DNA from: an uncultured Bacteroidaceae bacterium
GTDB lineage: Bacteria > Bacteroidota > Bacteroidia > Bacteroidales > Bacteroidaceae
Assembly: GCA_944320965.1 (NCBI GenBank)
Contig: CALUJO010000002.1
Coordinates: 1 to 64,000 of the forward strand
Reading direction: 5' to 3'
DNA: 64,000 nt
Shown in pieces: positions 1 to 64,000 of this stretch; the first letter of the stretch is position 1, and every line of letters starts with the position of its first letter. The position numbers and the translations under genes are program-made. The notes below the pieces were generated by a model. The model did not search any database, had not been told where the DNA came from, and saw only the letters and a list, made by a program, of their open reading frames with translations.

Positions 1-74
1 TCTTCAGTAGCTCAGTCGGTTAGAGCATCTGACTGTTAATCAGAGGGTCGTTGGTTCAAGTCCAACCTGAAGAG
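1..74 (+). tRNA. tRNA-Asn (GTT anticodon)
   Basis: A full cloverleaf is visible from the first base of the window. The acceptor arm TCTTCAG pairs with CTGAAGA at 67-73, with G74 as discriminator. The anticodon arm CTGACTGTTAATCAG places GTT in the loop, and the T arm carries the GGTTCAAGTCC signature. CCA is not encoded. Decoding is therefore Asn AAC/AAU. A hairpin terminator follows directly. Confidence 0.96.
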
Positions 75-80
75 CAAACA

Positions 81-119
81 AAAGGAACAATAAAATAATA
101 TTGTTCCTTTTTTATTTTT
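81..119 (+). terminator. Rho-independent terminator of tRNA-Asn
   Basis: An 11-bp perfect stem, AAAGGAACAAT (81-91) with ATTGTTCCTTT (100-110), is followed by a T-rich run to 119. It lies 7 bases after the tRNA and presumably ends its primary transcript. Confidence 0.85.
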
Positions 120-263
120 GCGCTCTATACATTACAATTCAAATATACTCCCCAACCTTCAGAAAAAAAGATAATCCGCCTATTCAATAAAAAAAACCAG
201 TACCTTCCAATCCATAATCAGGCAAACGACTTCCACTTCCCAGAAAAGAACAGATACAGAAAC

Positions 264-491
264 AAAAAAAGAGACGAAATTTATATTTCGTCTCTTTTAT
301 ATATGAACCATATTGGCGAGTGATGATAAAACTCCGTATGACATGATTTTGAGTGCCCTTCCTCTTTGTAATCCACCGGCTTTCGCTCTCCGAAGAGTGT
401 GGCCCGCCATTGAGAATAGAAGCTTGTCTCGGTAGTTGGATATAATTGATGAGTTTCCCAATTCAACCAATATGGCTTTTTCTCTTATATC
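264..491 (-). ncRNA. candidate structured small RNA (about 225 nt)
   Basis: A minus-strand transcript is predicted from about 491, just after a consensus promoter (498-528), to a strong terminator. The terminator stem is 285-298 with 267-280, followed by a U tract when read on minus. Within it, CCAATATGG (467-475) pairs with CCATATTGG (308-316) as a 9-bp closing stem, and GAGTTT (451-456) pairs with AAACTC (329-334) further in. The centre (about 355-415) is clearly more GC-rich than the flanks and holds a small hairpin, CTCT-CCGA-AGAG (386-397 on plus). The only long frames across it run past the terminator or begin upstream of the predicted start, so a protein is unlikely. Length and the long closed-hairpin shape would suit a 6S-type RNA, but I cannot assign a family. 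Promoter, closed fold and terminator are seen; the RNA itself is inferred. Confidence 0.6.
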
Positions 492-497
492 GTATGA

Positions 498-528
498 CAA
501 ATATACGGTTTTATCTGAATACATCAAA
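498..528 (-). promoter_or_regulatory. Bacteroidetes -33/-7 promoter of the small RNA
   Basis: On the minus strand TTTG (plus 525-528), a spacer of exactly 19 and TATATTTG (plus 498-505) match the Bacteroidetes primary-sigma consensus TTTG-N19-TAnnTTTG. The start is expected near 491. Confidence 0.75.
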
Positions 529-619
529 CTTTTTGCACTAAAACTTATGTTAAATCTGCATGTTTAAATAAAAATAGCATCTATCAGAGTTGTAAAATGA
601 CAAAAAACACATAAAAAAC

Positions 620-650
620 TTTGATTTTATAAAATAAAACATTTTCTTTG
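620..650 (+). promoter_or_regulatory. Promoter of the ECF sigma gene
   Basis: TTTG (620-623), 19 bases, then TTTCTTTG (643-650), one mismatch from TAnnTTTG. A start near 657 gives an 80-base leader before the ATG at 737. Confidence 0.6.
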
Positions 651-736
651 CAACCGATATTTACATTTACTAACCAATAAAAACAAATTGCCTATAGAAG
701 AAACATTACTCATAATAACAATACATATTTGAGATA

Positions 737-1327
737 ATGAAACATTTGAAGAGTTTAAAGGATGACGAATTGGTCAACCTTTATATTATGGGCAACAACA
801 GTGCTTTTGACGTTTTATTGGAAAAGTACCAGCAAAAACTTTTCTCATATATTTTTTTCATAATCAAGGACAAGGAAATATCCGACGATATATTTCAGGA
901 AACTTTCATGAAGGCCATTGTAACTATCAAGAACGGAAAATACAATGCTGACGGACGTTTCTATAACTGGATTACACGTATTGCACACAATTTAATCATA
1001 GACCAGTTCAGAAACGAAAAGAATGACAACACCGTTTCATGCGACAATGAAGAATACAACATTCTGAATAATCAGGACTTATGTGACGGCAACATTGAAA
1101 ATGATATAATAAGCCTGCAAATAAGGGACGATATAAGAAAACTGGTAAGCAAACTTCCAGACAACCAGAAAGAAATAATTATCATGAGATTCTACCATGA
1201 TATGTCATTCAAGGAAATAGCCGAGATCACAGGAACAAGTATCAATACAGCATTAGGAAGAATGAGGTATGCGATAATGAACCTGAGAAAAATGGTAAAC
1301 GACAACAGAATAATTCTTTCTGCCTGA
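737..1327 (+). CDS. ECF-family RNA polymerase sigma factor
   Basis: This 196-residue protein has the two regions of an extracytoplasmic-function sigma-70 factor. Region 2 spans about residues 20-95, with the DDIFQETFMKA helix and the -10-binding FYNWITRIAHNLIIDQFR segment. Region 4 spans about 130-190, with LPDNQKEIIIMRFYHDMSFKEIAEITG as helix-turn-helix for the -35-type element; that stretch is quoted only in part by residues 141-165. Length is normal for the family. No anti-sigma gene follows. Instead a 48-residue ORF lies 72 bases downstream and both appear to share the terminator at 1562-1601. Its regulon cannot be deduced from the window. Confidence 0.92.
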   Translation: MKHLKSLKDDELVNLYIMGNNSAFDVLLEKYQQKLFSYIFFIIKDKEISDDIFQETFMKAIVTIKNGKYNADGRFYNWITRIAHNLIIDQFRNEKNDNTVSCDNEEYNILNNQDLCDGNIENDIISLQIRDDIRKLVSKLPDNQKEIIIMRFYHDMSFKEIAEITGTSINTALGRMRYAIMNLRKMVNDNRIILSA

Positions 1328-1399
1328 TAAAATTATCACAAGACAACACAATAACATATAATATAGTGCGTTATAATAGCAAAGCTATATCATACGCCT

Positions 1400-1546
1400 A
1401 TGAATAAAAAATACCCAGACAAAACAAAAGACAAGAAAGAGAGACACGAAAGTGTAAGAAAAGAAATCACAGCACCTTCCGCGGAATCAATTATGTTTAT
1501 AAGGTTATTTGCAAGACAATACCGCCCCGGAACAATGACATGCTAA
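1400..1546 (+). CDS. small 48-residue protein downstream of the sigma factor
   Basis: ATG at 1400 opens a 48-codon frame ending TAA at 1546. The N-terminal half is highly charged (Lys/Asp/Glu/Arg-rich) and the C-terminal half carries SAESIMFIRLFARQYR. From memory, short Bacteroides proteins with a similar S-x-E-T-I-x-F-I-R-x-F-A-R core exist; I could not verify this. It lies between the ECF gene and the terminator at 1562, so it is probably on the same transcript. Function is unknown. The composition shift and the conserved-looking core are the reasons for calling it. Confidence 0.5.
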   Translation: MNKKYPDKTKDKKERHESVRKEITAPSAESIMFIRLFARQYRPGTMTC

Positions 1547-1561
1547 AGAAAAAAGATTAAA

Positions 1562-1613
1562 AACGGCAATATGACTAAAAAAGAAAACTCATATTGCCGT
1601 TATTTCGTTTTTT
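1562..1613 (+). terminator. Terminator of the sigma-factor transcript
   Basis: A 13-bp perfect inverted repeat, AACGGCAATATGA (1562-1574) with TCATATTGCCGTT (1589-1601), is followed by ATTTCGTTTTTTCC. Its 3' arm overlaps the -33 region of the next promoter. Confidence 0.8.
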
Positions 1614-1623
1614 CCTAACTTTG
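1593..1623 (+). promoter_or_regulatory. Promoter of the MATE gene
   Basis: ATTG (1593-1596), 19 bases, TAACTTTG (1616-1623). The -7 box is a full match. The predicted start near 1630 lies 35 bases before the ATG at 1665. Confidence 0.65.
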
Positions 1624-1664
1624 CCGTCTAAACCACAAAATCTGAAACAAACTTTATTTTTTCA

Positions 1665-2996
1665 ATGGAGAACAAGTATTCGTACGGGTATATCTGGAGA
1701 ATTGCCTACCCTATACTTATAAGCCTTGTCATGGAACAGCTTATAGGAATGACAGATACCGCCTTTCTTGGCCGTGTAGGAGAACTTGAACTTGGCGCAT
1801 CAGCCATTGCAAGTATATATTACCTTATTATATTTATGTTGGGATTCGGTTTCAGCATCGGGGCACAGATTCTTATTGCAAGACGAAACGGTTCGGGAGA
1901 CTTCAAGGAAATCGGAAACATATTCTATCACGGACTTTATTTCCTTCTCGTAATGGCTACCGTAATATGCATCATTTCAGTAAGCCTGTCACCGCAGATA
2001 CTGAATAAGGTTGTATCATCACCGGCTATATGCGAAAGAGCCGTAAGCTATATAAACTGGCGAATATTCGGACTTTTGTTCTCATTTACAGCGGCAATGT
2101 TCAGGGCATTCTTTGTAGGTACGACACAAACAAAGACTTTGACACTGAATTCCATCATAATGGTACTGTCAAACATCGTATTCAACTACATTCTTATTTT
2201 CGGAAAATTCGGAGTACCGGCTTTGGGTATTGCAGGAGCAGCCATAGGTTCAACTTTGGCGGAAATGGTTTCCTGCATATTCTTCATTATATATACAAAA
2301 AGAAGAGTAGACTACAGAAAATATGGATTGAACAGTTTCGGCAAATTCAAATTCGGTGATTTGAAGAAAATTATGAATCTTTCGGTTTGGACCATGATAC
2401 AGAATTTCCTTTCAATTGCCACATGGTTCCTGTTCTTTATATATATTGAACATCTGGGAGAAAGGGAACTTGCCATTACAAACATCATACGCAACATATC
2501 CTCCATGACGTTTATGACAATCATGGCATTTGCTTCAACATGTTCATCAATTGTGAGCAACATGATAGGCTCGGGAAATACCGAAATGGTCAGACCGGTA
2601 ATAAGAAAACATATCATAATAACCTACTCTATCCTTACTCCGGTACTTATACTGTTCTGCACATTTCCACAGCTCACCACAAGTATTTACACGGACATAA
2701 CGGATCTTCAGATAGCATCCATACCGTCTCTGTATGTACTGTGCTCATCCTATATATTTGCCATTCCGGCATTTATTTACTTCAATTCGGTTTCAGGAAC
2801 AGGAAATACCAAGATGGCATTCAAACTTGAGATAACTTCGCTTGTAATATACACGCTTTTCATTACCTACGTTGTACTGATAAGAAAAGCTGATGTAGCA
2901 ATCTGCTGGTTTTCGGAACATGTATATGCACTTTCAATGCTGGTAATGTGCTATACATATATAAGAAGCGACAAATGGAAAAGAATAAGAATATAA
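1665..2996 (+). CDS. MATE-family multidrug/sodium antiporter
   Basis: The 443-residue protein is built of about 12 hydrophobic segments and starts YGYIWRIAYPILISLVMEQL, the usual MATE first helix. The segments GMTDTAFLGRVGELELGASA and a second-half internal repeat support the NorM/DinF-type fold. The family expels cationic drugs or metabolites with Na+ or H+ influx across the inner membrane. Substrate cannot be predicted. It is a single-gene unit with its own promoter and terminator. A second, clearly different MATE protein lies at 54793-56154. Confidence 0.9.
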   Translation: MENKYSYGYIWRIAYPILISLVMEQLIGMTDTAFLGRVGELELGASAIASIYYLIIFMLGFGFSIGAQILIARRNGSGDFKEIGNIFYHGLYFLLVMATVICIISVSLSPQILNKVVSSPAICERAVSYINWRIFGLLFSFTAAMFRAFFVGTTQTKTLTLNSIIMVLSNIVFNYILIFGKFGVPALGIAGAAIGSTLAEMVSCIFFIIYTKRRVDYRKYGLNSFGKFKFGDLKKIMNLSVWTMIQNFLSIATWFLFFIYIEHLGERELAITNIIRNISSMTFMTIMAFASTCSSIVSNMIGSGNTEMVRPVIRKHIIITYSILTPVLILFCTFPQLTTSIYTDITDLQIASIPSLYVLCSSYIFAIPAFIYFNSVSGTGNTKMAFKLEITSLVIYTLFITYVVLIRKADVAICWFSEHVYALSMLVMCYTYIRSDKWKRIRI

Positions 2997-3003
2997 AAAA
3001 ACA

Positions 3004-3040
3004 AAATCCCGGTTTTACTTGAAACCGGGATTTGTTTTAT
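3004..3040. terminator. Bidirectional terminator between MATE gene and panD
   Basis: A 12-bp stem, AAATCCCGGTTT (3004-3015) with AAACCGGGATTT (3022-3033), is flanked by A-rich bases on one side and T-rich on the other. It sits between the convergent MATE and panD genes and could serve both. Confidence 0.8.
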
Positions 3041-3059
3041 CAGGAAAACAGATTCCTTA

Positions 3060-3407
3060 TTATAAAGTATTTGTTCTTGAATCAGGGAACACAACTGACG
3101 GCTTGAATGTTTTTGCCTCTTCAAAGTCCATAAGGGCATAGGACATTATAATTATGATATCCCCTACCTGAACCTTGCGTGCAGCAGCACCGTTAAGACA
3201 AACGCAACCGCTACCTCTTTCTCCCTTGATAATATAAGTTTCAAAGCGTTCGCCGTTATTGTTGTTTACGATATGAACCTTTTCACCTGCAATCATATTT
3301 GCAGCATCAAGCAGGTCTTCGTCAACAGTTATACTTCCAACATAATTAAGATTAGCTTCTGTGACTCTGACACAATGCAATTTTGATTTTAAGACTTCAA
3401 TCATCAT
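3060..3407 (-). CDS. panD: aspartate 1-decarboxylase (PanD)
   Basis: A 115-residue pyruvoyl enzyme that decarboxylates L-aspartate to beta-alanine for pantothenate and CoA synthesis. The self-cleavage pair Gly24-Ser25 ([10 protein letters not shown]) falls at the same numbering as in E. coli when the first of two adjacent ATGs is used. [19 protein letters not shown] is the conserved C-terminal core. It follows panC by 6 bases, so the two pathway branches are co-transcribed. The cleaved beta and alpha chains form the active tetramer in the cytoplasm. Confidence 0.95.
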
Positions 3408-3413
3408 ATCCTT

Positions 3414-4256
3414 TTATTCTTTATATTTGATATTATCAATCAGACGGACATTTCCGCAGAATACGGTAATACATCCTACTGCATAGTCGGTATCAGCCCA
3501 GTTCTTTATTGGCTGGAGAGTATATCCGTCAACTATTTCAAAATATTCAAGACGAAGATAACCTTCGCTGTTTATGCTGTTTTCAACAAATGATATTGTT
3601 TCTGCCACACTATGAAGTTCGGCAAACTCACGGCTTTCAAACAATGTCTTTGAAATATGCAGAGCATGAACTCTTTCCTCGTCAGACAAAAGACGGTTTC
3701 TGCTGCTCAATGCTAATCCATCCTTCTCACGAACGATAGGACATGGTCTGATATCTATGTTATACCCTTCTTGTGCAACAAGTTCTCTTATAATTGCAAG
3801 CTGCTGAAAATCCTTCTCTCCAAAGTAAGCCCTGTCAGGTTCAACCATATCAAACAACTTGCTTACTATCTGTGCCACACCGTTGAAATGTCCGGGACGG
3901 TATTTTCCTTCCATAACCTTGTCAAGCGGAGAAAAATCAAACACTCTTGTATCTTCTTCCGGATAGATTTCCTCAACCGAAGGAGCAAATACAATGTCTG
4001 CGCCAACCGACTCAAGCAGTTCACAATCGGCATCCAATGTCCTCGGATAATTCTTCAGATCATTTTTATCATTAAACTGAGTGGGGTTTACAAACACACT
4101 TACCACTGTAACGTCATTCTCCTTTACACTCTTTCTAACAAGTGAAGCGTGGCCTTCATGCAATGCCCCCATTGTAGGCACTAATCCAACTTTCTTTCCA
4201 TCACCGAATGATGCCTTGGCTTCATTCAGTTCTGCGATTGTTTTTACAAGTTTCAT
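3414..4256 (-). CDS. panC: pantothenate synthetase (PanC)
   Basis: The 280-residue enzyme condenses pantoate with beta-alanine using ATP. Visible motifs are [15 protein letters not shown] (residues 26-40, the HIGH-like nucleotide site), [43 protein letters not shown] and the KMSKS-like [11 protein letters not shown]. Length is normal. It is the first gene of panC-panD. Upstream on minus, TTTA-N19-TTCTTTTG (4298-4328) is a plausible promoter. Confidence 0.96.
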
Positions 4257-4297
4257 TTCAATAACAACTAAAATTCTATCATTTCAGAAAAACTCTG

Positions 4298-4328
4298 CAA
4301 AAGAAGTAATTATTTGTCACATATTAAA
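4298..4328 (-). promoter_or_regulatory. Probable promoter of panCD
   Basis: On minus, TTTA (plus 4325-4328), 19 bases, TTCTTTTG (plus 4298-4305). Each box has one mismatch. The start would be near 4291, about 35 bases before the panC ATG. Confidence 0.45.
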
Positions 4329-4519
4329 ATTTAATTCAAAATTTAAGACTGATGAAAGCAAAAACAGGCCAAAATCAAGGTATCTGCAAGAACGGAACAA
4401 CCTGCCTCACAATTGTCAGTTTTAACAGACTGGAGTTTGCAATTTGAAATAAAAATCAAAGAAAAACAAACATTTACACATAAGAAACATGTTTCTAAAT
4501 AAGTTAAATATAGTAATAA

Positions 4520-4551
4520 ATTGCACAGTTCGTCATTTTTTTATACCTTTG
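4520..4551 (+). promoter_or_regulatory. Promoter of the glycogen-synthase-like gene
   Basis: ATTG (4520-4523), 20 bases, TACCTTTG (4544-4551), followed by CAA. The expected start near 4558 lies after an upstream ATG at 4489 and so supports the ATG at 4582. Confidence 0.65.
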
Positions 4552-4581
4552 CAATTGTATTTAATCCGATATTTTTATATT

Positions 4582-5397
4582 ATGTGCAAGGCGAATAAGA
4601 TTCTTTTTATTACCCAAGAAATAAAACCATACCTTCAAGAAAGTGAAATGTCCGAAATAGGCCGTAACCTGCCGCAAAACATTCAGGAATCAGGAAAGGA
4701 AATCAGGACATTCATGCCAAAATGGGGAAACATAAACGAACGCAGAAACCAGTTGCATGAGGTTATTCGCCTCTCGGGAATGAATATCATAATAGACGAT
4801 ACAGACCATCCGCTTATAATTAAAGTAGCTTCAATTCAGGCTGCAAGAATGCAGGTCTATTTCATTGACAATGATGACTATTTCCAGCAGACACCATCGG
4901 ATGCGGTTAATCAGGAAAATTTTGAAGACAATGACGAAAGAATGATTTTCTATTCAAGAGGTGTTCTTGAAACTGTCAAGAAACTGAGATGGTCACCTGA
5001 CGTTGTACACTGCCACGGATGGATAAGCGCTCTTGCACCTATATATATAAAGAAGGCATACAATGATGAACCTTCGTTCAGAAATTCAAAGATTGTAGTT
5101 TCACTATACGAAAACAATTTCGAGGGAAACGTAAATCCAAACTTCAAGGAAAAGGCTATAATTGACGGAATTGAACCAGAAGATATCAATATTGAAGATA
5201 AAGACAATATAGACTATAAGCAAATTGCAAAAATAGCACTTGACTATACCGACGGTATAATTGCACACGGTAATATAGATCCGGAAATATTGGAATATGC
5301 AAAATCAAAAAACATACCGGTCATAGAGTACAGCAATACTCCTGAATTCATTGAAAAATGCAATGAACTTTATGATCAGGTCTGTGAAAAACAGTAA
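4582..5397 (+). CDS. truncated glycogen/starch synthase-like protein (GT5 N-terminal domain only)
   Basis: The 271-residue product resembles the N-terminal Rossmann half of GT5 glycogen synthases: KILFITQEIKPYLQESE at the start and WSPDVVHCHGWISALAPIYI in the middle. It lacks the KTGGL ADP-glucose-binding loop (LQESEMSEIG stands there) and the entire C-terminal half with the catalytic Lys/Glu residues. Full synthases are about 450-550 residues, so this is probably not a working synthase. A longer frame from 4489 exists, but the promoter starts transcripts after that ATG. The DUF4270 gene follows 12 bases downstream, suggesting one operon. A structural or regulatory role is inference. Confidence 0.75.
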   Translation: MCKANKILFITQEIKPYLQESEMSEIGRNLPQNIQESGKEIRTFMPKWGNINERRNQLHEVIRLSGMNIIIDDTDHPLIIKVASIQAARMQVYFIDNDDYFQQTPSDAVNQENFEDNDERMIFYSRGVLETVKKLRWSPDVVHCHGWISALAPIYIKKAYNDEPSFRNSKIVVSLYENNFEGNVNPNFKEKAIIDGIEPEDINIEDKDNIDYKQIAKIALDYTDGIIAHGNIDPEILEYAKSKNIPVIEYSNTPEFIEKCNELYDQVCEKQ

Positions 5398-5409
5398 GAT
5401 TTACATAAA

Positions 5410-6858
5410 ATGAAAAAGCTGATTTATACATTATCCATAATATCATCACTGCTTATCATAGGATGTGATGACAACACTGAAGGAATAGGTGCAAACCTTA
5501 TTCCAGACGAAAACATTATAAAATCAACAGGAACAGTTTTTGAAACAGAGTTCCACAACTTCTTTGTCGAAGAGGATTCGGTATATTCAAACAGTACGTT
5601 TGCATATCTCGGAAAATACAGTGACGATGTCTTCGGATACCTTGAAACAGGTTATATGACACAGTTATATTGTCTTGACAACTTTTCATTTGACCACGAA
5701 AACATGGTTACTGAAAAAGTTGATGACGGCAACGGAGGTGAAAAGGAAGTATACAAAGATGCAGCATGCTATATATCACTTGACTACAATGAATTTTTCG
5801 GTGATTCGCTTAACCCATGCCAGGTTGAAGTCTACAAGCTAAGCAAAAGCATTGACGGCAACATAACATCATCTGTCGACCCTGCAGAATACTACAACGA
5901 AGAAACCGACTATCTTGGAAAAGTAACATACACTGCTGCTAATACATACATAGACGAAAGCGAAAGAAACGATGAAAGAAGCGTAAGAATCCTGCTTGGT
6001 GACAGTATTGCACAATACATTATAAAGACAAACAAGGAACATCCCGAATATTTCAAGAATGCAGCAACATTCAGTGACAAAATTATAAAGGGACTTTACC
6101 TGAAACCAACAACCGGTGACGGTACTATACTTTACATAACAGATACAAGACTTTATGTTAACTTTAGAATGTATGTAACAGACAGTGACGGAAACAGAAT
6201 AAAAAAGAAGGAAGAAGGACATACAGAAGAAGACTCAACTGCACTTTACACAACCAACTTCAATTCAACACGTGAAGTTTATCAGGTAAATACATTTGAG
6301 AACAAGATTGATCCAAGCAAACTCAATCCTGAAAGAACATATCTGAAATCACCTTCAGCAATATTCACAAAAGTGGATTTGCCTATCGGAAAGATTGAAC
6401 ATGATATAGCTGGAGACACTATAATGCAGGTTAAACTGACATTAAAGGCCTATAACCAGATAGAAAACGACAATGAGTTCAATATGAGCAAACCAGAGAA
6501 TGTCCTGATGGTTAAAAAGAAAGATGTATATCAGTTCTTCAGGGAAAACAGATTGCCTGACAACAAAACAAGCTATCTGGCATCACTTGACCAAACTTCA
6601 AATACATATACATTCAACAATATATCACAAATTATAGTTGATGCTATTGCAAAGAAGAAATCAGACAACAACGGTGTAATAAACAGCAGTGACATTGAAG
6701 AAGTCATTATCGTACCGGTAACGGTAAAGACCGAAGAGTCAAGCAGCGGTACAACAACAACATCTGTCAGAAACAATCTGATGCCTCAATATGTGCAGCT
6801 AATAAAACAGGAAAACGTTCTTGAAGTAATGCACATCAGTATGGGCGATAAACAATAA
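5410..6858 (+). CDS. DUF4270 family surface lipoprotein
   Basis: The 482-residue protein begins with a lipoprotein signal (SIISSLLIIGC, Cys19) followed by DDNTEGIGANLIPDE. The acidic D/E residues after the Cys fit a Bacteroidetes lipoprotein export signal for the cell surface. The body, with the VFETEFHNFFVEEDSVYSNS and YLGKYSDDVFGYLETGYM stretches, is the DUF4270 pattern. The rest is beta-rich and Thr/Asn-rich. Molecular function is unknown for the family. It forms a two-gene unit with the truncated GT5 protein and ends at a strong terminator. Confidence 0.82.
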   Translation: MKKLIYTLSIISSLLIIGCDDNTEGIGANLIPDENIIKSTGTVFETEFHNFFVEEDSVYSNSTFAYLGKYSDDVFGYLETGYMTQLYCLDNFSFDHENMVTEKVDDGNGGEKEVYKDAACYISLDYNEFFGDSLNPCQVEVYKLSKSIDGNITSSVDPAEYYNEETDYLGKVTYTAANTYIDESERNDERSVRILLGDSIAQYIIKTNKEHPEYFKNAATFSDKIIKGLYLKPTTGDGTILYITDTRLYVNFRMYVTDSDGNRIKKKEEGHTEEDSTALYTTNFNSTREVYQVNTFENKIDPSKLNPERTYLKSPSAIFTKVDLPIGKIEHDIAGDTIMQVKLTLKAYNQIENDNEFNMSKPENVLMVKKKDVYQFFRENRLPDNKTSYLASLDQTSNTYTFNNISQIIVDAIAKKKSDNNGVINSSDIEEVIIVPVTVKTEESSSGTTTTSVRNNLMPQYVQLIKQENVLEVMHISMGDKQ

Positions 6859-6864
6859 TAATAG

Positions 6865-6888
6865 AAGCTCCCGCATGGGAGCTTTTTT
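6865..6888 (+). terminator. Terminator after DUF4270 gene
   Basis: AAGCTCCC (6865-6872), loop GCAT, GGGAGCTT (6877-6884), then a T run to 6888. Confidence 0.9.
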
Positions 6889-7211
6889 ATTTATATACTA
6901 TTCAACTAACCTAAATAGCCAACATCCACAAAGACACAACAAAAGGAAACGGACAACTTCCGCCTTTTATATTGTAATCATTAATACTGCTACTACACTC
7001 CGTTAACTGCTCACAACAAAGGAGTTAAGAATTGCAAAATAAATTATTGTAAAATATTTATTCCCCAAGGTTAACCGCCGTTAAGCATAAAAGACAAATG
7101 CTAAAAACAATCAAAATAACAACTTTAATCATACAACGTATTTATTTATCAACTAATTTAATGCTCAGAAGTTAAACAAACAAGAAGAATTAACATATAC
7201 AGCAAATTATC
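6889..7211. other. long leader region upstream of the HtrA gene
   Basis: There are 323 bases without a supported gene. Three TTAA-centred motifs cluster here: CGTTAAC (7001-7007), GGTTAACC (7069-7076) and CGTTAAGC (7079-7086). No clear TTTG/TAnnTTTG promoter was found, so the protease may be read from a stress-type promoter. This is inference; nothing else was seen. Confidence 0.4.
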
Positions 7212-8720
7212 ATGAAAAAGAATTTTGTTAAGGTTTTTGGTTTTTTGGCAATCATTGCGGTTGCTGCCATAGCCGGAGGTGTGACAGCCTATAAAATTAC
7301 AAACAACAACACAAAAGTACAGGAAGAAAGAAGCCTGACCAGAGAATTCAACAATGAATTCCAGGTGGGAAACAATGCAACATTAGTAAGCAACAGCAGC
7401 CAGCAACAGGAACGTGTTGACTTGACATATGCCGCAGAAACAAGTGTACATGCAGTTGTACATATCAAATCTGTAGAACACTCCAAGACAAGATACGTAC
7501 AGCAGATGCCGGATATATTCGACTTCTTCTTCGGAGACGGAACAGGCAGACAAAGAAAAGTTGAAACAGAGCCAAGAGTCGGCATGGGTTCAGGAGTCAT
7601 TATTTCATCAGACGGATACATTGTTACCAACAATCACGTAATTGAAGGTGCGGACGAAATTGATGTAACCCTGAACGACAAGCGCGAATACACTGCCCGT
7701 CTTGTAGGAACTGACCCTACAACAGACATTGCATTGCTTAAAATTGAAGCAGAAGAATTGCCTTATCTTACTTTGAGCAACTCAGATGACATAAAAGTCG
7801 GAGAATGGGTTCTTGCAGTAGGTAACCCTTTCAACCTGTCTTCTACAGTAACAGCAGGTATCGTCAGTGCAAAAGCCAGAAATCTGAATATCTACGGTGG
7901 CACAAACGGAAGCATTGAATCATTCATACAGACTGATGCAGCCATTAACAGAGGAAACAGTGGTGGTGCACTTGTCAATACAAAAGGCGAGCTTGTAGGT
8001 ATCAATGCAGCAATATATTCACCAACAGGTGTTTATTCAGGATATGGCTTTGCAATCCCAACCAACCTTGTAAAGGCAGTGGTACTTGACCTTAAGAAAT
8101 TTGGTGCAGTACAGCGTGCACAGCTTGGTATCATGGGCGGTGACAACAATGCTGAACTTTCAAAGGAAAAGAATCTTGGAGTAAACTATGGTGTATTTGT
8201 ATCAAAAGTCATGGACGGCGGTTCTGCTAAAGATGCCGGCATTAAGGAAAACGATGTCATCATCGGAATCAACGACAAGAAAATCAATTCAATGGGCGAA
8301 CTTCAGGAAACAATTGCAATGAGCAAGCCGGGAAGCGTAATCAACGTAAAAGTTATACGTGACGGTAAGGAAAAGACAATTGAAGTAACCTTGAAGAAGA
8401 ACAAGGAAGTAAGCGGAGTTGGAGATACAAAGACCTCAAATCTGCTGGGAGCCAAGTTTGAAAAGATTGACAAGGATACAAAATCCAGACTGAAACTTGA
8501 AAACGGTCTTGAAGTTAAGGAACTTTCAAACGGCCGATTGAGAGATGCAGGTATCCAGGAAGGATTCATCATCCTAAAGGCAAACAACAAACTGATAAGC
8601 AGTGAAAAAGACCTTGAAGAAGTTGTAAAGGCTGCAAGCGCATCAGACGACAAGGTTGTATTCATAACAGGTGTTTACCCATCAGGAAGAAAAGTATATT
8701 TTGCAATTGACCTAAGATAA
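7212..8720 (+). CDS. periplasmic serine protease/chaperone of the HtrA (Do/DegQ) family
   Basis: The 502-residue protein has an uncleaved or cleavable N-terminal hydrophobic segment (about 8-27), a trypsin-like domain and two PDZ domains (about 300-385 and 410-500). The catalytic triad is complete: His142 (VTNNHVIEG), Asp172 (TDIALLKI) and Ser250 (NRGNSGGALV). The family degrades or refolds misfolded envelope proteins as trimers and larger cages. The long linker DGTGRQRKVETEPRVG around 109-124 corresponds to the LA loop. It is monocistronic with a terminator at 8741. Confidence 0.95.
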   Translation: MKKNFVKVFGFLAIIAVAAIAGGVTAYKITNNNTKVQEERSLTREFNNEFQVGNNATLVSNSSQQQERVDLTYAAETSVHAVVHIKSVEHSKTRYVQQMPDIFDFFFGDGTGRQRKVETEPRVGMGSGVIISSDGYIVTNNHVIEGADEIDVTLNDKREYTARLVGTDPTTDIALLKIEAEELPYLTLSNSDDIKVGEWVLAVGNPFNLSSTVTAGIVSAKARNLNIYGGTNGSIESFIQTDAAINRGNSGGALVNTKGELVGINAAIYSPTGVYSGYGFAIPTNLVKAVVLDLKKFGAVQRAQLGIMGGDNNAELSKEKNLGVNYGVFVSKVMDGGSAKDAGIKENDVIIGINDKKINSMGELQETIAMSKPGSVINVKVIRDGKEKTIEVTLKKNKEVSGVGDTKTSNLLGAKFEKIDKDTKSRLKLENGLEVKELSNGRLRDAGIQEGFIILKANNKLISSEKDLEEVVKAASASDDKVVFITGVYPSGRKVYFAIDLR

Positions 8721-8740
8721 ACAATAAATTCCCTCTTCGG

Positions 8741-8772
8741 ATAGGATGTCTGTGAAGGCATCCTATTCTTTT
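8741..8772 (+). terminator. Terminator after htrA
   Basis: ATAGGATG (8741-8748) pairs with CATCCTAT (8759-8766), followed by TCTTTTTT. Confidence 0.85.
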
Positions 8773-9206
8773 TTATATATGCTACGAAAACAAACACAAA
8801 ACAATCCACATAAAAGTACACGCAATTTAATTTGCAAAAACATTTAAAGATTCTACTTAAAACCCCAAACCTTTTTACCTAAAACATTAAATATTTTGGG
8901 TCAAAAGGCTCATGGTTTTTACCAGCACACTTTTATATCTGAAAATCAATAAATTAAGGCTTTATCAAGCACAATCTGCAATACTGAAATAACAACAGCC
9001 GGAAATACCTAGGCTGACGTACAACAAACAAAAACACAATAACAACATTCATCGCCCAAATTATTTATTCCAAATAGGGATTACATCAATATTTATAACT
9101 AATTTTGCAGACAGGTTTAAAATCCAGTAATAGCAAACAAATTAACGAATAGTACTAACAACCGTCCCTAAAAAACACGGGACATAAAGACAAGATTGAT
9201 TAGGAA
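8773..9206 (+). promoter_or_regulatory. intergenic/leader region upstream of speA
   Basis: These 434 bases hold no supported ORF. TAATTTTG at 9100-9107 is a full -7 match, though no clear -33 box stands 19 bases before it. In the predicted leader a small hairpin GTCCC (9164-9168) with GGGAC (9179-9183) lies 23 bases before the ATG. It could affect speA translation; that is inference. Confidence 0.4.
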
Positions 9207-11099
9207 ATGAGAAAATGGAAAATTGAAGATTCTGCCGAACTGTATAACATAAACGGTTGGGGCTTGAGTTACTTTTCTATTAATGAAAAAGGTCATGTGG
9301 TTGTACGCCCAAAAGCAAACGGACCATCTATAGACCTTAAAGAAGTTATGGATGAATTGCAGGTAAGGGACATAACGGCCCCAGTACTGCTGCGTTTTCC
9401 GGACATTCTGGACAACAGAATTGAAAAAATTTCAAACTGCTTTGAAATTGCCGCAAACGAATACGGCTACAAGGCAAAGAACTATATCATCTACCCTATC
9501 AAGGTAAACCAGATGCGTCCTGTGGTTGAAGAAATCGTAAGCCACGGAACAAAATACAATATCGGACTTGAAGCCGGCTCAAAACCAGAGCTGCACGCCG
9601 TTCTTTCAATCACAAACAACGACGATTCAATGATTATATGCAACGGCTACAAGGACGAAAATTACATTGAGCTTGCCCTTCTTGCACAGAAGATGGGAAG
9701 ACACATATACATTGTAGTTGAAAAGCTGCTTGAGCTTAGAACCATCGCAACAATTGCCAAACGACTTAACGTAAAGCCAAACATAGGTATCCGTATCAAA
9801 CTGGCAAGTTCCGGTAGCGGAAAATGGGAAGAGTCAGGAGGTGATGTCAGCAAATTCGGTCTTAACTCAACCGAACTTCTTGAAGCACTTTCAATACTTC
9901 AGGATAACAATCTTGAAGACTGCCTGAAACTTATCCACTTCCACATAGGAAGCCAGGTGACAAACATACGTCGCATAAAGACTGCGCTGAAAGAAGCATC
10001 ACAGTTCTACGTACAGCTCCGCAAGATGGGCTACTCCATCAACTTTGTTGACATAGGCGGAGGTCTTGGTGTTGACTATGACGGTACACGTTCTTCGCTT
10101 TCAGGTAACAGCATGAACTATTCAATCCAGGAATATGTTAACGATGCCGTTTCACTGATTACAGATGCTTCCGACAAGAACGGACTGCCTCATCCAAACA
10201 TCATAACAGAATCAGGCCGCTCACTTGCAGCACACCACTCTGTTCTTGTATTCGAAGCGCTTGCAAGCACAAGCCTTCCGGAGTGCAAGGATGACGAAGA
10301 GATTGACGAGAACGCTCATGAACTAGTAAAGGAACTGTATGACCTGTGGAGAAACATCAACCAGCCTCGCCTTATCGAAACATGGCACGATGCTGTTCAG
10401 TGCCGTGAAGACGCATTGGGACTGTTCAACCTTGGTCTGATTGACCTGAAGACAAGAGCACAGGTTGAAAAATTCTTCTGGTCAATTGCACGCGAAGTCT
10501 ATAAAATGGCAGAAAACATTAAGCATGCTCCTGACGAGCTGAAGAAGATTTCAAAAATACTTCCGGACAAGTATTTCTGCAACTTCTCACTGTTCCAGTC
10601 ATTACCGGATGCATGGGCTATAGACCAGATATTCCCTATCATGCCGCTTAGCCGACTTAACGAACAGCCGACCAAGTCTGCTACCATACAGGATATAACA
10701 TGCGACTCGGACGGTAAAATTGACAACTTCATATCTACAAGAAACTTCTCATACAACCTTCCAGTTCACGAACTGAAGGAAAACGAACCTTATTATTTCG
10801 GAGTATTCCTTGTAGGTGCATATCAGGAAATCCTGGGCGACCTTCACAATCTGTTCGGTGACACAAATGCTGTACATATCAAAATCAGCAATGACAAATA
10901 CTTTGTTGACAAAATCATCGAAGGCGAATCTGTTGCAGACGTTCTTGAATATGTACAGTTTAACCCGAAACGTATGGCAAGAAGCGTAGAAGTATGGGTT
11001 ATGACATCCGTTAAACAGGGTATCATATCTCCTGAAGAAGGACGCGAATTCCTTTCAAACTACCGTTCAGGTCTTTACGGATATACCTATCTTGAATAA
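9207..11099 (+). CDS. speA: biosynthetic arginine decarboxylase (SpeA)
   Basis: This 630-residue PLP enzyme of the alanine-racemase-like fold converts arginine to agmatine, the first step to putrescine and spermidine by the agmatine route. Motifs visible are NYIIYPIKVNQMRPVVEEI (PLP lysine, YPIKVNQ), LIHFHIGSQVTNIRRIK, FVDIGGGLGVDYDGT and PNIITESGRSLAAHHSVLV. Length and motifs fit the Bacteroidetes/gamma-proteobacterial SpeA type. No agmatine deiminase or carbamoylase gene is nearby, so the next steps are encoded elsewhere. Confidence 0.96.
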   Translation: MRKWKIEDSAELYNINGWGLSYFSINEKGHVVVRPKANGPSIDLKEVMDELQVRDITAPVLLRFPDILDNRIEKISNCFEIAANEYGYKAKNYIIYPIKVNQMRPVVEEIVSHGTKYNIGLEAGSKPELHAVLSITNNDDSMIICNGYKDENYIELALLAQKMGRHIYIVVEKLLELRTIATIAKRLNVKPNIGIRIKLASSGSGKWEESGGDVSKFGLNSTELLEALSILQDNNLEDCLKLIHFHIGSQVTNIRRIKTALKEASQFYVQLRKMGYSINFVDIGGGLGVDYDGTRSSLSGNSMNYSIQEYVNDAVSLITDASDKNGLPHPNIITESGRSLAAHHSVLVFEALASTSLPECKDDEEIDENAHELVKELYDLWRNINQPRLIETWHDAVQCREDALGLFNLGLIDLKTRAQVEKFFWSIAREVYKMAENIKHAPDELKKISKILPDKYFCNFSLFQSLPDAWAIDQIFPIMPLSRLNEQPTKSATIQDITCDSDGKIDNFISTRNFSYNLPVHELKENEPYYFGVFLVGAYQEILGDLHNLFGDTNAVHIKISNDKYFVDKIIEGESVADVLEYVQFNPKRMARSVEVWVMTSVKQGIISPEEGREFLSNYRSGLYGYTYLE

Positions 11100-11124
11100 T
11101 AAAATCATTTCTGTATTACAATAT

Positions 11125-11155
11125 AAAAGCCCGTCATTCCGGCGGGCTTTTGTTT
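11125..11155. terminator. Terminator after speA
   Basis: AAAAGCCCG (11125-11133) pairs with CGGGCTTTT (11143-11151), followed by GTTTT. It stands between speA and the sulfatase gene, which therefore needs its own start signal or read-through. Confidence 0.85.
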
Positions 11156-11171
11156 TAAACCTACTGATATC

Positions 11172-12674
11172 ATGGAAAAAAGCTGTCTTGCTTCATTTAT
11201 TCTATTATCGGCAAGCGGAATTGCTTTTGCGCAAAAGCCTAATCTTCCGAACATTATACTTATAGTAACCGACCAGCACAGAGGAGACGCACTGGGATGT
11301 ATGGGAAATACCGAAGTAATAACCCCCAACATTGACAGACTGGCAGAAGACGGCAGCATATTCATGAATGCCTACTCTTCCTGTCCAAGCAGTACACCGG
11401 CAAGAGCAGGACTGCTTACAGGCTTGTCACCATGGCATCACGGAATGCTGGGATATGGAGTCGTTGCCGAAAAATACAAATATGAAATGCCGCAAATGCT
11501 CAATGACGCAGGATATTATACATTCGGTATAGGAAAAATGCACTGGTTTCCACAACGCTCTAAACACGGATTCCACGGGACACTGCTTGACGAAAGCGGA
11601 AGAATTGAAGACCCTAACTTCACAAGCGACTACAGACAATGGCTGAACATAAAAGCGCCCGGAATAAATCCTGACCTGACAGGAATAGGATGGAACGACA
11701 ACAGTGCAGCAGAATACAAACTGCCTGAGGAACTGCATCCGACACACTGGACAGGAGAAGTGGCTTGCCAGCTTATAGAGAACTACTCTATCGACAAACC
11801 ACTATTCCTTAAAGTATCGTTTGCTAGACCGCACAGTCCTTATGACCCGCCAAAGAGATTCTATGACATGTACAAGGATATTGAAATTGAAGCTCCTGCA
11901 ACAGGTGAATGGTGCGAAAGATTTGCCAAGCAGCTTGACCCCGAAAAGACAAGCAAGGAAATTGCTTTCGGCAACATGGGAGAAGATTATGCCAAAAATT
12001 CAAAGAAGCATTACTATGCCAATATTACATTTATTGACGAGGAAATAGGCAAAATAATAAAAGCACTTAAAGACAAAGGAATTTATGAAAACTCAATTAT
12101 TGTTTTCACATCCGACCACGGCGATATGATGGGCGACCACTACCACTGGCGCAAAACATATCCGTATGAAGGCTCGGCACATATACCATTCCTTGTCAAA
12201 TGGCCTGAATCATATAAGGAAGCCGAAAAGAAAAACATAGAGCAGCCTGTTGAACTGAGAGACATACTGCCAACATTCCTTGACGCTGCCAATGTTGAAA
12301 TTCTGGAAGACATGGACGGAAAATCAGTAAGACAACTTGCAGAAGGAAACAGTGAAGGATGGCGCAAATATATTGACCTTGAACATGCAACATGCTATGA
12401 TAATAACAATTACTGGTGCGCACTTACCGACGGAAAAATAAAATACGTATGGAATCTTTACAACGGAAGCGAACAGCTGTTTGACCTCGTGAAAGATCCT
12501 CACGAACTTCACAACTGTATCAACGACAGAAAATACAGAAAACAGGCAGAAGAAATGCGCAATGCCATGATTGAGCACCTGAGCGAAAGAGGCGAAGATT
12601 TCGTTAAAGACGGCAAACTTGTGACAAGAGAAAAGACAATGCTCTATAGTCCGAACTATCCTAAAAAATTATAG
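11172..12674 (+). CDS. secreted Ser-type sulfatase
   Basis: The 500-residue protein has a signal peptide ending near AFAQ (residues 18-21) and the alkaline-phosphatase-like sulfatase fold. NIILIVTDQHRGDALGC supplies the metal-binding Asp. The modification motif is S-T-P-A-R (Ser74-Arg78), so the catalytic formylglycine would come from Ser through an anaerobic radical-SAM maturase; no maturase gene is in the window. FTSDHGDMMGDHYHWRKTYP is the second metal site. The substrate is not predictable; family members act on sulfated glycans such as host mucins or algal polymers. No susCD or glycosidase genes lie beside it. Confidence 0.9.
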   Translation: MEKSCLASFILLSASGIAFAQKPNLPNIILIVTDQHRGDALGCMGNTEVITPNIDRLAEDGSIFMNAYSSCPSSTPARAGLLTGLSPWHHGMLGYGVVAEKYKYEMPQMLNDAGYYTFGIGKMHWFPQRSKHGFHGTLLDESGRIEDPNFTSDYRQWLNIKAPGINPDLTGIGWNDNSAAEYKLPEELHPTHWTGEVACQLIENYSIDKPLFLKVSFARPHSPYDPPKRFYDMYKDIEIEAPATGEWCERFAKQLDPEKTSKEIAFGNMGEDYAKNSKKHYYANITFIDEEIGKIIKALKDKGIYENSIIVFTSDHGDMMGDHYHWRKTYPYEGSAHIPFLVKWPESYKEAEKKNIEQPVELRDILPTFLDAANVEILEDMDGKSVRQLAEGNSEGWRKYIDLEHATCYDNNNYWCALTDGKIKYVWNLYNGSEQLFDLVKDPHELHNCINDRKYRKQAEEMRNAMIEHLSERGEDFVKDGKLVTREKTMLYSPNYPKKL

Positions 12675-12897
12675 AATATATTATTCAGAACTTTCATCAC
12701 ACATAAAGATAGCATAAATAGTCTCCTGTTGAAATAAAAGCTAGAGAACATTTAATTTTCACTCATTGCGTAAAGATTAACAAAAAGTAAAAAAGCGGGG
12801 GCATTAAACCAACATGGTGAATTACATTCCAATGTCGCTCACAATCATTGCTGAATAGATTATAAACACCTTTTCTATAATAATATCATCAACAAGA

Positions 12898-12935
12898 AGC
12901 AGAATAGAGTTTTGACTCCATCCTGCTTTATTATT
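12898..12935. terminator. weak hairpin, possible terminator
   Basis: AGCAG-AAT-AGAG (12898-12909) pairs imperfectly with CTCC-ATC-CTGCT (12916-12927), followed by TTATTATT. It lies between the convergent sulfatase and lipoprotein genes. The 271-base gap around it contains nothing else that I could recognise. Confidence 0.35.
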
Positions 12936-12945
12936 ATAAACAAAA

Positions 12946-13899
12946 TTATTCTTCAACCAAATTAAATTTAGAAGATATTTCCTTTTGTTCAATTGCCTGC
13001 CTTAAATTAAAACGTTTCTTCTGAGTTATGTAACCAATTTTCTCACATGAAATTTCTATTTGTACATCCCCTGAATTATTAAAAGTCAATCCTTTTATAT
13101 CAAAAGCTTCAGTACTCTCATAAGGGGTCGAACCTAAATAAAGTTGATTGGTATTCTTAACGTCTGGTGTTGATGATATAACCCTCCAATAAACATCAGC
13201 TCCTTTTGGGGTAGAATCAAAAAACCATCTTATAATAGTATGTTCTAAAGCTGTATTTCCTTCTCCTGTAACCTGTTTGTTCTTTTCATTAGATGCCAAG
13301 TCTGATCTTTTCAGAAAATACGCAATTCTATTCCAATCAATATTCTCTAAAGCATTAGAAAATGCGGTATTCATAGTTTTTGCAGCAGCTGTGTAATCAT
13401 CACAATTTGACATAACCGAATGTCTGCCAGTTATATTCGTCCTCGGATAAACTTGATTTCTATTTTCATCAAAAATCTGAATATCAAAACAAACAGTCCC
13501 CATCCAGCCCATTCCAGACAAATAGCTCAACTGAAATTGGGTAATCTCAACCTGTAACATATAATCAGTATTAATATCATAATCCAAAGCAAATCCCATA
13601 GTTTTCATATAGTCCTTAATACTTTCAGAAACAAATGATTTAACCTCAGGATAAGAGCTTGTATTGGGCTTTGGTATTTCTAAATTTACTTCATACTTAT
13701 TAAGTATGTTGTTGTCAACTCTTTTATCTAAAACATTTAATCTAATTCCATAATCTAAATTTATATAAATATTTGATTGTGGGAGTTTAGACAAGGACAA
13801 TGGTATAGTAAACGAATGTATTTGAGGTCTTTGTACTTTTGTTGTTCCACATGATATAAATAACAACAAGGGAATTAATAATATTATAATCTTTTTCAT
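12946..13899 (-). CDS. lipoprotein of unknown function with PEGA-like C-terminus
   Basis: The 317-residue protein starts with a lipoprotein signal (LIPLLLFISCG, Cys17). Residues about 40-200 are a soluble domain that recalls outer-membrane lipoproteins of the YajG type (alternating strands, EVKSFVSESIKDYMKTMGF helix); this is a weak resemblance. The C-terminal part has STPKGADVYWRV and LYLGSTPYES, the usual pattern of a PEGA beta-sandwich repeat. It follows the 181-residue secreted protein by 4 bases, so the two form an operon. Codon use is more AT-rich than the housekeeping neighbours. Confidence 0.6.
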   Translation of the reverse strand: MKKIIILLIPLLLFISCGTTKVQRPQIHSFTIPLSLSKLPQSNIYINLDYGIRLNVLDKRVDNNILNKYEVNLEIPKPNTSSYPEVKSFVSESIKDYMKTMGFALDYDINTDYMLQVEITQFQLSYLSGMGWMGTVCFDIQIFDENRNQVYPRTNITGRHSVMSNCDDYTAAAKTMNTAFSNALENIDWNRIAYFLKRSDLASNEKNKQVTGEGNTALEHTIIRWFFDSTPKGADVYWRVISSTPDVKNTNQLYLGSTPYESTEAFDIKGLTFNNSGDVQIEISCEKIGYITQKKRFNLRQAIEQKEISSKFNLVEE

Positions 13900-13903
13900 A
13901 ATC

Positions 13904-14449
13904 TTAGTTATTTATTATTTTTATAAGTTTCGCAGTAGCTTCTGTTTTATAAATTAATGTCTTATTTTCAGAAGTAGCAACTGTAATTATAGTAGGTTCA
14001 AACAAAGCATCAGCTCCATATTCTTTAGCCAAAGAAATCAGTCTATATAAAGCTAAGCGTCTGACTATTTCTTCTGCAGGAATGTAATTTGATTCTGAAT
14101 TATAAATATCTGTTCCTCCAATATATCCAAGCCGTATAATGCCTTCACAACTTTCATATTCCAAAAACCTTTTACCATTTTCTTTTACAATATCATAAAC
14201 AAGCTTGAATTCATTATTCTCTTCATAAATTGTCCTTTTATTCCGTTTATTATCGGAGCGGACAGAAGCTGATACAGATATAGATTTTATTATTGTATAA
14301 TCATTTCTACTGAGATTCATATCTTGTATCGTTACTTTAGGCATATTGCTTATTGCTGTAGTAGGTATTATACTACTTTGAGCTTTTACCTGTGAAAAAT
14401 AAGACACAAAACAATAGATTAATAAAAATAATATTACTTTTTTCTTCAT
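13904..14449 (-). CDS. secreted protein of unknown function
   Basis: A 181-residue protein with a clear signal peptide (KKVILFLLIYCFVSYFSQVKAQS, cleavage after residue 24 or so; that stretch is residues 3-25). A beta-strand-rich domain follows with the segments TIIKSISVSASVRS, RRLALYRLISLAKEYGADALF and TEATAKLIKI. The YRLISLAKEYGADALFEP stretch resembles lipoproteins in which an alpha-helix carries AxxxGAD before a beta strand. No family is claimed. It is the first gene of a two-gene unit. Confidence 0.6.
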   Translation of the reverse strand: MKKKVILFLLIYCFVSYFSQVKAQSSIIPTTAISNMPKVTIQDMNLSRNDYTIIKSISVSASVRSDNKRNKRTIYEENNEFKLVYDIVKENGKRFLEYESCEGIIRLGYIGGTDIYNSESNYIPAEEIVRRLALYRLISLAKEYGADALFEPTIITVATSENKTLIYKTEATAKLIKIINN

Positions 14450-14543
14450 ACTCTTAAATTCTAATTAAAGATTAATAAAGATTTATAGTACCTTTATTAT
14501 ATAAACATACACAAAAAAAGCACGGTACTTTTGAATATTCTTC

Positions 14544-14656
14544 ACCTAAGGTGTTTGGCGTAACCTGTTCCGATAGAATAACAAAAGCCCGCGCTATAAA
14601 CGCGAGCATTTCAACATATATTCATATCGGAACTATTAGTCGCCAAACTTTTAGGT
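14544..14656. repeat. nested three-tier inverted-repeat element
   Basis: Three concentric stems occupy 113 bases. The outer stem is ACCTAA plus GTTTGGCG (14544-14549, 14553-14560) with CGCCAAAC plus TTAGGT (14641-14648, 14651-14656). The middle stem is the 9-bp perfect GTTCCGATA (14567-14575) with TATCGGAAC (14625-14633). The inner stem is GCCCGCG (14587-14593) with CGCGAGC (14601-14607), one mismatch. Read on minus, the inner hairpin is followed by TTTTGTTATT, so it could terminate the S46 peptidase transcript. The element may be a structured RNA or a small palindromic mobile element. The remaining sequence of 14450-14800 holds no ORF. Confidence 0.6.
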
Positions 14657-14800
14657 AGAAAGAATAATGCTAAATGCTTTTCCCAATTATAGTATATGTA
14701 TTAAATAAAATATATTACATAGGCAAATCTCTTTAATTTATGCAAATATACAAAAAAGATTATCAAAAGACACTTCTTGTCAGTTTTTTATATCTAAATA

Positions 14801-16972
14801 TCATTTACTCACAATAGTCATTTCATCAATCAAATGCTTTGCTCCAGCAAACTTGTCAATAACAAACAATACGTAACGTATATCAACAACAGCTGCTCGC
14901 TGCAAAGAAGGATTGTAGGCAATATCGCCTGTCAGTCCTTCAAGATTACGATCAAAGCCGCAACCTACAAGCTCACCTTTTGAATTGAATACCGGAGAAC
15001 CTGAGTTACCGCCGGTAGTGTCTACTCCTGTAGCAAAGCAAACCGGCATACGGCCGTCCTTCATTGCGTAAGGTCCAAAGTCCTTGTTCTCATAAAGCTC
15101 TTTGAGTTTTGCAGGAACAACAAATTCTGGGTTTTCAGGATCTTCTTTCTCCATCACTCCGTCAAGGGTTGTGTAATACAGATATTTTGCACCGTCGCGA
15201 GGAATGTATGACGAAACTTTTCCGTAAGTAAGGCGCAATGTCAGATTTGCATCAGGATATACTGCCTGACCGTTCTTCTTTTTCAGTTCAAGCATACCGG
15301 CAACCCATGTCTTATGAGCCTTTGCATATTCGGTATCATCCGCTTTCAGGTCTTTTGCGGCCTTGACATATGCCTCCCTTACCGACTGGGAATACTGGAC
15401 CATCAAGTCTTTCTTCAGGACAGAAGCCCTTGGCTTGTCAAGGAATTCATTGAAAGCCTCAGCAGAACGGAAGATTGATTTTTCAAAACAGTCATCAACA
15501 AAAGCTGCGACATCGCCTTTGTATTTCTTGTCAATCAGGCTGAAAATAGAAATACGCTGCTCGGCTGGAATAAGATTTGCATAAACGGCAAGCATCAGTT
15601 TTGAAACCTTTCGGTCAATGCGTGCGTCATAATCCTTATTGAAATGCTTGGCAGCCTTGTCGCGAAGCAATGAAACTTCTTTTTCAACAACAGCCTTGTC
15701 TTTTTCCTCAAGCGCCTTTAGAAGATTTCCGGTATTTGGTACGTTACAGAACTCAGTACCCATAATCAAAGCCTCAAGAATTGTTTCCTGATTGAACTTT
15801 GCATCATGACGGCGTGCAACAATCTCCTTTATGGTTTCATAAGCCTGTCGGTAAGCATCATTACCTGTTTCTTCACCGTAGGCAAGAAGCTGCTTCTGCT
15901 GTTCTTCCTTGGCAGAAATGACATCAAGACGCTTCAGCCATTCGTTCATACCAATTGCATTCTTCCAGTAGTTTGCAGTAGACGCGTATTTGCTTGCATA
16001 CTGGATCTTGACTTTCTTATCCTTCAGCATTTCTTCGTTCCATGCTTCAAGACGTACGCCGCGTACTGTATCACGAAGGAAGTTTGTGATTTTCATACGT
16101 TCTTCAACCTCATCGCTAATCATATAGCGCCAGTTACGGCCAGGGAATCCCATTACAAAAGTAAAGTCACCCTCCTCTATTCCGCCTATATTTATTGGAA
16201 TATGCTTTTTAACCTTCAAAGGAACATTATTCTCGCTATATTCTGCCGGTTTTCCGTCTGGCGCAGCATAAATACGGAAGATGGAGAAGTCACCGCAATG
16301 CCTTGGCCATTCCCAGTTGTCGGTATCCGCACCAAATTTTCCTATTGATGAAGGAGGTGCACCTACCATACGTATATCCTTATAAACGGTCTTTACAAAC
16401 AGATAATACTTGTTTGCACCGTAAAATGCCTTAAGTTCAAGTTTTGTAAATGGAGTCATTTCAATATTTTCATCCTTTGCAAAACGTTCGGCAACCATCT
16501 CAAGATATTTTGGAGATATATAGTTCAGTCCGTCAGGGTCATCATCTTTCTTCAACTGTTCCTGGACATATGAAGTTACATCAAGAATTCTGTCAATATA
16601 GGTTACTGACAATCCTTCGCAAGGAAGCTCTTCGCTGCGGTTCATTGCCCAGAATCCGTCAGTCAGATAGTCATGTTCAACAGAACTGTGCTGTTGTATG
16701 GCACCATAACCGCAATGGTGGTTTGTAAGTACGAGCCCTTCTGATGAAATAACCTCACCGGTACATCCACCGCCAAACTGCACAACCGCATCTTTCAGAC
16801 TGATATTGTCGGGGCAATAAACCTCGTCAATGCCTATATCAAGTCCTAGTTCGTACATTGCAGCAGCATTCTGCTCCTTAACGTCTGTCAGCATCCACAT
16901 TCCCTCATCGGCAAAAGCCTGGGAAAACGAGGCTGCAAACAAAATTGAAAACAATAATGTATTCTTTCGCAT
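14801..16972 (-). CDS. S46 dipeptidyl-peptidase, DPP11-like specificity
   Basis: The 723-residue serine exopeptidase has a signal peptide (LLFSILFAASFSQAFA) and begins its mature part DEGMWM, as in P. gingivalis DPP7/DPP11. Catalytic elements are TNHHCGYGAI (His85/86), DTDNWEWPRH (Asp near 225) and GGNSGSPVFN (Ser657). Eighteen residues after the Ser is Arg675 in GFDRNLEG. In characterised enzymes the residue at this spacing is Arg in DPP11 (prefers Asp/Glu at P1) and Gly in DPP7 (hydrophobic P1). An acidic-P1 specificity is therefore predicted. It acts in the periplasm on oligopeptides, supplying dipeptides as nutrients. It appears to be monocistronic. Confidence 0.93.
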   Translation of the reverse strand: MRKNTLLFSILFAASFSQAFADEGMWMLTDVKEQNAAAMYELGLDIGIDEVYCPDNISLKDAVVQFGGGCTGEVISSEGLVLTNHHCGYGAIQQHSSVEHDYLTDGFWAMNRSEELPCEGLSVTYIDRILDVTSYVQEQLKKDDDPDGLNYISPKYLEMVAERFAKDENIEMTPFTKLELKAFYGANKYYLFVKTVYKDIRMVGAPPSSIGKFGADTDNWEWPRHCGDFSIFRIYAAPDGKPAEYSENNVPLKVKKHIPINIGGIEEGDFTFVMGFPGRNWRYMISDEVEERMKITNFLRDTVRGVRLEAWNEEMLKDKKVKIQYASKYASTANYWKNAIGMNEWLKRLDVISAKEEQQKQLLAYGEETGNDAYRQAYETIKEIVARRHDAKFNQETILEALIMGTEFCNVPNTGNLLKALEEKDKAVVEKEVSLLRDKAAKHFNKDYDARIDRKVSKLMLAVYANLIPAEQRISIFSLIDKKYKGDVAAFVDDCFEKSIFRSAEAFNEFLDKPRASVLKKDLMVQYSQSVREAYVKAAKDLKADDTEYAKAHKTWVAGMLELKKKNGQAVYPDANLTLRLTYGKVSSYIPRDGAKYLYYTTLDGVMEKEDPENPEFVVPAKLKELYENKDFGPYAMKDGRMPVCFATGVDTTGGNSGSPVFNSKGELVGCGFDRNLEGLTGDIAYNPSLQRAAVVDIRYVLFVIDKFAGAKHLIDEMTIVSK

Positions 16973-17090
16973 ATTCTATGTATTAATTAAATTAAGTTTC
17001 TATAATCCGTATTTTATGCATTAAAAACACTAATTTCCTATAAATATACAATATTCGCTAAAATCGGTGATATATACAAATATGAGGCAT

Positions 17091-17126
17091 AAAAAAGGGA
17101 GTGCGTATTGTAAAATACACACTCCC
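17091..17126 (-). terminator. Terminator after the DsbD-like gene
   Basis: On minus, GGGAGTGTGTATT (from 17126 down) pairs with AATACGCACTCCC (ending at 17097), followed by TTTTTT (17091-17096). Confidence 0.9.
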
Positions 17127-17148
17127 GTAAAATATGTTCTAGAGGAAT

Positions 17149-19161
17149 TTACTTTCTTTCCTTATAGTTCTTCAAACCTGTTTCAAGAAAGTTTACATAT
17201 TTTGCAATATCCTTGTCGTGTGAATAAGAACCGTTTACAGGATTTCCTTCATTGTCAAGAAGTACATAGAACGGCTGTGCATTTGCTCCGAACTTGTATC
17301 TCTGCAGATAACTCCACTTGTCACCGACAGTTCTCAAAATACGTTTCTGACCGTTTTCCATAACTTCTTCACGCTGTGGAAGAGGAGTCTTGTCATCAAC
17401 ATAAAGTGAAATCAGCACATATTCGTCGTTCATGATGCTTCTCACCTTTTCGTCTGTCCATACTGCAAGTTCCATTTCACGGCAGTTTACACATCCGAAT
17501 CCTGTGAAGTCAACCATAACTGGTTTTCCAAGACGTTTTGCAGCAGCCATACCTTCTTCATAATCTGTATATTCTGCCTCAACTTCATTTTCGTAAAGAT
17601 TGAAATCCTGAGTGTTCATTGGAGGTGCGAATGCTGATACAGCCTTCAAAGGTGCTCCCCACAATCCAGGTATCATATAGATTGAGAATGCAATTGATAT
17701 TGTTGCAAGGAAGAAGCGTGTAACACCAACCTTGTCATTGTCATCATCGTGCGGGAATTTGATTTTACCCAACAAATACAATCCGAGAAGGAAGAATATT
17801 GCAATCCACAATGCAAGGAATGTTTCACGGTCAAGAAGTCTCCATCCGTAAGCAAGGTCTGCAACAGAAAGGAACTTCAATGAAAGAGCAAGCTCAATGA
17901 AACCAAGAACTACCTTGATATTGTTCATCCATCCACCAGACTTAGGCATTGACTTAAGCCATGACGGAAACATTGCAAACAATGTGAAAGGCAAAGCCAA
18001 TGCAATTGCAAATCCCAACATTCCGATTGCAGGAGCTACGATATTGCCTGTTGTAGAAACTTCAACAAGAAGGAAACCGATAATAGGACCTGTACATGAG
18101 AAAGAAACCAATGTAAGGGTAAATGCCATAAGGAAGATACTCAACAGACCTGTTGTACTTTCTGCCTTGCTATCCACCTTGTTGCTCCATGATGAAGGAA
18201 GTGTTATTTCGAAAGCACCGAAGAATGATGCTGCAAATACAACAAGAAGCAGGAAGAAGAATATGTTGAATATCGCATTTGTTGAAAGTGCATTAAGCGC
18301 ACTTGCACCGAATATTGAAGTTATAATCAGACCAAGGGCAACATAAATGACTACAATTGAAGCTCCATAGATGAAAGCATCTTTAATACCCTTCTTTCTA
18401 TCCTGTGTTCTTTTAAGGAAGAAACTTACAGTCATTGGTATGATGGGCCATACACATGGAGTAAACAAAGCTATAAGACCACCACCGAAACCGGCAAGGA
18501 ATATATATATCCATGACATATCAGATTCTGATTCAGCGCCCGAATTATATGCTTCAAGCTTATCGATTACAGGAGTCCAGTAGCTGTTTTGAGCGTTTTC
18601 GCTGTCAGTATCTGAAACACTGTCAGTAACAACAGTTGCCGGAGTCAAAGGAATCTTTTCAACTGTTTCTTCAGACTTGCTAGCTGTTGCAGCTGCCTTT
18701 ACATTTGATTTTCCGCTATATTCAAAATCTATAGGTGCAGGAGGAAGACAGTTTTCATCATTGCATCCCATAAATTCAAGATAGCCGGCTATCTTATATT
18801 CAGGAGCTGTAATTTTCAATTTCTGAACAAACTGGCCTTTCTTTTCAAAAAAGCTAAGGTCCATCCCGAATGTTTCTTCATACTGAGTTATAAGCTTACC
18901 AACTGGAGTCAGTTTGCCAACAAGTTCCATCCCTTTTATTTCATCAACATTGAAAGTTGTTGATACAGGACCGCCCTCAGGCAAATCAGTTGAATACAAA
19001 TGCCATCCAGCATCGATTGTAGCGCTGAAAACGATTTCAACTTCAGTGTCCGAAACCTTTTTCAGTTCATGCTTCCACTTGAACGGTTCCTGAATCTGTG
19101 CAGACACAGCCTGTCCAATAACAAGGAATGCAGCTATTAACAAATAATAAATTTTCTTCAT
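17149..19161 (-). CDS. DsbD-type thiol:disulfide interchange protein
   Basis: The 670-residue protein has a signal peptide, an N-terminal immunoglobulin-like domain (about 25-150; Cys pair in GCNDENCLPP), a linker, eight membrane segments from about 210, and a C-terminal thioredoxin domain with Cys557-x-x-Cys560 (GFGCVNCREME). It carries electrons from cytoplasmic thioredoxin through the membrane to periplasmic partners. Residues TPCVWPIIPMTVSF and SFSCTGPIIGFLLVE hold the two membrane cysteines. It lies 21 bases after the Dabb gene and shares its transcript. Confidence 0.92.
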   Translation of the reverse strand: MKKIYYLLIAAFLVIGQAVSAQIQEPFKWKHELKKVSDTEVEIVFSATIDAGWHLYSTDLPEGGPVSTTFNVDEIKGMELVGKLTPVGKLITQYEETFGMDLSFFEKKGQFVQKLKITAPEYKIAGYLEFMGCNDENCLPPAPIDFEYSGKSNVKAAATASKSEETVEKIPLTPATVVTDSVSDTDSENAQNSYWTPVIDKLEAYNSGAESESDMSWIYIFLAGFGGGLIALFTPCVWPIIPMTVSFFLKRTQDRKKGIKDAFIYGASIVVIYVALGLIITSIFGASALNALSTNAIFNIFFFLLLVVFAASFFGAFEITLPSSWSNKVDSKAESTTGLLSIFLMAFTLTLVSFSCTGPIIGFLLVEVSTTGNIVAPAIGMLGFAIALALPFTLFAMFPSWLKSMPKSGGWMNNIKVVLGFIELALSLKFLSVADLAYGWRLLDRETFLALWIAIFFLLGLYLLGKIKFPHDDDNDKVGVTRFFLATISIAFSIYMIPGLWGAPLKAVSAFAPPMNTQDFNLYENEVEAEYTDYEEGMAAAKRLGKPVMVDFTGFGCVNCREMELAVWTDEKVRSIMNDEYVLISLYVDDKTPLPQREEVMENGQKRILRTVGDKWSYLQRYKFGANAQPFYVLLDNEGNPVNGSYSHDKDIAKYVNFLETGLKNYKERK

Positions 19162-19182
19162 TTCAATATAACATTTACGTAA

Positions 19183-19482
19183 TTAGTATTCATAATCAAC
19201 ACAAGTGCGAGATGCAATATAAGGCTTTATTATTCCGGCTGCTGCAACATGATCCGGATTTACAGCATAACACGAAACATCTTCCAAATTGTCAAATTCA
19301 CTGTACAATGCAATATCAAAAGATTCGGAAGGATTTATGTTTCCACCAACTTCGATATGTCTTATAAAATCAATTTTTGAAGGCAAACGCTCAATAGCAT
19401 CTTTAAAAGAAGCTATTATTTCACTTTTTTCTGAGACAGACAGCGTTTCTTTTAGTTTAAATAATACCACGTGTTTAACCAT
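19183..19482 (-). CDS. Dabb-domain (stress-responsive A/B barrel) protein
   Basis: The 99-residue protein begins MVKHVVLFKLKETLS, the hallmark first strand and His of the Dabb family (PF07876), and continues through IRHIEVGGNINPSESFDIAL and the helix around HVAAAGIIKPY. Such proteins form dimeric ferredoxin-like alpha+beta barrels. Bacterial roles are mostly unknown. It leads the transcript into the DsbD gene and is divergent from udk, whose -33 box lies only 5 bases from its start. Confidence 0.9.
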   Translation of the reverse strand: MVKHVVLFKLKETLSVSEKSEIIASFKDAIERLPSKIDFIRHIEVGGNINPSESFDIALYSEFDNLEDVSCYAVNPDHVAAAGIIKPYIASRTCVDYEY

Positions 19483-19486
19483 ATTA

Positions 19487-19518
19487 TTTGTCTTTCCAAT
19501 ATTAATTATATAACTTTG
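19487..19518 (+). promoter_or_regulatory. Promoter of udk
   Basis: TTTG (19487-19490), 20 bases, TAACTTTG (19511-19518). Both boxes match the consensus fully. The start near 19525 leaves about 59 bases of leader. Confidence 0.75.
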
Positions 19519-19583
19519 TATTTAATAATAGTAGCTATATTAGCTGCAAAAATAACTTTTTTCTTTTAAATATTATAACATCT

Positions 19584-20204
19584 ATGCTAATAATAGGAAT
19601 TGCAGGAGGTACAGGCTCCGGTAAAACAACTGTTGTCAGAAAATTAGTAGAAGCATTGCCGGCAGGCGAAGTAGTGGTTCTTCCACAGGATTCTTATTAC
19701 AAGGACAGCAGTAATGTCCCGGTAGAAGAAAGACAGAACATAAATTTTGACCATCCGAATGCCTTTGACTGGGAACTGCTTTCCAGACATATTGAAATGC
19801 TCAAGGAAGGAAAACCGATAGAACAACCTATATACTCATATCTGACATGCACAAGACAGCCTGAAACAATACACATCGAGCCTAAAGATGTTATAATCAT
19901 AGAAGGAATACTTGCTCTTTGCGACCCGAACCTTAGAAACCTTATGGATTTAAAAGTCTTTGTTGATGCAGACTCTGACGAAAGGCTTATAAGAGTTATA
20001 CAGAGAGATGTTATTGAACGCGGAAGAACAGCAGAAGCTGTTATGGAAAGATATACAAGAGTATTAAAACCAATGCACCTGCAGTTTATTGAACCGACAA
20101 AAAGATATGCAGATCTTGTTGTTCCAGAAGGAGGTAGCAATCAGGTTGCAGTAGACATTCTAAGGATGTATATCGAAAGAAATTTAAAATGCAGTCTGCT
20201 TTAA
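19584..20204 (+). CDS. udk: uridine kinase
   Basis: The 206-residue P-loop kinase phosphorylates uridine and cytidine to UMP and CMP in pyrimidine salvage. It has the Walker A GGTGSGKTT (residues 8-16), LPQDSYYKD, NFDHPNAFDW and VIIEGILAL segments, all diagnostic of Udk, plus the RLIRVIQRDVIERGRT lid. Length is normal. The lytic transglycosylase gene begins 9 bases after it, so the two are probably cotranscribed. Confidence 0.96.
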   Translation: MLIIGIAGGTGSGKTTVVRKLVEALPAGEVVVLPQDSYYKDSSNVPVEERQNINFDHPNAFDWELLSRHIEMLKEGKPIEQPIYSYLTCTRQPETIHIEPKDVIIIEGILALCDPNLRNLMDLKVFVDADSDERLIRVIQRDVIERGRTAEAVMERYTRVLKPMHLQFIEPTKRYADLVVPEGGSNQVAVDILRMYIERNLKCSLL

Positions 20205-20213
20205 ATTTATTAC

Positions 20214-21539
20214 ATGAAGAAAGCGGTATTGTTTTTTACATATATAATCTTATTTATACTCTCATCATGTTCAGACAAAAAAAAACATGATGAGAGTATA
20301 AAAGACATGCAAGACGATACCATTAATATAGTCACACTTGATATACCTTATTCTCACTACATATTCAATAACCAGGATTACGGCTATCATTATGAACTGA
20401 TAGAAGAATTCACAGAAAAATATAAATTAAACCATAAGATAATATATACAACAAGTATTGATTCCATATACTATTATATGGATAATGATATATGTCAGCT
20501 TGCAGCATATAACATATTGCCTAAAAACGAATACTACGCCTGCGGAGACACTTTGTACAGTCCTATTTCAATAATATCAAACGGAACACCAGAAAACGAA
20601 TGTTTCAATAATACAGACAGCCTAACAGTATACACTTCCTCAAGCCAAGAAGCATACAGAGTAAAACTTTTTGCCGAAGAAACAGGATATGACATAAATA
20701 TCTGTGTTTCAGACTCAGACCACATAGAATCATTATTCAGTAATCTATCAGAAAGAAAAATTCCTTTTATTGCTTGCTACCGGAACATTTCCAATATGAT
20801 GAAATATGAATACCCGGAAATAGGAAATGCAAAAGACATATCATTACCCTACAGGCTGTCATGGTGCACCAAAAACCAAGAACTTGCCGATACCATAAAC
20901 CATTGGTACAACAACAGGAAAAGAAATAAAACAAGAATAATGCACAATTATTCATATCTTGCAACAAAAGGAAAAAGAAATTTCAGATACATAAATAAAG
21001 AACAGAATATCATTTCGAACTATGATGAACTGTTCAAGCGATATGCCAAAATGATAAATTGGGATTGGAAATTACTCGCCGCCCTATCATATACAGAATC
21101 AAACTTCGATCCGGAACAAATTTCAGCTTCCGGAGCAATAGGACTAATGCAAATGATGAGTGTTACTGCAAAAGCGGCAGGTATACCTAAAGAGAATCTC
21201 TTTATCCCGGAAGACAATCTGAAAACCTGTATTGTCTACATAAAATCTTTGCAGAAATCATTTTCCAAAATTACAGATAAAGCCGAACAGACAAAATTTG
21301 TTTTAGGCGCCTACAATTCAGGACTTGGACATATCTACGATGCAATGGCACTTGCAAGAAAACACAATGAAAATGATTCCAATTGGGATACAGTTGTAAA
21401 GTATCTTCTTCTAAAAAACAAAAAAGAATATTACGAAGATCCCGTATGCAAATATGGAAGCTTTAATGGCCAACAAACAAAATCTCTAGTTAATTCTACA
21501 TTAAATACTTATAATTTCTATACCAATAATTTTAAATAA
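20214..21539 (+). CDS. MltF-like membrane-bound lytic transglycosylase (lipoprotein)
   Basis: The 441-residue protein has a lipoprotein signal ending LFILSSCS (Cys19), a periplasmic solute-binding (SBP_bac_3-like) domain at about 35-235, and a C-terminal SLT domain at about 270-430. The SLT motif AALSYTESNFDPEQISASGA carries the catalytic Glu and GLMQMM follows. Enzymes of this layout cleave peptidoglycan glycan strands to 1,6-anhydro-muropeptides; in E. coli MltF the N-terminal domain senses muropeptides. The 5' coding region contains a 17-bp perfect inverted repeat and an A9 tract (20255-20300). Confidence 0.88.
   Translation: MKKAVLFFTYIILFILSSCSDKKKHDESIKDMQDDTINIVTLDIPYSHYIFNNQDYGYHYELIEEFTEKYKLNHKIIYTTSIDSIYYYMDNDICQLAAYNILPKNEYYACGDTLYSPISIISNGTPENECFNNTDSLTVYTSSSQEAYRVKLFAEETGYDINICVSDSDHIESLFSNLSERKIPFIACYRNISNMMKYEYPEIGNAKDISLPYRLSWCTKNQELADTINHWYNNRKRNKTRIMHNYSYLATKGKRNFRYINKEQNIISNYDELFKRYAKMINWDWKLLAALSYTESNFDPEQISASGAIGLMQMMSVTAKAAGIPKENLFIPEDNLKTCIVYIKSLQKSFSKITDKAEQTKFVLGAYNSGLGHIYDAMALARKHNENDSNWDTVVKYLLLKNKKEYYEDPVCKYGSFNGQQTKSLVNSTLNTYNFYTNNFK
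20255..20300 (+). repeat. 17-bp perfect inverted repeat with A9 tract inside the transglycosylase gene
   Basis: TATACTCTCATCATGTT (20255-20271) and AACATGATGAGAGTATA (20284-20300) are exact complements around a 12-base loop containing part of an A9 run (20277-20285). It covers the lipobox codons and the following Lys run. No U tract follows on either strand, so it is not an ordinary terminator. Confidence 0.9.
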
Positions 21540-21572
21540 TCAAATTATTTTCATTACTTTACAAAAAAATAC

Positions 21573-21580
21573 TACTTTTG
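21573..21580 (+). promoter_or_regulatory. -7 box of the OmpA-family gene
   Basis: TACTTTTG is a full match to TAnnTTTG; no good -33 box was found. A start near 21587 lies after the upstream in-frame ATG at 21583 and supports the ATG at 21616. Confidence 0.55.
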
Positions 21581-21615
21581 TAATGATTTTCAAAAGACAA
21601 ATTAAAGACACAAGT

Positions 21616-22800
21616 ATGAAAAAATTTTTATCATTAATAATTGTCAGTTTAATTTTTGCCGGAAACATATCTGCGCAAGAATATGCAGTAAAGAACACTT
21701 CTGCAAAAGACAATTGGTTTCTAGAATTGCCTAAAGTTGGTGCCAACATGAATATGGCCTCTGATTGGTTGTTTAACTCAGGACTTAAAGACGTTACGAG
21801 TCCTTATATAGGTCTGTCTTTTGGTAAACATTTCACCCCGATATTTGGAGCCAGGGTTGATTTGGGAGGATTCTATATGAAAAATTATTTTCCAGACAGC
21901 AAGATAGACAAATCATTAAAAGCCAAATATATTAATACCAATTTCGACTTAATGGTAAACCTTTCTAATTTATTTGGTAAATATAAATTTGACAGAGTTG
22001 CGGATATTTATGGTATTATGGGTGTCGGATATACAAGACATCTTGGATATGAAAATGGAGTTTCCGATTTCGGTATGAAATCCAATGAATTCGTTGAAGG
22101 AACAAAGAACTTTGTAAATACCAGATTAGGTATTCAAGCAGCATTCCATGCAAGTGAATTAGTAGACATAAACCTTGAAGCCAATGCAAATCTAATTGAT
22201 GGAACTTTTAACTACTCAGGAAGAAAATTCAACGGATATGTAAATGCAATGGTTGGTGTTACATATAAATTCAAGAAGAGAGGATTTGAACTTGCTGAAG
22301 TTGTAGAGCCGGGACTTGTAGCTTCTCTTAACGATGAAATCAACAGACAAAGAGGAGAAATCGATAACAAGGATAAGAAGATTAACCAGCTTGAATCAGA
22401 TTTGAGAGATTCAAAAAATGAAAATCTTGCACTCAACAACAGAATCGGTGAACTTGAAGACCAATTGGGCAATGTTAAAGCTAACCAGGTTGTGGTTACA
22501 TACCAGATTGGAAAGACTGATGTCAGCAAAGAGCAGCTTGTTACAATATACAATGTTGCACAATTGTTGAAAGAAAATCCTAAAACAAATGTAGAAATCT
22601 TTGCTTATGCAGATGCACAGACTGGTAGTGCCAAGAGAAATAAAGTGCTGACTGAAAGACGTGCAGAAAACATTGTCAAGATTCTTACTGAAAACTATGG
22701 TATATCTGCAGATAGAATCAAGACATATGCTTACGGTTCTGAACAGCAGGTTTATGACAACAACGATTGGAACAGAGTTGCAGTTATCGTAGTAAAATAA
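21616..22800 (+). CDS. OmpA-family outer-membrane protein
   Basis: The 394-residue protein has a signal peptide (MKKFLSLIIVSLIFAGNISAQ), an N-terminal beta-barrel of about 190 residues ending GVTYKFKKRGFE, a coiled-coil linker (about 235-280, NDEINRQRGEIDNKDKKINQ) and a C-terminal OmpA/MotB peptidoglycan-binding domain. That domain retains NVEIFAYADAQTGSAKRNK and LTERRAENIVKIL. The family anchors the outer membrane to the wall. The start at 21616 is chosen because the signal peptide begins there and the predicted transcript starts after the earlier ATG. It is monocistronic. Confidence 0.9.
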   Translation: MKKFLSLIIVSLIFAGNISAQEYAVKNTSAKDNWFLELPKVGANMNMASDWLFNSGLKDVTSPYIGLSFGKHFTPIFGARVDLGGFYMKNYFPDSKIDKSLKAKYINTNFDLMVNLSNLFGKYKFDRVADIYGIMGVGYTRHLGYENGVSDFGMKSNEFVEGTKNFVNTRLGIQAAFHASELVDINLEANANLIDGTFNYSGRKFNGYVNAMVGVTYKFKKRGFELAEVVEPGLVASLNDEINRQRGEIDNKDKKINQLESDLRDSKNENLALNNRIGELEDQLGNVKANQVVVTYQIGKTDVSKEQLVTIYNVAQLLKENPKTNVEIFAYADAQTGSAKRNKVLTERRAENIVKILTENYGISADRIKTYAYGSEQQVYDNNDWNRVAVIVVK

Positions 22801-22822
22801 TATATAACAGAATAACCGCTAA

Positions 22823-22856
22823 AAAGAGTTGCCTTTTAAAGACAACTCTTTTTTTA
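22823..22856 (+). terminator. Terminator after the OmpA-family gene
   Basis: AAAGAGTTG (22823-22831) pairs with CAACTCTTT (22843-22851), followed by TTTTT. Confidence 0.9.
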
Positions 22857-22914
22857 TTTACCAATATTTTAGGACAATAGCATCATAATATTTTATCATA
22901 CCACTTTTTATTTT

Positions 22915-22922
22915 TAATTTTG
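22915..22922 (+). promoter_or_regulatory. -7 box upstream of 22956 gene
   Basis: TAATTTTG followed by CAAAG is a full -7 match, 34 bases before the ATG. No clear -33 box. Confidence 0.5.
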
Positions 22923-22955
22923 CAAAGATTAAACTAAACCAACTAACTTATAAAC

Positions 22956-23591
22956 ATGGGATTATTTTCTAAAATATTCAAAAAGAAAGAAGCAACTCAG
23001 GAAGATATGCCGGTAAAAAAAGGTGTAGAAGACTTTATGTCATTTATCCGTATATATCTTCAGGCAGCAATGGCAGCAAACCTTGGAATAACCAATATCA
23101 AGATGGTTCCTGAGCTGGCAATGTTCAAGAGAATGCTTAAAATTCAGACAGTAAACAATAAACTTGGTATAGCAGAAAGAGCAAGAGCCAGAAAAATCAT
23201 GCAGGCCGAATACGGAATATCTGACATATTCTTCGATGAACTGGATGCTTCTCTAAAAAAGAACTGCAAAAACCAGATGGCAATCCAGTCATACAGTATA
23301 AAATTCCAGGAATACCTGAATAATCTGCTTACTGTTGTTACAACACTTATGAAATGGAAAATGCAAATTCCATCTTTCATGAAAGGAACATTACGCAGCG
23401 TTACAGAACAGACTATCCATGACATCATGACAAAAGCAACATGGAGCAAACCGGAAATGATGGCTGCCATCTTCAATCTTAAAAAGCAGACAGAAAGTCT
23501 TGGCTTTTCCGAAGCATGGATGTCCGAATTCATGTTCAACCTTATTGTATTGGCAAAGAAAGAAAAGAGAAAGAAAGCTGACAATAAATAA
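22956..23591 (+). CDS. conserved protein of unknown function
   Basis: A 211-residue soluble, helix-rich, strongly basic protein with no signal peptide. It starts MGLFSKIFKKKEATQED, a small amphipathic and basic N-terminus that could touch membranes, and ends in a Lys/Arg cluster (KKEKRKKADNK). The segments FMSFIRIYLQAAMAANLGIT and KQTESLGFSEAWMSEFMFNL look conserved, but I do not recognise a family. It has its own promoter and terminator and its neighbours give no functional hint. Confidence 0.75.
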   Translation: MGLFSKIFKKKEATQEDMPVKKGVEDFMSFIRIYLQAAMAANLGITNIKMVPELAMFKRMLKIQTVNNKLGIAERARARKIMQAEYGISDIFFDELDASLKKNCKNQMAIQSYSIKFQEYLNNLLTVVTTLMKWKMQIPSFMKGTLRSVTEQTIHDIMTKATWSKPEMMAAIFNLKKQTESLGFSEAWMSEFMFNLIVLAKKEKRKKADNK

Positions 23592-23614
23592 TAATACAAA
23601 GCAATAAAGAAAGA

Positions 23615-23649
23615 AGAACCGGAGATACTGAGTCTTCGGTTCTCTTTTT
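23615..23649 (+). terminator. Terminator after 22956 gene
   Basis: AGAACCG (23615-23621) pairs with CGGTTCT (23637-23643), followed by CTTTTT. Confidence 0.8.
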
Positions 23650-23714
23650 ATAATCATATAAATAATACTATATCATATAAAAAATTTATATTTGCCAATA
23701 TATTATATAAGAAT

Positions 23715-24551
23715 ATGGGAATAGAATTAGGAAAATACAATAACCTGGAAATCATTAAAGAAGTTGACTTTGGTGTTTACCTTGACGGCGGCGAAGCTGG
23801 CGAAATACTTATGCCTACTAAATATGTTCCGGAGAATCACAAGCCGGGCGACGTTGTAAAAGCATTCGTATATTTGGATAATTCCGAAAGGCTCATAGCA
23901 ACTACCGAAAAAGCCGCAGCACAAGTCGGGGATTTTGCCTATCTTGAAGTTGCATGGACCAACAAATACGGAGCATTCCTTTCATGGGGAGTCCTCAAAG
24001 ATCTGTTTGTACCTTTCAGGGAACAAAAGATAAAAATGGAAAAGGGTAAAAAATACCTTGTATACATTTATATCGACAAAGAAACATACAGAATCGTAGC
24101 TTCAGCAAAAATAGACAAATTCATATCGGATGAAAAACCGGAATACCAATCAGGCGACGAAGTTGACATAATGATATGGCAAAAGACCGACCTTGGTATA
24201 AAGGCTATTGTAGACAACAAATATCAGGGGCTAATCTACCAGAACGAGACATTCAGGTCACTAAAAACAGGAGACCGTACAAAGGCCTACATAAAACAGG
24301 TAAGAAGTGACGGAAAAATTGATTTGATGCTTCAAAAACCGGGATTCGAATTTGCAGAAGATTTTTCAAAAAACATCCTTGATTATCTAAAGGCAAACAA
24401 CGGCTTTTCCGAATTTAATGACAAAAGCAGTGCCGAAGACATTTATTCTACTTTCGGAGTAAGTAAAAAAGTTTTCAAAAAAGCTATCGGACATCTATAC
24501 AAAAATCATCTGATAACAATAAGCGAAAAAGGCCTAAAACTAAATGAATAA
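23715..24551 (+). CDS. CvfB-like S1 RNA-binding protein
   Basis: The 278-residue protein contains several S1-like OB modules: residues about 5-60 (VDFGVYLDGGEAGEILMPTK), 70-135 (AWTNKYGAFLSWGVLKDLFV) and 145-215. A winged-helix C-terminus follows at about 225-278 (DIYSTFGVSKKVFKKAIGHL). This order is that of S. aureus CvfB and B. subtilis YitL, RNA-binding proteins affecting virulence or translation. A TATATTTG -7 box lies at 23687-23694. Confidence 0.87.
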   Translation: MGIELGKYNNLEIIKEVDFGVYLDGGEAGEILMPTKYVPENHKPGDVVKAFVYLDNSERLIATTEKAAAQVGDFAYLEVAWTNKYGAFLSWGVLKDLFVPFREQKIKMEKGKKYLVYIYIDKETYRIVASAKIDKFISDEKPEYQSGDEVDIMIWQKTDLGIKAIVDNKYQGLIYQNETFRSLKTGDRTKAYIKQVRSDGKIDLMLQKPGFEFAEDFSKNILDYLKANNGFSEFNDKSSAEDIYSTFGVSKKVFKKAIGHLYKNHLITISEKGLKLNE

Positions 24552-24692
24552 GCCCTTAAAGCAACAACATACATAAATATCAATAAATGCTTGTAATGAT
24601 AACAGAACATTCCAACTCACCCTATAAAAGTGTATCTGTATAAAAAAATCAAACTAATATTGATATTTAACACAAGAAAGATTGAAAAACAT

Positions 24693-24723
24693 TTTGCAAT
24701 ATCAATCTTGTTTCATTAATTTG
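24693..24723 (+). promoter_or_regulatory. Promoter of the ROK glucokinase, framed by an inverted repeat
   Basis: TTTG (24693-24696), 19 bases, TTAATTTG (24716-24723, one mismatch). An inverted repeat, AAGATTGA (24678-24685) with TCAATCTT (24702-24709), brackets the -33 box and may be an operator. Confidence 0.55.
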
Positions 24724-24772
24724 TAACAAATTTAAAGAATGAGCAATATTTATTAAACTTAATATAAGTATC

Positions 24773-25750
24773 ATGAACACAAATATGGAAAAGCCATATG
24801 TTGTAGGTATCGACATAGGTGGAACAAATACCGTATTCGGTATAGTAGATGCAAGAGGAACTGTCCTTTGCAGTTCTTCAGTAAAGACTCAATCATACGA
24901 TGACGTTAATATTTATGTTGACGATGTTTGCAAGAATCTTTTGCCGCTGATTGAATCTGTAGGGGGAATTGAAAAAATAAAAGGTATCGGTATCGGTGCT
25001 CCTAACGGAAACTATTACAACGGAACAATCGAATTTGCTCCAAACCTTCCTTGGAAAGGAGTAATTCATCTTGCTGATATGTTTGAAGAAAGAATCGGTA
25101 TTCCTACAGCTTTGACAAACGATGCAAATGCAGCAGCCATCGGTGAAATGACATATGGTGCAGCAAGAGGATTGAAAGATTTCATTATGATAACTCTTGG
25201 AACAGGTGTCGGAAGCGGTATCGTGATTAACGGACAGTTGGTTTACGGTCATGACGGATTTGCCGGAGAACTTGGTCATACAATCATTCGCCGCGGCGGT
25301 CGTCCTTGCGGTTGCGGAAGAAAAGGATGCCTTGAAACTTACTGCTCTGCTACAGGTGTTGCACGTACAGCAAGAGAATTCCTTGCAGAAAGAACTGAAC
25401 CAAGTTTGCTACGTCAGATTCCTGTTGAAGAAATCGCTTCAAAAGACGTATATGATGCAGCTGTAAAGGGAGACAAACTTGCAAATGAAATTTTCGAATT
25501 CACAGGAACAATCCTTGGAGAATCTCTAGCAGATGCCATCGCATTCTCAAGTCCTGAAGCAATTGTTCTTTTCGGAGGTCTTGCAAAATCCGGTGAATAT
25601 CTGTTGAAACCATTGCAAAAAGCACTTGATGAAAACATTCTGAATATCTACAAAGGAAAGACAAAGATACTGTTGTCTGAACTTAAAGATGCTGATGCCG
25701 CCGTACTAGGTGCTAGTGCTCTTGGATGGGAACTTAAAGATTTGAAGTAA
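24773..25750 (+). CDS. ROK-family glucokinase/sugar kinase
   Basis: The 325-residue protein has the ROK phosphate-binding motif DIGGTNTVFG near the N-terminus, the catalytic LTNDANAAAIGE, the sugar-binding DGFAGELGHTIIR and the zinc motif CGCGRKGCLE. No helix-turn-helix is present, so it is a kinase, not a NagC-type repressor. It probably makes glucose 6-phosphate, though mannose or N-acetylated sugars cannot be excluded. Either ATG 24773 or the in-frame ATG 24785 could be used. It is monocistronic. Confidence 0.92.
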   Translation: MNTNMEKPYVVGIDIGGTNTVFGIVDARGTVLCSSSVKTQSYDDVNIYVDDVCKNLLPLIESVGGIEKIKGIGIGAPNGNYYNGTIEFAPNLPWKGVIHLADMFEERIGIPTALTNDANAAAIGEMTYGAARGLKDFIMITLGTGVGSGIVINGQLVYGHDGFAGELGHTIIRRGGRPCGCGRKGCLETYCSATGVARTAREFLAERTEPSLLRQIPVEEIASKDVYDAAVKGDKLANEIFEFTGTILGESLADAIAFSSPEAIVLFGGLAKSGEYLLKPLQKALDENILNIYKGKTKILLSELKDADAAVLGASALGWELKDLK

Positions 25751-25761
25751 ATATTAATATA

Positions 25762-25790
25762 AAGGGGGCATCATGCCCCCTTATTGTTTA
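25762..25790 (+). terminator. Terminator after the glucokinase gene
   Basis: AAGGGGGCA (25762-25770), loop TCA, TGCCCCCTT (25774-25782), then ATTGTTT. Confidence 0.85.
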
Positions 25791-25807
25791 ACTTTAAACT
25801 GAGAAAC

Positions 25808-26164
25808 ATGAAAACTATACACAGAATACTTGACGGCGTACTGTATCTGCTATGGCTGTCATTATTTATCTATGGAACAATCACCGCTGAAAACGTTTTC
25901 TGGAAAGTGATAGGAAGCCTTGCTGCTTTTCTTGTAGGAGCTTACATCGTAATGAGCATCTTCTATGGTATAGTCAGAGCAAAACAGCCTATTCTGATGA
26001 TTATTCCTTATGCAATTCTTCTTGTATGTATGGGATACTCAATGGTTGAGGACGGAGTAAATACAATAAACCTGTTGTTTGTAATTATCTCTACACTCAG
26101 TATCATTGAATGTATCATAAACAGAAAAATTGAAAAGGAGAAACAAAAATTGCAGCATACTTAA
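25808..26164 (+). CDS. small integral membrane protein of unknown function
   Basis: The 118-residue protein has about four hydrophobic segments (residues 8-24, 29-53, 60-78 and 83-100) and a charged C-terminal tail (RKIEKEKQKLQ). An in-frame ATG at 25784 lies beside the preceding terminator and is an unlikely start, so ATG 25808 is preferred. No family recognised. Confidence 0.7.
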   Translation: MKTIHRILDGVLYLLWLSLFIYGTITAENVFWKVIGSLAAFLVGAYIVMSIFYGIVRAKQPILMIIPYAILLVCMGYSMVEDGVNTINLLFVIISTLSIIECIINRKIEKEKQKLQHT

Positions 26165-26204
26165 TAAAGAAATACAGACATTATAAGTTGTGTTTAAAGC
26201 TGCA

Positions 26205-26256
26205 AAACCGACACAAATAAAATACCGACCGCCGATTCAAAGTGATCGGTTTTTTA
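26205..26256 (+). terminator. possible terminator after the membrane protein
   Basis: AAAACCGA (26205-26212) can pair with TCGGTTTTTT (26246-26255). The spacer is long and partly complementary, so this is a modest call. Confidence 0.45.
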
Positions 26257-26324
26257 TGCCCATAAAATACATTTGTGCAAAAAACAAGCGCACATATTCC
26301 TGCAAAAATATAGAATGTTTACAT

Positions 26325-26389
26325 AAAAAACTTCCTGCCTTTTTGGTAAAAACGTTTAATGTTTCTGACCAAAAGGCAGGAAGTTTTTT
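26325..26389. terminator. strong bidirectional terminator hairpin
   Basis: A 22-bp stem, AAAAAACTTCCTGCCTTTTTGG (26325-26346, plus T) with its complement at 26368-26389, has a single bulged T and a 20-base loop. The poly-A/poly-T ends give a U tract in both directions. It separates the convergent membrane-protein and rsmE genes. Confidence 0.85.
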
Positions 26390-26408
26390 AATAAGAAGTT
26401 CTCCCTTC

Positions 26409-27110
26409 TCAGATTATGTTTAGCAGGTTTGCCGTATTGCATGCAACAAGTGCGGCAGTTTCGGTCCTCAATCTTGAATTGCCGAGGCTTATAGGTTCAA
26501 AACCTGCAGCAATAGCCATAGCAACTTCTTCTTCACTGAAATCGCCTTCCGGGCCGATAAGTACAAGAACATTTTCTCCCGGCTTTATTATATCCCTCAA
26601 AAGTTTCTTGTCTTCGTCATAGCAGTGCGCAATGAACTTGCGACCGTCAAACGGACGTTTTATGAAGTCCTTGAAATCGGTCATCTCATTTATTACAGGA
26701 ACAACAGCTTTTTGCGACTGCTTCACAGCTGATACAACTATTCTCTCTACACGGTCCACCTTGATTACCCGCCTTTCGGAATGGGCACAGTTTATAAATG
26801 AGAACTCGTCTATTCCTATTTCCGTAGCCTTTTCGGCAAACCATTCTATACGGTCCATGTTCTTTGTCGGAGCAACGGCAATGTTTATATAATTGCCCCA
26901 AGGCTTCTTCCACTCAATCTTCTCCAATATTGATACGGTGCATCGCTTTCCTGTTATCACATCAATAGCAGCGCGATAGAAACTGCCCTTGCCATCGGTA
27001 AGCAGAACTTCATCTCCGCTTGAAAGTCTGAGCACCTTTATGCAATGTTTTGCCTCTTCTTCGGGCAACTCGCAATTAATGGCTATGTCCGGTGTATAAA
27101 ATATATGCAT
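26409..27110 (-). CDS. rsmE: 16S rRNA (uracil1498-N3)-methyltransferase
   Basis: A 233-residue SPOUT-class methyltransferase. The N-terminal PUA-like part (about 1-70: EEAKHCIKVLRLSSGDEVLL, DGKGSFYRA) is followed by the knotted SAM domain with KATEIGIDEFSF, HSERRV, LVLIGPEGDFSEEEV and ISLGNSRLRTETAAL. It methylates U1498 in the decoding centre of 16S rRNA. It is the last gene of nupG-BFN-rsmE, 3 bases after the previous stop. Confidence 0.96.
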   Translation of the reverse strand: MHIFYTPDIAINCELPEEEAKHCIKVLRLSSGDEVLLTDGKGSFYRAAIDVITGKRCTVSILEKIEWKKPWGNYINIAVAPTKNMDRIEWFAEKATEIGIDEFSFINCAHSERRVIKVDRVERIVVSAVKQSQKAVVPVINEMTDFKDFIKRPFDGRKFIAHCYDEDKKLLRDIIKPGENVLVLIGPEGDFSEEEVAMAIAAGFEPISLGNSRLRTETAALVACNTANLLNII

Positions 27111-27113
27111 AAC

Positions 27114-27671
27114 TTATCCGTTGTTGTTTTCGTTTCTGCCCTTTATTTCCTTTATCGCATCACGCAGCTTGGCAGCACGTTCATAGTCTTCAGCCTTTAT
27201 GGCCTCTTCAAGTTTTTTGTTCAATGTTTCAATTTCCTTTGCGGAACTCCGCTTAATGGCAAGCTCAATGTCCGGCACAATGTTTTCGGACTCAATTATA
27301 CTTTCAAGCGTATAAATAGGACACGAAAATCTGAGTGAGAGGGCTACCGCATCGGCAGCCTTAGCCTCGGTTACAAGTCCGTCATTGAATATCAGATGTG
27401 CATAAAAGACTCCGTTCAGCACATTGTAAATGAAAACCTCTTCCAATGCCCGGCCCGACTGTTTTATAAAATCTGCAAAGGCATCATGCACCGTAGGACG
27501 CGGAACACTTATCTTCTGTATCTGCACCACAACCGACTGTGCTTCGGCTTCATTCACTATGATAGGAAAATATCGTCCTCCATCCTTCTCCCCCATTATC
27601 ATCGCAAAAATCCTGTTGTTGTTTGGGGTACCTGCCACACTTATAACACCTATCTGTACTTTACTGTCCAT
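27114..27671 (-). CDS. bifunctional nuclease (BFN/DUF151) protein with UVR motif
   Basis: The 185-residue protein joins a BFN domain (about 1-130; RIFAMIMGEKDGGRYFPIIV, RPTVHDAFADFI, AKAADAVALSLRFSCPIY) to a C-terminal UVR helix pair (about 145-178; LEEAIKAEDYERAAKLRDAI). BFN domains are reported in plants and archaea to act on DNA and RNA; the UVR motif mediates contacts in UvrB/UvrC and Clp-associated proteins. It sits 3 bases from each neighbour, within one operon. Confidence 0.9.
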   Translation of the reverse strand: MDSKVQIGVISVAGTPNNNRIFAMIMGEKDGGRYFPIIVNEAEAQSVVVQIQKISVPRPTVHDAFADFIKQSGRALEEVFIYNVLNGVFYAHLIFNDGLVTEAKAADAVALSLRFSCPIYTLESIIESENIVPDIELAIKRSSAKEIETLNKKLEEAIKAEDYERAAKLRDAIKEIKGRNENNNG

Positions 27672-27674
27672 ATT

Positions 27675-28955
27675 CTATCTCATATGTTGCTTTATCTTCT
27701 CCGGGTCGTGCTTATACTTGAAAAGAACGGCAAATAACAAAGCTACGACAAGAGCATAACCGGCAAATATAAACCATACGGTTGACCATTCTTCTGTTTG
27801 AGGAATCTTACCTTCCAAATCAATATTATAACTGTTCACCACAGCCTGTGCAGCCAAAATTCCAATTGTAGTTCCAATACCGTTTGTCATGATAATGAAA
27901 AGTCCCTGCGCGCTTGAACGGATTGACTTGTCGGTTTCGCTGTCAACAAACAGAGAACCTGATATATTGAAAAAGTCGAACGCCACTCCATATACAATCA
28001 TTGAAAGCAGGAACATCCACACTCCGTCGCCTGGATTTCCCACTCCGAAAAGGCCGAAGCGCAGAACCCACGCAAACATTGAAATAAGCATCACAATCTT
28101 TATGCCGAAACGGCGCAGGAAGAAAGGTATCAGAAGAATACACAATGTTTCGGATACCTGCGATATCGAAATAAGAATATTTGAATGCTGCACACCAAAC
28201 GTATCGGCATACGCAGGTATATTCTTGAAACTATCAAGGAAAGGATTTGCATAACCGTTTGTTATCTGGAGCGATGCGCCCAGAAGCATTGAGAATATGA
28301 AGAACAATGCCATTTTCTTCTGCTTGAAAAGCGCAAAAGCCTTCAGCCCGAGAGCCTCAACAATATCTGTATTCTTGCTTGAGCCTGATACAGGACATGA
28401 AGGAAGTGTAAAGCTATACAGGAACAACAGGATTCCGATTATACCGGATACTGCAAACTGGACGCTTGTACTCTGATATCCTGTAAGGTCCACAAATATC
28501 ATTGAACAGATAAAACCTATTGTTCCGAAAATTCTTATCGGAGGGAAAGCCTTGACCGCATCAAGTTTTGCCTTGTCAAGTGCAGTGTATGCAACCGAAT
28601 TTGACAATCCCAAAGTAGGCATATAGAAAGCGACACTTAATGAATACAAAGTATAAAGAACAGAAAATTCAGTATTTCCTTCTGATACCACGCCATAAAC
28701 TGAAGCACCTATCATAAACAGTCCGGCAAGCAAATGACTGAATCCCAAAAGCCTTTGGGCAGGAATCCACTTGTCGGCAATGATTCCCATGATTGCCGGC
28801 ATGAACAGTGAGACAATTCCCTGCATTGCATAAAACAAACCTATATTCTCTCCCATACCTATGCCGCCAAGGTAACGGCCCATTGATGTAAGATATGCTC
28901 CCCACACAGCAAATTGCAGGAAATTCATTACAATCAGTCTAAACTTCATATTCAT
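27675..28955 (-). CDS. NupG-family nucleoside:H+ symporter
   Basis: The 426-residue major-facilitator protein has 12 hydrophobic segments. MKFRLIVMNFLQFAVWGAYL and the FPPIRIFGTIGFICSMIF motif are characteristic of the nucleoside permease (NupG/XapB) branch. It imports nucleosides across the inner membrane for salvage, which fits with udk elsewhere in the window. It heads the operon; either of the two closely spaced ATGs could start it. Confidence 0.9.
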   Translation of the reverse strand: MNMKFRLIVMNFLQFAVWGAYLTSMGRYLGGIGMGENIGLFYAMQGIVSLFMPAIMGIIADKWIPAQRLLGFSHLLAGLFMIGASVYGVVSEGNTEFSVLYTLYSLSVAFYMPTLGLSNSVAYTALDKAKLDAVKAFPPIRIFGTIGFICSMIFVDLTGYQSTSVQFAVSGIIGILLFLYSFTLPSCPVSGSSKNTDIVEALGLKAFALFKQKKMALFFIFSMLLGASLQITNGYANPFLDSFKNIPAYADTFGVQHSNILISISQVSETLCILLIPFFLRRFGIKIVMLISMFAWVLRFGLFGVGNPGDGVWMFLLSMIVYGVAFDFFNISGSLFVDSETDKSIRSSAQGLFIIMTNGIGTTIGILAAQAVVNSYNIDLEGKIPQTEEWSTVWFIFAGYALVVALLFAVLFKYKHDPEKIKQHMR

Positions 28956-29215
28956 ATTGCTTCTACCTGTTTTTATAAATTCTACATGATTTTATACCTC
29001 CAAAAAGGTCCGTTCAAATAAAACAAAGCTAAGATACAAATATATTTTTATAGTATGACAACAGGCAAACCTTTTTTCTATATTTTACCCAAATTGAACA
29101 AAAGCAACAGACCACTTAATTAATATTTCTGATATATTCTGCAATTCACATGATTTAATTCCAAAACGAAATCAAAACTACCGCCCATACTTTAGGCAGT
29201 AATATAAAAAATGAC

Positions 29216-29223
29216 TACTTTTG
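29216..29223 (+). promoter_or_regulatory. -7 box of the purM-like gene
   Basis: TACTTTTG followed by CAAAAAA is a full -7 match 23 bases before the ATG. The 290-base gap upstream of it contains no ORF and no riboswitch that I could recognise. Confidence 0.55.
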
Positions 29224-29245
29224 CAAAAAATAAAAATTCACAAAT

Positions 29246-30412
29246 ATGAGCAATCAGAGATATATGCAAAGAGGCGTATCGGCATCAAAGGAAGATGTAC
29301 ATAACGCAATTAAGAACATTGACAAAGGTTTGTATCCAAAAGCTTTCTGCAAGATAATTCCTGATATTCTTGGAGGTGACCCTGAATACTGCAACATTAT
29401 GCATGCCGACGGTGCAGGTACCAAATCGTCACTTGCATATCTCTACTGGAAAGAGACTGGCGATACTTCTGTATGGAAAGGAATTGCACAGGACGCACTT
29501 ATAATGAACATTGACGACCTTATCTGCGTAGGAGCGGTTGACAATATACTTGTTTCATCAACAATCGGCCGAAACAAACTGCTTATTCCGGGCGAAGTCA
29601 TTTCAGCCATAATAAACGGAACAGACGAACTGCTTGCCGAATTGCGCGAAATGGGAATAGGCGTTTATGCAACAGGCGGCGAAACTGCCGATGTTGGCGA
29701 CCTTGTCCGCACAATCATAGTTGACAGTACCGTAACTTGCCGCATGAAAAGAAGTGACGTAATAAACAATGCAAACATACGTCCGGGTGACGTTATCGTT
29801 GGACTTGCCTCTTACGGACAGGCTACTTACGAAAAGGAATACAACGGCGGTATGGGAAGCAACGGTCTTACAAGCGCACGCCACGATGTATTTGCAAAAT
29901 ATCTTGCAGAGAAATATCCTGAAAGCTACGACAAGGCAGTACCTGACGAACTTGTATATTCCGGAAAACTGAAACTTACAGACAGCGTTGAAGGCTCACC
30001 TATTGATGCCGGAAAGCTTGTACTTTCTCCGACACGTACATATGCTCCGGTTGTAAAAAAGATTCTTGATATGCACAGAGCCGATATCCATGGTATGGTT
30101 CACTGCTCAGGCGGCGCACAGACAAAGGTTCTTCACTTTGTTGAAAACGTAAGGGTTGTAAAGGATAACCTCTTCCCTGTTCCTCCATTGTTCAAGACTA
30201 TCCAGGAACAGAGCGGAACAGACTGGGCTGAAATGTATAAGGTATTCAACATGGGACACCGTCTTGAAGTATATCTTTCACCGGAACACGCACAGGATAT
30301 AATTGAAATAAGCAAGTCTTTCAACATCGATGCTCAGATTATAGGACGAGTTGAAGAATGTGACAAGACAGAACTTATTATAAGAAGCGAATTCGGGGAG
30401 TTCATATATTAA
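29246..30412 (+). CDS. purM: phosphoribosylformylglycinamidine cyclo-ligase (AIR synthase, PurM family)
   Basis: A 388-residue enzyme of the PurM/ThiL/HypE superfamily. It shows HADGAGTKSSLAYLYWKETG (ATP/FGAM loop), AQDALIMNIDDLICVGAVDN, ATGGETADVGDLVRTI and GLASYGQATYEKEYNGGMGS. It closes the imidazole ring of AIR in purine synthesis. Length is longer than the roughly 345 residues of E. coli PurM, as is usual for the Bacteroidetes form. prfA follows after 93 bases. Confidence 0.9.
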   Translation: MSNQRYMQRGVSASKEDVHNAIKNIDKGLYPKAFCKIIPDILGGDPEYCNIMHADGAGTKSSLAYLYWKETGDTSVWKGIAQDALIMNIDDLICVGAVDNILVSSTIGRNKLLIPGEVISAIINGTDELLAELREMGIGVYATGGETADVGDLVRTIIVDSTVTCRMKRSDVINNANIRPGDVIVGLASYGQATYEKEYNGGMGSNGLTSARHDVFAKYLAEKYPESYDKAVPDELVYSGKLKLTDSVEGSPIDAGKLVLSPTRTYAPVVKKILDMHRADIHGMVHCSGGAQTKVLHFVENVRVVKDNLFPVPPLFKTIQEQSGTDWAEMYKVFNMGHRLEVYLSPEHAQDIIEISKSFNIDAQIIGRVEECDKTELIIRSEFGEFIY

Positions 30413-30505
30413 CAACATATTATATACATTATCCCATTATTTATTATCGCAATAGTTTTTACATTGATTGCCAACGGCAAGTTATGGTAAAATAATTATT
30501 AATAG

Positions 30506-31615
30506 ATGGCAGATAACAACACACTACTTGAGAAACTTGAAGGACTGGTTTCACGCTTTGAGGAAGTTTCTACGCTGATAACTGACCCGAACGTGATTTC
30601 AGACCAGAAAAGATACGTAAAACTTACAAAGGAATACAAGGACCTGAGCGAAATAATGAAGGCCCGCAAGGAATATATCCAATGCCTCAACGGACTTGAA
30701 GAAGCCAAGATGATGATGGGCGAGAATGACCCTGAGATGAAAGAGATGGCCCGTGAGGAAGCAGCAGCGTGCGAAGTCCGTATTCCCGAACTGGAAGAAG
30801 AGATAAAACTTCTGCTTGTTCCTGCCGACCCGCAGGACGACCGCAACGCAATACTCGAAATACGTGGCGGAACGGGGGGTGACGAAGCCGCAATCTTTGC
30901 AGGAGATTTGTTCCGCATGTACACAAAATACTGCGAAACAAAGGGATGGCGTCTTGAAGTTTCAAGCTATACCGAAGGTGCAGCCGGTGGATACAAGGAA
31001 ATCATCTGCTCCGTTACAGGCGAAAAGGTTTACGGAACACTTAAATATGAATCAGGAGTACACCGTGTCCAGCGTGTGCCTGCAACCGAAACTCAGGGAC
31101 GTGTACACACATCTGCCGCATCTGTTGCCGTACTTCCAGAAGCAGAACCGTTTGATGTTGAAATAAACGAAGGCGAAATCAAGTGGGATACTTTCCGAAG
31201 CGGAGGTGCCGGCGGTCAGAACGTCAACAAGGTTGAATCCGGTGTCCGCCTGCGCTACAACTGGAAAAATCCTAATACCGGCGTTGTTGAAGAAATCCTT
31301 ATCGAATGTACCGAGACACGTGACCAGCCAAAGAACAAGGAACGTGCCTTGTCACGTCTTCGTACTTTCATATATGACAAGGAACATCAGAAATATATTG
31401 ACGACATCGCTTCAAAGCGCAAGACAATGGTTTCAACAGGTGACCGCTCAGCAAAGATACGTACCTACAATTATCCGCAGGGACGTATAACAGACCATCG
31501 CATAAACTATACAATATATAATCTTGCAGCTTTTATGGATGGCGACATTCAGGATTGCATTGACCACCTGATTGTAGCTGAAAATGCTGAAAGACTGAAA
31601 GAAAGTGAACTATAA
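30506..31615 (+). CDS. prfA: peptide chain release factor 1
   Basis: The 369-residue protein has the N-terminal helical domain, the PCRF domain ([20 protein letters not shown]), the stop-codon-recognition region and the catalytic GGQ loop in [22 protein letters not shown] after the GGQ and the [15 protein letters not shown] segment identify RF1 (UAA/UAG), not RF2. pyrF begins 17 bases downstream. Confidence 0.96.
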
Positions 31616-31632
31616 CAATAACAATTAGACCT

Positions 31633-32463
31633 ATGAACAAACAGCAACTTACAGAAAACATTAAAAGAAAAAAGACTTTTCTTTGTGTTGGATTGGATAC
31701 AGATATCAAGAAAATACCTGAACACCTTTTGAATGAAGAAGATCCTATCTTTGCATTCAACAAGGAAATCATAGATGCTACAGCACCATACTGTATCGCA
31801 TACAAGCCCAACCTTGCTTTCTATGAAAGCATGGGAGTAAAAGGATGGATTGCTTTTGAAAAGACTGTTAACTACATACGCGAGAACTATCCTGACCAGT
31901 TCATCATTGCTGACGCAAAAAGAGGTGACATCGGAAACACTTCTGCCATGTATGCACGCACATTCTTTGAAGAACTTGACATTGATTCTGTTACAGTTGC
32001 TCCATATATGGGCGAAGACAGCGTAACTCCATTCCTTTCATACGAAGGAAAATGGGTTATACTTCTTGCACTGACATCAAACAAAGGTTCTCACGATTTC
32101 CAGCTTACAGTTGACGAACACGGTGAAAGACTGTTCGAAAAAGTATTGAGAACATCAAAAAAATGGGCAGACGACAACAATATGATGTATGTTGTAGGTG
32201 CAACACAGGGAAAAATGTTCACTGACATAAGAAAGATTGTTCCGGATCACTTCCTGCTCGTTCCCGGAATCGGTGCGCAAGGCGGCTCACTTGCCGACGT
32301 TTGCCAGTACGGAATGAACAAGAACTGTGGACTAATAGTAAACTCATCCCGCGCAATCATCTATGCCGACAAGACTGAAAACTTTGCAAAAGTTGCAGGA
32401 GAAGAGGCACACAAGGTTCAGCAGCAGATGGAAGAAGAACTGAAGAAGGCAGAAATAATCTGA
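31633..32463 (+). CDS. pyrF: orotidine 5'-phosphate decarboxylase
   Basis: A 276-residue TIM-barrel enzyme of the long (type 2) PyrF subfamily, making UMP from OMP. Visible are [28 protein letters not shown], the catalytic [26 protein letters not shown] and VPGIGAQGG. It is placed after prfA on one transcript that ends at a 19-bp terminator stem. Confidence 0.96.
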
Positions 32464-32482
32464 TAAATACAGAATATAAAAC

Positions 32483-32530
32483 AAAAGACAGCGGCAAAGT
32501 ACTTTAAGTTACTTTGCCGCTGTCTTTTCT
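32483..32530 (+). terminator. Terminator after pyrF
   Basis: A 19-bp perfect stem (32483-32501 with 32510-32528; core GACAGCGGCAAAGTA) with an 8-base loop ends in TTTT. The A-rich 5' side may also allow use by the convergent porin gene. Confidence 0.9.
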
Positions 32531-32589
32531 AACTTATAATATATTTGTTTTCTGTGAATGACATAACAACAAAAAATACAGAAACCACA

Positions 32590-33663
32590 TCAGCCCCAAG
32601 ACAAGCCAAATCTCATAACCAATACATTATAACGGTTGCCATCACTGATTATATGATGATAGGCTGGCTGGACATACAAATACCTGTTCAACTGAATTTT
32701 CCAGGTAATTTCGGATGCAAACTCACGGCAACATGCATACTCTGCATAATTGGCAAAGATTCCGAATTCATTATCCCTTTGAATTCCTATAAAATTCTTA
32801 ATGTCCAAGCCCCAACCGGCATACTGTCTGCAACCGTCCACCGTCATCGGATTTACCGAATACTGCACCATCAGGTTTATCTCCTTGCGTTTTCTATTAA
32901 TAAGAGGTATTTCTGCCGATGTCCATACTGCATACTCCCTTACTCTTTTTTCCGCTTTTTCCCTGATCTCTGTTTCGTTTCCCTTCTCAGCTGTATTACA
33001 CATGCCGTAATGAAGAGTACTGCCCAAAACATAATTGCCATATTTCGAGTCACTGTTTAAAGACATTATACCAAATACCCCGTCACGTACAGGATTTACA
33101 TTGAACACACCTCCACGTTTCACTCCCCTCCCCGACATGCCGTTATATACGGATGCTGTCAGATTAAGCCGTTCATTGCCGGCACGCATATGCAGACAGA
33201 GCGAAGACATTGGATAATTAGGTATATCCGGATCGGAAGATATTGTAGGATATATACCGCATGAGCTGTTGGTAAACAATGATGTGACAGGCGATACAAA
33301 ATAATCCTCATTCATATTCCTTATTCCAGCAAAGAGTGTGAACAGCGGATTTTCATATTTCAATCCAAAAACTGCAAAACTTACCGGAAGATTATCTTCC
33401 TCAATATTCGAGAACACCTGCAAATCATCCGCAATCCTCTCCTTAACCGGCTTGTAAATATGTATTGTAGCAGCCTCAACTCCCCAACCTCCGGCAATGC
33501 TATATTCAAAATCCGTCCTCAAAAGATTCACCCAGTTGCTTTGTCCTTCCATATTTGTCTGGAACTCTGTTGTATAGCTGATGCCATAGTTCTGAGCAAG
33601 ACAGACAGTACGTGTCAGGACAAAGCCTGCAGTCCCCATAATATATTTCAATTTCATTGTCAA
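32590..33663 (-). CDS. OprB-like carbohydrate porin / outer-membrane barrel
   Basis: The 357-residue protein has a signal peptide ending VCLAQ (about residue 24) and alternating amphipathic strands through the C-terminal VLVMRFGLSWG. GIRNMNEDYFVSPVTSLFTN and NLTASVYNGMSGRGVKRGG recall Bacteroidetes proteins annotated as carbohydrate porins (OprB). It follows mgtA by 18 bases on the same strand, so the two may be cotranscribed. An Mg2+-linked role is inference. Confidence 0.68.
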   Translation of the reverse strand: MTMKLKYIMGTAGFVLTRTVCLAQNYGISYTTEFQTNMEGQSNWVNLLRTDFEYSIAGGWGVEAATIHIYKPVKERIADDLQVFSNIEEDNLPVSFAVFGLKYENPLFTLFAGIRNMNEDYFVSPVTSLFTNSSCGIYPTISSDPDIPNYPMSSLCLHMRAGNERLNLTASVYNGMSGRGVKRGGVFNVNPVRDGVFGIMSLNSDSKYGNYVLGSTLHYGMCNTAEKGNETEIREKAEKRVREYAVWTSAEIPLINRKRKEINLMVQYSVNPMTVDGCRQYAGWGLDIKNFIGIQRDNEFGIFANYAEYACCREFASEITWKIQLNRYLYVQPAYHHIISDGNRYNVLVMRFGLSWG

Positions 33664-33681
33664 TTTAGTATTATTCCAGTT

Positions 33682-36327
33682 CTACAACCATCTGTTGAAT
33701 TTCTTTATATACCAGTTCTTTATCAGCTGGGTTACAATGCAATATGTAAGCAAGATACCGACAAGCCATGGGAAATAGCTCATAGGAAGTGGCATCAGCC
33801 CTATGGAACTTCCAAAACCAGTAAACGGCAAGCTTATACCAAGCACTATTATTGCCGAAGTAAGCAAAAGCACCGGCCATGTAGCACGGCTCTGTATAAA
33901 CGGAATCTTGCGTGTTCTTATCATATGTACAATAAGAGTCTGCGACAACAGTCCTTCTACAAACCATGCAGACTGGAACAAAGTCTGATGTTCAGGCGAA
34001 TTGCATCCGAAAACATACCACATCAACAGATAAGTTGCAATATCAAACACCGAACTTATAGGACCTATATATATCATAAACCTGCCGAGGTCTGATGCAT
34101 CCCATTTACGTGGCTTCTTCAGATATTCAGGGTCCATAGAATCAAACGGAATGGTTGTCTGAGATATGTCATACAAAAGATTCTGAATCAACAGATGTAT
34201 CGGCAGCATAGGCAGGAAAGGCAAAAACGCACTTGCAGCCATAACACTGAACATATTTCCGAAGTTTGAACTTGCAGTCATCTTTATATATTTTGTCATA
34301 TTGCCGAATATCTTACGGCCTTCGATGACTCCTGATTCAAGAACAAGCAAATCCTTTTCCAAAAGTATTATATCTGCGCTTTCCTTTGCAATGTCAACGG
34401 CTGTATCAACTGAGATACCTACGTCCGACTGCCTCAATGCCGGCGCGTCATTTATTCCGTCACCAAGGAACCCTACGGTATTTCCCTGTTCCTGCAAAAG
34501 TCTTATTATTCTTGTCTTCTGCAACGGAGTCAGTTTGGAGAATATGGTATATTTCAGCAACATAGGTTTCAAATCATCATCTTCAATGTTCTCTATTTCA
34601 GCTCCAGTCATAGAATAACGAGTGTCAATACCAACCTGACGGCCTATAGTACGAACAATCATATCATTATCACCCGAAAGGATTTTAACGTCAACCCCAT
34701 TCTCGTGCAGCTTCCTTATTGCCTCGACAGCCGAAGGTTTCGGCGGATCAAGAAATGCAAGGAATCCTATCAGAACCATATCCTGTTCATCTTCTACGGC
34801 AAAACTATGGTCTTTCTCTATAAAACTCTTCTGGGCTACGGCAAGCACACGCATTCCGTCACGGTTAAGACTTTCGCTTATCTCGCGCGATTTCTTCTTC
34901 AGCTCTTCGCCGAAAATCTGAACCTTCCCGTCAAACTCAACATGCGAACAGATTGAAAGCATTTCCTCAACAGCCCCTTTTGTTATTATCTGTCGCTTGC
35001 CTGTTCTGTCTTCAATTACTACAGACATACGGCGACGGTTGAAATCAAACGGTATCTCATCAATCTTATTGTACTCGTCCTTCAGGTGTTCAAGCTGAAG
35101 ATCCCTAACATGCGAAAGTATAGCCTTGTCCATCAGGTTCTTCAGTCCGGTCTGGAAATAGCTGTTATAATAGGCATGTCGTAGAATACGTTTCATATTA
35201 TCCTCTGAACCGTCGGCATTTATATACTTCTCAAGCACTATATTGTCGCAAGTCAGCGTTCCTGTCTTGTCAGTACACAGAATATTCATTGCACCGAAAT
35301 TCTGTATTGAATTCAGGTTCTTGACAATACATTTCTTCTTTGACATCGTAACCGCACCTTTAGAAAGGTTGGCTGTCACAATCATAGGCAACATCTCCGG
35401 AGTAAGACCCACGGCAACAGAAATTGCAAAGATAAAGGCATCAAACCAGTCACCCTTGGTCAATCCGTTAATAAGGAAAACAAACGGAACCATTACGAGC
35501 ATGAAACGTATAAGAAGGAAACTTACCTTTCCTATTCCACGATCAAAGGATGTGGTTGCACGTTCGCCCGAAATGCTCTTGGCAATTGTTCCAAGGTAAG
35601 TGTCTGCTCCTGTATTGAATACAATACCTTTTGCCGAACCGCTTATTACGGTTGAGCCCATAAAGCATATGTCGTTAAGTTCCAGAATGTTGTTATCATT
35701 ATTCTTCACATCTTTAAGTACAGCAAACTTCTCTATCGGTTCCGATTCTCCCGAAAGTGAAGACTGGCTTACAAACAAATCCTTTGATTCAATGATTCTT
35801 ATATCAGCAGGTATCATGTCGCCGGCTGCAAGATGCACAATATCGCCAGGAACAAGTTCCTTTATATCAATCTCCATAATCTCTTCGCCTGCCCTTTTGG
35901 TACTGCATGTATTTGTAACCATTTGCAGCAGCGCATTTGTCGCTTCGCTTGATTTCAGCTCTTGAACAAAACGCAGAATGGCACTTATCATAACCATTGT
36001 GGCTATTATGATGACACCTGTCCACTCCCTTTCATCAGGCGCGGCCATTATTACGTCTATAACAAGCGATATGACCGCAAGAGCGGTAAGGACTCCGATA
36101 AAAGGATTGATAAAAGTCTTCATGAAAATGACTATAGGACGTTTCCGCTTTTCATGGACAACTTCATTGACTCCATACTTTTCCCTTCTTTCTTCCACTT
36201 CCGACAAAGTAAGTCCGTTGCCGTTCGTTTCAAAATAAGAGTAAATGCATTCCAACGGCTGTGTTGCCGAAACAAAAACCTTTTCGGCATTGAACAAATC
36301 TTTCTTTGCTTTCTTCTTCTTCAACAT
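33682..36327 (-). CDS. mgtA: Mg2+-importing P-type ATPase
   Basis: From ATG 36327 the protein has 881 residues, standard for MgtA/MgtB (P3B) ATPases. It shows the actuator SLSGESEPIEK, the phosphorylation motif CTDKTGTLTC (Asp near 353), the FLGDGINDAPALRQSDVGISV hinge (quoted by its first 20) and ten membrane helices. It imports Mg2+ down or against gradient using ATP. An upstream ATG at 36399 is in frame, but the -7 box at 36375-36382 puts the transcript start after it. No M-box riboswitch was recognised in the short leader. Confidence 0.94.
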   Translation of the reverse strand: MLKKKKAKKDLFNAEKVFVSATQPLECIYSYFETNGNGLTLSEVEERREKYGVNEVVHEKRKRPIVIFMKTFINPFIGVLTALAVISLVIDVIMAAPDEREWTGVIIIATMVMISAILRFVQELKSSEATNALLQMVTNTCSTKRAGEEIMEIDIKELVPGDIVHLAAGDMIPADIRIIESKDLFVSQSSLSGESEPIEKFAVLKDVKNNDNNILELNDICFMGSTVISGSAKGIVFNTGADTYLGTIAKSISGERATTSFDRGIGKVSFLLIRFMLVMVPFVFLINGLTKGDWFDAFIFAISVAVGLTPEMLPMIVTANLSKGAVTMSKKKCIVKNLNSIQNFGAMNILCTDKTGTLTCDNIVLEKYINADGSEDNMKRILRHAYYNSYFQTGLKNLMDKAILSHVRDLQLEHLKDEYNKIDEIPFDFNRRRMSVVIEDRTGKRQIITKGAVEEMLSICSHVEFDGKVQIFGEELKKKSREISESLNRDGMRVLAVAQKSFIEKDHSFAVEDEQDMVLIGFLAFLDPPKPSAVEAIRKLHENGVDVKILSGDNDMIVRTIGRQVGIDTRYSMTGAEIENIEDDDLKPMLLKYTIFSKLTPLQKTRIIRLLQEQGNTVGFLGDGINDAPALRQSDVGISVDTAVDIAKESADIILLEKDLLVLESGVIEGRKIFGNMTKYIKMTASSNFGNMFSVMAASAFLPFLPMLPIHLLIQNLLYDISQTTIPFDSMDPEYLKKPRKWDASDLGRFMIYIGPISSVFDIATYLLMWYVFGCNSPEHQTLFQSAWFVEGLLSQTLIVHMIRTRKIPFIQSRATWPVLLLTSAIIVLGISLPFTGFGSSIGLMPLPMSYFPWLVGILLTYCIVTQLIKNWYIKKFNRWL

Positions 36328-36374
36328 AATCCTGTTTTTTAACGGTTTACAAATCAGGTTTCCTTTTACGGCTG

Positions 36375-36382
36375 CAAAGGTA
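36375..36382 (-). promoter_or_regulatory. -7 box of mgtA
   Basis: On minus, TACCTTTG followed by CAGCC. It fixes the mgtA start at 36327 by placing transcription start near 36368. Confidence 0.55.
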
Positions 36383-36479
36383 GGGAGCAGCGGCCGCAAA
36401 AGCCGTTAGAGCAGAATTAGATGATTATTAGAATTTCATTAGAAAAACAGACCGAGCCAGTGAAAGGGATTTCAAAAAA

Positions 36480-36565
36480 CAATGTATGTATTCTGTAACC
36501 GGAATTTACGATTGCAGGAACAAAGCCTTCAGTTTTGAAAACGAAAGCTTCGGTTATAGAAAATA
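36480..36565. repeat. dispersed repeat copy 1: array of about 21-bp palindromic units
   Basis: After CAATGTATGTATTCTGTAA there are three degenerate units, each with an AACnnAnnnTTCnGTT-like palindrome: ACCGGAATTTACGATT, AACAAAGCCTTCAGTT and AACGAAAGCTTCGGTT. The same order of flank and units occurs at 54404-54488. It lies in the 210-base gap between the mgtA promoter and the histidine kinase gene. Confidence 0.65.
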
Positions 36566-36609
36566 TTCAAATACCGGCATTCCGGGATTTAAGACAAAAT
36601 CAAAATATG

Positions 36610-37986
36610 TCAGGAAACAATATGCGGAAGATTTACAATGAATGTAGTTCCCTCACCCACTGATGAATGAACCTCAATCCTTCCACCGTGCAAATCCACT
36701 ATCTTCTTGACAAGCGCCATACCTATACCGTATCCATGGGCATAACCTTTGTTCTCGCCACGTCGGAAAGGCTGGAAAATATTGCGGGCATCCTCTTCGG
36801 ACATACCAAGTCCGTTGTCACTGAACCTGAGTATGGTCATTGAATCCCAATATGAAATGTGAACAACCGATGTCTTGTTTTCCGAATACTTGCAGTTGTT
36901 CTCTATCAGATTGACAAAGGCATTTGTCAGCAGATAACCGTTTGCACGCACTGTAACAAAGCTGTCATCTTCAATATCTTCCTGAAAAATAACATCAACC
37001 TTATAGTCAGGATGCAGTTTTCTTACGTGCTGCACCGAATCGATAAGCAACTCGTCAACACGAAGTTCCTCAAACTTTATGCTCTCGGCGTTATAGTCGG
37101 CTTTTGCAAGTTTCAGAAGTCCGTCAATAAGCTGCGTAAGCCTTTGGGCATCATTCAGCATATTTTCTATGGCATGCCTGTATTCTTCGGTCGTTCTGTC
37201 CTTCATAAGCAGTATCTCCATCTCGGCCTTCATAGCTGCAACAGGCGTTCTCAACTCATGGGAAGCGTTGCTTACAAACATTTTCTGCGAATTGAATGCC
37301 TTTTCAAGGCGGTCGAAAAGCGAATTGAAAGTGACCGAAAGCTCATAAATCTCATCGTGATTTGAGTTTAGCGGAAGGCGTTTGTCCATACTGCTTGCCG
37401 TTATCTGTTCGGCTTCTTCAAGCAGTCTGTTTATAGGTTTAAGCGCAACATAGGCAAACAGGAAACCTGATATGACAATTATGGTAAAACATATAACCGA
37501 AACCGCTATCAGCAATCTTTTCAAGGCTGCAATGTTCTCACGCCCGTTACCGTCATACGCAACTGCTGTCAGCACATAGTCCTTGCCCTCAAAGCTGTAG
37601 TCCATTATGACAGCCTCGTACTCCCCCACATTAAGATTCATTACACCGCCTGCTTCTGCCATATTACGGAACATCAAAGTGTCCTCTTTCAGCAAGTCAA
37701 TATTTCCGGCATCGTGATAAATGAGGGTAAATGGTTTCTCATAAACGGCAACCTGTACCTCGTCAATGAACTGGCGGTTATTGTCATAGATACGGTGCAT
37801 TGTCTCGGGAGTTGAATCCCCGTTCAGGAAAAGCTGTGCCTTTGTAATTGCCTCACGCTGAAGTTCCTGAATGAACGTGCTCTTCCGGCTTTTTTCGCTG
37901 TGGGCGTATATGACAAACATGGTTGCCAGCATGAGCAATGCAGTCAGCATACTGTATTCAAGTGTCAGACGCAGTTTTATTTTCAT
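36610..37986 (-). CDS. HAMP-type sensor histidine kinase
   Basis: The 458-residue inner-membrane kinase has TM1 at about 12-28, a periplasmic domain of about 125 residues, TM2 at about 158-181 and a HAMP domain. HisKA follows with His243 (VSNASHELRTPVAAMKAEME), then HATPase with N/G1/G2 boxes (NLIENNCKYSEN, FSDNGLGMSEED, HGYGIGMALVKKI). It overlaps its response regulator by 4 bases (ATGA). Target genes are unknown; mgtA and two L,D-transpeptidase genes are neighbours. Confidence 0.93.
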   Translation of the reverse strand: MKIKLRLTLEYSMLTALLMLATMFVIYAHSEKSRKSTFIQELQREAITKAQLFLNGDSTPETMHRIYDNNRQFIDEVQVAVYEKPFTLIYHDAGNIDLLKEDTLMFRNMAEAGGVMNLNVGEYEAVIMDYSFEGKDYVLTAVAYDGNGRENIAALKRLLIAVSVICFTIIVISGFLFAYVALKPINRLLEEAEQITASSMDKRLPLNSNHDEIYELSVTFNSLFDRLEKAFNSQKMFVSNASHELRTPVAAMKAEMEILLMKDRTTEEYRHAIENMLNDAQRLTQLIDGLLKLAKADYNAESIKFEELRVDELLIDSVQHVRKLHPDYKVDVIFQEDIEDDSFVTVRANGYLLTNAFVNLIENNCKYSENKTSVVHISYWDSMTILRFSDNGLGMSEEDARNIFQPFRRGENKGYAHGYGIGMALVKKIVDLHGGRIEVHSSVGEGTTFIVNLPHIVS

Positions 37987-38675
37987 GGCTTGTCCGTGAA
38001 TATGAATCCCATTCCGGTACGGGTATGTATCAGCTTTACATCAAAATCCCTGTCAACCTTCTTGCGGAGATAATTTATATATACATCTATGAAATTTGTG
38101 CCTGTGTCAAAATGTGTATCCCAAACCTTTTCGGATATTTCATCACGGGTAATGATACGGTCGGCATTTTCGGCCATATAAAGAAGGAGCTTATATTCTT
38201 TTGGCGACAGTTTGATATCGGTTCCGCCCCTTGAAACCTTGCTTGTCTTTTTGTCTATCAACAGGTCGGCATATCTTACCTCTGAAGAGACCTCAACCTG
38301 CCCGCCTGATATTGTTCTTCTCTTCAACAGAATGTTTATCCTTGCTGCAAGTTCCCTGAAATCAAACGGTTTGACCATATAGTCGTCCGCACCGGCATCA
38401 AAGCCGTCCAGCTTGTCATCAGTGGACCCAAGAGCCGTAAGCATCAAAACAGGAACATCTGGATTAAGTTTCCTTATCTCACGGCAAAGTTCAAACCCAT
38501 TCATTCCGGGCAATATCACATCCGAAACGACAAGACTGAAACCTCCCGACTTGAAAAGCCTCAACCCCATATCACCGTCATAGGCAACGGCTGCATCAAA
38601 ACCTAGTTCGCAAAGTCCTGTTTTTATAAGCTGCGCTACACGCTGTTCATCTTCTATCACAAGTATCTTATGCAT
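37983..38675 (-). CDS. OmpR-family response regulator
   Basis: The 230-residue protein has a receiver domain with phospho-acceptor Asp52 (VVSDVILPGMNG) and Lys in MVKPFDFRELAARI, followed by a winged-helix DNA-binding domain (about 130-228; LSPKEYKLLLYMAENADRII). It is the first gene of the two-component unit. It may be read together with the L,D-transpeptidase gene 66 bases upstream. Confidence 0.94.
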   Translation of the reverse strand: MHKILVIEDEQRVAQLIKTGLCELGFDAAVAYDGDMGLRLFKSGGFSLVVSDVILPGMNGFELCREIRKLNPDVPVLMLTALGSTDDKLDGFDAGADDYMVKPFDFRELAARINILLKRRTISGGQVEVSSEVRYADLLIDKKTSKVSRGGTDIKLSPKEYKLLLYMAENADRIITRDEISEKVWDTHFDTGTNFIDVYINYLRKKVDRDFDVKLIHTRTGMGFIFTDKP

Positions 38676-38741
38676 CGGATATATGTTTTATTAAACCTTG
38701 CCTGCAGCCGCAAATAACCGGAACAATTATCATGACGGTTA

Positions 38742-39461
38742 TCACAGTCGGGCAGACAACAGCGATTTGTCAATAAACTTACTCTTTGAAAGATAATATT
38801 CACTGTCGGCATAAATGAACATTACGCTGCCTCCCTTTATAGTGTCTATTATCTTTTTTGTCATTTCCTGTGGTATTGCAGGGCAACCAAGACTACGGCC
38901 AAGCATTCCTCCATTTCTGGCAACCTGAGGATTACAATAGTCTGCTCCATGGACCACTATAGCCCTTTGTCTTGCATTGTCATTGAAACCTTTTTCAAGT
39001 CCATCGAGTGCAAGCGAATATCCGTTTTTCCCGTTATACACGTTATCGGTAAGATAAAAACCGAGCGAACTCATATAGGACCCGTATTTGTTGGAGAACT
39101 CTCTTGCATAGACAGTTCCGCTGTTTCGCCCGTGAGATACAACCGAAGAACATACAAGTTTCCTGTTCTTCATGTCAATGACAAACATGCGTTCATTGGA
39201 TGACGGTTGCGAAAAATCTATTATAGTCAGCATTTCATTCCTTTGCCTGCCTATCTTTTCATATCCCGAAACAGCCTGCAGGAATATGCTTCTGTCAAGT
39301 TTTCCTTCAAGGCCAAGCGAACTGTACAATTCAATATAGTGCATGACTTTCCTGTTCCCGGACATATCCGGGTTCTCTTTTTCCATATCCGAACTGCTGC
39401 AAAGGAACATATTCATTCCGGAAAAGAATATAAGTAACAGAAACAGTAATGCTTTTTTCAT
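38742..39461 (-). CDS. murein L,D-transpeptidase catalytic domain family protein
   Basis: The 239-residue protein has a signal sequence ending in FLCSSS (Cys21, possible lipoprotein). The catalytic domain has VVHGADYC (His171) and GRSLGCPAI (Cys193). The long HGRNSGTVYAREFSNKYGSY segment is typical of the family of YkuD-like proteins annotated as murein L,D-transpeptidase catalytic domain. It would cross-link or trim peptidoglycan peptides in the periplasm. It differs from the next gene, which carries a classical YkuD-type core. Confidence 0.88.
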   Translation of the reverse strand: MKKALLFLLLIFFSGMNMFLCSSSDMEKENPDMSGNRKVMHYIELYSSLGLEGKLDRSIFLQAVSGYEKIGRQRNEMLTIIDFSQPSSNERMFVIDMKNRKLVCSSVVSHGRNSGTVYAREFSNKYGSYMSSLGFYLTDNVYNGKNGYSLALDGLEKGFNDNARQRAIVVHGADYCNPQVARNGGMLGRSLGCPAIPQEMTKKIIDTIKGGSVMFIYADSEYYLSKSKFIDKSLLSARL

Positions 39462-39538
39462 TTCCCTTTTTATAAATCAGCCGCAAAGATACGGAATATT
39501 GTATATATCACTTATTAATAGAAAGTTAAAAGATTATA

Positions 39539-40549
39539 TTATTCAAGAACAATAACAAGAGTTTCCCAAACGGGCATTGTTTTATAGACAAACTGTGCAT
39601 GGGATGTTGCATTTCTTACACACATATGCGAACGCGGTATTGTACCAAGTGACCAGCTGTATTCTATAGGGTCCTTTGCCGGAAGATTTACAGGTACCCC
39701 ATGAATATATGCACCACATGTGAAACGGCTTGCAAAAGGAGCAAATCCGCCAATCTCTCTTGTTCCGTCCTTCCAGAAATACATTTTTTCTTTCTTTTCC
39801 TGTATAATAAACACCCCAAGAGGGGTTTCCTTTGCATGAGGCGGCAAATACTGACCTGTAGTGGCAGGATTCATGCTCAATATGTCCCAATGCGCACGCG
39901 AAATATGCTTCAAAGTGGCAATATTCTGGTCTCCACGGTCTATAAATACGGCATAACGGAATTTTATGCCTGGCTTCAAAAAGTGTACATATCTGCTCGG
40001 AATAAACCAGTCTTCTTCTTTTCCGACAGGCCTTATCCTAAGGAAAGTACCGACAGAATCCTTAAACTCGGCAATATTACCGTCGCGAGCATAAATTATG
40101 GCATTTAAAGTATCGTCAGGGAAATAAAGAGGAGCAGACTGGAACTTTTCTACCATCAGGGTATCACATACCAAATCGTACTCATTCCTTTTAAAGTTGA
40201 ACACAGCAGGCGCTTCCTGGTTCTTGTTCTTATAATTCTGTATTACAACCCATTGTCTGTCAGTTTTCTGCATGTTCTCTATATACAGCAGATACTGCTT
40301 TATTCTGTTCCACTTGAAAGAACGTTCTTTCTTGTTGTATTCATATTTATCGGCAAGAGTGTACTTGTCATATTTGAAATTCTTGGTCAGACGCATCTCC
40401 GGTAAAGTAACGTCCAGGACAAGAGGTTCATCATATATTACTATTTCGGGAGGCGGTTCGGGTACTGTAACCTCTTTATGTTCTACAGGCTGACCGCAAC
40501 CTGACAAACAAGCCCAAAGAAGATGCAGCATATATATACCATATTTCAT
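39539..40549 (-). CDS. YkuD-type L,D-transpeptidase lipoprotein with variant active-site motif
   Basis: The 336-residue protein has a short lipoprotein signal (WACLSGCG, Cys18) and a Pro-rich linker. A C-terminal YkuD-like core holds IHGVPVN (His283) and PRSHMCVRN (Cys310). The usual motif is SxGCxR; here Met stands in place of Gly. The spacing of 27 residues between His and Cys is longer than in compact YkuD enzymes. Still likely an active Cys transpeptidase, but the substitution deserves a check. It is 77 bases from the other L,D-transpeptidase gene. Confidence 0.85.
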   Translation of the reverse strand: MKYGIYMLHLLWACLSGCGQPVEHKEVTVPEPPPEIVIYDEPLVLDVTLPEMRLTKNFKYDKYTLADKYEYNKKERSFKWNRIKQYLLYIENMQKTDRQWVVIQNYKNKNQEAPAVFNFKRNEYDLVCDTLMVEKFQSAPLYFPDDTLNAIIYARDGNIAEFKDSVGTFLRIRPVGKEEDWFIPSRYVHFLKPGIKFRYAVFIDRGDQNIATLKHISRAHWDILSMNPATTGQYLPPHAKETPLGVFIIQEKKEKMYFWKDGTREIGGFAPFASRFTCGAYIHGVPVNLPAKDPIEYSWSLGTIPRSHMCVRNATSHAQFVYKTMPVWETLVIVLE

Positions 40550-40570
40550 GACAGAATAATGCTTTATTCG

Positions 40571-41044
40571 TTACACCAATGCAAAAATTGCTGCAAACAG
40601 AAAATATACAACTATTGCAATCTTGATGATTGTTCCGGAAATAAATCCCAGAAAAGCTCCGAAACCTGCTTTCAAAGACAGATTAAAATCATTTGTCTTT
40701 ATAAACTCACCTATGACTGCACCTAAAAAAGGACCAAGAATTATACCCAGAGGTCCGGCAAAAAGTCCGACAATAACACCAATATTGCACCCCCATACAC
40801 CGTAACTGCTTCCGCCGAACTTCTTTGTTCCTATTGAAGGTATAACAAAGTCTAATATCTGAATTATAATAACAAGTACTGCCCACACCACAAGTTGCGT
40901 TACAGAGAACTGCACTTTATCGGTAAAATGCAGCAAAAGCATGCCAACATACGACAATGGCGGACCGGGTAGGGCCGGAAGAACAGAACCTGCCAGCCCT
41001 ATCAGTATGCACAGAAAAGCAAATATTATCAATAATATATCCAT
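40571..41044 (-). CDS. DUF456 family membrane protein
   Basis: The 157-residue hydrophobic protein has four or five membrane segments with Gly-rich loops (GLAGSVLPALPGPPLSYVGM; GPLGIILGPFLGAVIGEFI), the pattern of DUF456. Function of the family is unknown. It follows the 105-residue gene by 3 bases and precedes the L,D-transpeptidase gene by 21 bases, so one operon is likely. Confidence 0.87.
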   Translation of the reverse strand: MDILLIIFAFLCILIGLAGSVLPALPGPPLSYVGMLLLHFTDKVQFSVTQLVVWAVLVIIIQILDFVIPSIGTKKFGGSSYGVWGCNIGVIVGLFAGPLGIILGPFLGAVIGEFIKTNDFNLSLKAGFGAFLGFISGTIIKIAIVVYFLFAAIFALV

Positions 41045-41047
41045 ATA

Positions 41048-41365
41048 TTATTCCTGAACTTCCGGTGTTTGCAAAGCAGGAGCCTTTTCATTATAAAGGT
41101 CTATCAACTGTTTAAGTCCAAAAGCCTTCATATCCTTATGATATATAACGTCTATGCACAAATCAAGAAGTGCCTTGCTGTTTATATCTTCAGATACAAG
41201 AAGTGAACGGACATTGAGTTTCAGTTTGTCAAGGACAGGTTCGTCTATAATACCATGACTGTCTGTCAGATCCTGAAACAAAGAATATTCCTTTATTGTA
41301 GCCAGATGTTCATCAGAAATGTCTATATGTCTTGTTCCTGATTTGTTTGCCTGAATTTTATACAT
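41048..41365 (-). CDS. small soluble protein of unknown function
   Basis: A 105-residue acidic, helix-rich protein without signal or membrane segments. It opens MYKIQANKSGTRHIDISDEH and contains two helical stretches near 50-95 (LLVSEDINSKALLDLCIDVI). No family recognised. It starts the 41365-to-39539 gene string. Confidence 0.65.
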   Translation of the reverse strand: MYKIQANKSGTRHIDISDEHLATIKEYSLFQDLTDSHGIIDEPVLDKLKLNVRSLLVSEDINSKALLDLCIDVIYHKDMKAFGLKQLIDLYNEKAPALQTPEVQE

Positions 41366-41474
41366 AGTTCTATAATATTAGATTGTTTGAACAAATATAC
41401 TTGAAATCTTTTAATATCCCAAAATGATACACATTTTAAATATGCTGTTCCGCCACTTTTATAAAATGACAATA

Positions 41475-42917
41475 CTATGATTCGACATCACCTGTAAAAC
41501 GTGGCAACGTAAATATAAATTCCAATCCTCCTGAAGCCGACTTGCGCGCCGTTATACTGCCGTTATGCAAAATAACGGCATTCTTGACAATTGCCAGTCC
41601 TAGACCGGTTCCGCCAAGTTTTCTTGAACGCCCCTTGTCAACTCTGTAAAACCTCTCGAAAAGATGAGGCAGGTGCTTTTCCTCAACCCCTACCCCGTTG
41701 TCGGCAAAACTGATTGTGTACATTTCATCGGTCATAGTGACACACTTTACTGTTATCGCCGAATTCGGACCGGCATAAGCAATTGCATTGTCTGTAAGGT
41801 TTCTGAATATTGAATAAAGAAGAGAATAGTTTCCCTCGATATTTACCTGCGGACTGACAAGATTATACACAGCCATCCCCTTATCGCTTAGCTGAAGGGC
41901 ACATTCACTTTGTATTGTCTCCAACAGACGAAGCAGATTTACACGCTCTAATTCAAACTGTTCTGTTGCCTCGTCCATCCTGTTCAACGAAGAAATATCA
42001 TTCAGCAGACTGCTAAGACGAGTTGCCTGATTATAGCACCTGCCTATAAACTGCTGTCTGGTTGCTTCTGCCATATCAGGATTGGATACTATGGTTTCAA
42101 GATAACCCATAATACTGCTTACAGGTGTCTTGAGCTCGTGCGAAATATTCTGTGTAAGTTGCCTTTTCAGTCTTATCTTGTCTTCTTCGCTCTTTTTAAC
42201 CTGCGCATAAAGCTCGACTATATGATTTGAAATTTCCCCAAGTTCATTATTCGGAAAATCAAGTTTTATATCCTCTATATTCTCATTCTTTTCTGCCTTT
42301 CGGGCAAAATTATAGAGCTGGGTAATTGTTTTTCCTATCTTGTTTGTGTACTTGTAAAATACAAAAATAAGTATCAAGGACAATATTGCTATTGCCCATA
42401 AATACCTTGAATCTGCACTGAGGACATTAAGAAGATTTACATCATAAGGAAGAGAAGAACGTATGACATATCCTTCGTCATCAAAATAATTTGCAGAATA
42501 GAAGTACTCCTGCTTATCTGTCTCGGAACGTCGTGAAATTGTATAACCGTTACCTTTCAGGATTGCCTCCATAACTTCATGCCGGTTCAGATGATTGTTT
42601 ATCAATTGCTTTCCGGAACTGTCATAAATTACATCACCGGTCCGGTCTATTATGGTTATTCGCGGCTTTTCCATCTTTGGCAAAAACTTCTCGGACCAAA
42701 GAATGTCCAAAAAACGGTTAACGACCGAATCGGAAAACTCCTTGTCTTCAAGATACTCATCCAAACGCAGATTTATGGACTGGAGCATGGTATCAAGCAA
42801 TTCTATCCTGTATGTCTTTTCCCTATTGTACTGAAATATAATAAAACCGGAAACAAAGGTAAGAAACAGAATAAGGACTGAAAGGAAAAGTCTTGTACTG
42901 AACTTCAGGGATTTCAT
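41475..42917 (-). CDS. PhoR-like sensor histidine kinase
   Basis: The 480-residue kinase has TM1 (about 9-28), a periplasmic PAS-like domain (about 30-165; ITIIDRTGDVIYDSSGKQL), TM2 (about 172-188) and HAMP-like linker. HisKA follows with His260 (QNISHELKTPVSSIMGYLET) and a HATPase with GTGLGLAIVKNAV. Placement beside a PhoB-like regulator and a PiT phosphate transporter suggests phosphate sensing; this is inferred from context. Confidence 0.92.
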   Translation of the reverse strand: MKSLKFSTRLFLSVLILFLTFVSGFIIFQYNREKTYRIELLDTMLQSINLRLDEYLEDKEFSDSVVNRFLDILWSEKFLPKMEKPRITIIDRTGDVIYDSSGKQLINNHLNRHEVMEAILKGNGYTISRRSETDKQEYFYSANYFDDEGYVIRSSLPYDVNLLNVLSADSRYLWAIAILSLILIFVFYKYTNKIGKTITQLYNFARKAEKNENIEDIKLDFPNNELGEISNHIVELYAQVKKSEEDKIRLKRQLTQNISHELKTPVSSIMGYLETIVSNPDMAEATRQQFIGRCYNQATRLSSLLNDISSLNRMDEATEQFELERVNLLRLLETIQSECALQLSDKGMAVYNLVSPQVNIEGNYSLLYSIFRNLTDNAIAYAGPNSAITVKCVTMTDEMYTISFADNGVGVEEKHLPHLFERFYRVDKGRSRKLGGTGLGLAIVKNAVILHNGSITARKSASGGLEFIFTLPRFTGDVES

Positions 42918-42931
42918 ACCATATCTATCAA

Positions 42932-43624
42932 TTATTCCTTGTCATTGAAATAATAGCCATAGCCCATTCTTGTAGATATGCACTTGCCATACTCGCCAAT
43001 CTTCTTGCGCAGACGTGTAATATTTACGTCAACTGTTCTGTCAAGAACGTAAACTTCGTCATTCCATATCTTTTCAAGCAGTTCTTCACGTGAAAATACC
43101 TTTCCCCTGTTCTGCAGCAAAAGCAGAAGAATCTCAAATTCCTTTTTGGTCAGTGCAACAAGCTCTCCGTCAATTTCAATCTGTTTCTTGTCCGTATGAA
43201 CTATTAAAGACCTGTACTTCAAGTCACTGTTTTGTGAAAGACTTTCTTTTGGAGTTGCACGTCTAAGCACTGCCTTCACTCTAAGCAATACCTCCTTTAT
43301 GGAATAAGGTTTGGAAATGTAATCGTCGGCACCAATATTAAGTCCCGTACAAATATCATTTTCGGTATCCTTTGCCGTAACGAATATAATAGGTATATTT
43401 TCTGTACTCTTGTCCTTCTTGAGGATATTAGCCATCTTGAAACCGGATATTTCACCCATCATAACATCAAGTAGCAAAAGATCATACTTTGTCAAATCCA
43501 ATTTTAAAGCATCCTCTGCCGAATATGCCACATCTACAATATAATTTTCGTTTTCCAAATTGAACTTGAGGATTTCACACAAATCCTCTTCGTCATCTAC
43601 TACTAATATGCGGTAATCGTTCAT
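42932..43624 (-). CDS. PhoB-like response regulator
   Basis: A 230-residue OmpR/PhoB-class regulator. Receiver residues are Asp10/11, phospho-acceptor Asp53 (LLLDVMMGEISG) and the Lys in YISKPYSIKEVLL. The C-terminal winged helix covers about 135-228 (LTKKEFEILLLLLQNRGKVF). Its gene precedes the kinase gene by 14 bases. A TATCTTTG -7 box on minus lies at 43644-43651. Confidence 0.93.
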   Translation of the reverse strand: MNDYRILVVDDEEDLCEILKFNLENENYIVDVAYSAEDALKLDLTKYDLLLLDVMMGEISGFKMANILKKDKSTENIPIIFVTAKDTENDICTGLNIGADDYISKPYSIKEVLLRVKAVLRRATPKESLSQNSDLKYRSLIVHTDKKQIEIDGELVALTKKEFEILLLLLQNRGKVFSREELLEKIWNDEVYVLDRTVDVNITRLRKKIGEYGKCISTRMGYGYYFNDKE

Positions 43625-43643
43625 ATATTGAATGTTTTATTGG

Positions 43644-43651
43644 CAAAGATA
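43644..43651 (-). promoter_or_regulatory. -7 box of the phoB-like gene
   Basis: On minus, TATCTTTG followed by CCAAT, 20 bases before the ATG. The box sits just after the terminator of the PiT gene. Confidence 0.5.
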
Positions 43652-43661
43652 ACACTTATTA

Positions 43662-43686
43662 CAAAAAAAGCCCACCGAAGTGGGCT
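43662..43686 (-). terminator. Terminator after the PiT gene
   Basis: On minus, AGCCCAC (43686-43680), loop TTCG, GTGGGCT (43675-43669) and a TTTTTTT tract. Confidence 0.9.
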
Positions 43687-43708
43687 ATTGTATGACATTT
43701 ATATCATT

Positions 43709-45955
43709 TTAATTTTCCTTGTTGAACTTATCAACCGCACGAAGCAAATGTCTCAACTGACTGATAATTTCCTCGGATTCCTGAATCATGTTCAGATAAA
43801 CATAAGAAACCGAGATATTGCAGCTGTCATTGTGAAGCCTTTCTATCTGTTTCTTTCTAAGATTAGAGAAAGATTCTTTCAGACGACTACAGTCATTTCT
43901 CAATTCCGAAATGCTTCCATATTCCTTAGTCTGTATAATCTCACTTGTTCTGCCTAACATATATATAACGTTATCACGTAAAGGAAGGAATTCTTTAACA
44001 CATTCCTGAGACAACTGGGTGAAATTGTTGTCAACATGTTCTTCGCAAGGTTCGCATATACGTCTCAGACAGTACATAAGCTGCTGACAGCTGTTCATGC
44101 TCAAATGCATCCATGTACTCTTTTCAATTGCAATATCGTTGGTTGTCTTACGCAATGCTATGATTTCTTTTCTTCTTGTCTTCTTGAGCATTTTCTTTTC
44201 CTCACGGATAGCGATGTCTGCTCTTCTCAGACTTTTCAGTTCTTCCTTGATAAATCCGTCAGTTATCAAAGTATATGTCTGTGAAGCAAACTCAAGATTC
44301 TTTAATTCGGATGCTGTTACATGCTGTTTCAGCAATGCCCAAACTTCATTCTTGTCTTCTGTAGCAATTATTTTTGAGAATATTTCATCCTCAACTTCTT
44401 TATTTCCTTTCTTTTTGAACAATACATGGCTTCTTAAAAGTACAAATATTGCCAAAGCAACCATCAGCACACAAACCACAATACCTCCAAAGTACATTAT
44501 AATTGCAATTATTGCAGTAAATATAAATGCTGCACCGGCAGTAAGGAACCATCCGCCAATCACAGATATAACACCTGTTATTCTGAATACAGCACTTTCA
44601 CGTCCCCAAGCCTTGTCAGCCAATGAAGTACCCATTGCAACCATAAAAGTTACATAAGTAGTTGAAAGAGGCAGTTTAAGAGATGTACCCAATGCGATAA
44701 GAAGACCGGCAAGAACCAGATTTACAGATGCACGTACCAGGTCAAATGCAGCTCCGTTTTCCAGAATAATCTCTTCGTTGTTCAATCGTTTGTTTGCCCA
44801 ATCCTTTACCGGCTGAGGAACAATCTTCAATATATTGTTAACGGCAGAAGTTGTATTTCTTACAAGACTTCTTGCTACTTTGGAAGAGCCGAACATTTCA
44901 TCGCCGCCATCCTGCTTTGACAAGTCAACAGATGTCTTGATAACATTCTTCGCTTTCTTAGAAGTTGCAAGGGCAAAAACCATAATCGCACCTGCAATAA
45001 TAAGGAATATAGTAGGTGTTTTTGCAGGACCGTTCAATGAATCCATCAAAAGTGAACCAGGATCTCCGTTACCTTCTGCAAGGTAGGTAATATATGAATC
45101 ATAACCGGCCAAAGGAACACCAATAAAGTTAACAAGGTCATTTCCGGCAAATGCCATAGCCAGTGAGAATGTACCAAGCATAACTATAACCTTGAATACA
45201 TTTACCTTCATGAAGTGAAGTATCTGCATGATTACAGAGAATACAACAAAGCATATTCCGACAATCATTAATGTATTGTCTGCAACCCATTGTTTGTTTT
45301 CCGGAGTCATGAAAGTTAGGTCTTTAACACCTTTAATAAGCATGAAATAAATAATGGCTGTTGCTGCAAGACCGCCGAACCAACCGATTTTCCAAGTCAG
45401 ATTCTTCTTATAGTTAAAAGAAAACAGGAGTCTTGTAAGGTATTGAACCAATGTTCCGAATACAAATGCTATTGCTACAGAAACAAATATTGCAATTATA
45501 ACAGAAAGAGCCTTATCGGTATTAAGAAGATCGCTCATTCCAAGAGCTCCAGTCTCGTCTCCAGAAATCTTTATCAATGCTATTGCAAATGCAGCACCAA
45601 GCAATTCAAACACCATTGATACGGTTGTTGATGTCGGCATGCCCAATGAATTGAAAATATCAAGCAATATCACATCCGTAACCATTACGGCAAGGAAGAT
45701 GCACATTATTTCATTAAAGTAATAATTTTCTGGCAAGACGATACCATGACGCGCTATTTCCATCATACCGTTGCTCATTGCCGCTCCAAGAAAAACACCG
45801 ACAGCCGCAATGATTATAACTGTTTTAAAAGATGCAGCCTTTGAACCTACTGCCGAATTCAGGAAGTTCACAGCATCATTACTTACCCCGACCATAAGAT
45901 CGAAAATGGCAAGCATAAACAGGAAGATTACAAATCCTAAATAAATTGTTTCCAT
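43709..45955 (-). CDS. PiT-family inorganic phosphate transporter with PhoU/DUF47-like tail
   Basis: The 748-residue protein has two PHO4 signature regions: DLMVGVSNDAVNFLNSAVGS near the N-terminus and FAGNDLVNFIGVPLAGYDS in the middle. About 11 membrane segments follow up to residue 530. A cytoplasmic, charged helical tail (about 530-748) resembles DUF47/PhoU-like helical bundles. It imports phosphate with H+ or Na+. The fused regulatory tail and the adjoining PhoBR-like pair point to phosphate control. TATTTTTG on minus at 45993-46000 is a candidate -7 box. Confidence 0.92.
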   Translation of the reverse strand: METIYLGFVIFLFMLAIFDLMVGVSNDAVNFLNSAVGSKAASFKTVIIIAAVGVFLGAAMSNGMMEIARHGIVLPENYYFNEIMCIFLAVMVTDVILLDIFNSLGMPTSTTVSMVFELLGAAFAIALIKISGDETGALGMSDLLNTDKALSVIIAIFVSVAIAFVFGTLVQYLTRLLFSFNYKKNLTWKIGWFGGLAATAIIYFMLIKGVKDLTFMTPENKQWVADNTLMIVGICFVVFSVIMQILHFMKVNVFKVIVMLGTFSLAMAFAGNDLVNFIGVPLAGYDSYITYLAEGNGDPGSLLMDSLNGPAKTPTIFLIIAGAIMVFALATSKKAKNVIKTSVDLSKQDGGDEMFGSSKVARSLVRNTTSAVNNILKIVPQPVKDWANKRLNNEEIILENGAAFDLVRASVNLVLAGLLIALGTSLKLPLSTTYVTFMVAMGTSLADKAWGRESAVFRITGVISVIGGWFLTAGAAFIFTAIIAIIMYFGGIVVCVLMVALAIFVLLRSHVLFKKKGNKEVEDEIFSKIIATEDKNEVWALLKQHVTASELKNLEFASQTYTLITDGFIKEELKSLRRADIAIREEKKMLKKTRRKEIIALRKTTNDIAIEKSTWMHLSMNSCQQLMYCLRRICEPCEEHVDNNFTQLSQECVKEFLPLRDNVIYMLGRTSEIIQTKEYGSISELRNDCSRLKESFSNLRKKQIERLHNDSCNISVSYVYLNMIQESEEIISQLRHLLRAVDKFNKEN

Positions 45956-46132
45956 TCTTTTTCTTTGTCTTTTTATTCTACATTTTATGGTGCAAAAATA
46001 TTCGCGTCATATTATATTGATGTTTCATTGATATTACGTTTTTATTACACAATACAATGTACATATCATATACACAAAGGTTATTTATACAAAAAAGATT
46101 ACCAGATGTAAATCTATTTGAAGAAAAAAACG

Positions 46133-46140
46133 TACCTTTG
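46133..46140 (+). promoter_or_regulatory. -7 box of the PCMD cluster
   Basis: TACCTTTG followed by CAATG, 33 bases before the ATG at 46173. No good -33 box at the expected spacing. Confidence 0.5.
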
Positions 46141-46172
46141 CAATGAAAATTAAAAACTAAGAAATTTAAGAC

Positions 46173-47348
46173 ATGAAAATCAGCAAACTATTGTGTATGA
46201 TGATTGTCGTACTTCCGTTGACATCATGCATACAGGATGAACCGCTAAACATGGAAGCTGATATTGAAGCGGTAATATTTGACAAAAACAATAATCACGT
46301 TCTGTTGTTCAATAATGACTCTGTAATTGAAATACCATCAGACGATGCTGGTCTCAACATTAGCGTGATAAAAAATCCTCAGGCAGAAATAACAAATATA
46401 GCACCTATCTTCCGTTTAAGTCCGGGGGCAAGGATTACACATATCGAAACTGGCAAGGACGGTAACAGACTTCCTTTGGATTTTACAAAACCACAAAAGT
46501 ATAAAGTAACATCCGAGGACGGTAAATGGGAAAGATATTATACTTTATCATTTGATAACCCAAGTATTTTTACCGACTTTAATTTTGAGCATTATGAAAT
46601 GCTTGGAAACGGAAAGTATATAAGCTATTATGAGGTAAAAGAAAACTCACCTCAAAAATATTACATATGGGCTACAGGTAATCCCGGATACTCAATGTCT
46701 GGAGGAAGTAACTATCCTACACAAAAATATGACAGAGGTGTTAACGGAAATGCCGTTGTTTTAAAGACTGTAAGTACAGGTATGTTCGGTTCTGCTTTAA
46801 AAATGCCTATCGCTGCAGGAAATCTGTTTTTCGGCAGTTTCGATTCCAAAAATGCAGTAACAGCTCCACTTGCAGCAACAAGATTCGGCATTCCATTTAA
46901 TAAGAAACCGGTAAAACTCACAGGATACTATATGTATATACCAGGCGAACAGATGACTGATCAAAACAACCAGCCTATAGAGTCAATGACTGACGCACCT
47001 GATATATATGTTGTCATGTACGAAAACAGTGAAATTGTTGATGGTGTAAAGAAAAGCGTAATGCTATATGGAAACAATATTCTAAATGCAAGCAATATAG
47101 TTGGCAGAGCTAGAAAAGAGGAAGGATACTACCAGACATCAACAAGAGAACAGATATATAATGGTGAATGGAACACATTCTCTATTGATTTTACGGAAGA
47201 AGGAAACGGCATTGACATGGAAAAGCTTGCTAATTATGAATACAACCTTGCATTGGTATTTACGTCAAGTATTTATGGAGCCAATTTCCAGGGAGCTGTT
47301 GGAAGCGAACTGTATATAGACAATGTTAAACTAATTTGTGAAGAATAA
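46173..47348 (+). CDS. PCMD-domain surface lipoprotein
   Basis: The 391-residue protein has a lipoprotein signal (IVVLPLTSCIQDE, Cys19), an Ig-like N-terminal region (about 30-125) and a C-terminal PCMD (putative carbohydrate metabolism) beta-sandwich of about 240 residues. Typical segments are KYYIWATGNPGYSMSGG, LKMPIAAGNLFFGSF, KLTGYYMYIPG and GSELYIDNVKLICEE. Family members are thought to bind glycans at the cell surface. Its stop TAA shares a base with the ATG of the next gene (TAATG), indicating translational coupling. Confidence 0.87.
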   Translation: MKISKLLCMMIVVLPLTSCIQDEPLNMEADIEAVIFDKNNNHVLLFNNDSVIEIPSDDAGLNISVIKNPQAEITNIAPIFRLSPGARITHIETGKDGNRLPLDFTKPQKYKVTSEDGKWERYYTLSFDNPSIFTDFNFEHYEMLGNGKYISYYEVKENSPQKYYIWATGNPGYSMSGGSNYPTQKYDRGVNGNAVVLKTVSTGMFGSALKMPIAAGNLFFGSFDSKNAVTAPLAATRFGIPFNKKPVKLTGYYMYIPGEQMTDQNNQPIESMTDAPDIYVVMYENSEIVDGVKKSVMLYGNNILNASNIVGRARKEEGYYQTSTREQIYNGEWNTFSIDFTEEGNGIDMEKLANYEYNLALVFTSSIYGANFQGAVGSELYIDNVKLICEE

Positions 47349-48133
47349 TGGCTATGACAAAGAATATAAGACTCATCCTGATACTGGGAATACTTCTAAT
47401 TTCTGCAAATGCTTTTGCACAAAAAGAAAGAAATTTAGGAATTATAAAATCTGCATTGAACGGACTTCATTATTCTGTACGTGCTTCTTACGGTTTAGGA
47501 GGAGTTTCTCCTGTTCCACTCCCTTCTGAAATAAGAGAAATCAACAGTTATCGTCCGCTTATAGGTATTGCACTTGAAGGTACAATAGAAAAAGATATCA
47601 ATAAATGGTTGGGGATACATGTAGGCCTGAGACTTGAAAACAAGACCATGGCAACCGATGCTTTGGTAAAAGGATACAAAATGGAAATCCAAAACGGACC
47701 GGGAGTAACCGTAAAAGGATATTGGACAGGTAATGTAAAGACAAATGTTAAGAACTCATACATATCACTTCCTATCCTTGTAACCTTCAAGCTTACACCA
47801 AGATGGAAAATGAGAATTGGTCCTTACTTTTCTTATTTGCTAAGCGGAGACTTCTCTGGAAGCGTTTATGACGGCTACCTTCGTGAAGGAAGTCCTACAG
47901 GTCCGAAAGTAATTATAGATGCAAACAATCCGGCATCATACGATTTCTCTGAAGAGCTTGTAAGAAACAACTGGGGATTGCAATATGGTATTGAATGGAG
48001 AGCATTCTCACATTTGAACATATTTGCTGACCTGCAATGGGGAATGAACTCGGCATTTCCGAAAGACTTTGACACAATATCTTTCAAAATGTTCCCTATA
48101 TATGCAAACCTTGGCTTTGCTTACGCTTTTTAA
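47348..48133 (+). CDS. outer-membrane beta-barrel (PorT-like) protein
   Basis: A 261-residue protein with a signal peptide (LILILGILLISANAFAQ) and about eight to ten predicted beta strands (GIHVGLRLENKTMAT; SYISLPILVTFKLTPRWKMR; LNIFADLQWGMNSAF) ending in FAYAF, a terminal aromatic suited to BAM insertion. YISLPILVTF is the recurrent motif of the PorT/OMP_b-brl_2 group. Coupled to the PCMD gene by stop/start overlap. Confidence 0.85.
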   Translation: MAMTKNIRLILILGILLISANAFAQKERNLGIIKSALNGLHYSVRASYGLGGVSPVPLPSEIREINSYRPLIGIALEGTIEKDINKWLGIHVGLRLENKTMATDALVKGYKMEIQNGPGVTVKGYWTGNVKTNVKNSYISLPILVTFKLTPRWKMRIGPYFSYLLSGDFSGSVYDGYLREGSPTGPKVIIDANNPASYDFSEELVRNNWGLQYGIEWRAFSHLNIFADLQWGMNSAFPKDFDTISFKMFPIYANLGFAYAF

Positions 48134-48180
48134 AAAAGAACATATAATAGAATATTAACTAATAAAAACATTAAGAAATT

Positions 48181-48684
48181 ATGAAAAAGTTATTTTTATT
48201 TTTGACAGTATCTATTTTGTCACTAACATTCCTATCTTGTTCAAAGGACGAAGAACCATCAACTACACCTACTACTACAACACCGGCAGAAGCTGTTGCA
48301 GGAGATTATACTGGTAAACTATCTGTTACAATAAACGATATTGCACCTATTGAAAGCGACAATACTATTTCTGTAGAGAAAGTAAATGATAATACAATCA
48401 ACCTAATACTTAAGAATTTTTCTATTACTGACCCAACTTCAGGAGTAGAAATCAGCCTTGGTGATATAAAACTCTCAAATGTTGCATTAAATGGTGAAAC
48501 AGAACCTTATACTTTCACTGCAGAAGAAACACTTAGTCTTGATATCTTCAATACTGGTTCCCCAATGTCTATTGTTGTAACAGCTGAATCTGGTAAATTT
48601 GAAAACAAAAATCTTACTACTAATCTATCTATAAATGTAATGGAAGGAATGAACGTTAAAGTTCAATTTGAAGGAACAAAATAA
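48181..48684 (+). CDS. calycin-like domain lipoprotein
   Basis: The 167-residue protein has a lipoprotein signal (LSLTFLSCSKDEE, Cys20), a Thr/Pro linker and a single beta-barrel domain. The AGDYTGKLSVTINDI start and the alternating strands fit the Bacteroidetes calycin-like family (PF13944). It probably binds a small hydrophobic or carbohydrate ligand at the surface. It closes the three-gene PCMD/barrel/calycin cluster before a terminator. Confidence 0.83.
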   Translation: MKKLFLFLTVSILSLTFLSCSKDEEPSTTPTTTTPAEAVAGDYTGKLSVTINDIAPIESDNTISVEKVNDNTINLILKNFSITDPTSGVEISLGDIKLSNVALNGETEPYTFTAEETLSLDIFNTGSPMSIVVTAESGKFENKNLTTNLSINVMEGMNVKVQFEGTK

Positions 48685-48740
48685 TAATTAAAGCAAAAAT
48701 ATATTTATATACCGAATTAGGTATTTTGCAGACAACATAA

Positions 48741-48778
48741 AGAGACGGAACTAAACTTTTAGTTCCGTCTCTTTTTTC
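48741..48778 (+). terminator. Terminator of the PCMD cluster
   Basis: AGAGACGGAACTAAA (48741-48755) and TTTAGTTCCGTCTCT (48758-48772), then TTTTTC. Confidence 0.9.
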
Positions 48779-48877
48779 TTATACTTTTATCATTACCCGA
48801 ATTGATATTATACTCACTATTTCAATCTTCAAGAATAAAAATAAACCGTAATCCTCTATACATATATCAAAAGAAAC

Positions 48878-48885
48878 TATATTTG
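48878..48885 (+). promoter_or_regulatory. -7 box of the DUF4492-cydAB operon
   Basis: TATATTTG, 31 bases before the ATG at 48916. It excludes the longer frame that opens at 48802. Confidence 0.55.
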
Positions 48886-48915
48886 TGGCATGACAATAAA
48901 CACATTCTGAGAATA

Positions 48916-49182
48916 ATGATAAAGAAAATAATACAGTTCTATATAGAAGGCTTCCGACAAATGAGACTTGGCAAAGTTTTGTGGGCTATAATTGGAATAA
49001 AACTGTTTGTGATGTTTGCCATATTAAAGCTGTTTTTCTTTCCAGATACCATTAAAAACGAAAGCCGCAATCAGGGAATTGACAAAAGCGAATATGTCGC
49101 AAACGAATTTCTTGAAAGAGTTCCAGTACAATTGAATGATACAATACAGCCATACAGTAATAACAAACAAACCAAAATTTAA
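48916..49182 (+). CDS. DUF4492 protein (cytochrome bd-associated)
   Basis: The 88-residue protein starts MIKKIIQFYIEGFRQMRLGK and has one membrane helix (about 22-42). This is the DUF4492 pattern, a small protein regularly encoded just before cydA in Bacteroidetes and Epsilonproteobacteria. An accessory or assembly role for the oxidase is inferred from context, by analogy with CydX/CydS. It is 5 bases from cydA. Confidence 0.85.
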   Translation: MIKKIIQFYIEGFRQMRLGKVLWAIIGIKLFVMFAILKLFFFPDTIKNESRNQGIDKSEYVANEFLERVPVQLNDTIQPYSNNKQTKI

Positions 49183-49187
49183 TATTT

Positions 49188-50744
49188 ATGATTGAAAGTA
49201 TTCCTACAGCTCTCATTGACTGGTCGAGAGCGCAGTTTGCAATGACTGCAATGTACCATTGGATCTTTGTACCGCTCACACTCGGGCTGGCAATGATTAT
49301 GGGAATTATGGAAACAGTTTACTACAAAACCGGTGACGAGAAATGGAAACACACCGCCAGGTTCTGGATGAAACTGTTCGGTATAAATTTTGCAATAGGA
49401 GTCGCAACCGGAATAATACTTGAATTCCAGTTCGGAACAAACTGGAGCAACTATTCCTGGCTGGTCGGAGACATATTCGGTGCCCCGCTTGCAATTGAAG
49501 GCATACTTGCCTTTTTCATGGAGGCAACATTCATTGCCGTAATGTTTTTCGGATGGGGAAAAGTCAGCAAAGGCTTCCATCTTGCCTCAACATGGCTGAC
49601 AGGTCTTGGAGCAACAATATCAGCATGGTGGATTCTTGTTGCAAACGCATGGATGCAACACCCTGTGGGCATGACATTCAACCCCGACACAATGCGCAAC
49701 GAAATGACAGATTTTCTTGCAGTGGCAACATCTCCTACAGCAGTAGTCAAGTTCTTCCACACCGTTATGAGCGGATGGGTGCTCGGAGCACTGTTTGTTG
49801 CAGGAGTAAGCTGTTATTTCCTTCTCAAGAAACGCGAGATGCAGTTTGCGCTGCGAAGCATGAAGGTAGCGGCAGGATTCGGCCTTGCAGCTTCGCTCAT
49901 TGCCGCATTTACAGGAGACACTTCAGGCTATGACATTGCAAAACACCAGCCTATGAAGCTTGCAGCAGTAGAAGGGCTGTATGAAGGCGGTAACGGAGTA
50001 GGACTTACAGCTGTTGGAATGCTCAACCCTCAGAAAGAATCATACGATGATGGCAAGGAGCCTTTCATTTTCAAGATAGACTTGCCTAAGATGCTGTCAT
50101 TCCTTGCTACAAGAGAAGCCGACGGTTATGTACCTGGAATAAACAATCTTATGAAAGGAGGCTATACATTGCCTGACGGAACTACAGCACTATCGGCAGA
50201 TGAGAAAATACAAAGAGGCAAAATTGCGATTACAGCACTTGCCGACTACCGTAAAGCCGTAAAAGAAAAAGATAGCGCAAGCGCAGAAATGCACAGGAAA
50301 ACACTTGAAGAAAACATGCCATACTTCGGTTACGGCTACATAAAGGACAAAAGCGAACTTGTGCCTAACGTTCCGCTCAACTTCTATGCGTTCAGAATAA
50401 TGGTCATGCTGGGCGGACTGTTCATTGTATATTTCATTGCTGTCATCTTCCTGATGTGGAAAAAAGATATAACCCGCATGAAATGGCTTCACATCGCTTC
50501 GCTTGCACTTATACCATTGGGATACATAGCCGGACAGGCAGGATGGATTGTTGCGGAAGTTGGACGCCAGCCTTGGACAATCCAGGACATGCTTCCTGTG
50601 AGCGCTGCAATATCAGGCATAGAAACCTCATCTGTCAGAACCACATTCTTCATCTTCCTTGTAATATTTACCGTAATGCTCGCAGCAGGGGCAACAATAA
50701 TGTGCAAGGAAATAAGGAAAGGTCCCGAATCTTCAGAACAATAA
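49188..50744 (+). CDS. cydA: cytochrome bd quinol oxidase subunit I
   Basis: The 518-residue subunit carries hemes b558, b595 and d. WSRAQFAMTAMYHWIFVPLT provides the conserved His near residue 24 (heme b595), and TWLTGLGATISAWWILVANA, HTVMSGWVLGALF and GWIVAEVGRQPWTIQ are typical segments. It oxidises menaquinol and reduces O2 with high affinity, letting gut Bacteroidales consume traces of oxygen. The Q-loop is of moderate length. The gene lies between DUF4492 and cydB. Confidence 0.96.
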   Translation: MIESIPTALIDWSRAQFAMTAMYHWIFVPLTLGLAMIMGIMETVYYKTGDEKWKHTARFWMKLFGINFAIGVATGIILEFQFGTNWSNYSWLVGDIFGAPLAIEGILAFFMEATFIAVMFFGWGKVSKGFHLASTWLTGLGATISAWWILVANAWMQHPVGMTFNPDTMRNEMTDFLAVATSPTAVVKFFHTVMSGWVLGALFVAGVSCYFLLKKREMQFALRSMKVAAGFGLAASLIAAFTGDTSGYDIAKHQPMKLAAVEGLYEGGNGVGLTAVGMLNPQKESYDDGKEPFIFKIDLPKMLSFLATREADGYVPGINNLMKGGYTLPDGTTALSADEKIQRGKIAITALADYRKAVKEKDSASAEMHRKTLEENMPYFGYGYIKDKSELVPNVPLNFYAFRIMVMLGGLFIVYFIAVIFLMWKKDITRMKWLHIASLALIPLGYIAGQAGWIVAEVGRQPWTIQDMLPVSAAISGIETSSVRTTFFIFLVIFTVMLAAGATIMCKEIRKGPESSEQ

Positions 50745-50774
50745 AATACGAACAACTAAAAAATAAAGAATCAT

Positions 50775-51923
50775 ATGGACAGCACATATATATTCCTGCA
50801 GCAGTACTGGTGGTTTGTCATATCACTATTGGCAGGGCTTCTTGTATTCCTGATGTTTGTACAAGGCGGCAACGTACTGCTCTTCTTTGCAAAAAGCGAG
50901 GAAGAACGTAAAATGATGGTAAACTCTACAGGACGCAAGTGGGAATTTACGTTCACCACACTCGTTACATTCGGAGGGGCATTCTTCGCATCCTTCCCTC
51001 TGTTCTACAGCACAAGCTTCGGCGGAGCATACTGGCTTTGGATGATAATACTGTTCACATTCGTCCTGCAGGCAGTAAGTTACGAATTCCAATCAAAGAA
51101 CGGCAACCTGCTTGGCAAAAGCACTTACCGTTTCTTCCTAATGCTTAACGGAAAACTTGCCCCCTTCCTTGTTGGTACAGCGGTGGCAACATTCTTCACC
51201 GGTTCGGAATTTATTGTCATGAAAGACAACATGACCGAAACAATGATGCCGGTAATCAGCACATGGGCAAGCCCATGGCACGGACTTGAAGCGCTCGGAA
51301 ACATCTGGAACTGGGTTCTAGGAGGCGCTGTTGCCATACTTGCGCAGATTTTGGGCGCAATGTATTTCATAAACAATATTGATGACAAAAGAGTCAGAAA
51401 CACTTCCCGCCGCACAATGCTTTGGAACTCTGCAATATTTGTAGTCCTTTTTGTAGCGTTTGTCGTATATCTTCTTCTGAAAGACGGATATGCAGTAAAT
51501 CCTGCATCAGGCGAAATATACATTGAACCATACAAATATCTGCACAACTTCCTTGCTATGCCTGTCGTTACAGTAATATTCCTTTTGGGCGTAGTACTTG
51601 TACTTGCAGGAATAGCGCTTACACTGCTTAGCAAAGGTTTCCGCAAAGGCATATGGCTGACAGGAGCCGGAACAGTCCTTGCAGTTATGGGACTTATGAT
51701 GTGTGCTGGCTACAATAATACAGCCTACTACCCTTCTACTGCCGACTTGCAGAGCTCGCTCACCATATTCAACAGCAGTTCAAGCCTGTTTACACTGAAG
51801 ACTATGGCATATGTGACAATACTTATTCCGTTTGTTCTTGCCTACATATTCTACGCATGGCGGGCAATCGACCGCAAAAAGATTACCAGCAATGAGATGA
51901 AAAGCGGTGAACATACATATTGA
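50775..51923 (+). CDS. cydB: cytochrome bd quinol oxidase subunit II
   Basis: The 382-residue protein has about nine membrane segments and starts with YWWFVISLLAGLLVFLMFVQ. The GRKWEFTFTTLVTFGGAFFA and AFASFP region is the usual CydB core. It follows cydA by 30 bases. No cydDC transporter genes are present. Confidence 0.95.
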   Translation: MDSTYIFLQQYWWFVISLLAGLLVFLMFVQGGNVLLFFAKSEEERKMMVNSTGRKWEFTFTTLVTFGGAFFASFPLFYSTSFGGAYWLWMIILFTFVLQAVSYEFQSKNGNLLGKSTYRFFLMLNGKLAPFLVGTAVATFFTGSEFIVMKDNMTETMMPVISTWASPWHGLEALGNIWNWVLGGAVAILAQILGAMYFINNIDDKRVRNTSRRTMLWNSAIFVVLFVAFVVYLLLKDGYAVNPASGEIYIEPYKYLHNFLAMPVVTVIFLLGVVLVLAGIALTLLSKGFRKGIWLTGAGTVLAVMGLMMCAGYNNTAYYPSTADLQSSLTIFNSSSSLFTLKTMAYVTILIPFVLAYIFYAWRAIDRKKITSNEMKSGEHTY

Positions 51924-51940
51924 TTGAACTTACACAATAG

Positions 51941-51989
51941 AGCAGAAATGCCGGCAGGATAATCATATCTGCCGGCATTTCTGCTTTTC
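51941..51989. terminator. Terminator after cydB, shared with the AraC gene
   Basis: A 17-bp perfect stem, AGCAGAAATGCCGGCAG (51941-51957) with CTGCCGGCATTTCTGCT (51969-51985), is followed by TTTT. It lies between convergent genes. Confidence 0.9.
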
Positions 51990-52803
51990 AATACCTGATA
52001 TCGTCTATTCTTGTAGGAGGAACTCCATATCTTTCCTTGAACTTTCTCGAAAAATGGGCAAGTGTCTCAAACCCCACCTCCCAATATATCTCCGAAGACC
52101 GCTTGCCTCCGTTTTTCAGCATATCATAGGCAACCGAAAGACGTTTCTCCATAATCCATCTGTTTGGAGTTGTTTTGAATGTCTCCATAAAATCCCTTCT
52201 GAATGATGAAAGACTCCTTCCCGAAAGTTCGGCAAAACGCACAAGAGGAGCATTATACATATAATTATCATTCATAAAAGTCTGCAGACTGATTTTACGC
52301 AACTTCCCTCTTCCAAGCATACCAGACATAACCTCAGGATACTTTCTGTTTATGATATGCAGGCATTATATCAGCTTTACCTTTACGAGAAAATCATCCG
52401 GCAGCTCACCGCCTGCAATATACAATGACAAAGAACCGAACAGGGCATCAATCCATTCTGAGTTATCAAGCATACGCAAATTGTATGAAACAGGCTCCTT
52501 GCATGACTGTACAGAGTTATGTTTTGCATAATCATTTATTATTCTGTCATCAAAGTTAAGACATACAATTGAAAACGGCGCATTGGCGGCAGGGACCATC
52601 TCAATCTTCGAAAAGCAACCAGGACCGACAAAAGCATACCTGTCTCTGCCAATCACTATCCGCTCTGTAGAATTTGAGATTACAGCCTTACCGGACAAAA
52701 CCTTTATGACCTTGTATTTCCTCTCATACAGCTCTTTTTTCACAACACTTGAATATTGGGCAAAATACAAAGGCCTTTCTGATTGCAATTCTATCTGTTT
52801 CAT
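51988..52803 (-). pseudogene. AraC-family regulator interrupted by one in-frame stop
   Basis: Two frames in the same reading phase make one AraC-type protein of about 271 codons. The N-terminal part (52803-52369) is a cupin-like sensory domain (VIKVLSGKAVISNS, YAFVGPGCFSKIEM) ending VKLI. A TAA at 52368-52366 follows, then 12 codons (CLHIINRKYPEV) lead into the part from ATG 52329. That part holds both helix-turn-helix motifs (FAELSGRSLSSFRRDFMETF; SSEIYWEVGFETLAHFSRKF). Nothing else is lost. It may be a recent nonsense mutation, or two separate polypeptides if the ATG at 52329 reinitiates. The gene is divergent from the YczE/kinase fusion. Confidence 0.85.
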
Positions 52804-52807
52804 ACAG

Positions 52808-52839
52808 CAAAGATACTAAAAATGACTCTCTCAGACAAG
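52808..52839 (-). promoter_or_regulatory. Promoter of the AraC gene (near-leaderless)
   Basis: On minus, CTTG (plus 52836-52839), 20 bases, TATCTTTG (plus 52808-52815). The expected start falls at or within the ATG (52803-52801), which implies a leaderless message or a later start. Confidence 0.5.
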
Positions 52840-52883
52840 TTTGTTTGGTCTGTTCCGACAAGCATCATATACCTCATAACTTC

Positions 52884-52891
52884 TAATTTTG
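52884..52891 (+). promoter_or_regulatory. -7 box of the YczE/kinase fusion gene
   Basis: TAATTTTG followed by CAAAC, 15 bases before the ATG at 52906. The earlier in-frame ATG at 52783 lies upstream of this box. Confidence 0.5.
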
Positions 52892-52905
52892 CAAACAAAA
52901 ACAAA

Positions 52906-54231
52906 ATGAAGAATAAAAGCAGTTTGATGGAAGTTTTAAGAAGATATTTGTTCTTTATTGTCGGACTTTTTGTAAACTCGTTCGGAATTTGCCTGATAAT
53001 AAAAGGCGACCTTGGCTCATCTCCTATATCAAGCCTTCCATACACTTTCAGCATGAAATTTCCCATTTCACTCGGAACATTGACATTCATCCTCAATCTG
53101 TTCCTTATAGCCGGACAGATTATCATGCAGAAAAAGGATTTCAACAAACGCGAATGGCTTCAGTTGCCCGTATCAGTAGTTTTCGGAATATTCATAGATG
53201 CTTCAATGTTCATGCTGTCATGGATAGAACCACACAATTATTTCCATAAATTTTCACTCCTGATAATAGGATGCATAATACTCGGACTTGGAGTCAGCAT
53301 GGAAGTAATTGCCAATGTTGTGATGTTGTCCGGCGAAGCCTTTGTACGTTCGCTGTCACAAACCACCCGAAAGGAATTCGGCATAGTAAAGATTTTCTTT
53401 GACACCAGTCTGATGGTTCTCGCATGCATAGCATCTCTGATAATGTTCGGCTCAATACTTGGTGTACGCGAAGGAACTGTTGTTGCAGCGCTGCTTGTGG
53501 GTTTTGTTGCAAGGATATTCAACCGCCATCTTGCCTTTATTGATAAATGGCTCATTAACGGAACATTCAGTACAAAACAGGAAACACATATAGAAACAAA
53601 TACTAACTCCGGTTTAATCATAACAATTGCCAGAGAATATGGAAGTGGAGGTCACGAAATAGGTATGAAAGTTGCGCAGAAACTTAATATACCATTTTAC
53701 GACCGTGAATTCATTGAAAACATACCAATGGACGAACATATTTCGCGCGACTTCGCACAGAAACACGAACAGAACATATCAAATCCGTTACTTTACGAAA
53801 TGATTCTGCAGGATTTTTCCGTACCTATCGAAAAAAGTCTTTCGGCAGATGACCATCTGTTCGTCGCACAAAGCAGAATGATAAGAAAGCTGGCAAATCA
53901 GGGACCGTGCGTTATTGTCGGAAGATGCGCCGATTATGTACTGCGCGACTTCCCCAATGTTCTTAGGGTATTTATCCATGCCGATTTAGAATTCAAACTA
54001 AAGAAGGCATGTGAAGAATATGGTGAAACTGAAGATTCTGCTATTCAGAAAATCAAGAGTACAGACAACTCGCGTGCATTGCACTATAAAACCTATACGG
54101 GAAATGACTGGCGTGATGCTTCACGATATGATTTATGCCTGTGCAGTTCGGAAATCGGAATATCAGGATGCTGCGAAATAATAGAGGCAATGGCAAAACA
54201 GAAATACGGAATAAAGGCAAATAACTCATAA
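52906..54231 (+). CDS. fusion of YczE/YitT-like membrane domain and cytidylate-kinase-like domain
   Basis: The 441-residue protein joins two unlike parts. Residues about 10-215 hold five or six membrane helices (FFIVGLFVNSFGICLIIKGD; GVSMEVIANVVMLSGEAFVR), resembling the YczE/YitT group. Residues about 230-440 form a cytidylate-kinase-like P-loop domain (IITIAREYGSGGHEIGMKVA; CVIVGRCADYVLRDFP). The kinase part belongs to the AAA_26-type family found alone in many Bacteroidetes. Function is unknown; membrane transport coupled to nucleotide binding is inference. It is divergent from a damaged AraC gene, a possible former regulator. Confidence 0.85.
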   Translation: MKNKSSLMEVLRRYLFFIVGLFVNSFGICLIIKGDLGSSPISSLPYTFSMKFPISLGTLTFILNLFLIAGQIIMQKKDFNKREWLQLPVSVVFGIFIDASMFMLSWIEPHNYFHKFSLLIIGCIILGLGVSMEVIANVVMLSGEAFVRSLSQTTRKEFGIVKIFFDTSLMVLACIASLIMFGSILGVREGTVVAALLVGFVARIFNRHLAFIDKWLINGTFSTKQETHIETNTNSGLIITIAREYGSGGHEIGMKVAQKLNIPFYDREFIENIPMDEHISRDFAQKHEQNISNPLLYEMILQDFSVPIEKSLSADDHLFVAQSRMIRKLANQGPCVIVGRCADYVLRDFPNVLRVFIHADLEFKLKKACEEYGETEDSAIQKIKSTDNSRALHYKTYTGNDWRDASRYDLCLCSSEIGISGCCEIIEAMAKQKYGIKANNS

Positions 54232-54278
54232 GAATATTTTTTCATAATCTCCATTGATGGATTTTTAATTGTTGCTTT

Positions 54279-54323
54279 AATGCAGTCCCTGATTCCTGAC
54301 AGTATGGGACTGCATTATTGTTT
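54279..54323 (+). terminator. Terminator after the fusion gene
   Basis: AATGCAGTCCC (54279-54289) pairs with GGGACTGCATT (54306-54316), followed by ATTGTTTT. Confidence 0.75.
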
Positions 54324-54403
54324 TACAACTGCTATAATTTATGATAGCAGAACAAATGTTCTGTAACACAAACTCCAAAAGGTTCCGATACAAATATTAG
54401 TTT

Positions 54404-54488
54404 CAATGGGTATATTCTGTAAACGAAAACTTCGGTTATAAAAATGAAGCCTCCGGTTGCAAGAACGCAGCCCTCAGTTTAAGAATAT
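54404..54488. repeat. dispersed repeat copy 2: array of about 21-bp palindromic units
   Basis: The flank CAATGGGTATATTCTGTAA matches that of the copy at 36480. Three units follow: AACGAAAACTTCGGTT, ATGAAGCCTCCGGTT and ACGCAGCCCTCAGTT. The gap 54232-54633 otherwise holds a terminator, a promoter and no gene. Confidence 0.65.
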
Positions 54489-54522
54489 ATATTGCAGTAC
54501 AAGAAATATAACAGCATAACAT

Positions 54523-54552
54523 TTTGAAATACAGAAAATAAAGCTACTTTTG
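54523..54552 (+). promoter_or_regulatory. Promoter of the 47-residue membrane peptide gene
   Basis: TTTG (54523-54526), 18 bases, TACTTTTG (54545-54552). The start near 54559 excludes the in-frame ATG at 54550 and supports ATG 54634. Confidence 0.65.
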
Positions 54553-54633
54553 CAATATGACGGAATCAGTCTGCACAACCGTCTGAAACGGACAGATAAA
54601 GAGCAGCAAAACTATAATCAAAAAGACATTACT

Positions 54634-54777
54634 ATGAACGAAACTCTGGAATTCATACTTGTCAGCATAGTTATACCATGTATTATTGCCGGTATTCTGA
54701 CTCCATACGTAATGAAATGGTGGAACGAATACGTTGTAAAATGGTGGAACAGCAAATTCGGCAAGAAAGAACAATAG
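54634..54777 (+). CDS. 47-residue single-span membrane peptide with repeated KWWN motif
   Basis: ATG 54634 opens a 47-codon frame. Residues about 6-23 form one membrane helix (FILVSIVIPCIIAGILTPYV), followed by MKWWNEYVVKWWNSKFGKK, in which KWWN occurs twice seven residues apart. A basic tail ends the peptide. Its own promoter and leader support expression. It has no recognised family; a small membrane-active or regulatory protein is possible. It is convergent with the MATE gene, 15 bases away. Confidence 0.6.
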   Translation: MNETLEFILVSIVIPCIIAGILTPYVMKWWNEYVVKWWNSKFGKKEQ

Positions 54778-54792
54778 CCGATATTTAAAGTT

Positions 54793-56154
54793 CTAAACAT
54801 TTCCTTTTATCTTTCCAAGTATTTTGGGGAATGAAACAAAGAATATGACCGTACAAATTATTGCGGCAGTGGCATCTGATATTGCCTCGGCTGCATAGAT
54901 TCCCATGACTCCTGTAAAGCGTGGAAGTATAAGTGCAAGTGGCACAAGAAGTATGACTTTACGCAAAAGGGCAATAAATATTGATATTTTTGCCTGACCC
55001 AACGCTACAAACATATTCTGGCATGCACGCTGCAGACCGAAAATTGTCATTCCGGCAAGGAAAACCGGCAGGACGTCAGAAACGGTTTCTATCAGCAGTT
55101 CATTGCTTGAGAATACTGATGCAACCAATGACGGGAAAAGAATCATAAGAAGCATCAGTACGAAATTGAACGAAAACATTATTGTCACAACATATCTGAA
55201 GCACGACTTGACACGTTCTGTATCTCCATGGCCATAATTATAACTTACAATAGGAATAAAGCCCTGCGCAAATCCCGTAAGCGGAACACTTGCAAACTGC
55301 AACGCACTCTGCAGTATGGCAAGGGCACTGACATGTATATCGCCAAAATGTTTAAGGCTGCCGTTCAGAACAAATCCGATAAGGCTTTCGGTACTTGCCA
55401 TTATAAAAGGCGATACTCCAAGTCCTATAATAGTCATCACTATCTGCTTTGACAGCTTCATATACCTCTTTTCCAGCCTCAGCGATGCCTTTTGCGAAGT
55501 AAGGAAACGTACAACCCAAAATGCGCTTACAGCCTGGGAAATTACAGTTGCAAGTGCGGCACCCTTTACCCCCATGTCAAAAACAAAAATGAAAATAGGG
55601 TCAAGAACTATATTCATTACTGCACCAATCACAACAGACAGCATTGCAATGGCAGGACGTCCCTGCGAATTGATGAATGTATTCAGTCCGGTGGATAACT
55701 CAACGAAAAGAGTACCAAGTATATAAACCGAAAGATAATCTACTGCATAGGGCAATGTCTTTTCGGATGCACCTGTCATAAGCAGTACCGGTTCCATGAA
55801 TATCCAGGTCAGAAGAGAAGTTACGGCAGTAAATATTACAAGCAGAACAAATCCGTTTCCAAGTATTCGTCCTGCCCTTTCACGGTCGCCATGCCCGAGC
55901 GCCATTGCTGCAAGCGGCGCACCTCCGGCACCGACAATAGAAGAAAATGCCGAAATCAATATGACAATGGAAGTTGTAACCCCAACTCCGGCAAGCGCCT
56001 CAGTACCGATTCCAGGGATATGTCCGATATAAATGCGGTCAACTATATTATAAAGCAGATTGACAAACTGAGCAGCAACAGCAGGCAATGCCATCCTGAA
56101 TATCAGTGGCAGCATACGGTCTGTACCCAATCTCTCTTCATATTGATTACTCAT
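54793..56154 (-). CDS. second MATE-family efflux protein (MepA/DinF-like)
   Basis: The protein from ATG 56154 has 453 residues and 12 membrane helices. It begins YEERLGTDRMLPLIFRMALP and contains NLLYNIVDRIYIGHIPGIGT and GGAPLAAMALGHGDRERAGR, typical of the MepA-like branch. The substrate is unknown. An earlier in-frame ATG at 56196 overlaps the -7 box and is rejected. It differs strongly from the MATE protein at 1665. Confidence 0.9.
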   Translation of the reverse strand: MSNQYEERLGTDRMLPLIFRMALPAVAAQFVNLLYNIVDRIYIGHIPGIGTEALAGVGVTTSIVILISAFSSIVGAGGAPLAAMALGHGDRERAGRILGNGFVLLVIFTAVTSLLTWIFMEPVLLMTGASEKTLPYAVDYLSVYILGTLFVELSTGLNTFINSQGRPAIAMLSVVIGAVMNIVLDPIFIFVFDMGVKGAALATVISQAVSAFWVVRFLTSQKASLRLEKRYMKLSKQIVMTIIGLGVSPFIMASTESLIGFVLNGSLKHFGDIHVSALAILQSALQFASVPLTGFAQGFIPIVSYNYGHGDTERVKSCFRYVVTIMFSFNFVLMLLMILFPSLVASVFSSNELLIETVSDVLPVFLAGMTIFGLQRACQNMFVALGQAKISIFIALLRKVILLVPLALILPRFTGVMGIYAAEAISDATAAIICTVIFFVSFPKILGKIKGNV

Positions 56155-56193
56155 GCTTTTCCCTTTAATTAAACCTCTTATGCAAAGGCTGTG

Positions 56194-56201
56194 CAAAGTT
56201 A
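56194..56201 (-). promoter_or_regulatory. -7 box of the second MATE gene
   Basis: On minus, TAACTTTG followed by CACAG. It puts the transcript start near 56187 and so selects ATG 56154. Confidence 0.55.
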
Positions 56202-56320
56202 AGCAAAATATTTATTATTGTTTCTTTTTATTTGCTGCCACAACATCAAGATTTGAAATACTTGCAACCTATGCAGCAATTGGGCATATATTATTCTGAT
56301 TTTTGTCCAAAACAAGAATC

Positions 56321-57220
56321 ATGGCAAAAGACTTATTCAATAAATATATATGGTTGGTGGACACTATATATCAAGCTCAAGGCATCACATTTAAGGAAAT
56401 AAACAAAAGGTGGCTTAAAAGTAGTATAAGTGAAGGAGTTGATTTACCGCTAAAGACATTCCATAATTACCGAAAAGCAGTAGAAGACATGTTCGACATT
56501 AACATTGTCTGCAACAAACACACAGGCTACAAATATTATATAGAGAATGCCGATGATATAAAAAAAGGCGGACTCAGGACATGGCTGCTTAACACATTTT
56601 CAGTGAATAATCTAATAAACGAAGCCTATCATTTGAAACGCAGAATTATGTTTGAGGAAATACCTTCAGGACAAAAGTTCTTGACACCTCTCATAGAATC
56701 AATGCGAGATAGCAGAACTATTATGCTCCGATATAAAAGTTTCTGGCAGCAAGATGAGTTTTCGGTAGAAGTGGAACCATATCTTGTCAAAATCTTTAGG
56801 CAACGATGGTATCTGCTGGCTAGGAATACAAATAAAGGAGTTTTAAGAATATATGCATTGGACAGAATTCTGGAACTATGGCAAACAGAGAAAACATTCT
56901 TATACCCGGAGAATTTCAGTCCGGAAGATTATTTCTATAATTCGTTCGGAATAATATCACAAGATAACTGTCCTCCTGAATATATAGAACTGAAAGTATA
57001 TGGCACGCAGGTAAAGTTCTTCAGAACATTACCTCTTCATCATTCTCAAAAAGAAATAAAAAATACAGATGAATACTCAATATTCAGTTATTACCTGTCA
57101 CCGACATACGACTTCATACAGGAACTCCTTTCACATGGATACGGTGTTGAAGTTATGTCTCCCAAACATGTAAGGGATGAGGTTAGAATGCATGCCGAGA
57201 CAATTGCATCAAGAGGATAA
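56321..57220 (+). CDS. WYL-domain transcriptional regulator
   Basis: From ATG 56321 the protein has 299 residues: an N-terminal winged-helix region (about 1-75; LFNKYIWLVDTIYQAQGITF, LPLKTFHNYRKAVEDMFDIN) and a C-terminal WYL domain (about 120-225; FSVEVEPYLVKIFRQRWYLL, YALDRILELWQT). WYL proteins sense ligands, often nucleic acids or nucleotides, and frequently control mobile or defence genes. It opens the accessory block. The next gene starts 67 bases after its stop. Confidence 0.88.
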   Translation: MAKDLFNKYIWLVDTIYQAQGITFKEINKRWLKSSISEGVDLPLKTFHNYRKAVEDMFDINIVCNKHTGYKYYIENADDIKKGGLRTWLLNTFSVNNLINEAYHLKRRIMFEEIPSGQKFLTPLIESMRDSRTIMLRYKSFWQQDEFSVEVEPYLVKIFRQRWYLLARNTNKGVLRIYALDRILELWQTEKTFLYPENFSPEDYFYNSFGIISQDNCPPEYIELKVYGTQVKFFRTLPLHHSQKEIKNTDEYSIFSYYLSPTYDFIQELLSHGYGVEVMSPKHVRDEVRMHAETIASRG

Positions 57221-57287
57221 TTATCCCGTAAAACGCTTTAATATTTCATATATACACTTATTATTAAACTTAAAAAAGTTAGTCACA

Positions 57288-57785
57288 ATGGTTGAGATAC
57301 ACACATTATCTGCCGCTGATTTCAAACGGACAATGCAGGACAACGACTTATATGATTGTAATATAGAACAGTGGACAGATTTAGCAATCATATCAATAGG
57401 CAATTCTTTTGATGACGAGTTGGAAGATAAGATTTTCGCAAACGGACCTTCTTCGCACTGGTTCAGGAAACAGCATAAAAATGTTCTTAACCTTGATTTT
57501 GATGACATTGCCTCTCCTGAAGAATGGGAAAAAATATCTAAATGCAGCCAATTCGTATTGTTCAATGAAAACATGGCACACCAGATTGCAGATTTTGTAG
57601 AGACTAATAAAAAAGCCAATATCTGGATAGTACATTGCAGTGCAGGAGTCAGCCGCAGCGGTGCTGTTTCTAAATGGCTAAAAGAGTGGCTGGAACATAA
57701 ATACAGCATAGCAGCCAATAATGTCGATGGTTGCTATGCTTCGCCCAATCCATATGTTCTTATGATTCTAAACAGACTTTTCTGA
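57288..57785 (+). CDS. Cys-based (dual-specificity-like) protein phosphatase
   Basis: From ATG 57288 the protein has 165 residues. It carries the P-loop signature HCSAGVSRSG: His116, nucleophile Cys117 and Arg123 (HCx5R) followed by Ser. The upstream NLDFDD stretch (68-73) lies where the general-acid Asp of such enzymes is found. No signal peptide, so it is cytoplasmic. The fold is of the PTP/DSP superfamily, possibly acting on phosphotyrosine, nucleotides or phosphoinositol-like substrates. Frame extension upstream to 57177 overlaps the WYL gene and is not needed. Confidence 0.8.
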   Translation: MVEIHTLSAADFKRTMQDNDLYDCNIEQWTDLAIISIGNSFDDELEDKIFANGPSSHWFRKQHKNVLNLDFDDIASPEEWEKISKCSQFVLFNENMAHQIADFVETNKKANIWIVHCSAGVSRSGAVSKWLKEWLEHKYSIAANNVDGCYASPNPYVLMILNRLF

Positions 57786-58098
57786 AACAACTGTTAGTTT
57801 TGAGCAACAAAAGATACAATGTCAAAAGTCTTGTACTTAGCAAAAAATTGTCTGAATAGAAACACAACTACAATATTTTATTAAAAATATAGAATAAATT
57901 AATAAAGAACATACCATACAGCGATAAATAATCTAAAACCAAAGGAAGCCATTCCATATAAATGCTTATATTTGAAAACATAAATTTAACTATTAAATCC
58001 TATTGTTTTTTATAACCAGCAAAGATGAAAGATAGTTTATAGCAATATAACTAAATAGACAGACATCTACGTTTTAATTTAATTCACATATAAAAGTC
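57786..58098. other. AT-rich gap between phosphatase and UDG-like genes
   Basis: These 313 bases are very AT-rich. TATATTTG at 57967-57974 is a -7 match, though without a -33 partner and 125 bases before the next ATG. No ORF or hairpin of note was found. Confidence 0.4.
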
Positions 58099-58788
58099 AT
58101 GAATAAAAATGATGCTGAATATTATTATGGAATAGGAAAAGACATCGTCCCAGAAGGAATTTTTGAGCGTTTCCCTGAATTAATACCAGCTGTGGGAGAA
58201 AGTTATTATGACTGTAAAGGCAAACATAAAAAACTCCTGATTATTGCAGAAAGTAATTATTTACCTGAAGTTCCTGAAGAAGAAAGTGTTTTCAAAGACG
58301 CAAATAAATGGTACACAGGCAAAAACGTTGCTCTTATTCCAGAGACAATAAAGGACTATTTTAGTAATTGGAAAATAAATAATTTTGGAAAAGGAAATAT
58401 GTCTAAAATTATTGGTGAAGTTTTAACTGATAATCATATTACACATCAGGATATTGGACATGAAATTGCATTTTACAACTATTTTCTTCGTCCTGCACTA
58501 AATACAGGTAAAGGTTCTTATAAGAACATAGAACCAGAAAAAATTGATTACGATGTTGCAGGTGTGGCTCTCAAGGAAATAATTTCAAAATTAGAACCTG
58601 AAGTTATCGTATTTGCAAGTGCCAAAGCTTACAATGCCTTTACAAAGTATATCGATAATGACATTCCTAAATCGTGCAGTATTCACAAAGTATCGCATCC
58701 ATCATGCGCATGGTGGAACAGGAATGGAGGCGCATACGGCAGAGAAAAATTCAAAAAAATATTGAATGATCATTACATCATTAAATAG
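58099..58788 (+). CDS. protein of the uracil-DNA-glycosylase-like fold (tentative)
   Basis: A 229-residue soluble protein. Three segments line up in order with UDG-superfamily motifs: KKLLIIAESNYLP (45-57, where the catalytic-loop motif I stands), LEPEVIVFASAKAYNAFTKY (about 167-186, the central strand) and VSHPSCAWWNR (HPS at 200-202, the motif II Leu/His loop). The usual motif I residues (GQDPY or GEAPG) are not present. It may therefore bind rather than cleave. This is resemblance by eye only. Some UDG-like proteins are found in phage-defence loci. Confidence 0.5.
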   Translation: MNKNDAEYYYGIGKDIVPEGIFERFPELIPAVGESYYDCKGKHKKLLIIAESNYLPEVPEEESVFKDANKWYTGKNVALIPETIKDYFSNWKINNFGKGNMSKIIGEVLTDNHITHQDIGHEIAFYNYFLRPALNTGKGSYKNIEPEKIDYDVAGVALKEIISKLEPEVIVFASAKAYNAFTKYIDNDIPKSCSIHKVSHPSCAWWNRNGGAYGREKFKKILNDHYIIK

Positions 58789-58837
58789 TAATAATATTAA
58801 AAACAGAGAATTACATATTTATCTTTTAATAAGATAC

Positions 58838-58897
58838 AAAATCTATCAAAGCCATGATAATTAGTCCTATCAAAATATCATGGTTCTGATAGATTTT
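58838..58897. terminator. large hairpin between convergent genes
   Basis: AAAATCTATCA-AAG-CCATGATA (58838-58859) pairs with TATCATGG-TTC-TGATAGATTTT (58876-58897), a 22-bp stem with one mismatch and one G-U pair, and a 16-base loop. A- and T-rich ends fit a bidirectional terminator for the UDG-like and FtsK-like genes. Confidence 0.6.
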
Positions 58898-59067
58898 AAT
58901 TCAACTATTACGATTCTATATTATCAGACAAAGAAAAGTCAATCAAAACGACTCTCGTTACTGCTTAGACCGTTTCATTGTTTGTTTAAGGTTCAAATGA
59001 TTATCAATGGTTTCCATAATCTTATTTTATTATACATCTCTATTGCTTATCATATAATTAATATTTT

Positions 59068-60435
59068 CTAAGATATCTCAGGCAGACATAATGCGGTTGC
59101 ATAGCCCTGTTGCTTTGCTATGTATTGGGTGATTTTTTCTAATTCTGGAAAATCTACAAATGCACATTGTAAACGCACCAGAGTACCATCTTGCAGAAAC
59201 AGCATATCCCCTTTTCCGATAAGTTGGTTTGCCCCTGGACGGTCAATAATAGTTCTTGAGTCAATCAAAGAAGAAACACGGAATGCAATACGTGAATGAA
59301 AATTTGCCTTTATTGTCCTTGTAATGATATGTGCCGTCGGACGTTTGGTAGCTATTATCAAATGTATACCAACAGCGTGCCCCATCTGTGCAAGATGTGA
59401 AATAGGAAGTTCCATATCCTTACTTGCAGCCATAATAAAGTCACCGAACTCATCAATCACAGTTACGATGTAAGGCATATACTTATATCCATTTTCGGGA
59501 TTAAGCTGTCCTGAAATGAATTTCTGGTTGTATTCCTTTATGCTTCTTAAATGTGCAGCTTTCAAGAGGGCATATCGTGAATTCATTTCCATGCAAAGAG
59601 AGTTGAGGGTCTGTATCGCCTTTGTCTGGTCTGTAATAATAGCATCTTCGGTATCAGACAGTTTGGCAAGAAAATATTTTTCAATTTTTGAATATACATT
59701 GAATTCAACCTTATTAGGAGCAATTATTACAAACTTCAACTCTGCTGGATGTTTCTTGTATATAAGAGAAGTAATGATTGCATTTAAACACACAGTTTTT
59801 CCCTGCCCAGTTGCACCGGCAACAAGTAAATGAGGCAAATTGGCAAGATCTACAATAAAGACTTCGTTTGAGATTGTTTTTCCAAACGCCACAGGAAGTT
59901 CATAAGTTGATTCCTGAAATTCTTTTGAAGCGACGATTGACTTCATTGACACAATCTTAGGTTCAATGTTTGGAACTTCAATGCCTATAGTACCCTTACC
60001 AGGTATTGGGGTAATAATCCGTACCCCAGGAATCTTCAGGTTTAATGCAATATCATCTTCAAGTCCTTTTATTTTTGATATACGAACACCAGGCGCAGGA
60101 GTTATCTCATAAAGTGTAACAGTTGGCCCTACTGTTGCGTTTATACTGCATACTTTAATACCCAAAAGGCCAAAAACCCAGATAATACTATTCCTCTTGT
60201 CATTAAATTCCTCCATACTTATTGACGGTTCATCATCTTCATATGTCTGTAAAAGGTCAATAGTTGGAAAATTATACTCTTCCAAACCTTTTCTCGGATT
60301 ATACGCCTCAATAATACTTTCCTGAATTGGGATTTTAATATTATCATTTCCTTCATTTTCATTAAAGGATTCTATTCCCATATTCTCCCCCACCACCTCG
60401 GAACTCTTTATAATAGAAGATTCTATGTTTTTCAT
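59068..60435 (-). CDS. soluble FtsK/SpoIIIE-type DNA translocase paralogue
   Basis: The 455-residue protein matches the C-terminal motor of Bacteroidetes FtsK: alpha domain (about 85-160; INATVGPTVTLYEITPAPGV), then the RecA-like motor with Walker A GATGQGKT (207-214), Walker B VTVIDEFGD (324-332) and the DRPGANQLIGKGDMLFLQDG segment. It lacks the N-terminal membrane domain and long linker, and it stops at ATALCLPEIS, without the gamma domain that reads KOPS. VDPKKVEF of ordinary FtsK is IAPNKVEF here, and ATQRPT is ATKRPT. It is 224 bases after the FtsZ-like gene, same strand. It probably pumps DNA or a partner but cannot be steered or anchored in the usual way. Confidence 0.88.
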   Translation of the reverse strand: MKNIESSIIKSSEVVGENMGIESFNENEGNDNIKIPIQESIIEAYNPRKGLEEYNFPTIDLLQTYEDDEPSISMEEFNDKRNSIIWVFGLLGIKVCSINATVGPTVTLYEITPAPGVRISKIKGLEDDIALNLKIPGVRIITPIPGKGTIGIEVPNIEPKIVSMKSIVASKEFQESTYELPVAFGKTISNEVFIVDLANLPHLLVAGATGQGKTVCLNAIITSLIYKKHPAELKFVIIAPNKVEFNVYSKIEKYFLAKLSDTEDAIITDQTKAIQTLNSLCMEMNSRYALLKAAHLRSIKEYNQKFISGQLNPENGYKYMPYIVTVIDEFGDFIMAASKDMELPISHLAQMGHAVGIHLIIATKRPTAHIITRTIKANFHSRIAFRVSSLIDSRTIIDRPGANQLIGKGDMLFLQDGTLVRLQCAFVDFPELEKITQYIAKQQGYATALCLPEIS

Positions 60436-60659
60436 ACTTTCTGTTTAATTAGGATTAACATTGTTTTATTTCAAAAATTGTAATTTACACTCCACAACGG
60501 AACAAACAATGGATAGGAAAGGTATAGACTACTCTACTCCGTAATTTTTTGATATTTCTAAAAGCAACTATCCCTGTATTGACTGTTTTTGTTTTGCCTA
60601 TTATATTGCTATTAATGTCCAATTAAATAATATGGAATACTACAACAAGTATTTATATA

Positions 60660-61256
60660 TCATTCATAATATAATTTTGAAATATTCATAACCATCTTAC
60701 AAATACTCTCTGAACACATATCAAAAGCCCCAGTAATACTTGATTTTCCATATTTAGAAAACAGATAATTATTGCTATAAATCATTTCAAAATCTACCTC
60801 ACTTGACATCTCTTTAATGATTTCAAAAGCATTAATCTCCTTACGTGCTCCTTCAAAACTGAAAGGAGTAACGGCTATCAAAACTGTCGGGATACCAAGC
60901 TCCCGACAAATTTTAACGATAAACCGCACTACAGTTGCTCCTGTTCTTCCTCCTATTCCAACCACAATGAATACCACATTAGTCTTTTGAGAAAATATTG
61001 AACGGATATCATCACTGCTGTCTTCAACATTCTCATTTATCAGTATCTTCACCGGCAATAAAGAATTATCAATAGCCTCTGCATCTCTATCACAATAAAT
61101 GCAATCAACATTATCGCCATATTTGGAATAAAGATAACCAACAATATTTCCGCCACAACCTCCTATTCCAATTACCTTTACTCCTAAATCATTATGATGC
61201 ACAATCTCTTTTTGCAAGCGAAAACGGATAAATAGTTTCTTAAATAAATTATTCAT
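60660..61256 (-). CDS. truncated FtsZ-like GTPase domain lacking the T7 loop
   Basis: The 198-residue protein follows FtsZ motif by motif: VKVIGIGGCGGNIVGYLY (T1 loop, 27-43), DRDAEA (T2, 56-61), GIGGRTGAT (T4 tubulin signature, 100-108, normally GGGTGTG), IAVTPFSFEG (T5, 127-136) and YSNNYL (T6, 160-165). The T3 GLGAGA loop is replaced by NVEDSSDDIR. It ends MVMNISKLYYE, exactly before the NxDFxD T7 loop that would activate GTP hydrolysis in the next subunit, and the whole C-terminal domain is missing. It is preceded by the DUF6140-like gene (22 bases). It may bind GTP, cap filaments or act as a switch; these are inferences. Confidence 0.82.
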   Translation of the reverse strand: MNNLFKKLFIRFRLQKEIVHHNDLGVKVIGIGGCGGNIVGYLYSKYGDNVDCIYCDRDAEAIDNSLLPVKILINENVEDSSDDIRSIFSQKTNVVFIVVGIGGRTGATVVRFIVKICRELGIPTVLIAVTPFSFEGARKEINAFEIIKEMSSEVDFEMIYSNNYLFSKYGKSSITGAFDMCSESICKMVMNISKLYYE

Positions 61257-61278
61257 AAAACAATAAAAACCTTATATT

Positions 61279-61533
61279 TTAAAGAGGTTCACATTTTAAA
61301 TATTTATCCCCAGGATAAGACAATAATCCTTCCTGATACAAATCCACTCCGTATTTCTGCATGAAGGCATCACGTATCACTTTAATGTCATTATTATCAT
61401 TAAATTTAAAATGGTTAATATAATTCCTCTCTACCCCTGACAATTGTTTTGAACTGATTTCAACATACATTCCAACTTCTGCCTTAGAGTAGTTGTTTCT
61501 CATCGTTTCTTTAATAGTAATTTTGAAAATCAT
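61279..61533 (-). CDS. 84-residue small protein, DUF6140-like
   Basis: A small soluble protein that opens with a basic strand (MIFKITIKETMRNNY), then VGMYVEISSKQLSG, VIRDAFMQKYGVDLY and a C-terminal YLKCEPL. Size and pattern recall a family of small Bacteroidetes proteins annotated DUF6140; I rely on memory here and could not check. It is 22 bases before the FtsZ-like gene and likely part of the same transcript. Confidence 0.6.
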   Translation of the reverse strand: MIFKITIKETMRNNYSKAEVGMYVEISSKQLSGVERNYINHFKFNDNNDIKVIRDAFMQKYGVDLYQEGLLSYPGDKYLKCEPL

Positions 61534-61712
61534 AATATAAAATTTTTATTCTCTCATTATGCCCAAATGAAAGATGTTATTAATAAGTAGAAGTGAGGCA
61601 CAAATATCCATTCGCAAGCAATCTCTGAAATATCTCGTATATTAAAAACAACAATTCTACCCGATATTATTATAATATGACTGAGTAAAACGTCTTACCA
61701 ATCTTTCTTCAA

Positions 61713-61847
61713 TTATTTCTCCAGAATAGTTTTTGAAAACAGATATACACTTTCCTTTCCAACATAAATTCTTGAAACAGCAAATATTTCATCAAAACAA
61801 AATAATTCAATATATCCGTTATTCCGACATTTAACAAGAACGGACAT
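61713..61847 (-). CDS. possible 44-residue protein at the head of the FtsZ/FtsK-like operon
   Basis: ATG at 61847 opens a 44-codon frame, MSVLVKCRNNGYIELF through VYLFSKTILEK, closed by TAA at 61713. Composition is balanced and alternates hydrophobic and polar residues like beta strands. It lies 20 bases after the predicted transcript start (about 61867) and 180 bases before the 84-residue gene. It is short, so chance cannot be excluded. Confidence 0.35.
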   Translation of the reverse strand: MSVLVKCRNNGYIELFCFDEIFAVSRIYVGKESVYLFSKTILEK

Positions 61848-61873
61848 AAAACAACTGTTTCACATTGACAATA

Positions 61874-61904
61874 CAAAATTATCTGCCAGATGTGCCAAAA
61901 CTAA
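61874..61904 (-). promoter_or_regulatory. Promoter of the FtsZ/FtsK-like operon
   Basis: On minus, TTAG (plus 61901-61904), 19 bases, TAATTTTG (plus 61874-61881). The -7 box is a full match, the -33 box has one mismatch. Confidence 0.5.
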
Positions 61905-61949
61905 GCTCAACTAAAACTTTTGTGGAATATTTCAACTATTCAATTTGTT

Positions 61950-61996
61950 ATTATCAACTTATAATATTTCTATTTCCATTTATCAATGTTGATAAT
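61950..61996. promoter_or_regulatory. inverted-repeat cluster, candidate operator
   Basis: Three related half-sites occur upstream of the operon promoter: ATTATCAAC (61950-61958), TTATCAA (61980-61986) and TTGATAAT (61989-61996). The outer pair is a 9-bp perfect inverted repeat (with GTTGATAAT 61988-61996), the inner pair a 7-bp palindrome with a 2-base centre. The rest of 61534-62129 holds the small ORF and promoter and nothing else recognisable. Confidence 0.45.
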
Positions 61997-62129
61997 GTCA
62001 AATCTCTGATATGTACTACAATATATATTTAAGGAATGACTAATTTGTAGTATAAAAGCATGAAAATCAACTTTAATTTTCCCAATAGGCCTTTACTCCA
62101 AAGGCTGTAAAAGTTAACTCCAATAATTA

Positions 62130-62933
62130 TTATTGCTTCTTTTTGTTTGTTGCAGCAACGACAAAAATACTGATTTCATAAAGAAACCATACAGGCATGG
62201 CAACCAGCAACAAAGTAAAGATATCGGATGTTGGGGTGATTATTGCGGCAATTATAAGTATGACAACTATAGCATGTCGGCGGAAGCGGCTCATGAAGGC
62301 AGCAGAAAGAATACCAAGTTTGCCAAGAAGCCAGCATAGTACAGGCAATTCAAAAAGAATCCCCATGAGCAAAGTCATCATTGTAAGCGTATCAATATAT
62401 GATTGCAGAGTAATCATATTTGCAACATCGCTGCTGACCTGATATGTTCCGAGAAATCTGAACGTAAGGGGAAAAATAAGGAAATAGCTTATCAATACCC
62501 CCAAGACAAACATAATATAACCGGAAACAATGATGCGTGACGAATATTTACGTTCGTTCTCATAAAGTGCAGGAGATATGAAACTGAACAGAACATATAT
62601 GACATATGGAGAAGCGACAAGCAAACCGGCATACATTGCCACTTTCATATGAATAAGGAACTGCTCGGCAAGACCGGTATTTATAAGCTGTACCGAAAAG
62701 TCATCAGCCTTTCCGGATGAATATACAGTATTCAAACTGTCAAAAAGACGATAGATAATGAAATCACTGTCTTTTGGTGCAAGTACTACCGAGAACAGTT
62801 CATCCTTGAAAAAGAATGCCGCAACAGCACATATAACAACCATGAAGACAATCTTTATAACAGATGCCCTCAAGATGTCAAGATGTTCCCAAAAAGTCAT
62901 ATTACCGTTGTTGGCGGTATCCTCTTCAGCCAT
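62130..62933 (-). CDS. tatC: twin-arginine translocase subunit TatC
   Basis: The 267-residue polytopic protein has six membrane helices and the family signatures MTFWEHLDILRASVIKI (cytoplasmic N-terminus) and VLISYFLIFPLTFRFL with the conserved Glu-containing loop YENERKYS. It is the receptor for folded proteins bearing RR signal peptides. It lies 1 base after tatA. No TatB is present, as in other minimal TatAC systems. Confidence 0.95.
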   Translation of the reverse strand: MAEEDTANNGNMTFWEHLDILRASVIKIVFMVVICAVAAFFFKDELFSVVLAPKDSDFIIYRLFDSLNTVYSSGKADDFSVQLINTGLAEQFLIHMKVAMYAGLLVASPYVIYVLFSFISPALYENERKYSSRIIVSGYIMFVLGVLISYFLIFPLTFRFLGTYQVSSDVANMITLQSYIDTLTMMTLLMGILFELPVLCWLLGKLGILSAAFMSRFRRHAIVVILIIAAIITPTSDIFTLLLVAMPVWFLYEISIFVVAATNKKKQ

Positions 62934-62934
62934 A

Positions 62935-63135
62935 TCAGTCCTTTTTCACTTCTTCTTTCTTTTCCTCTTTTTCATCCTTGCTGTTCATATCTATGTCAGC
63001 TTCTTTCATTCCTTCCTTAAAGCTGCGCACACCTTTTCCCAGCCCTTTCATCAGTTCTGGAATCTTTTTTCCTCCGAAAAATATTAGAATTACAAGAAGA
63101 ATTAAAAGTATTTCCTGAGTTCCTATTCCAAACAT
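62935..63135 (-). CDS. tatA: twin-arginine translocase subunit TatA
   Basis: The 66-residue protein has a short N-terminal membrane helix (IGTQEILLILLVILIFFGGKK), the FGGKKIPEL hinge, the amphipathic helix LMKGLGKGVRSFKEGMKE and an acidic-basic tail (DEKEEKKEEVKKD). It forms the protein-conducting assembly with TatC. It starts 1 base after the S-component stop and is translationally packed with both neighbours. Confidence 0.95.
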   Translation of the reverse strand: MFGIGTQEILLILLVILIFFGGKKIPELMKGLGKGVRSFKEGMKEADIDMNSKDEKEEKKEEVKKD

Positions 63136-63136
63136 A

Positions 63137-63649
63137 TTACTTTCTTATTAAGTATTTTATAATCAAATATCCTCCAAAGACCTGCAACAGCATGCCCGGT
63201 ATTCCAATTCTGAAATCCTGTGTTGCAAGAACAAAACTGCCGCTTATAATCCATTCGCCAAGGGTTCCAACAATCTGATATGACAAAACCACTGCCAGCA
63301 TAAGCCAAACTGATACTTTTCTGAAACGTGCAGCAGCAAGTCCTGCAAATGTAGCCAATAAAACAGATTTAAGCAATATTGCCGGCAGAACTGCAAGAGC
63401 AGGCATACCAAACATAACCGAATTCAATACAGGCGAAAGTATTGCGGTAAGCAATCCCGCACGCCATCCGTACTTATATGCACCTATCAGAGTAAAGAAA
63501 TATATAGGCAACAATGTAGGACCGCCAAGATGTACAAGATGACACAATTGGGGCAATACTATATTGCCAACAACAAAAAGAATAGCCAAAAGGTATGTTC
63601 TGACCTCTCCGTAACCGAGAGAATAAAGTTTAACTGCAGTTGTATTCAT
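63137..63649 (-). CDS. ECF transporter S component-like membrane protein
   Basis: The 170-residue protein has five or six membrane helices, with GGPTLLPIYFFTLIGAYKYG followed by GWRAGLLTAILSPVLNSVMFG, the layout of ECF S-component-type vitamin binders. The substrate cannot be inferred. No ECF A/T energy-coupling genes are nearby. It sits between DUF1893 and tatA in a tight minus-strand string. Confidence 0.75.
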   Translation of the reverse strand: MNTTAVKLYSLGYGEVRTYLLAILFVVGNIVLPQLCHLVHLGGPTLLPIYFFTLIGAYKYGWRAGLLTAILSPVLNSVMFGMPALAVLPAILLKSVLLATFAGLAAARFRKVSVWLMLAVVLSYQIVGTLGEWIISGSFVLATQDFRIGIPGMLLQVFGGYLIIKYLIRK

Positions 63650-63661
63650 TTTTTTATCTTG

Positions 63662-64000
63662 TTATTTTTTAGAAGTTATAAATTCTGTTATAAATGGCAG
63701 ACAATCTTCTGCCGTCAAAGCATCAAGGCATAAGGTCTCAACAGGACACCGTCCGGTATGTGAGCGGTTCCATATCTGCTCTACCCTGCTGCCGTACTCC
63801 ACATCTATATCCTTTCCGGAGAACAGACTGAGTGCTGCTTCACTTATCACCTCAGCATAAAGACTTTTTATTCCGCCAAGAATCATGATTGCCGCAGCGC
63901 CTTTGCCAACCACCTTATCAACAACTGTAGCACCTTTAAGCAGCATGCTGTCTGTTTTCAATATATTGTAAAGGTCGGCAACCCCGCGTCCTGTAAAGGT
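63662..64000 (-). CDS. DUF1893-domain protein (5' end beyond the window)
   Basis: The frame runs unbroken to the last base of the window. Residues TGRGVADLYNI, MLLKGATVVDKVVGKGAAAI and ILGGIKSLYAEVISEAALSL match the DUF1893 family, usually about 140 residues, so roughly 25-30 N-terminal residues lie outside. A TTG at 63961 is not needed as start. The C-terminal CPVETLCLDALTAED holds a conserved Cys. Function is unknown; it is 12 bases from the S-component gene. Confidence 0.82.
   Translation of the reverse strand, partial: TFTGRGVADLYNILKTDSMLLKGATVVDKVVGKGAAAIMILGGIKSLYAEVISEAALSLFSGKDIDVEYGSRVEQIWNRSHTGRCPVETLCLDALTAEDCLPFITEFITSKK

Follow-up and report, generated by a model that had tools for sequence, protein, structure and literature searches.

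6S RNA restrains transcription globally. Among the bacteria, the Bacteroidota stand out by an unusual promoter and an unusual housekeeping sigma factor. Three Rfam families are relevant here: RF00013, the classical 6S RNA (SsrS of E. coli and B. subtilis), RF01685 (6S-Flavo), and RF01693 (Bacteroidales-1), the latter two being listed without a clan. The Bacteroidales-1 motif originates from Weinberg et al. 2010 (PMC2864571), and the wording of Rfam for its identity is "6S-Bacteroidales RNA suggested". Ryan et al. 2020 (PMC7366714) describe the detection in B. thetaiotaomicron of a Bacteroides 6S RNA together with two classes of product RNAs (pRNAs). The locus considered here lies near the start of a contig of an uncultured Bacteroidaceae bacterium, in a window of 64 kb that represents the whole stretch of DNA analysed. 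By PanC, the window is closest, among named relatives, to uncultured Bacteroidaceae MAGs, with 76% identity at best.

Assignment to RF01693 and distribution

The Rfam covariance scan of the window returned two matches only, a tRNA at 1-74 and the following RNA:

300-477, minus strand: Bacteroidales-1 / 6S-Bacteroidales RNA core (RF01693 covariance match)

Membership of RF01693 is defined by a covariance score of at least 60 bits, the gathering threshold; the window RNA reaches 141.4 bits (E 1.1e-23) and covers positions 1-179 of the 179 of the model. The conserved blocks GGGAAACUCAUCA, ACCGAGAC, AAUGGCGGGCC, GGAUUACAAAG, CUCAAA, and CGGAGUUU are common to the RNA and the family, and the only difference of note is that the Rfam consensus structure lacks two helices, P1 and P2, that the sequences support. 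The preliminary description had presented the RNA as unannotated; if this is taken to mean unknown, it was mistaken, as the RNA belongs, as a typical member, to a catalogued family whose expression has already been reported in Bacteroides. The covariance search that it had proposed as a check thus gave RF01693, and neither of the other two 6S families. Within positions 1-1500 of the window, RF00013 is not matched even with E-values of up to 10 allowed, and RF01685 does not match the window RNA even at E 10; direct membership in either family was therefore dropped. The RNA resembles RF00013 in having a closing helix, an open centre, an apical arm, and a stand-alone gene, while displaying no similarity to it detectable by covariance search. 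RF00013 is also absent from the 41 relatives searched, which thus showed no rival 6S gene. Given this absence and the RF01693 match in the control genome of Bacteroides ihuae, the 6S RNA described by Ryan et al. would be the RF01693 RNA.

Within the taxonomic family of this bacterium, RF01693 is found in 146 of 151 genomes, as a single copy in 145 of these 146, which agrees with its definition as a Bacteroidales RNA that is usually single copy. A more sensitive search of the five remaining genomes, all drafts, gave no match in four and chance-level scores only in the fifth. Genome G082 (81% complete) harbors three different 6S copies (C219:281-460, C214:1194-1408, and C107:2447-2627), which may come from a mixed bin or represent a genuine duplication.

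Closing helix, second helix, and apical arm

From the 5' to the 3' end of the RNA, the structural elements are the following:

467-477, minus strand: 5' arm of P1, AGCCATATTGG, 11 pairs with 306-316
451-457, minus strand: 5' arm of P2, GAAACTC, 7 pairs with 328-334
424-450, minus strand: 5' strand of the putative central bubble, unpaired in the consensus
354-423, minus strand: apical arm with AATGGCGGGCC and GGATTACAAAG, from the Rfam structure and covariation
335-353, minus strand: 3' strand of the putative central bubble, holding the conserved CTCAAA, itself conserved and unpaired with the 5' strand
328-334, minus strand: 3' arm of P2, GAGTTTT, 7 pairs with 451-457
306-316, minus strand: 3' arm of P1, CCAATATGGTT, pairing with 467-477

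The stem initially noticed, 467-475/308-316, is exact and extends further than claimed, to the 11 pairs of P1. A fold check had been proposed as well, and P1 is present in the MFE fold of the region (z -2.7, more stable than 200 of 200 shuffles) and is recovered by RNAalifold without guidance. In an alignment of 55 diverse RF01693 members, 94.7% of the P1 cells are paired, as compared to 80.8% in shuffles, and both-side changes number 110 versus 24. Shifting the partner strand by 1-3 columns reduces pairing to 25-54%. Uncompensated breakage of this stem in relatives had been named beforehand as grounds for refutation; the stem came through, with compensatory changes in 10 of its 11 pairs. The Rfam consensus structure of RF01693 shows these positions as unpaired.

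The second helix, P2 (GAAACTC with GAGTTTC), is nearly invariant: it is paired at 93.5% across the same 55 sequences, with rare both-side changes in three pairs, and 17 of them lack pairing at its column pair 27/194. Among the few compensatory changes, CTC/GAG is replaced by GTC/GAC in L089. RNAalifold prefers another helix at columns 166-168/189-191, which is doubtful because the L089 change of GAG to GAC goes with that of CTC to GTC at columns 29-31, in favor of P2. With a covarying P1, an open region in between, and an apical arm, the RNA has the rod-like layout of 6S RNAs, and by analogy with their architecture the open central region may act as the bubble. Most members are about 175 nt long; two RNAs of about 210 nt (L073:909-1124 and L087:940-1155) possess a long apical-loop insertion.

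Promoter, terminator, and genomic context

The signals surrounding the RNA on the minus strand are the following:

498-528, minus strand: Bacteroidota-type promoter, TTTG (528-525), N19, and TATATTTG (505-498), exact in the sequence
264-494, minus strand: predicted transcript of about 225-230 nt, from the promoter and terminator positions
267-298, minus strand: intrinsic terminator hairpin of 14 bp followed by a T-rich tail, from a hairpin search

The promoter TTTG-N19-TATATTTG is the sole exact N19 match within the 64-kb window. With spacers of 18-21, the same form occurs at 7 sites per 64 kb, compared to 1.9 in shuffled sequence, which makes the promoter motif alone weak evidence. Of 89 relatives, 73 retain a TAnnTT(T/C)G box ahead of the RNA, while chance would account for about 5%. 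The 5' end of the transcript is expected a few nucleotides past the -7 box. The hairpin search found one terminator, versus 0.2 in shuffles, and a crude scan detected a terminator-like hairpin in 37 of the 89 relatives. That promoter, stem, and terminator motifs have all come together by chance has a negligible probability: such promoter forms are indeed expected about twice per 64 kb, against which stand the Rfam E-value of 1e-23 and the covariation.

The promoter and the terminator put forward in the preliminary description are borne out, its span of roughly 225 nt fits the predicted transcript, and its proposal of an independent structured RNA gene holds, with a promoter and a terminator of its own and a covarying structure. 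Judged by sequence comparison, this is a conserved stand-alone RNA gene, the product of which has a closing helix followed by a short second one, an open centre, and an apical arm.

The accompanying statement that the region holds no good ORF is correct as far as conservation is concerned, and needs amending in that two TTG-started ORFs, of 76 and 61 amino acids, do overlap the RNA. Their median open lengths in relatives are 14 and 18 codons, respectively, and the longer ORF takes its TTG from the TTTG of the promoter itself; a coding explanation was rejected, as neither ORF is conserved. These two ORFs are what would speak for reading the locus as a cis-acting leader or as the mRNA of a small protein. 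This reading is most improbable, given the lack of ORF conservation, the terminator proper to the RNA, indels among relatives that do not come in threes, and flanking genes that differ outside the genus.

Divergent from the 6S gene, an ECF-type sigma factor (Pfam Sigma70_r2 and Sigma70_r4_2) is encoded at 737-1327 on the plus strand, followed by a MATE exporter at 1665-2996. This pair is found beside the 6S gene only in two genomes of the same genus (L002 and L003); the neighbourhood is thus a genus-level one, synteny says little, and conservation of neighbouring genes was set aside as evidence. On the other side, a strong hairpin with a T tail (76-112) directly follows the tRNA-Asn gene found at the very start of the contig; weak Rfam matches to plastid 3'UTRs at this place were discarded as just a terminator-like hairpin. 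In a subclade with the P1 3' arm CTCC(T/A)CCC(G/C)GCT (L043, L045, L050, L061, L066, L067, L072, L073, and L087), a same-strand tRNA-Ser lies close downstream of the 6S gene, in some cases with no obvious terminator in between, and co-transcription of the two is possible.

Relationship with 6S-Flavo and proposed function

A covariance model built from Bacteroidales-1 sequences alone and including P1 and P2 (R1) recovers all 12 tested RF01685 loci (L099-L110), at full length and in place, with E-values of 5e-9 to 3e-4; on this basis, the two Rfam families look homologous. RF01693 and RF01685 match the same place in three genomes of a phylum-wide sample; L114, from a direct scan, brings the number of these divergent genomes to four. 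In the intermediates L111, L112, and L114, the Bacteroidales-1 blocks AAUGGCGUGCC and CGGAUUACA occur together with the 6S-Flavo ends ACUCAAC and GGAGUUU. In the set of Flavobacteria-type and intermediate sequences, whose alignment was fitted to the model, 10 of the 11 pairs of the closing helix covary, with pairing at 95.6%. The window RNA resembles RF01685 in its overall architecture and end blocks (ACUCA...GGAGUUU), while the sequence of its apical arm differs. Of 119 genomes drawn from across the order, 30 contain members found by R1. RF01693 looks homologous to an accepted 6S family. Bacteroidales-1 and 6S-Flavo very probably form one Bacteroidia 6S family, of which the Rfam RF01693 model misses the shared closing helix and the near-invariant AACUC/GAGUU helix, and at least some of the missing Bacteroidales members would be found by a corrected model.

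A different function has to be weighed, that of a structured trans-acting Bacteroidales sRNA pairing with mRNAs and distinct from 6S RNA. Rfam gives the 6S identity only as "suggested", and RF00013 does not match; the homology of RF01693 with 6S-Flavo, a closing helix that spans the whole length with compensatory changes, the near-universal single copy, and the pRNAs reported for the Bacteroides 6S RNA in PMC7366714 make such an sRNA improbable. The locus is best read as the 6S RNA gene of this uncultured Bacteroidaceae bacterium, a member of RF01693, with a probability of about 0.92. What had been offered as a guess, a 6S-like identity, is therefore supported by the RF01693 match, the 6S-Flavo homology, the covarying closing helix, and the published detection of a Bacteroides 6S RNA with pRNAs.

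By analogy with known 6S RNAs, the long hairpin with its central bubble would imitate melted promoter DNA and bind RNA polymerase holoenzyme that contains the housekeeping sigma factor. The bound polymerase would be withheld from promoters, chiefly during stationary phase or starvation. Once nucleotides are available again, it would copy the RNA template into short pRNAs, which would open the RNA structure and free the enzyme. Templating of pRNAs is reported, in PMC7366714, for the Bacteroides 6S RNA of B. thetaiotaomicron, an organism other than that of the window.

As a member of its family, the locus is an ordinary one, and the practical gain is an improved structural model that includes the closing helix. 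The additions are modest, small, and checkable: the closing helix missing from the Rfam model and the link between RF01693 and RF01685. The improved model joins two Rfam families and would make for better annotation. Given the unusual promoter and sigma factor of the Bacteroidota, their 6S RNA would be useful for testing how such an RNA copies a promoter.
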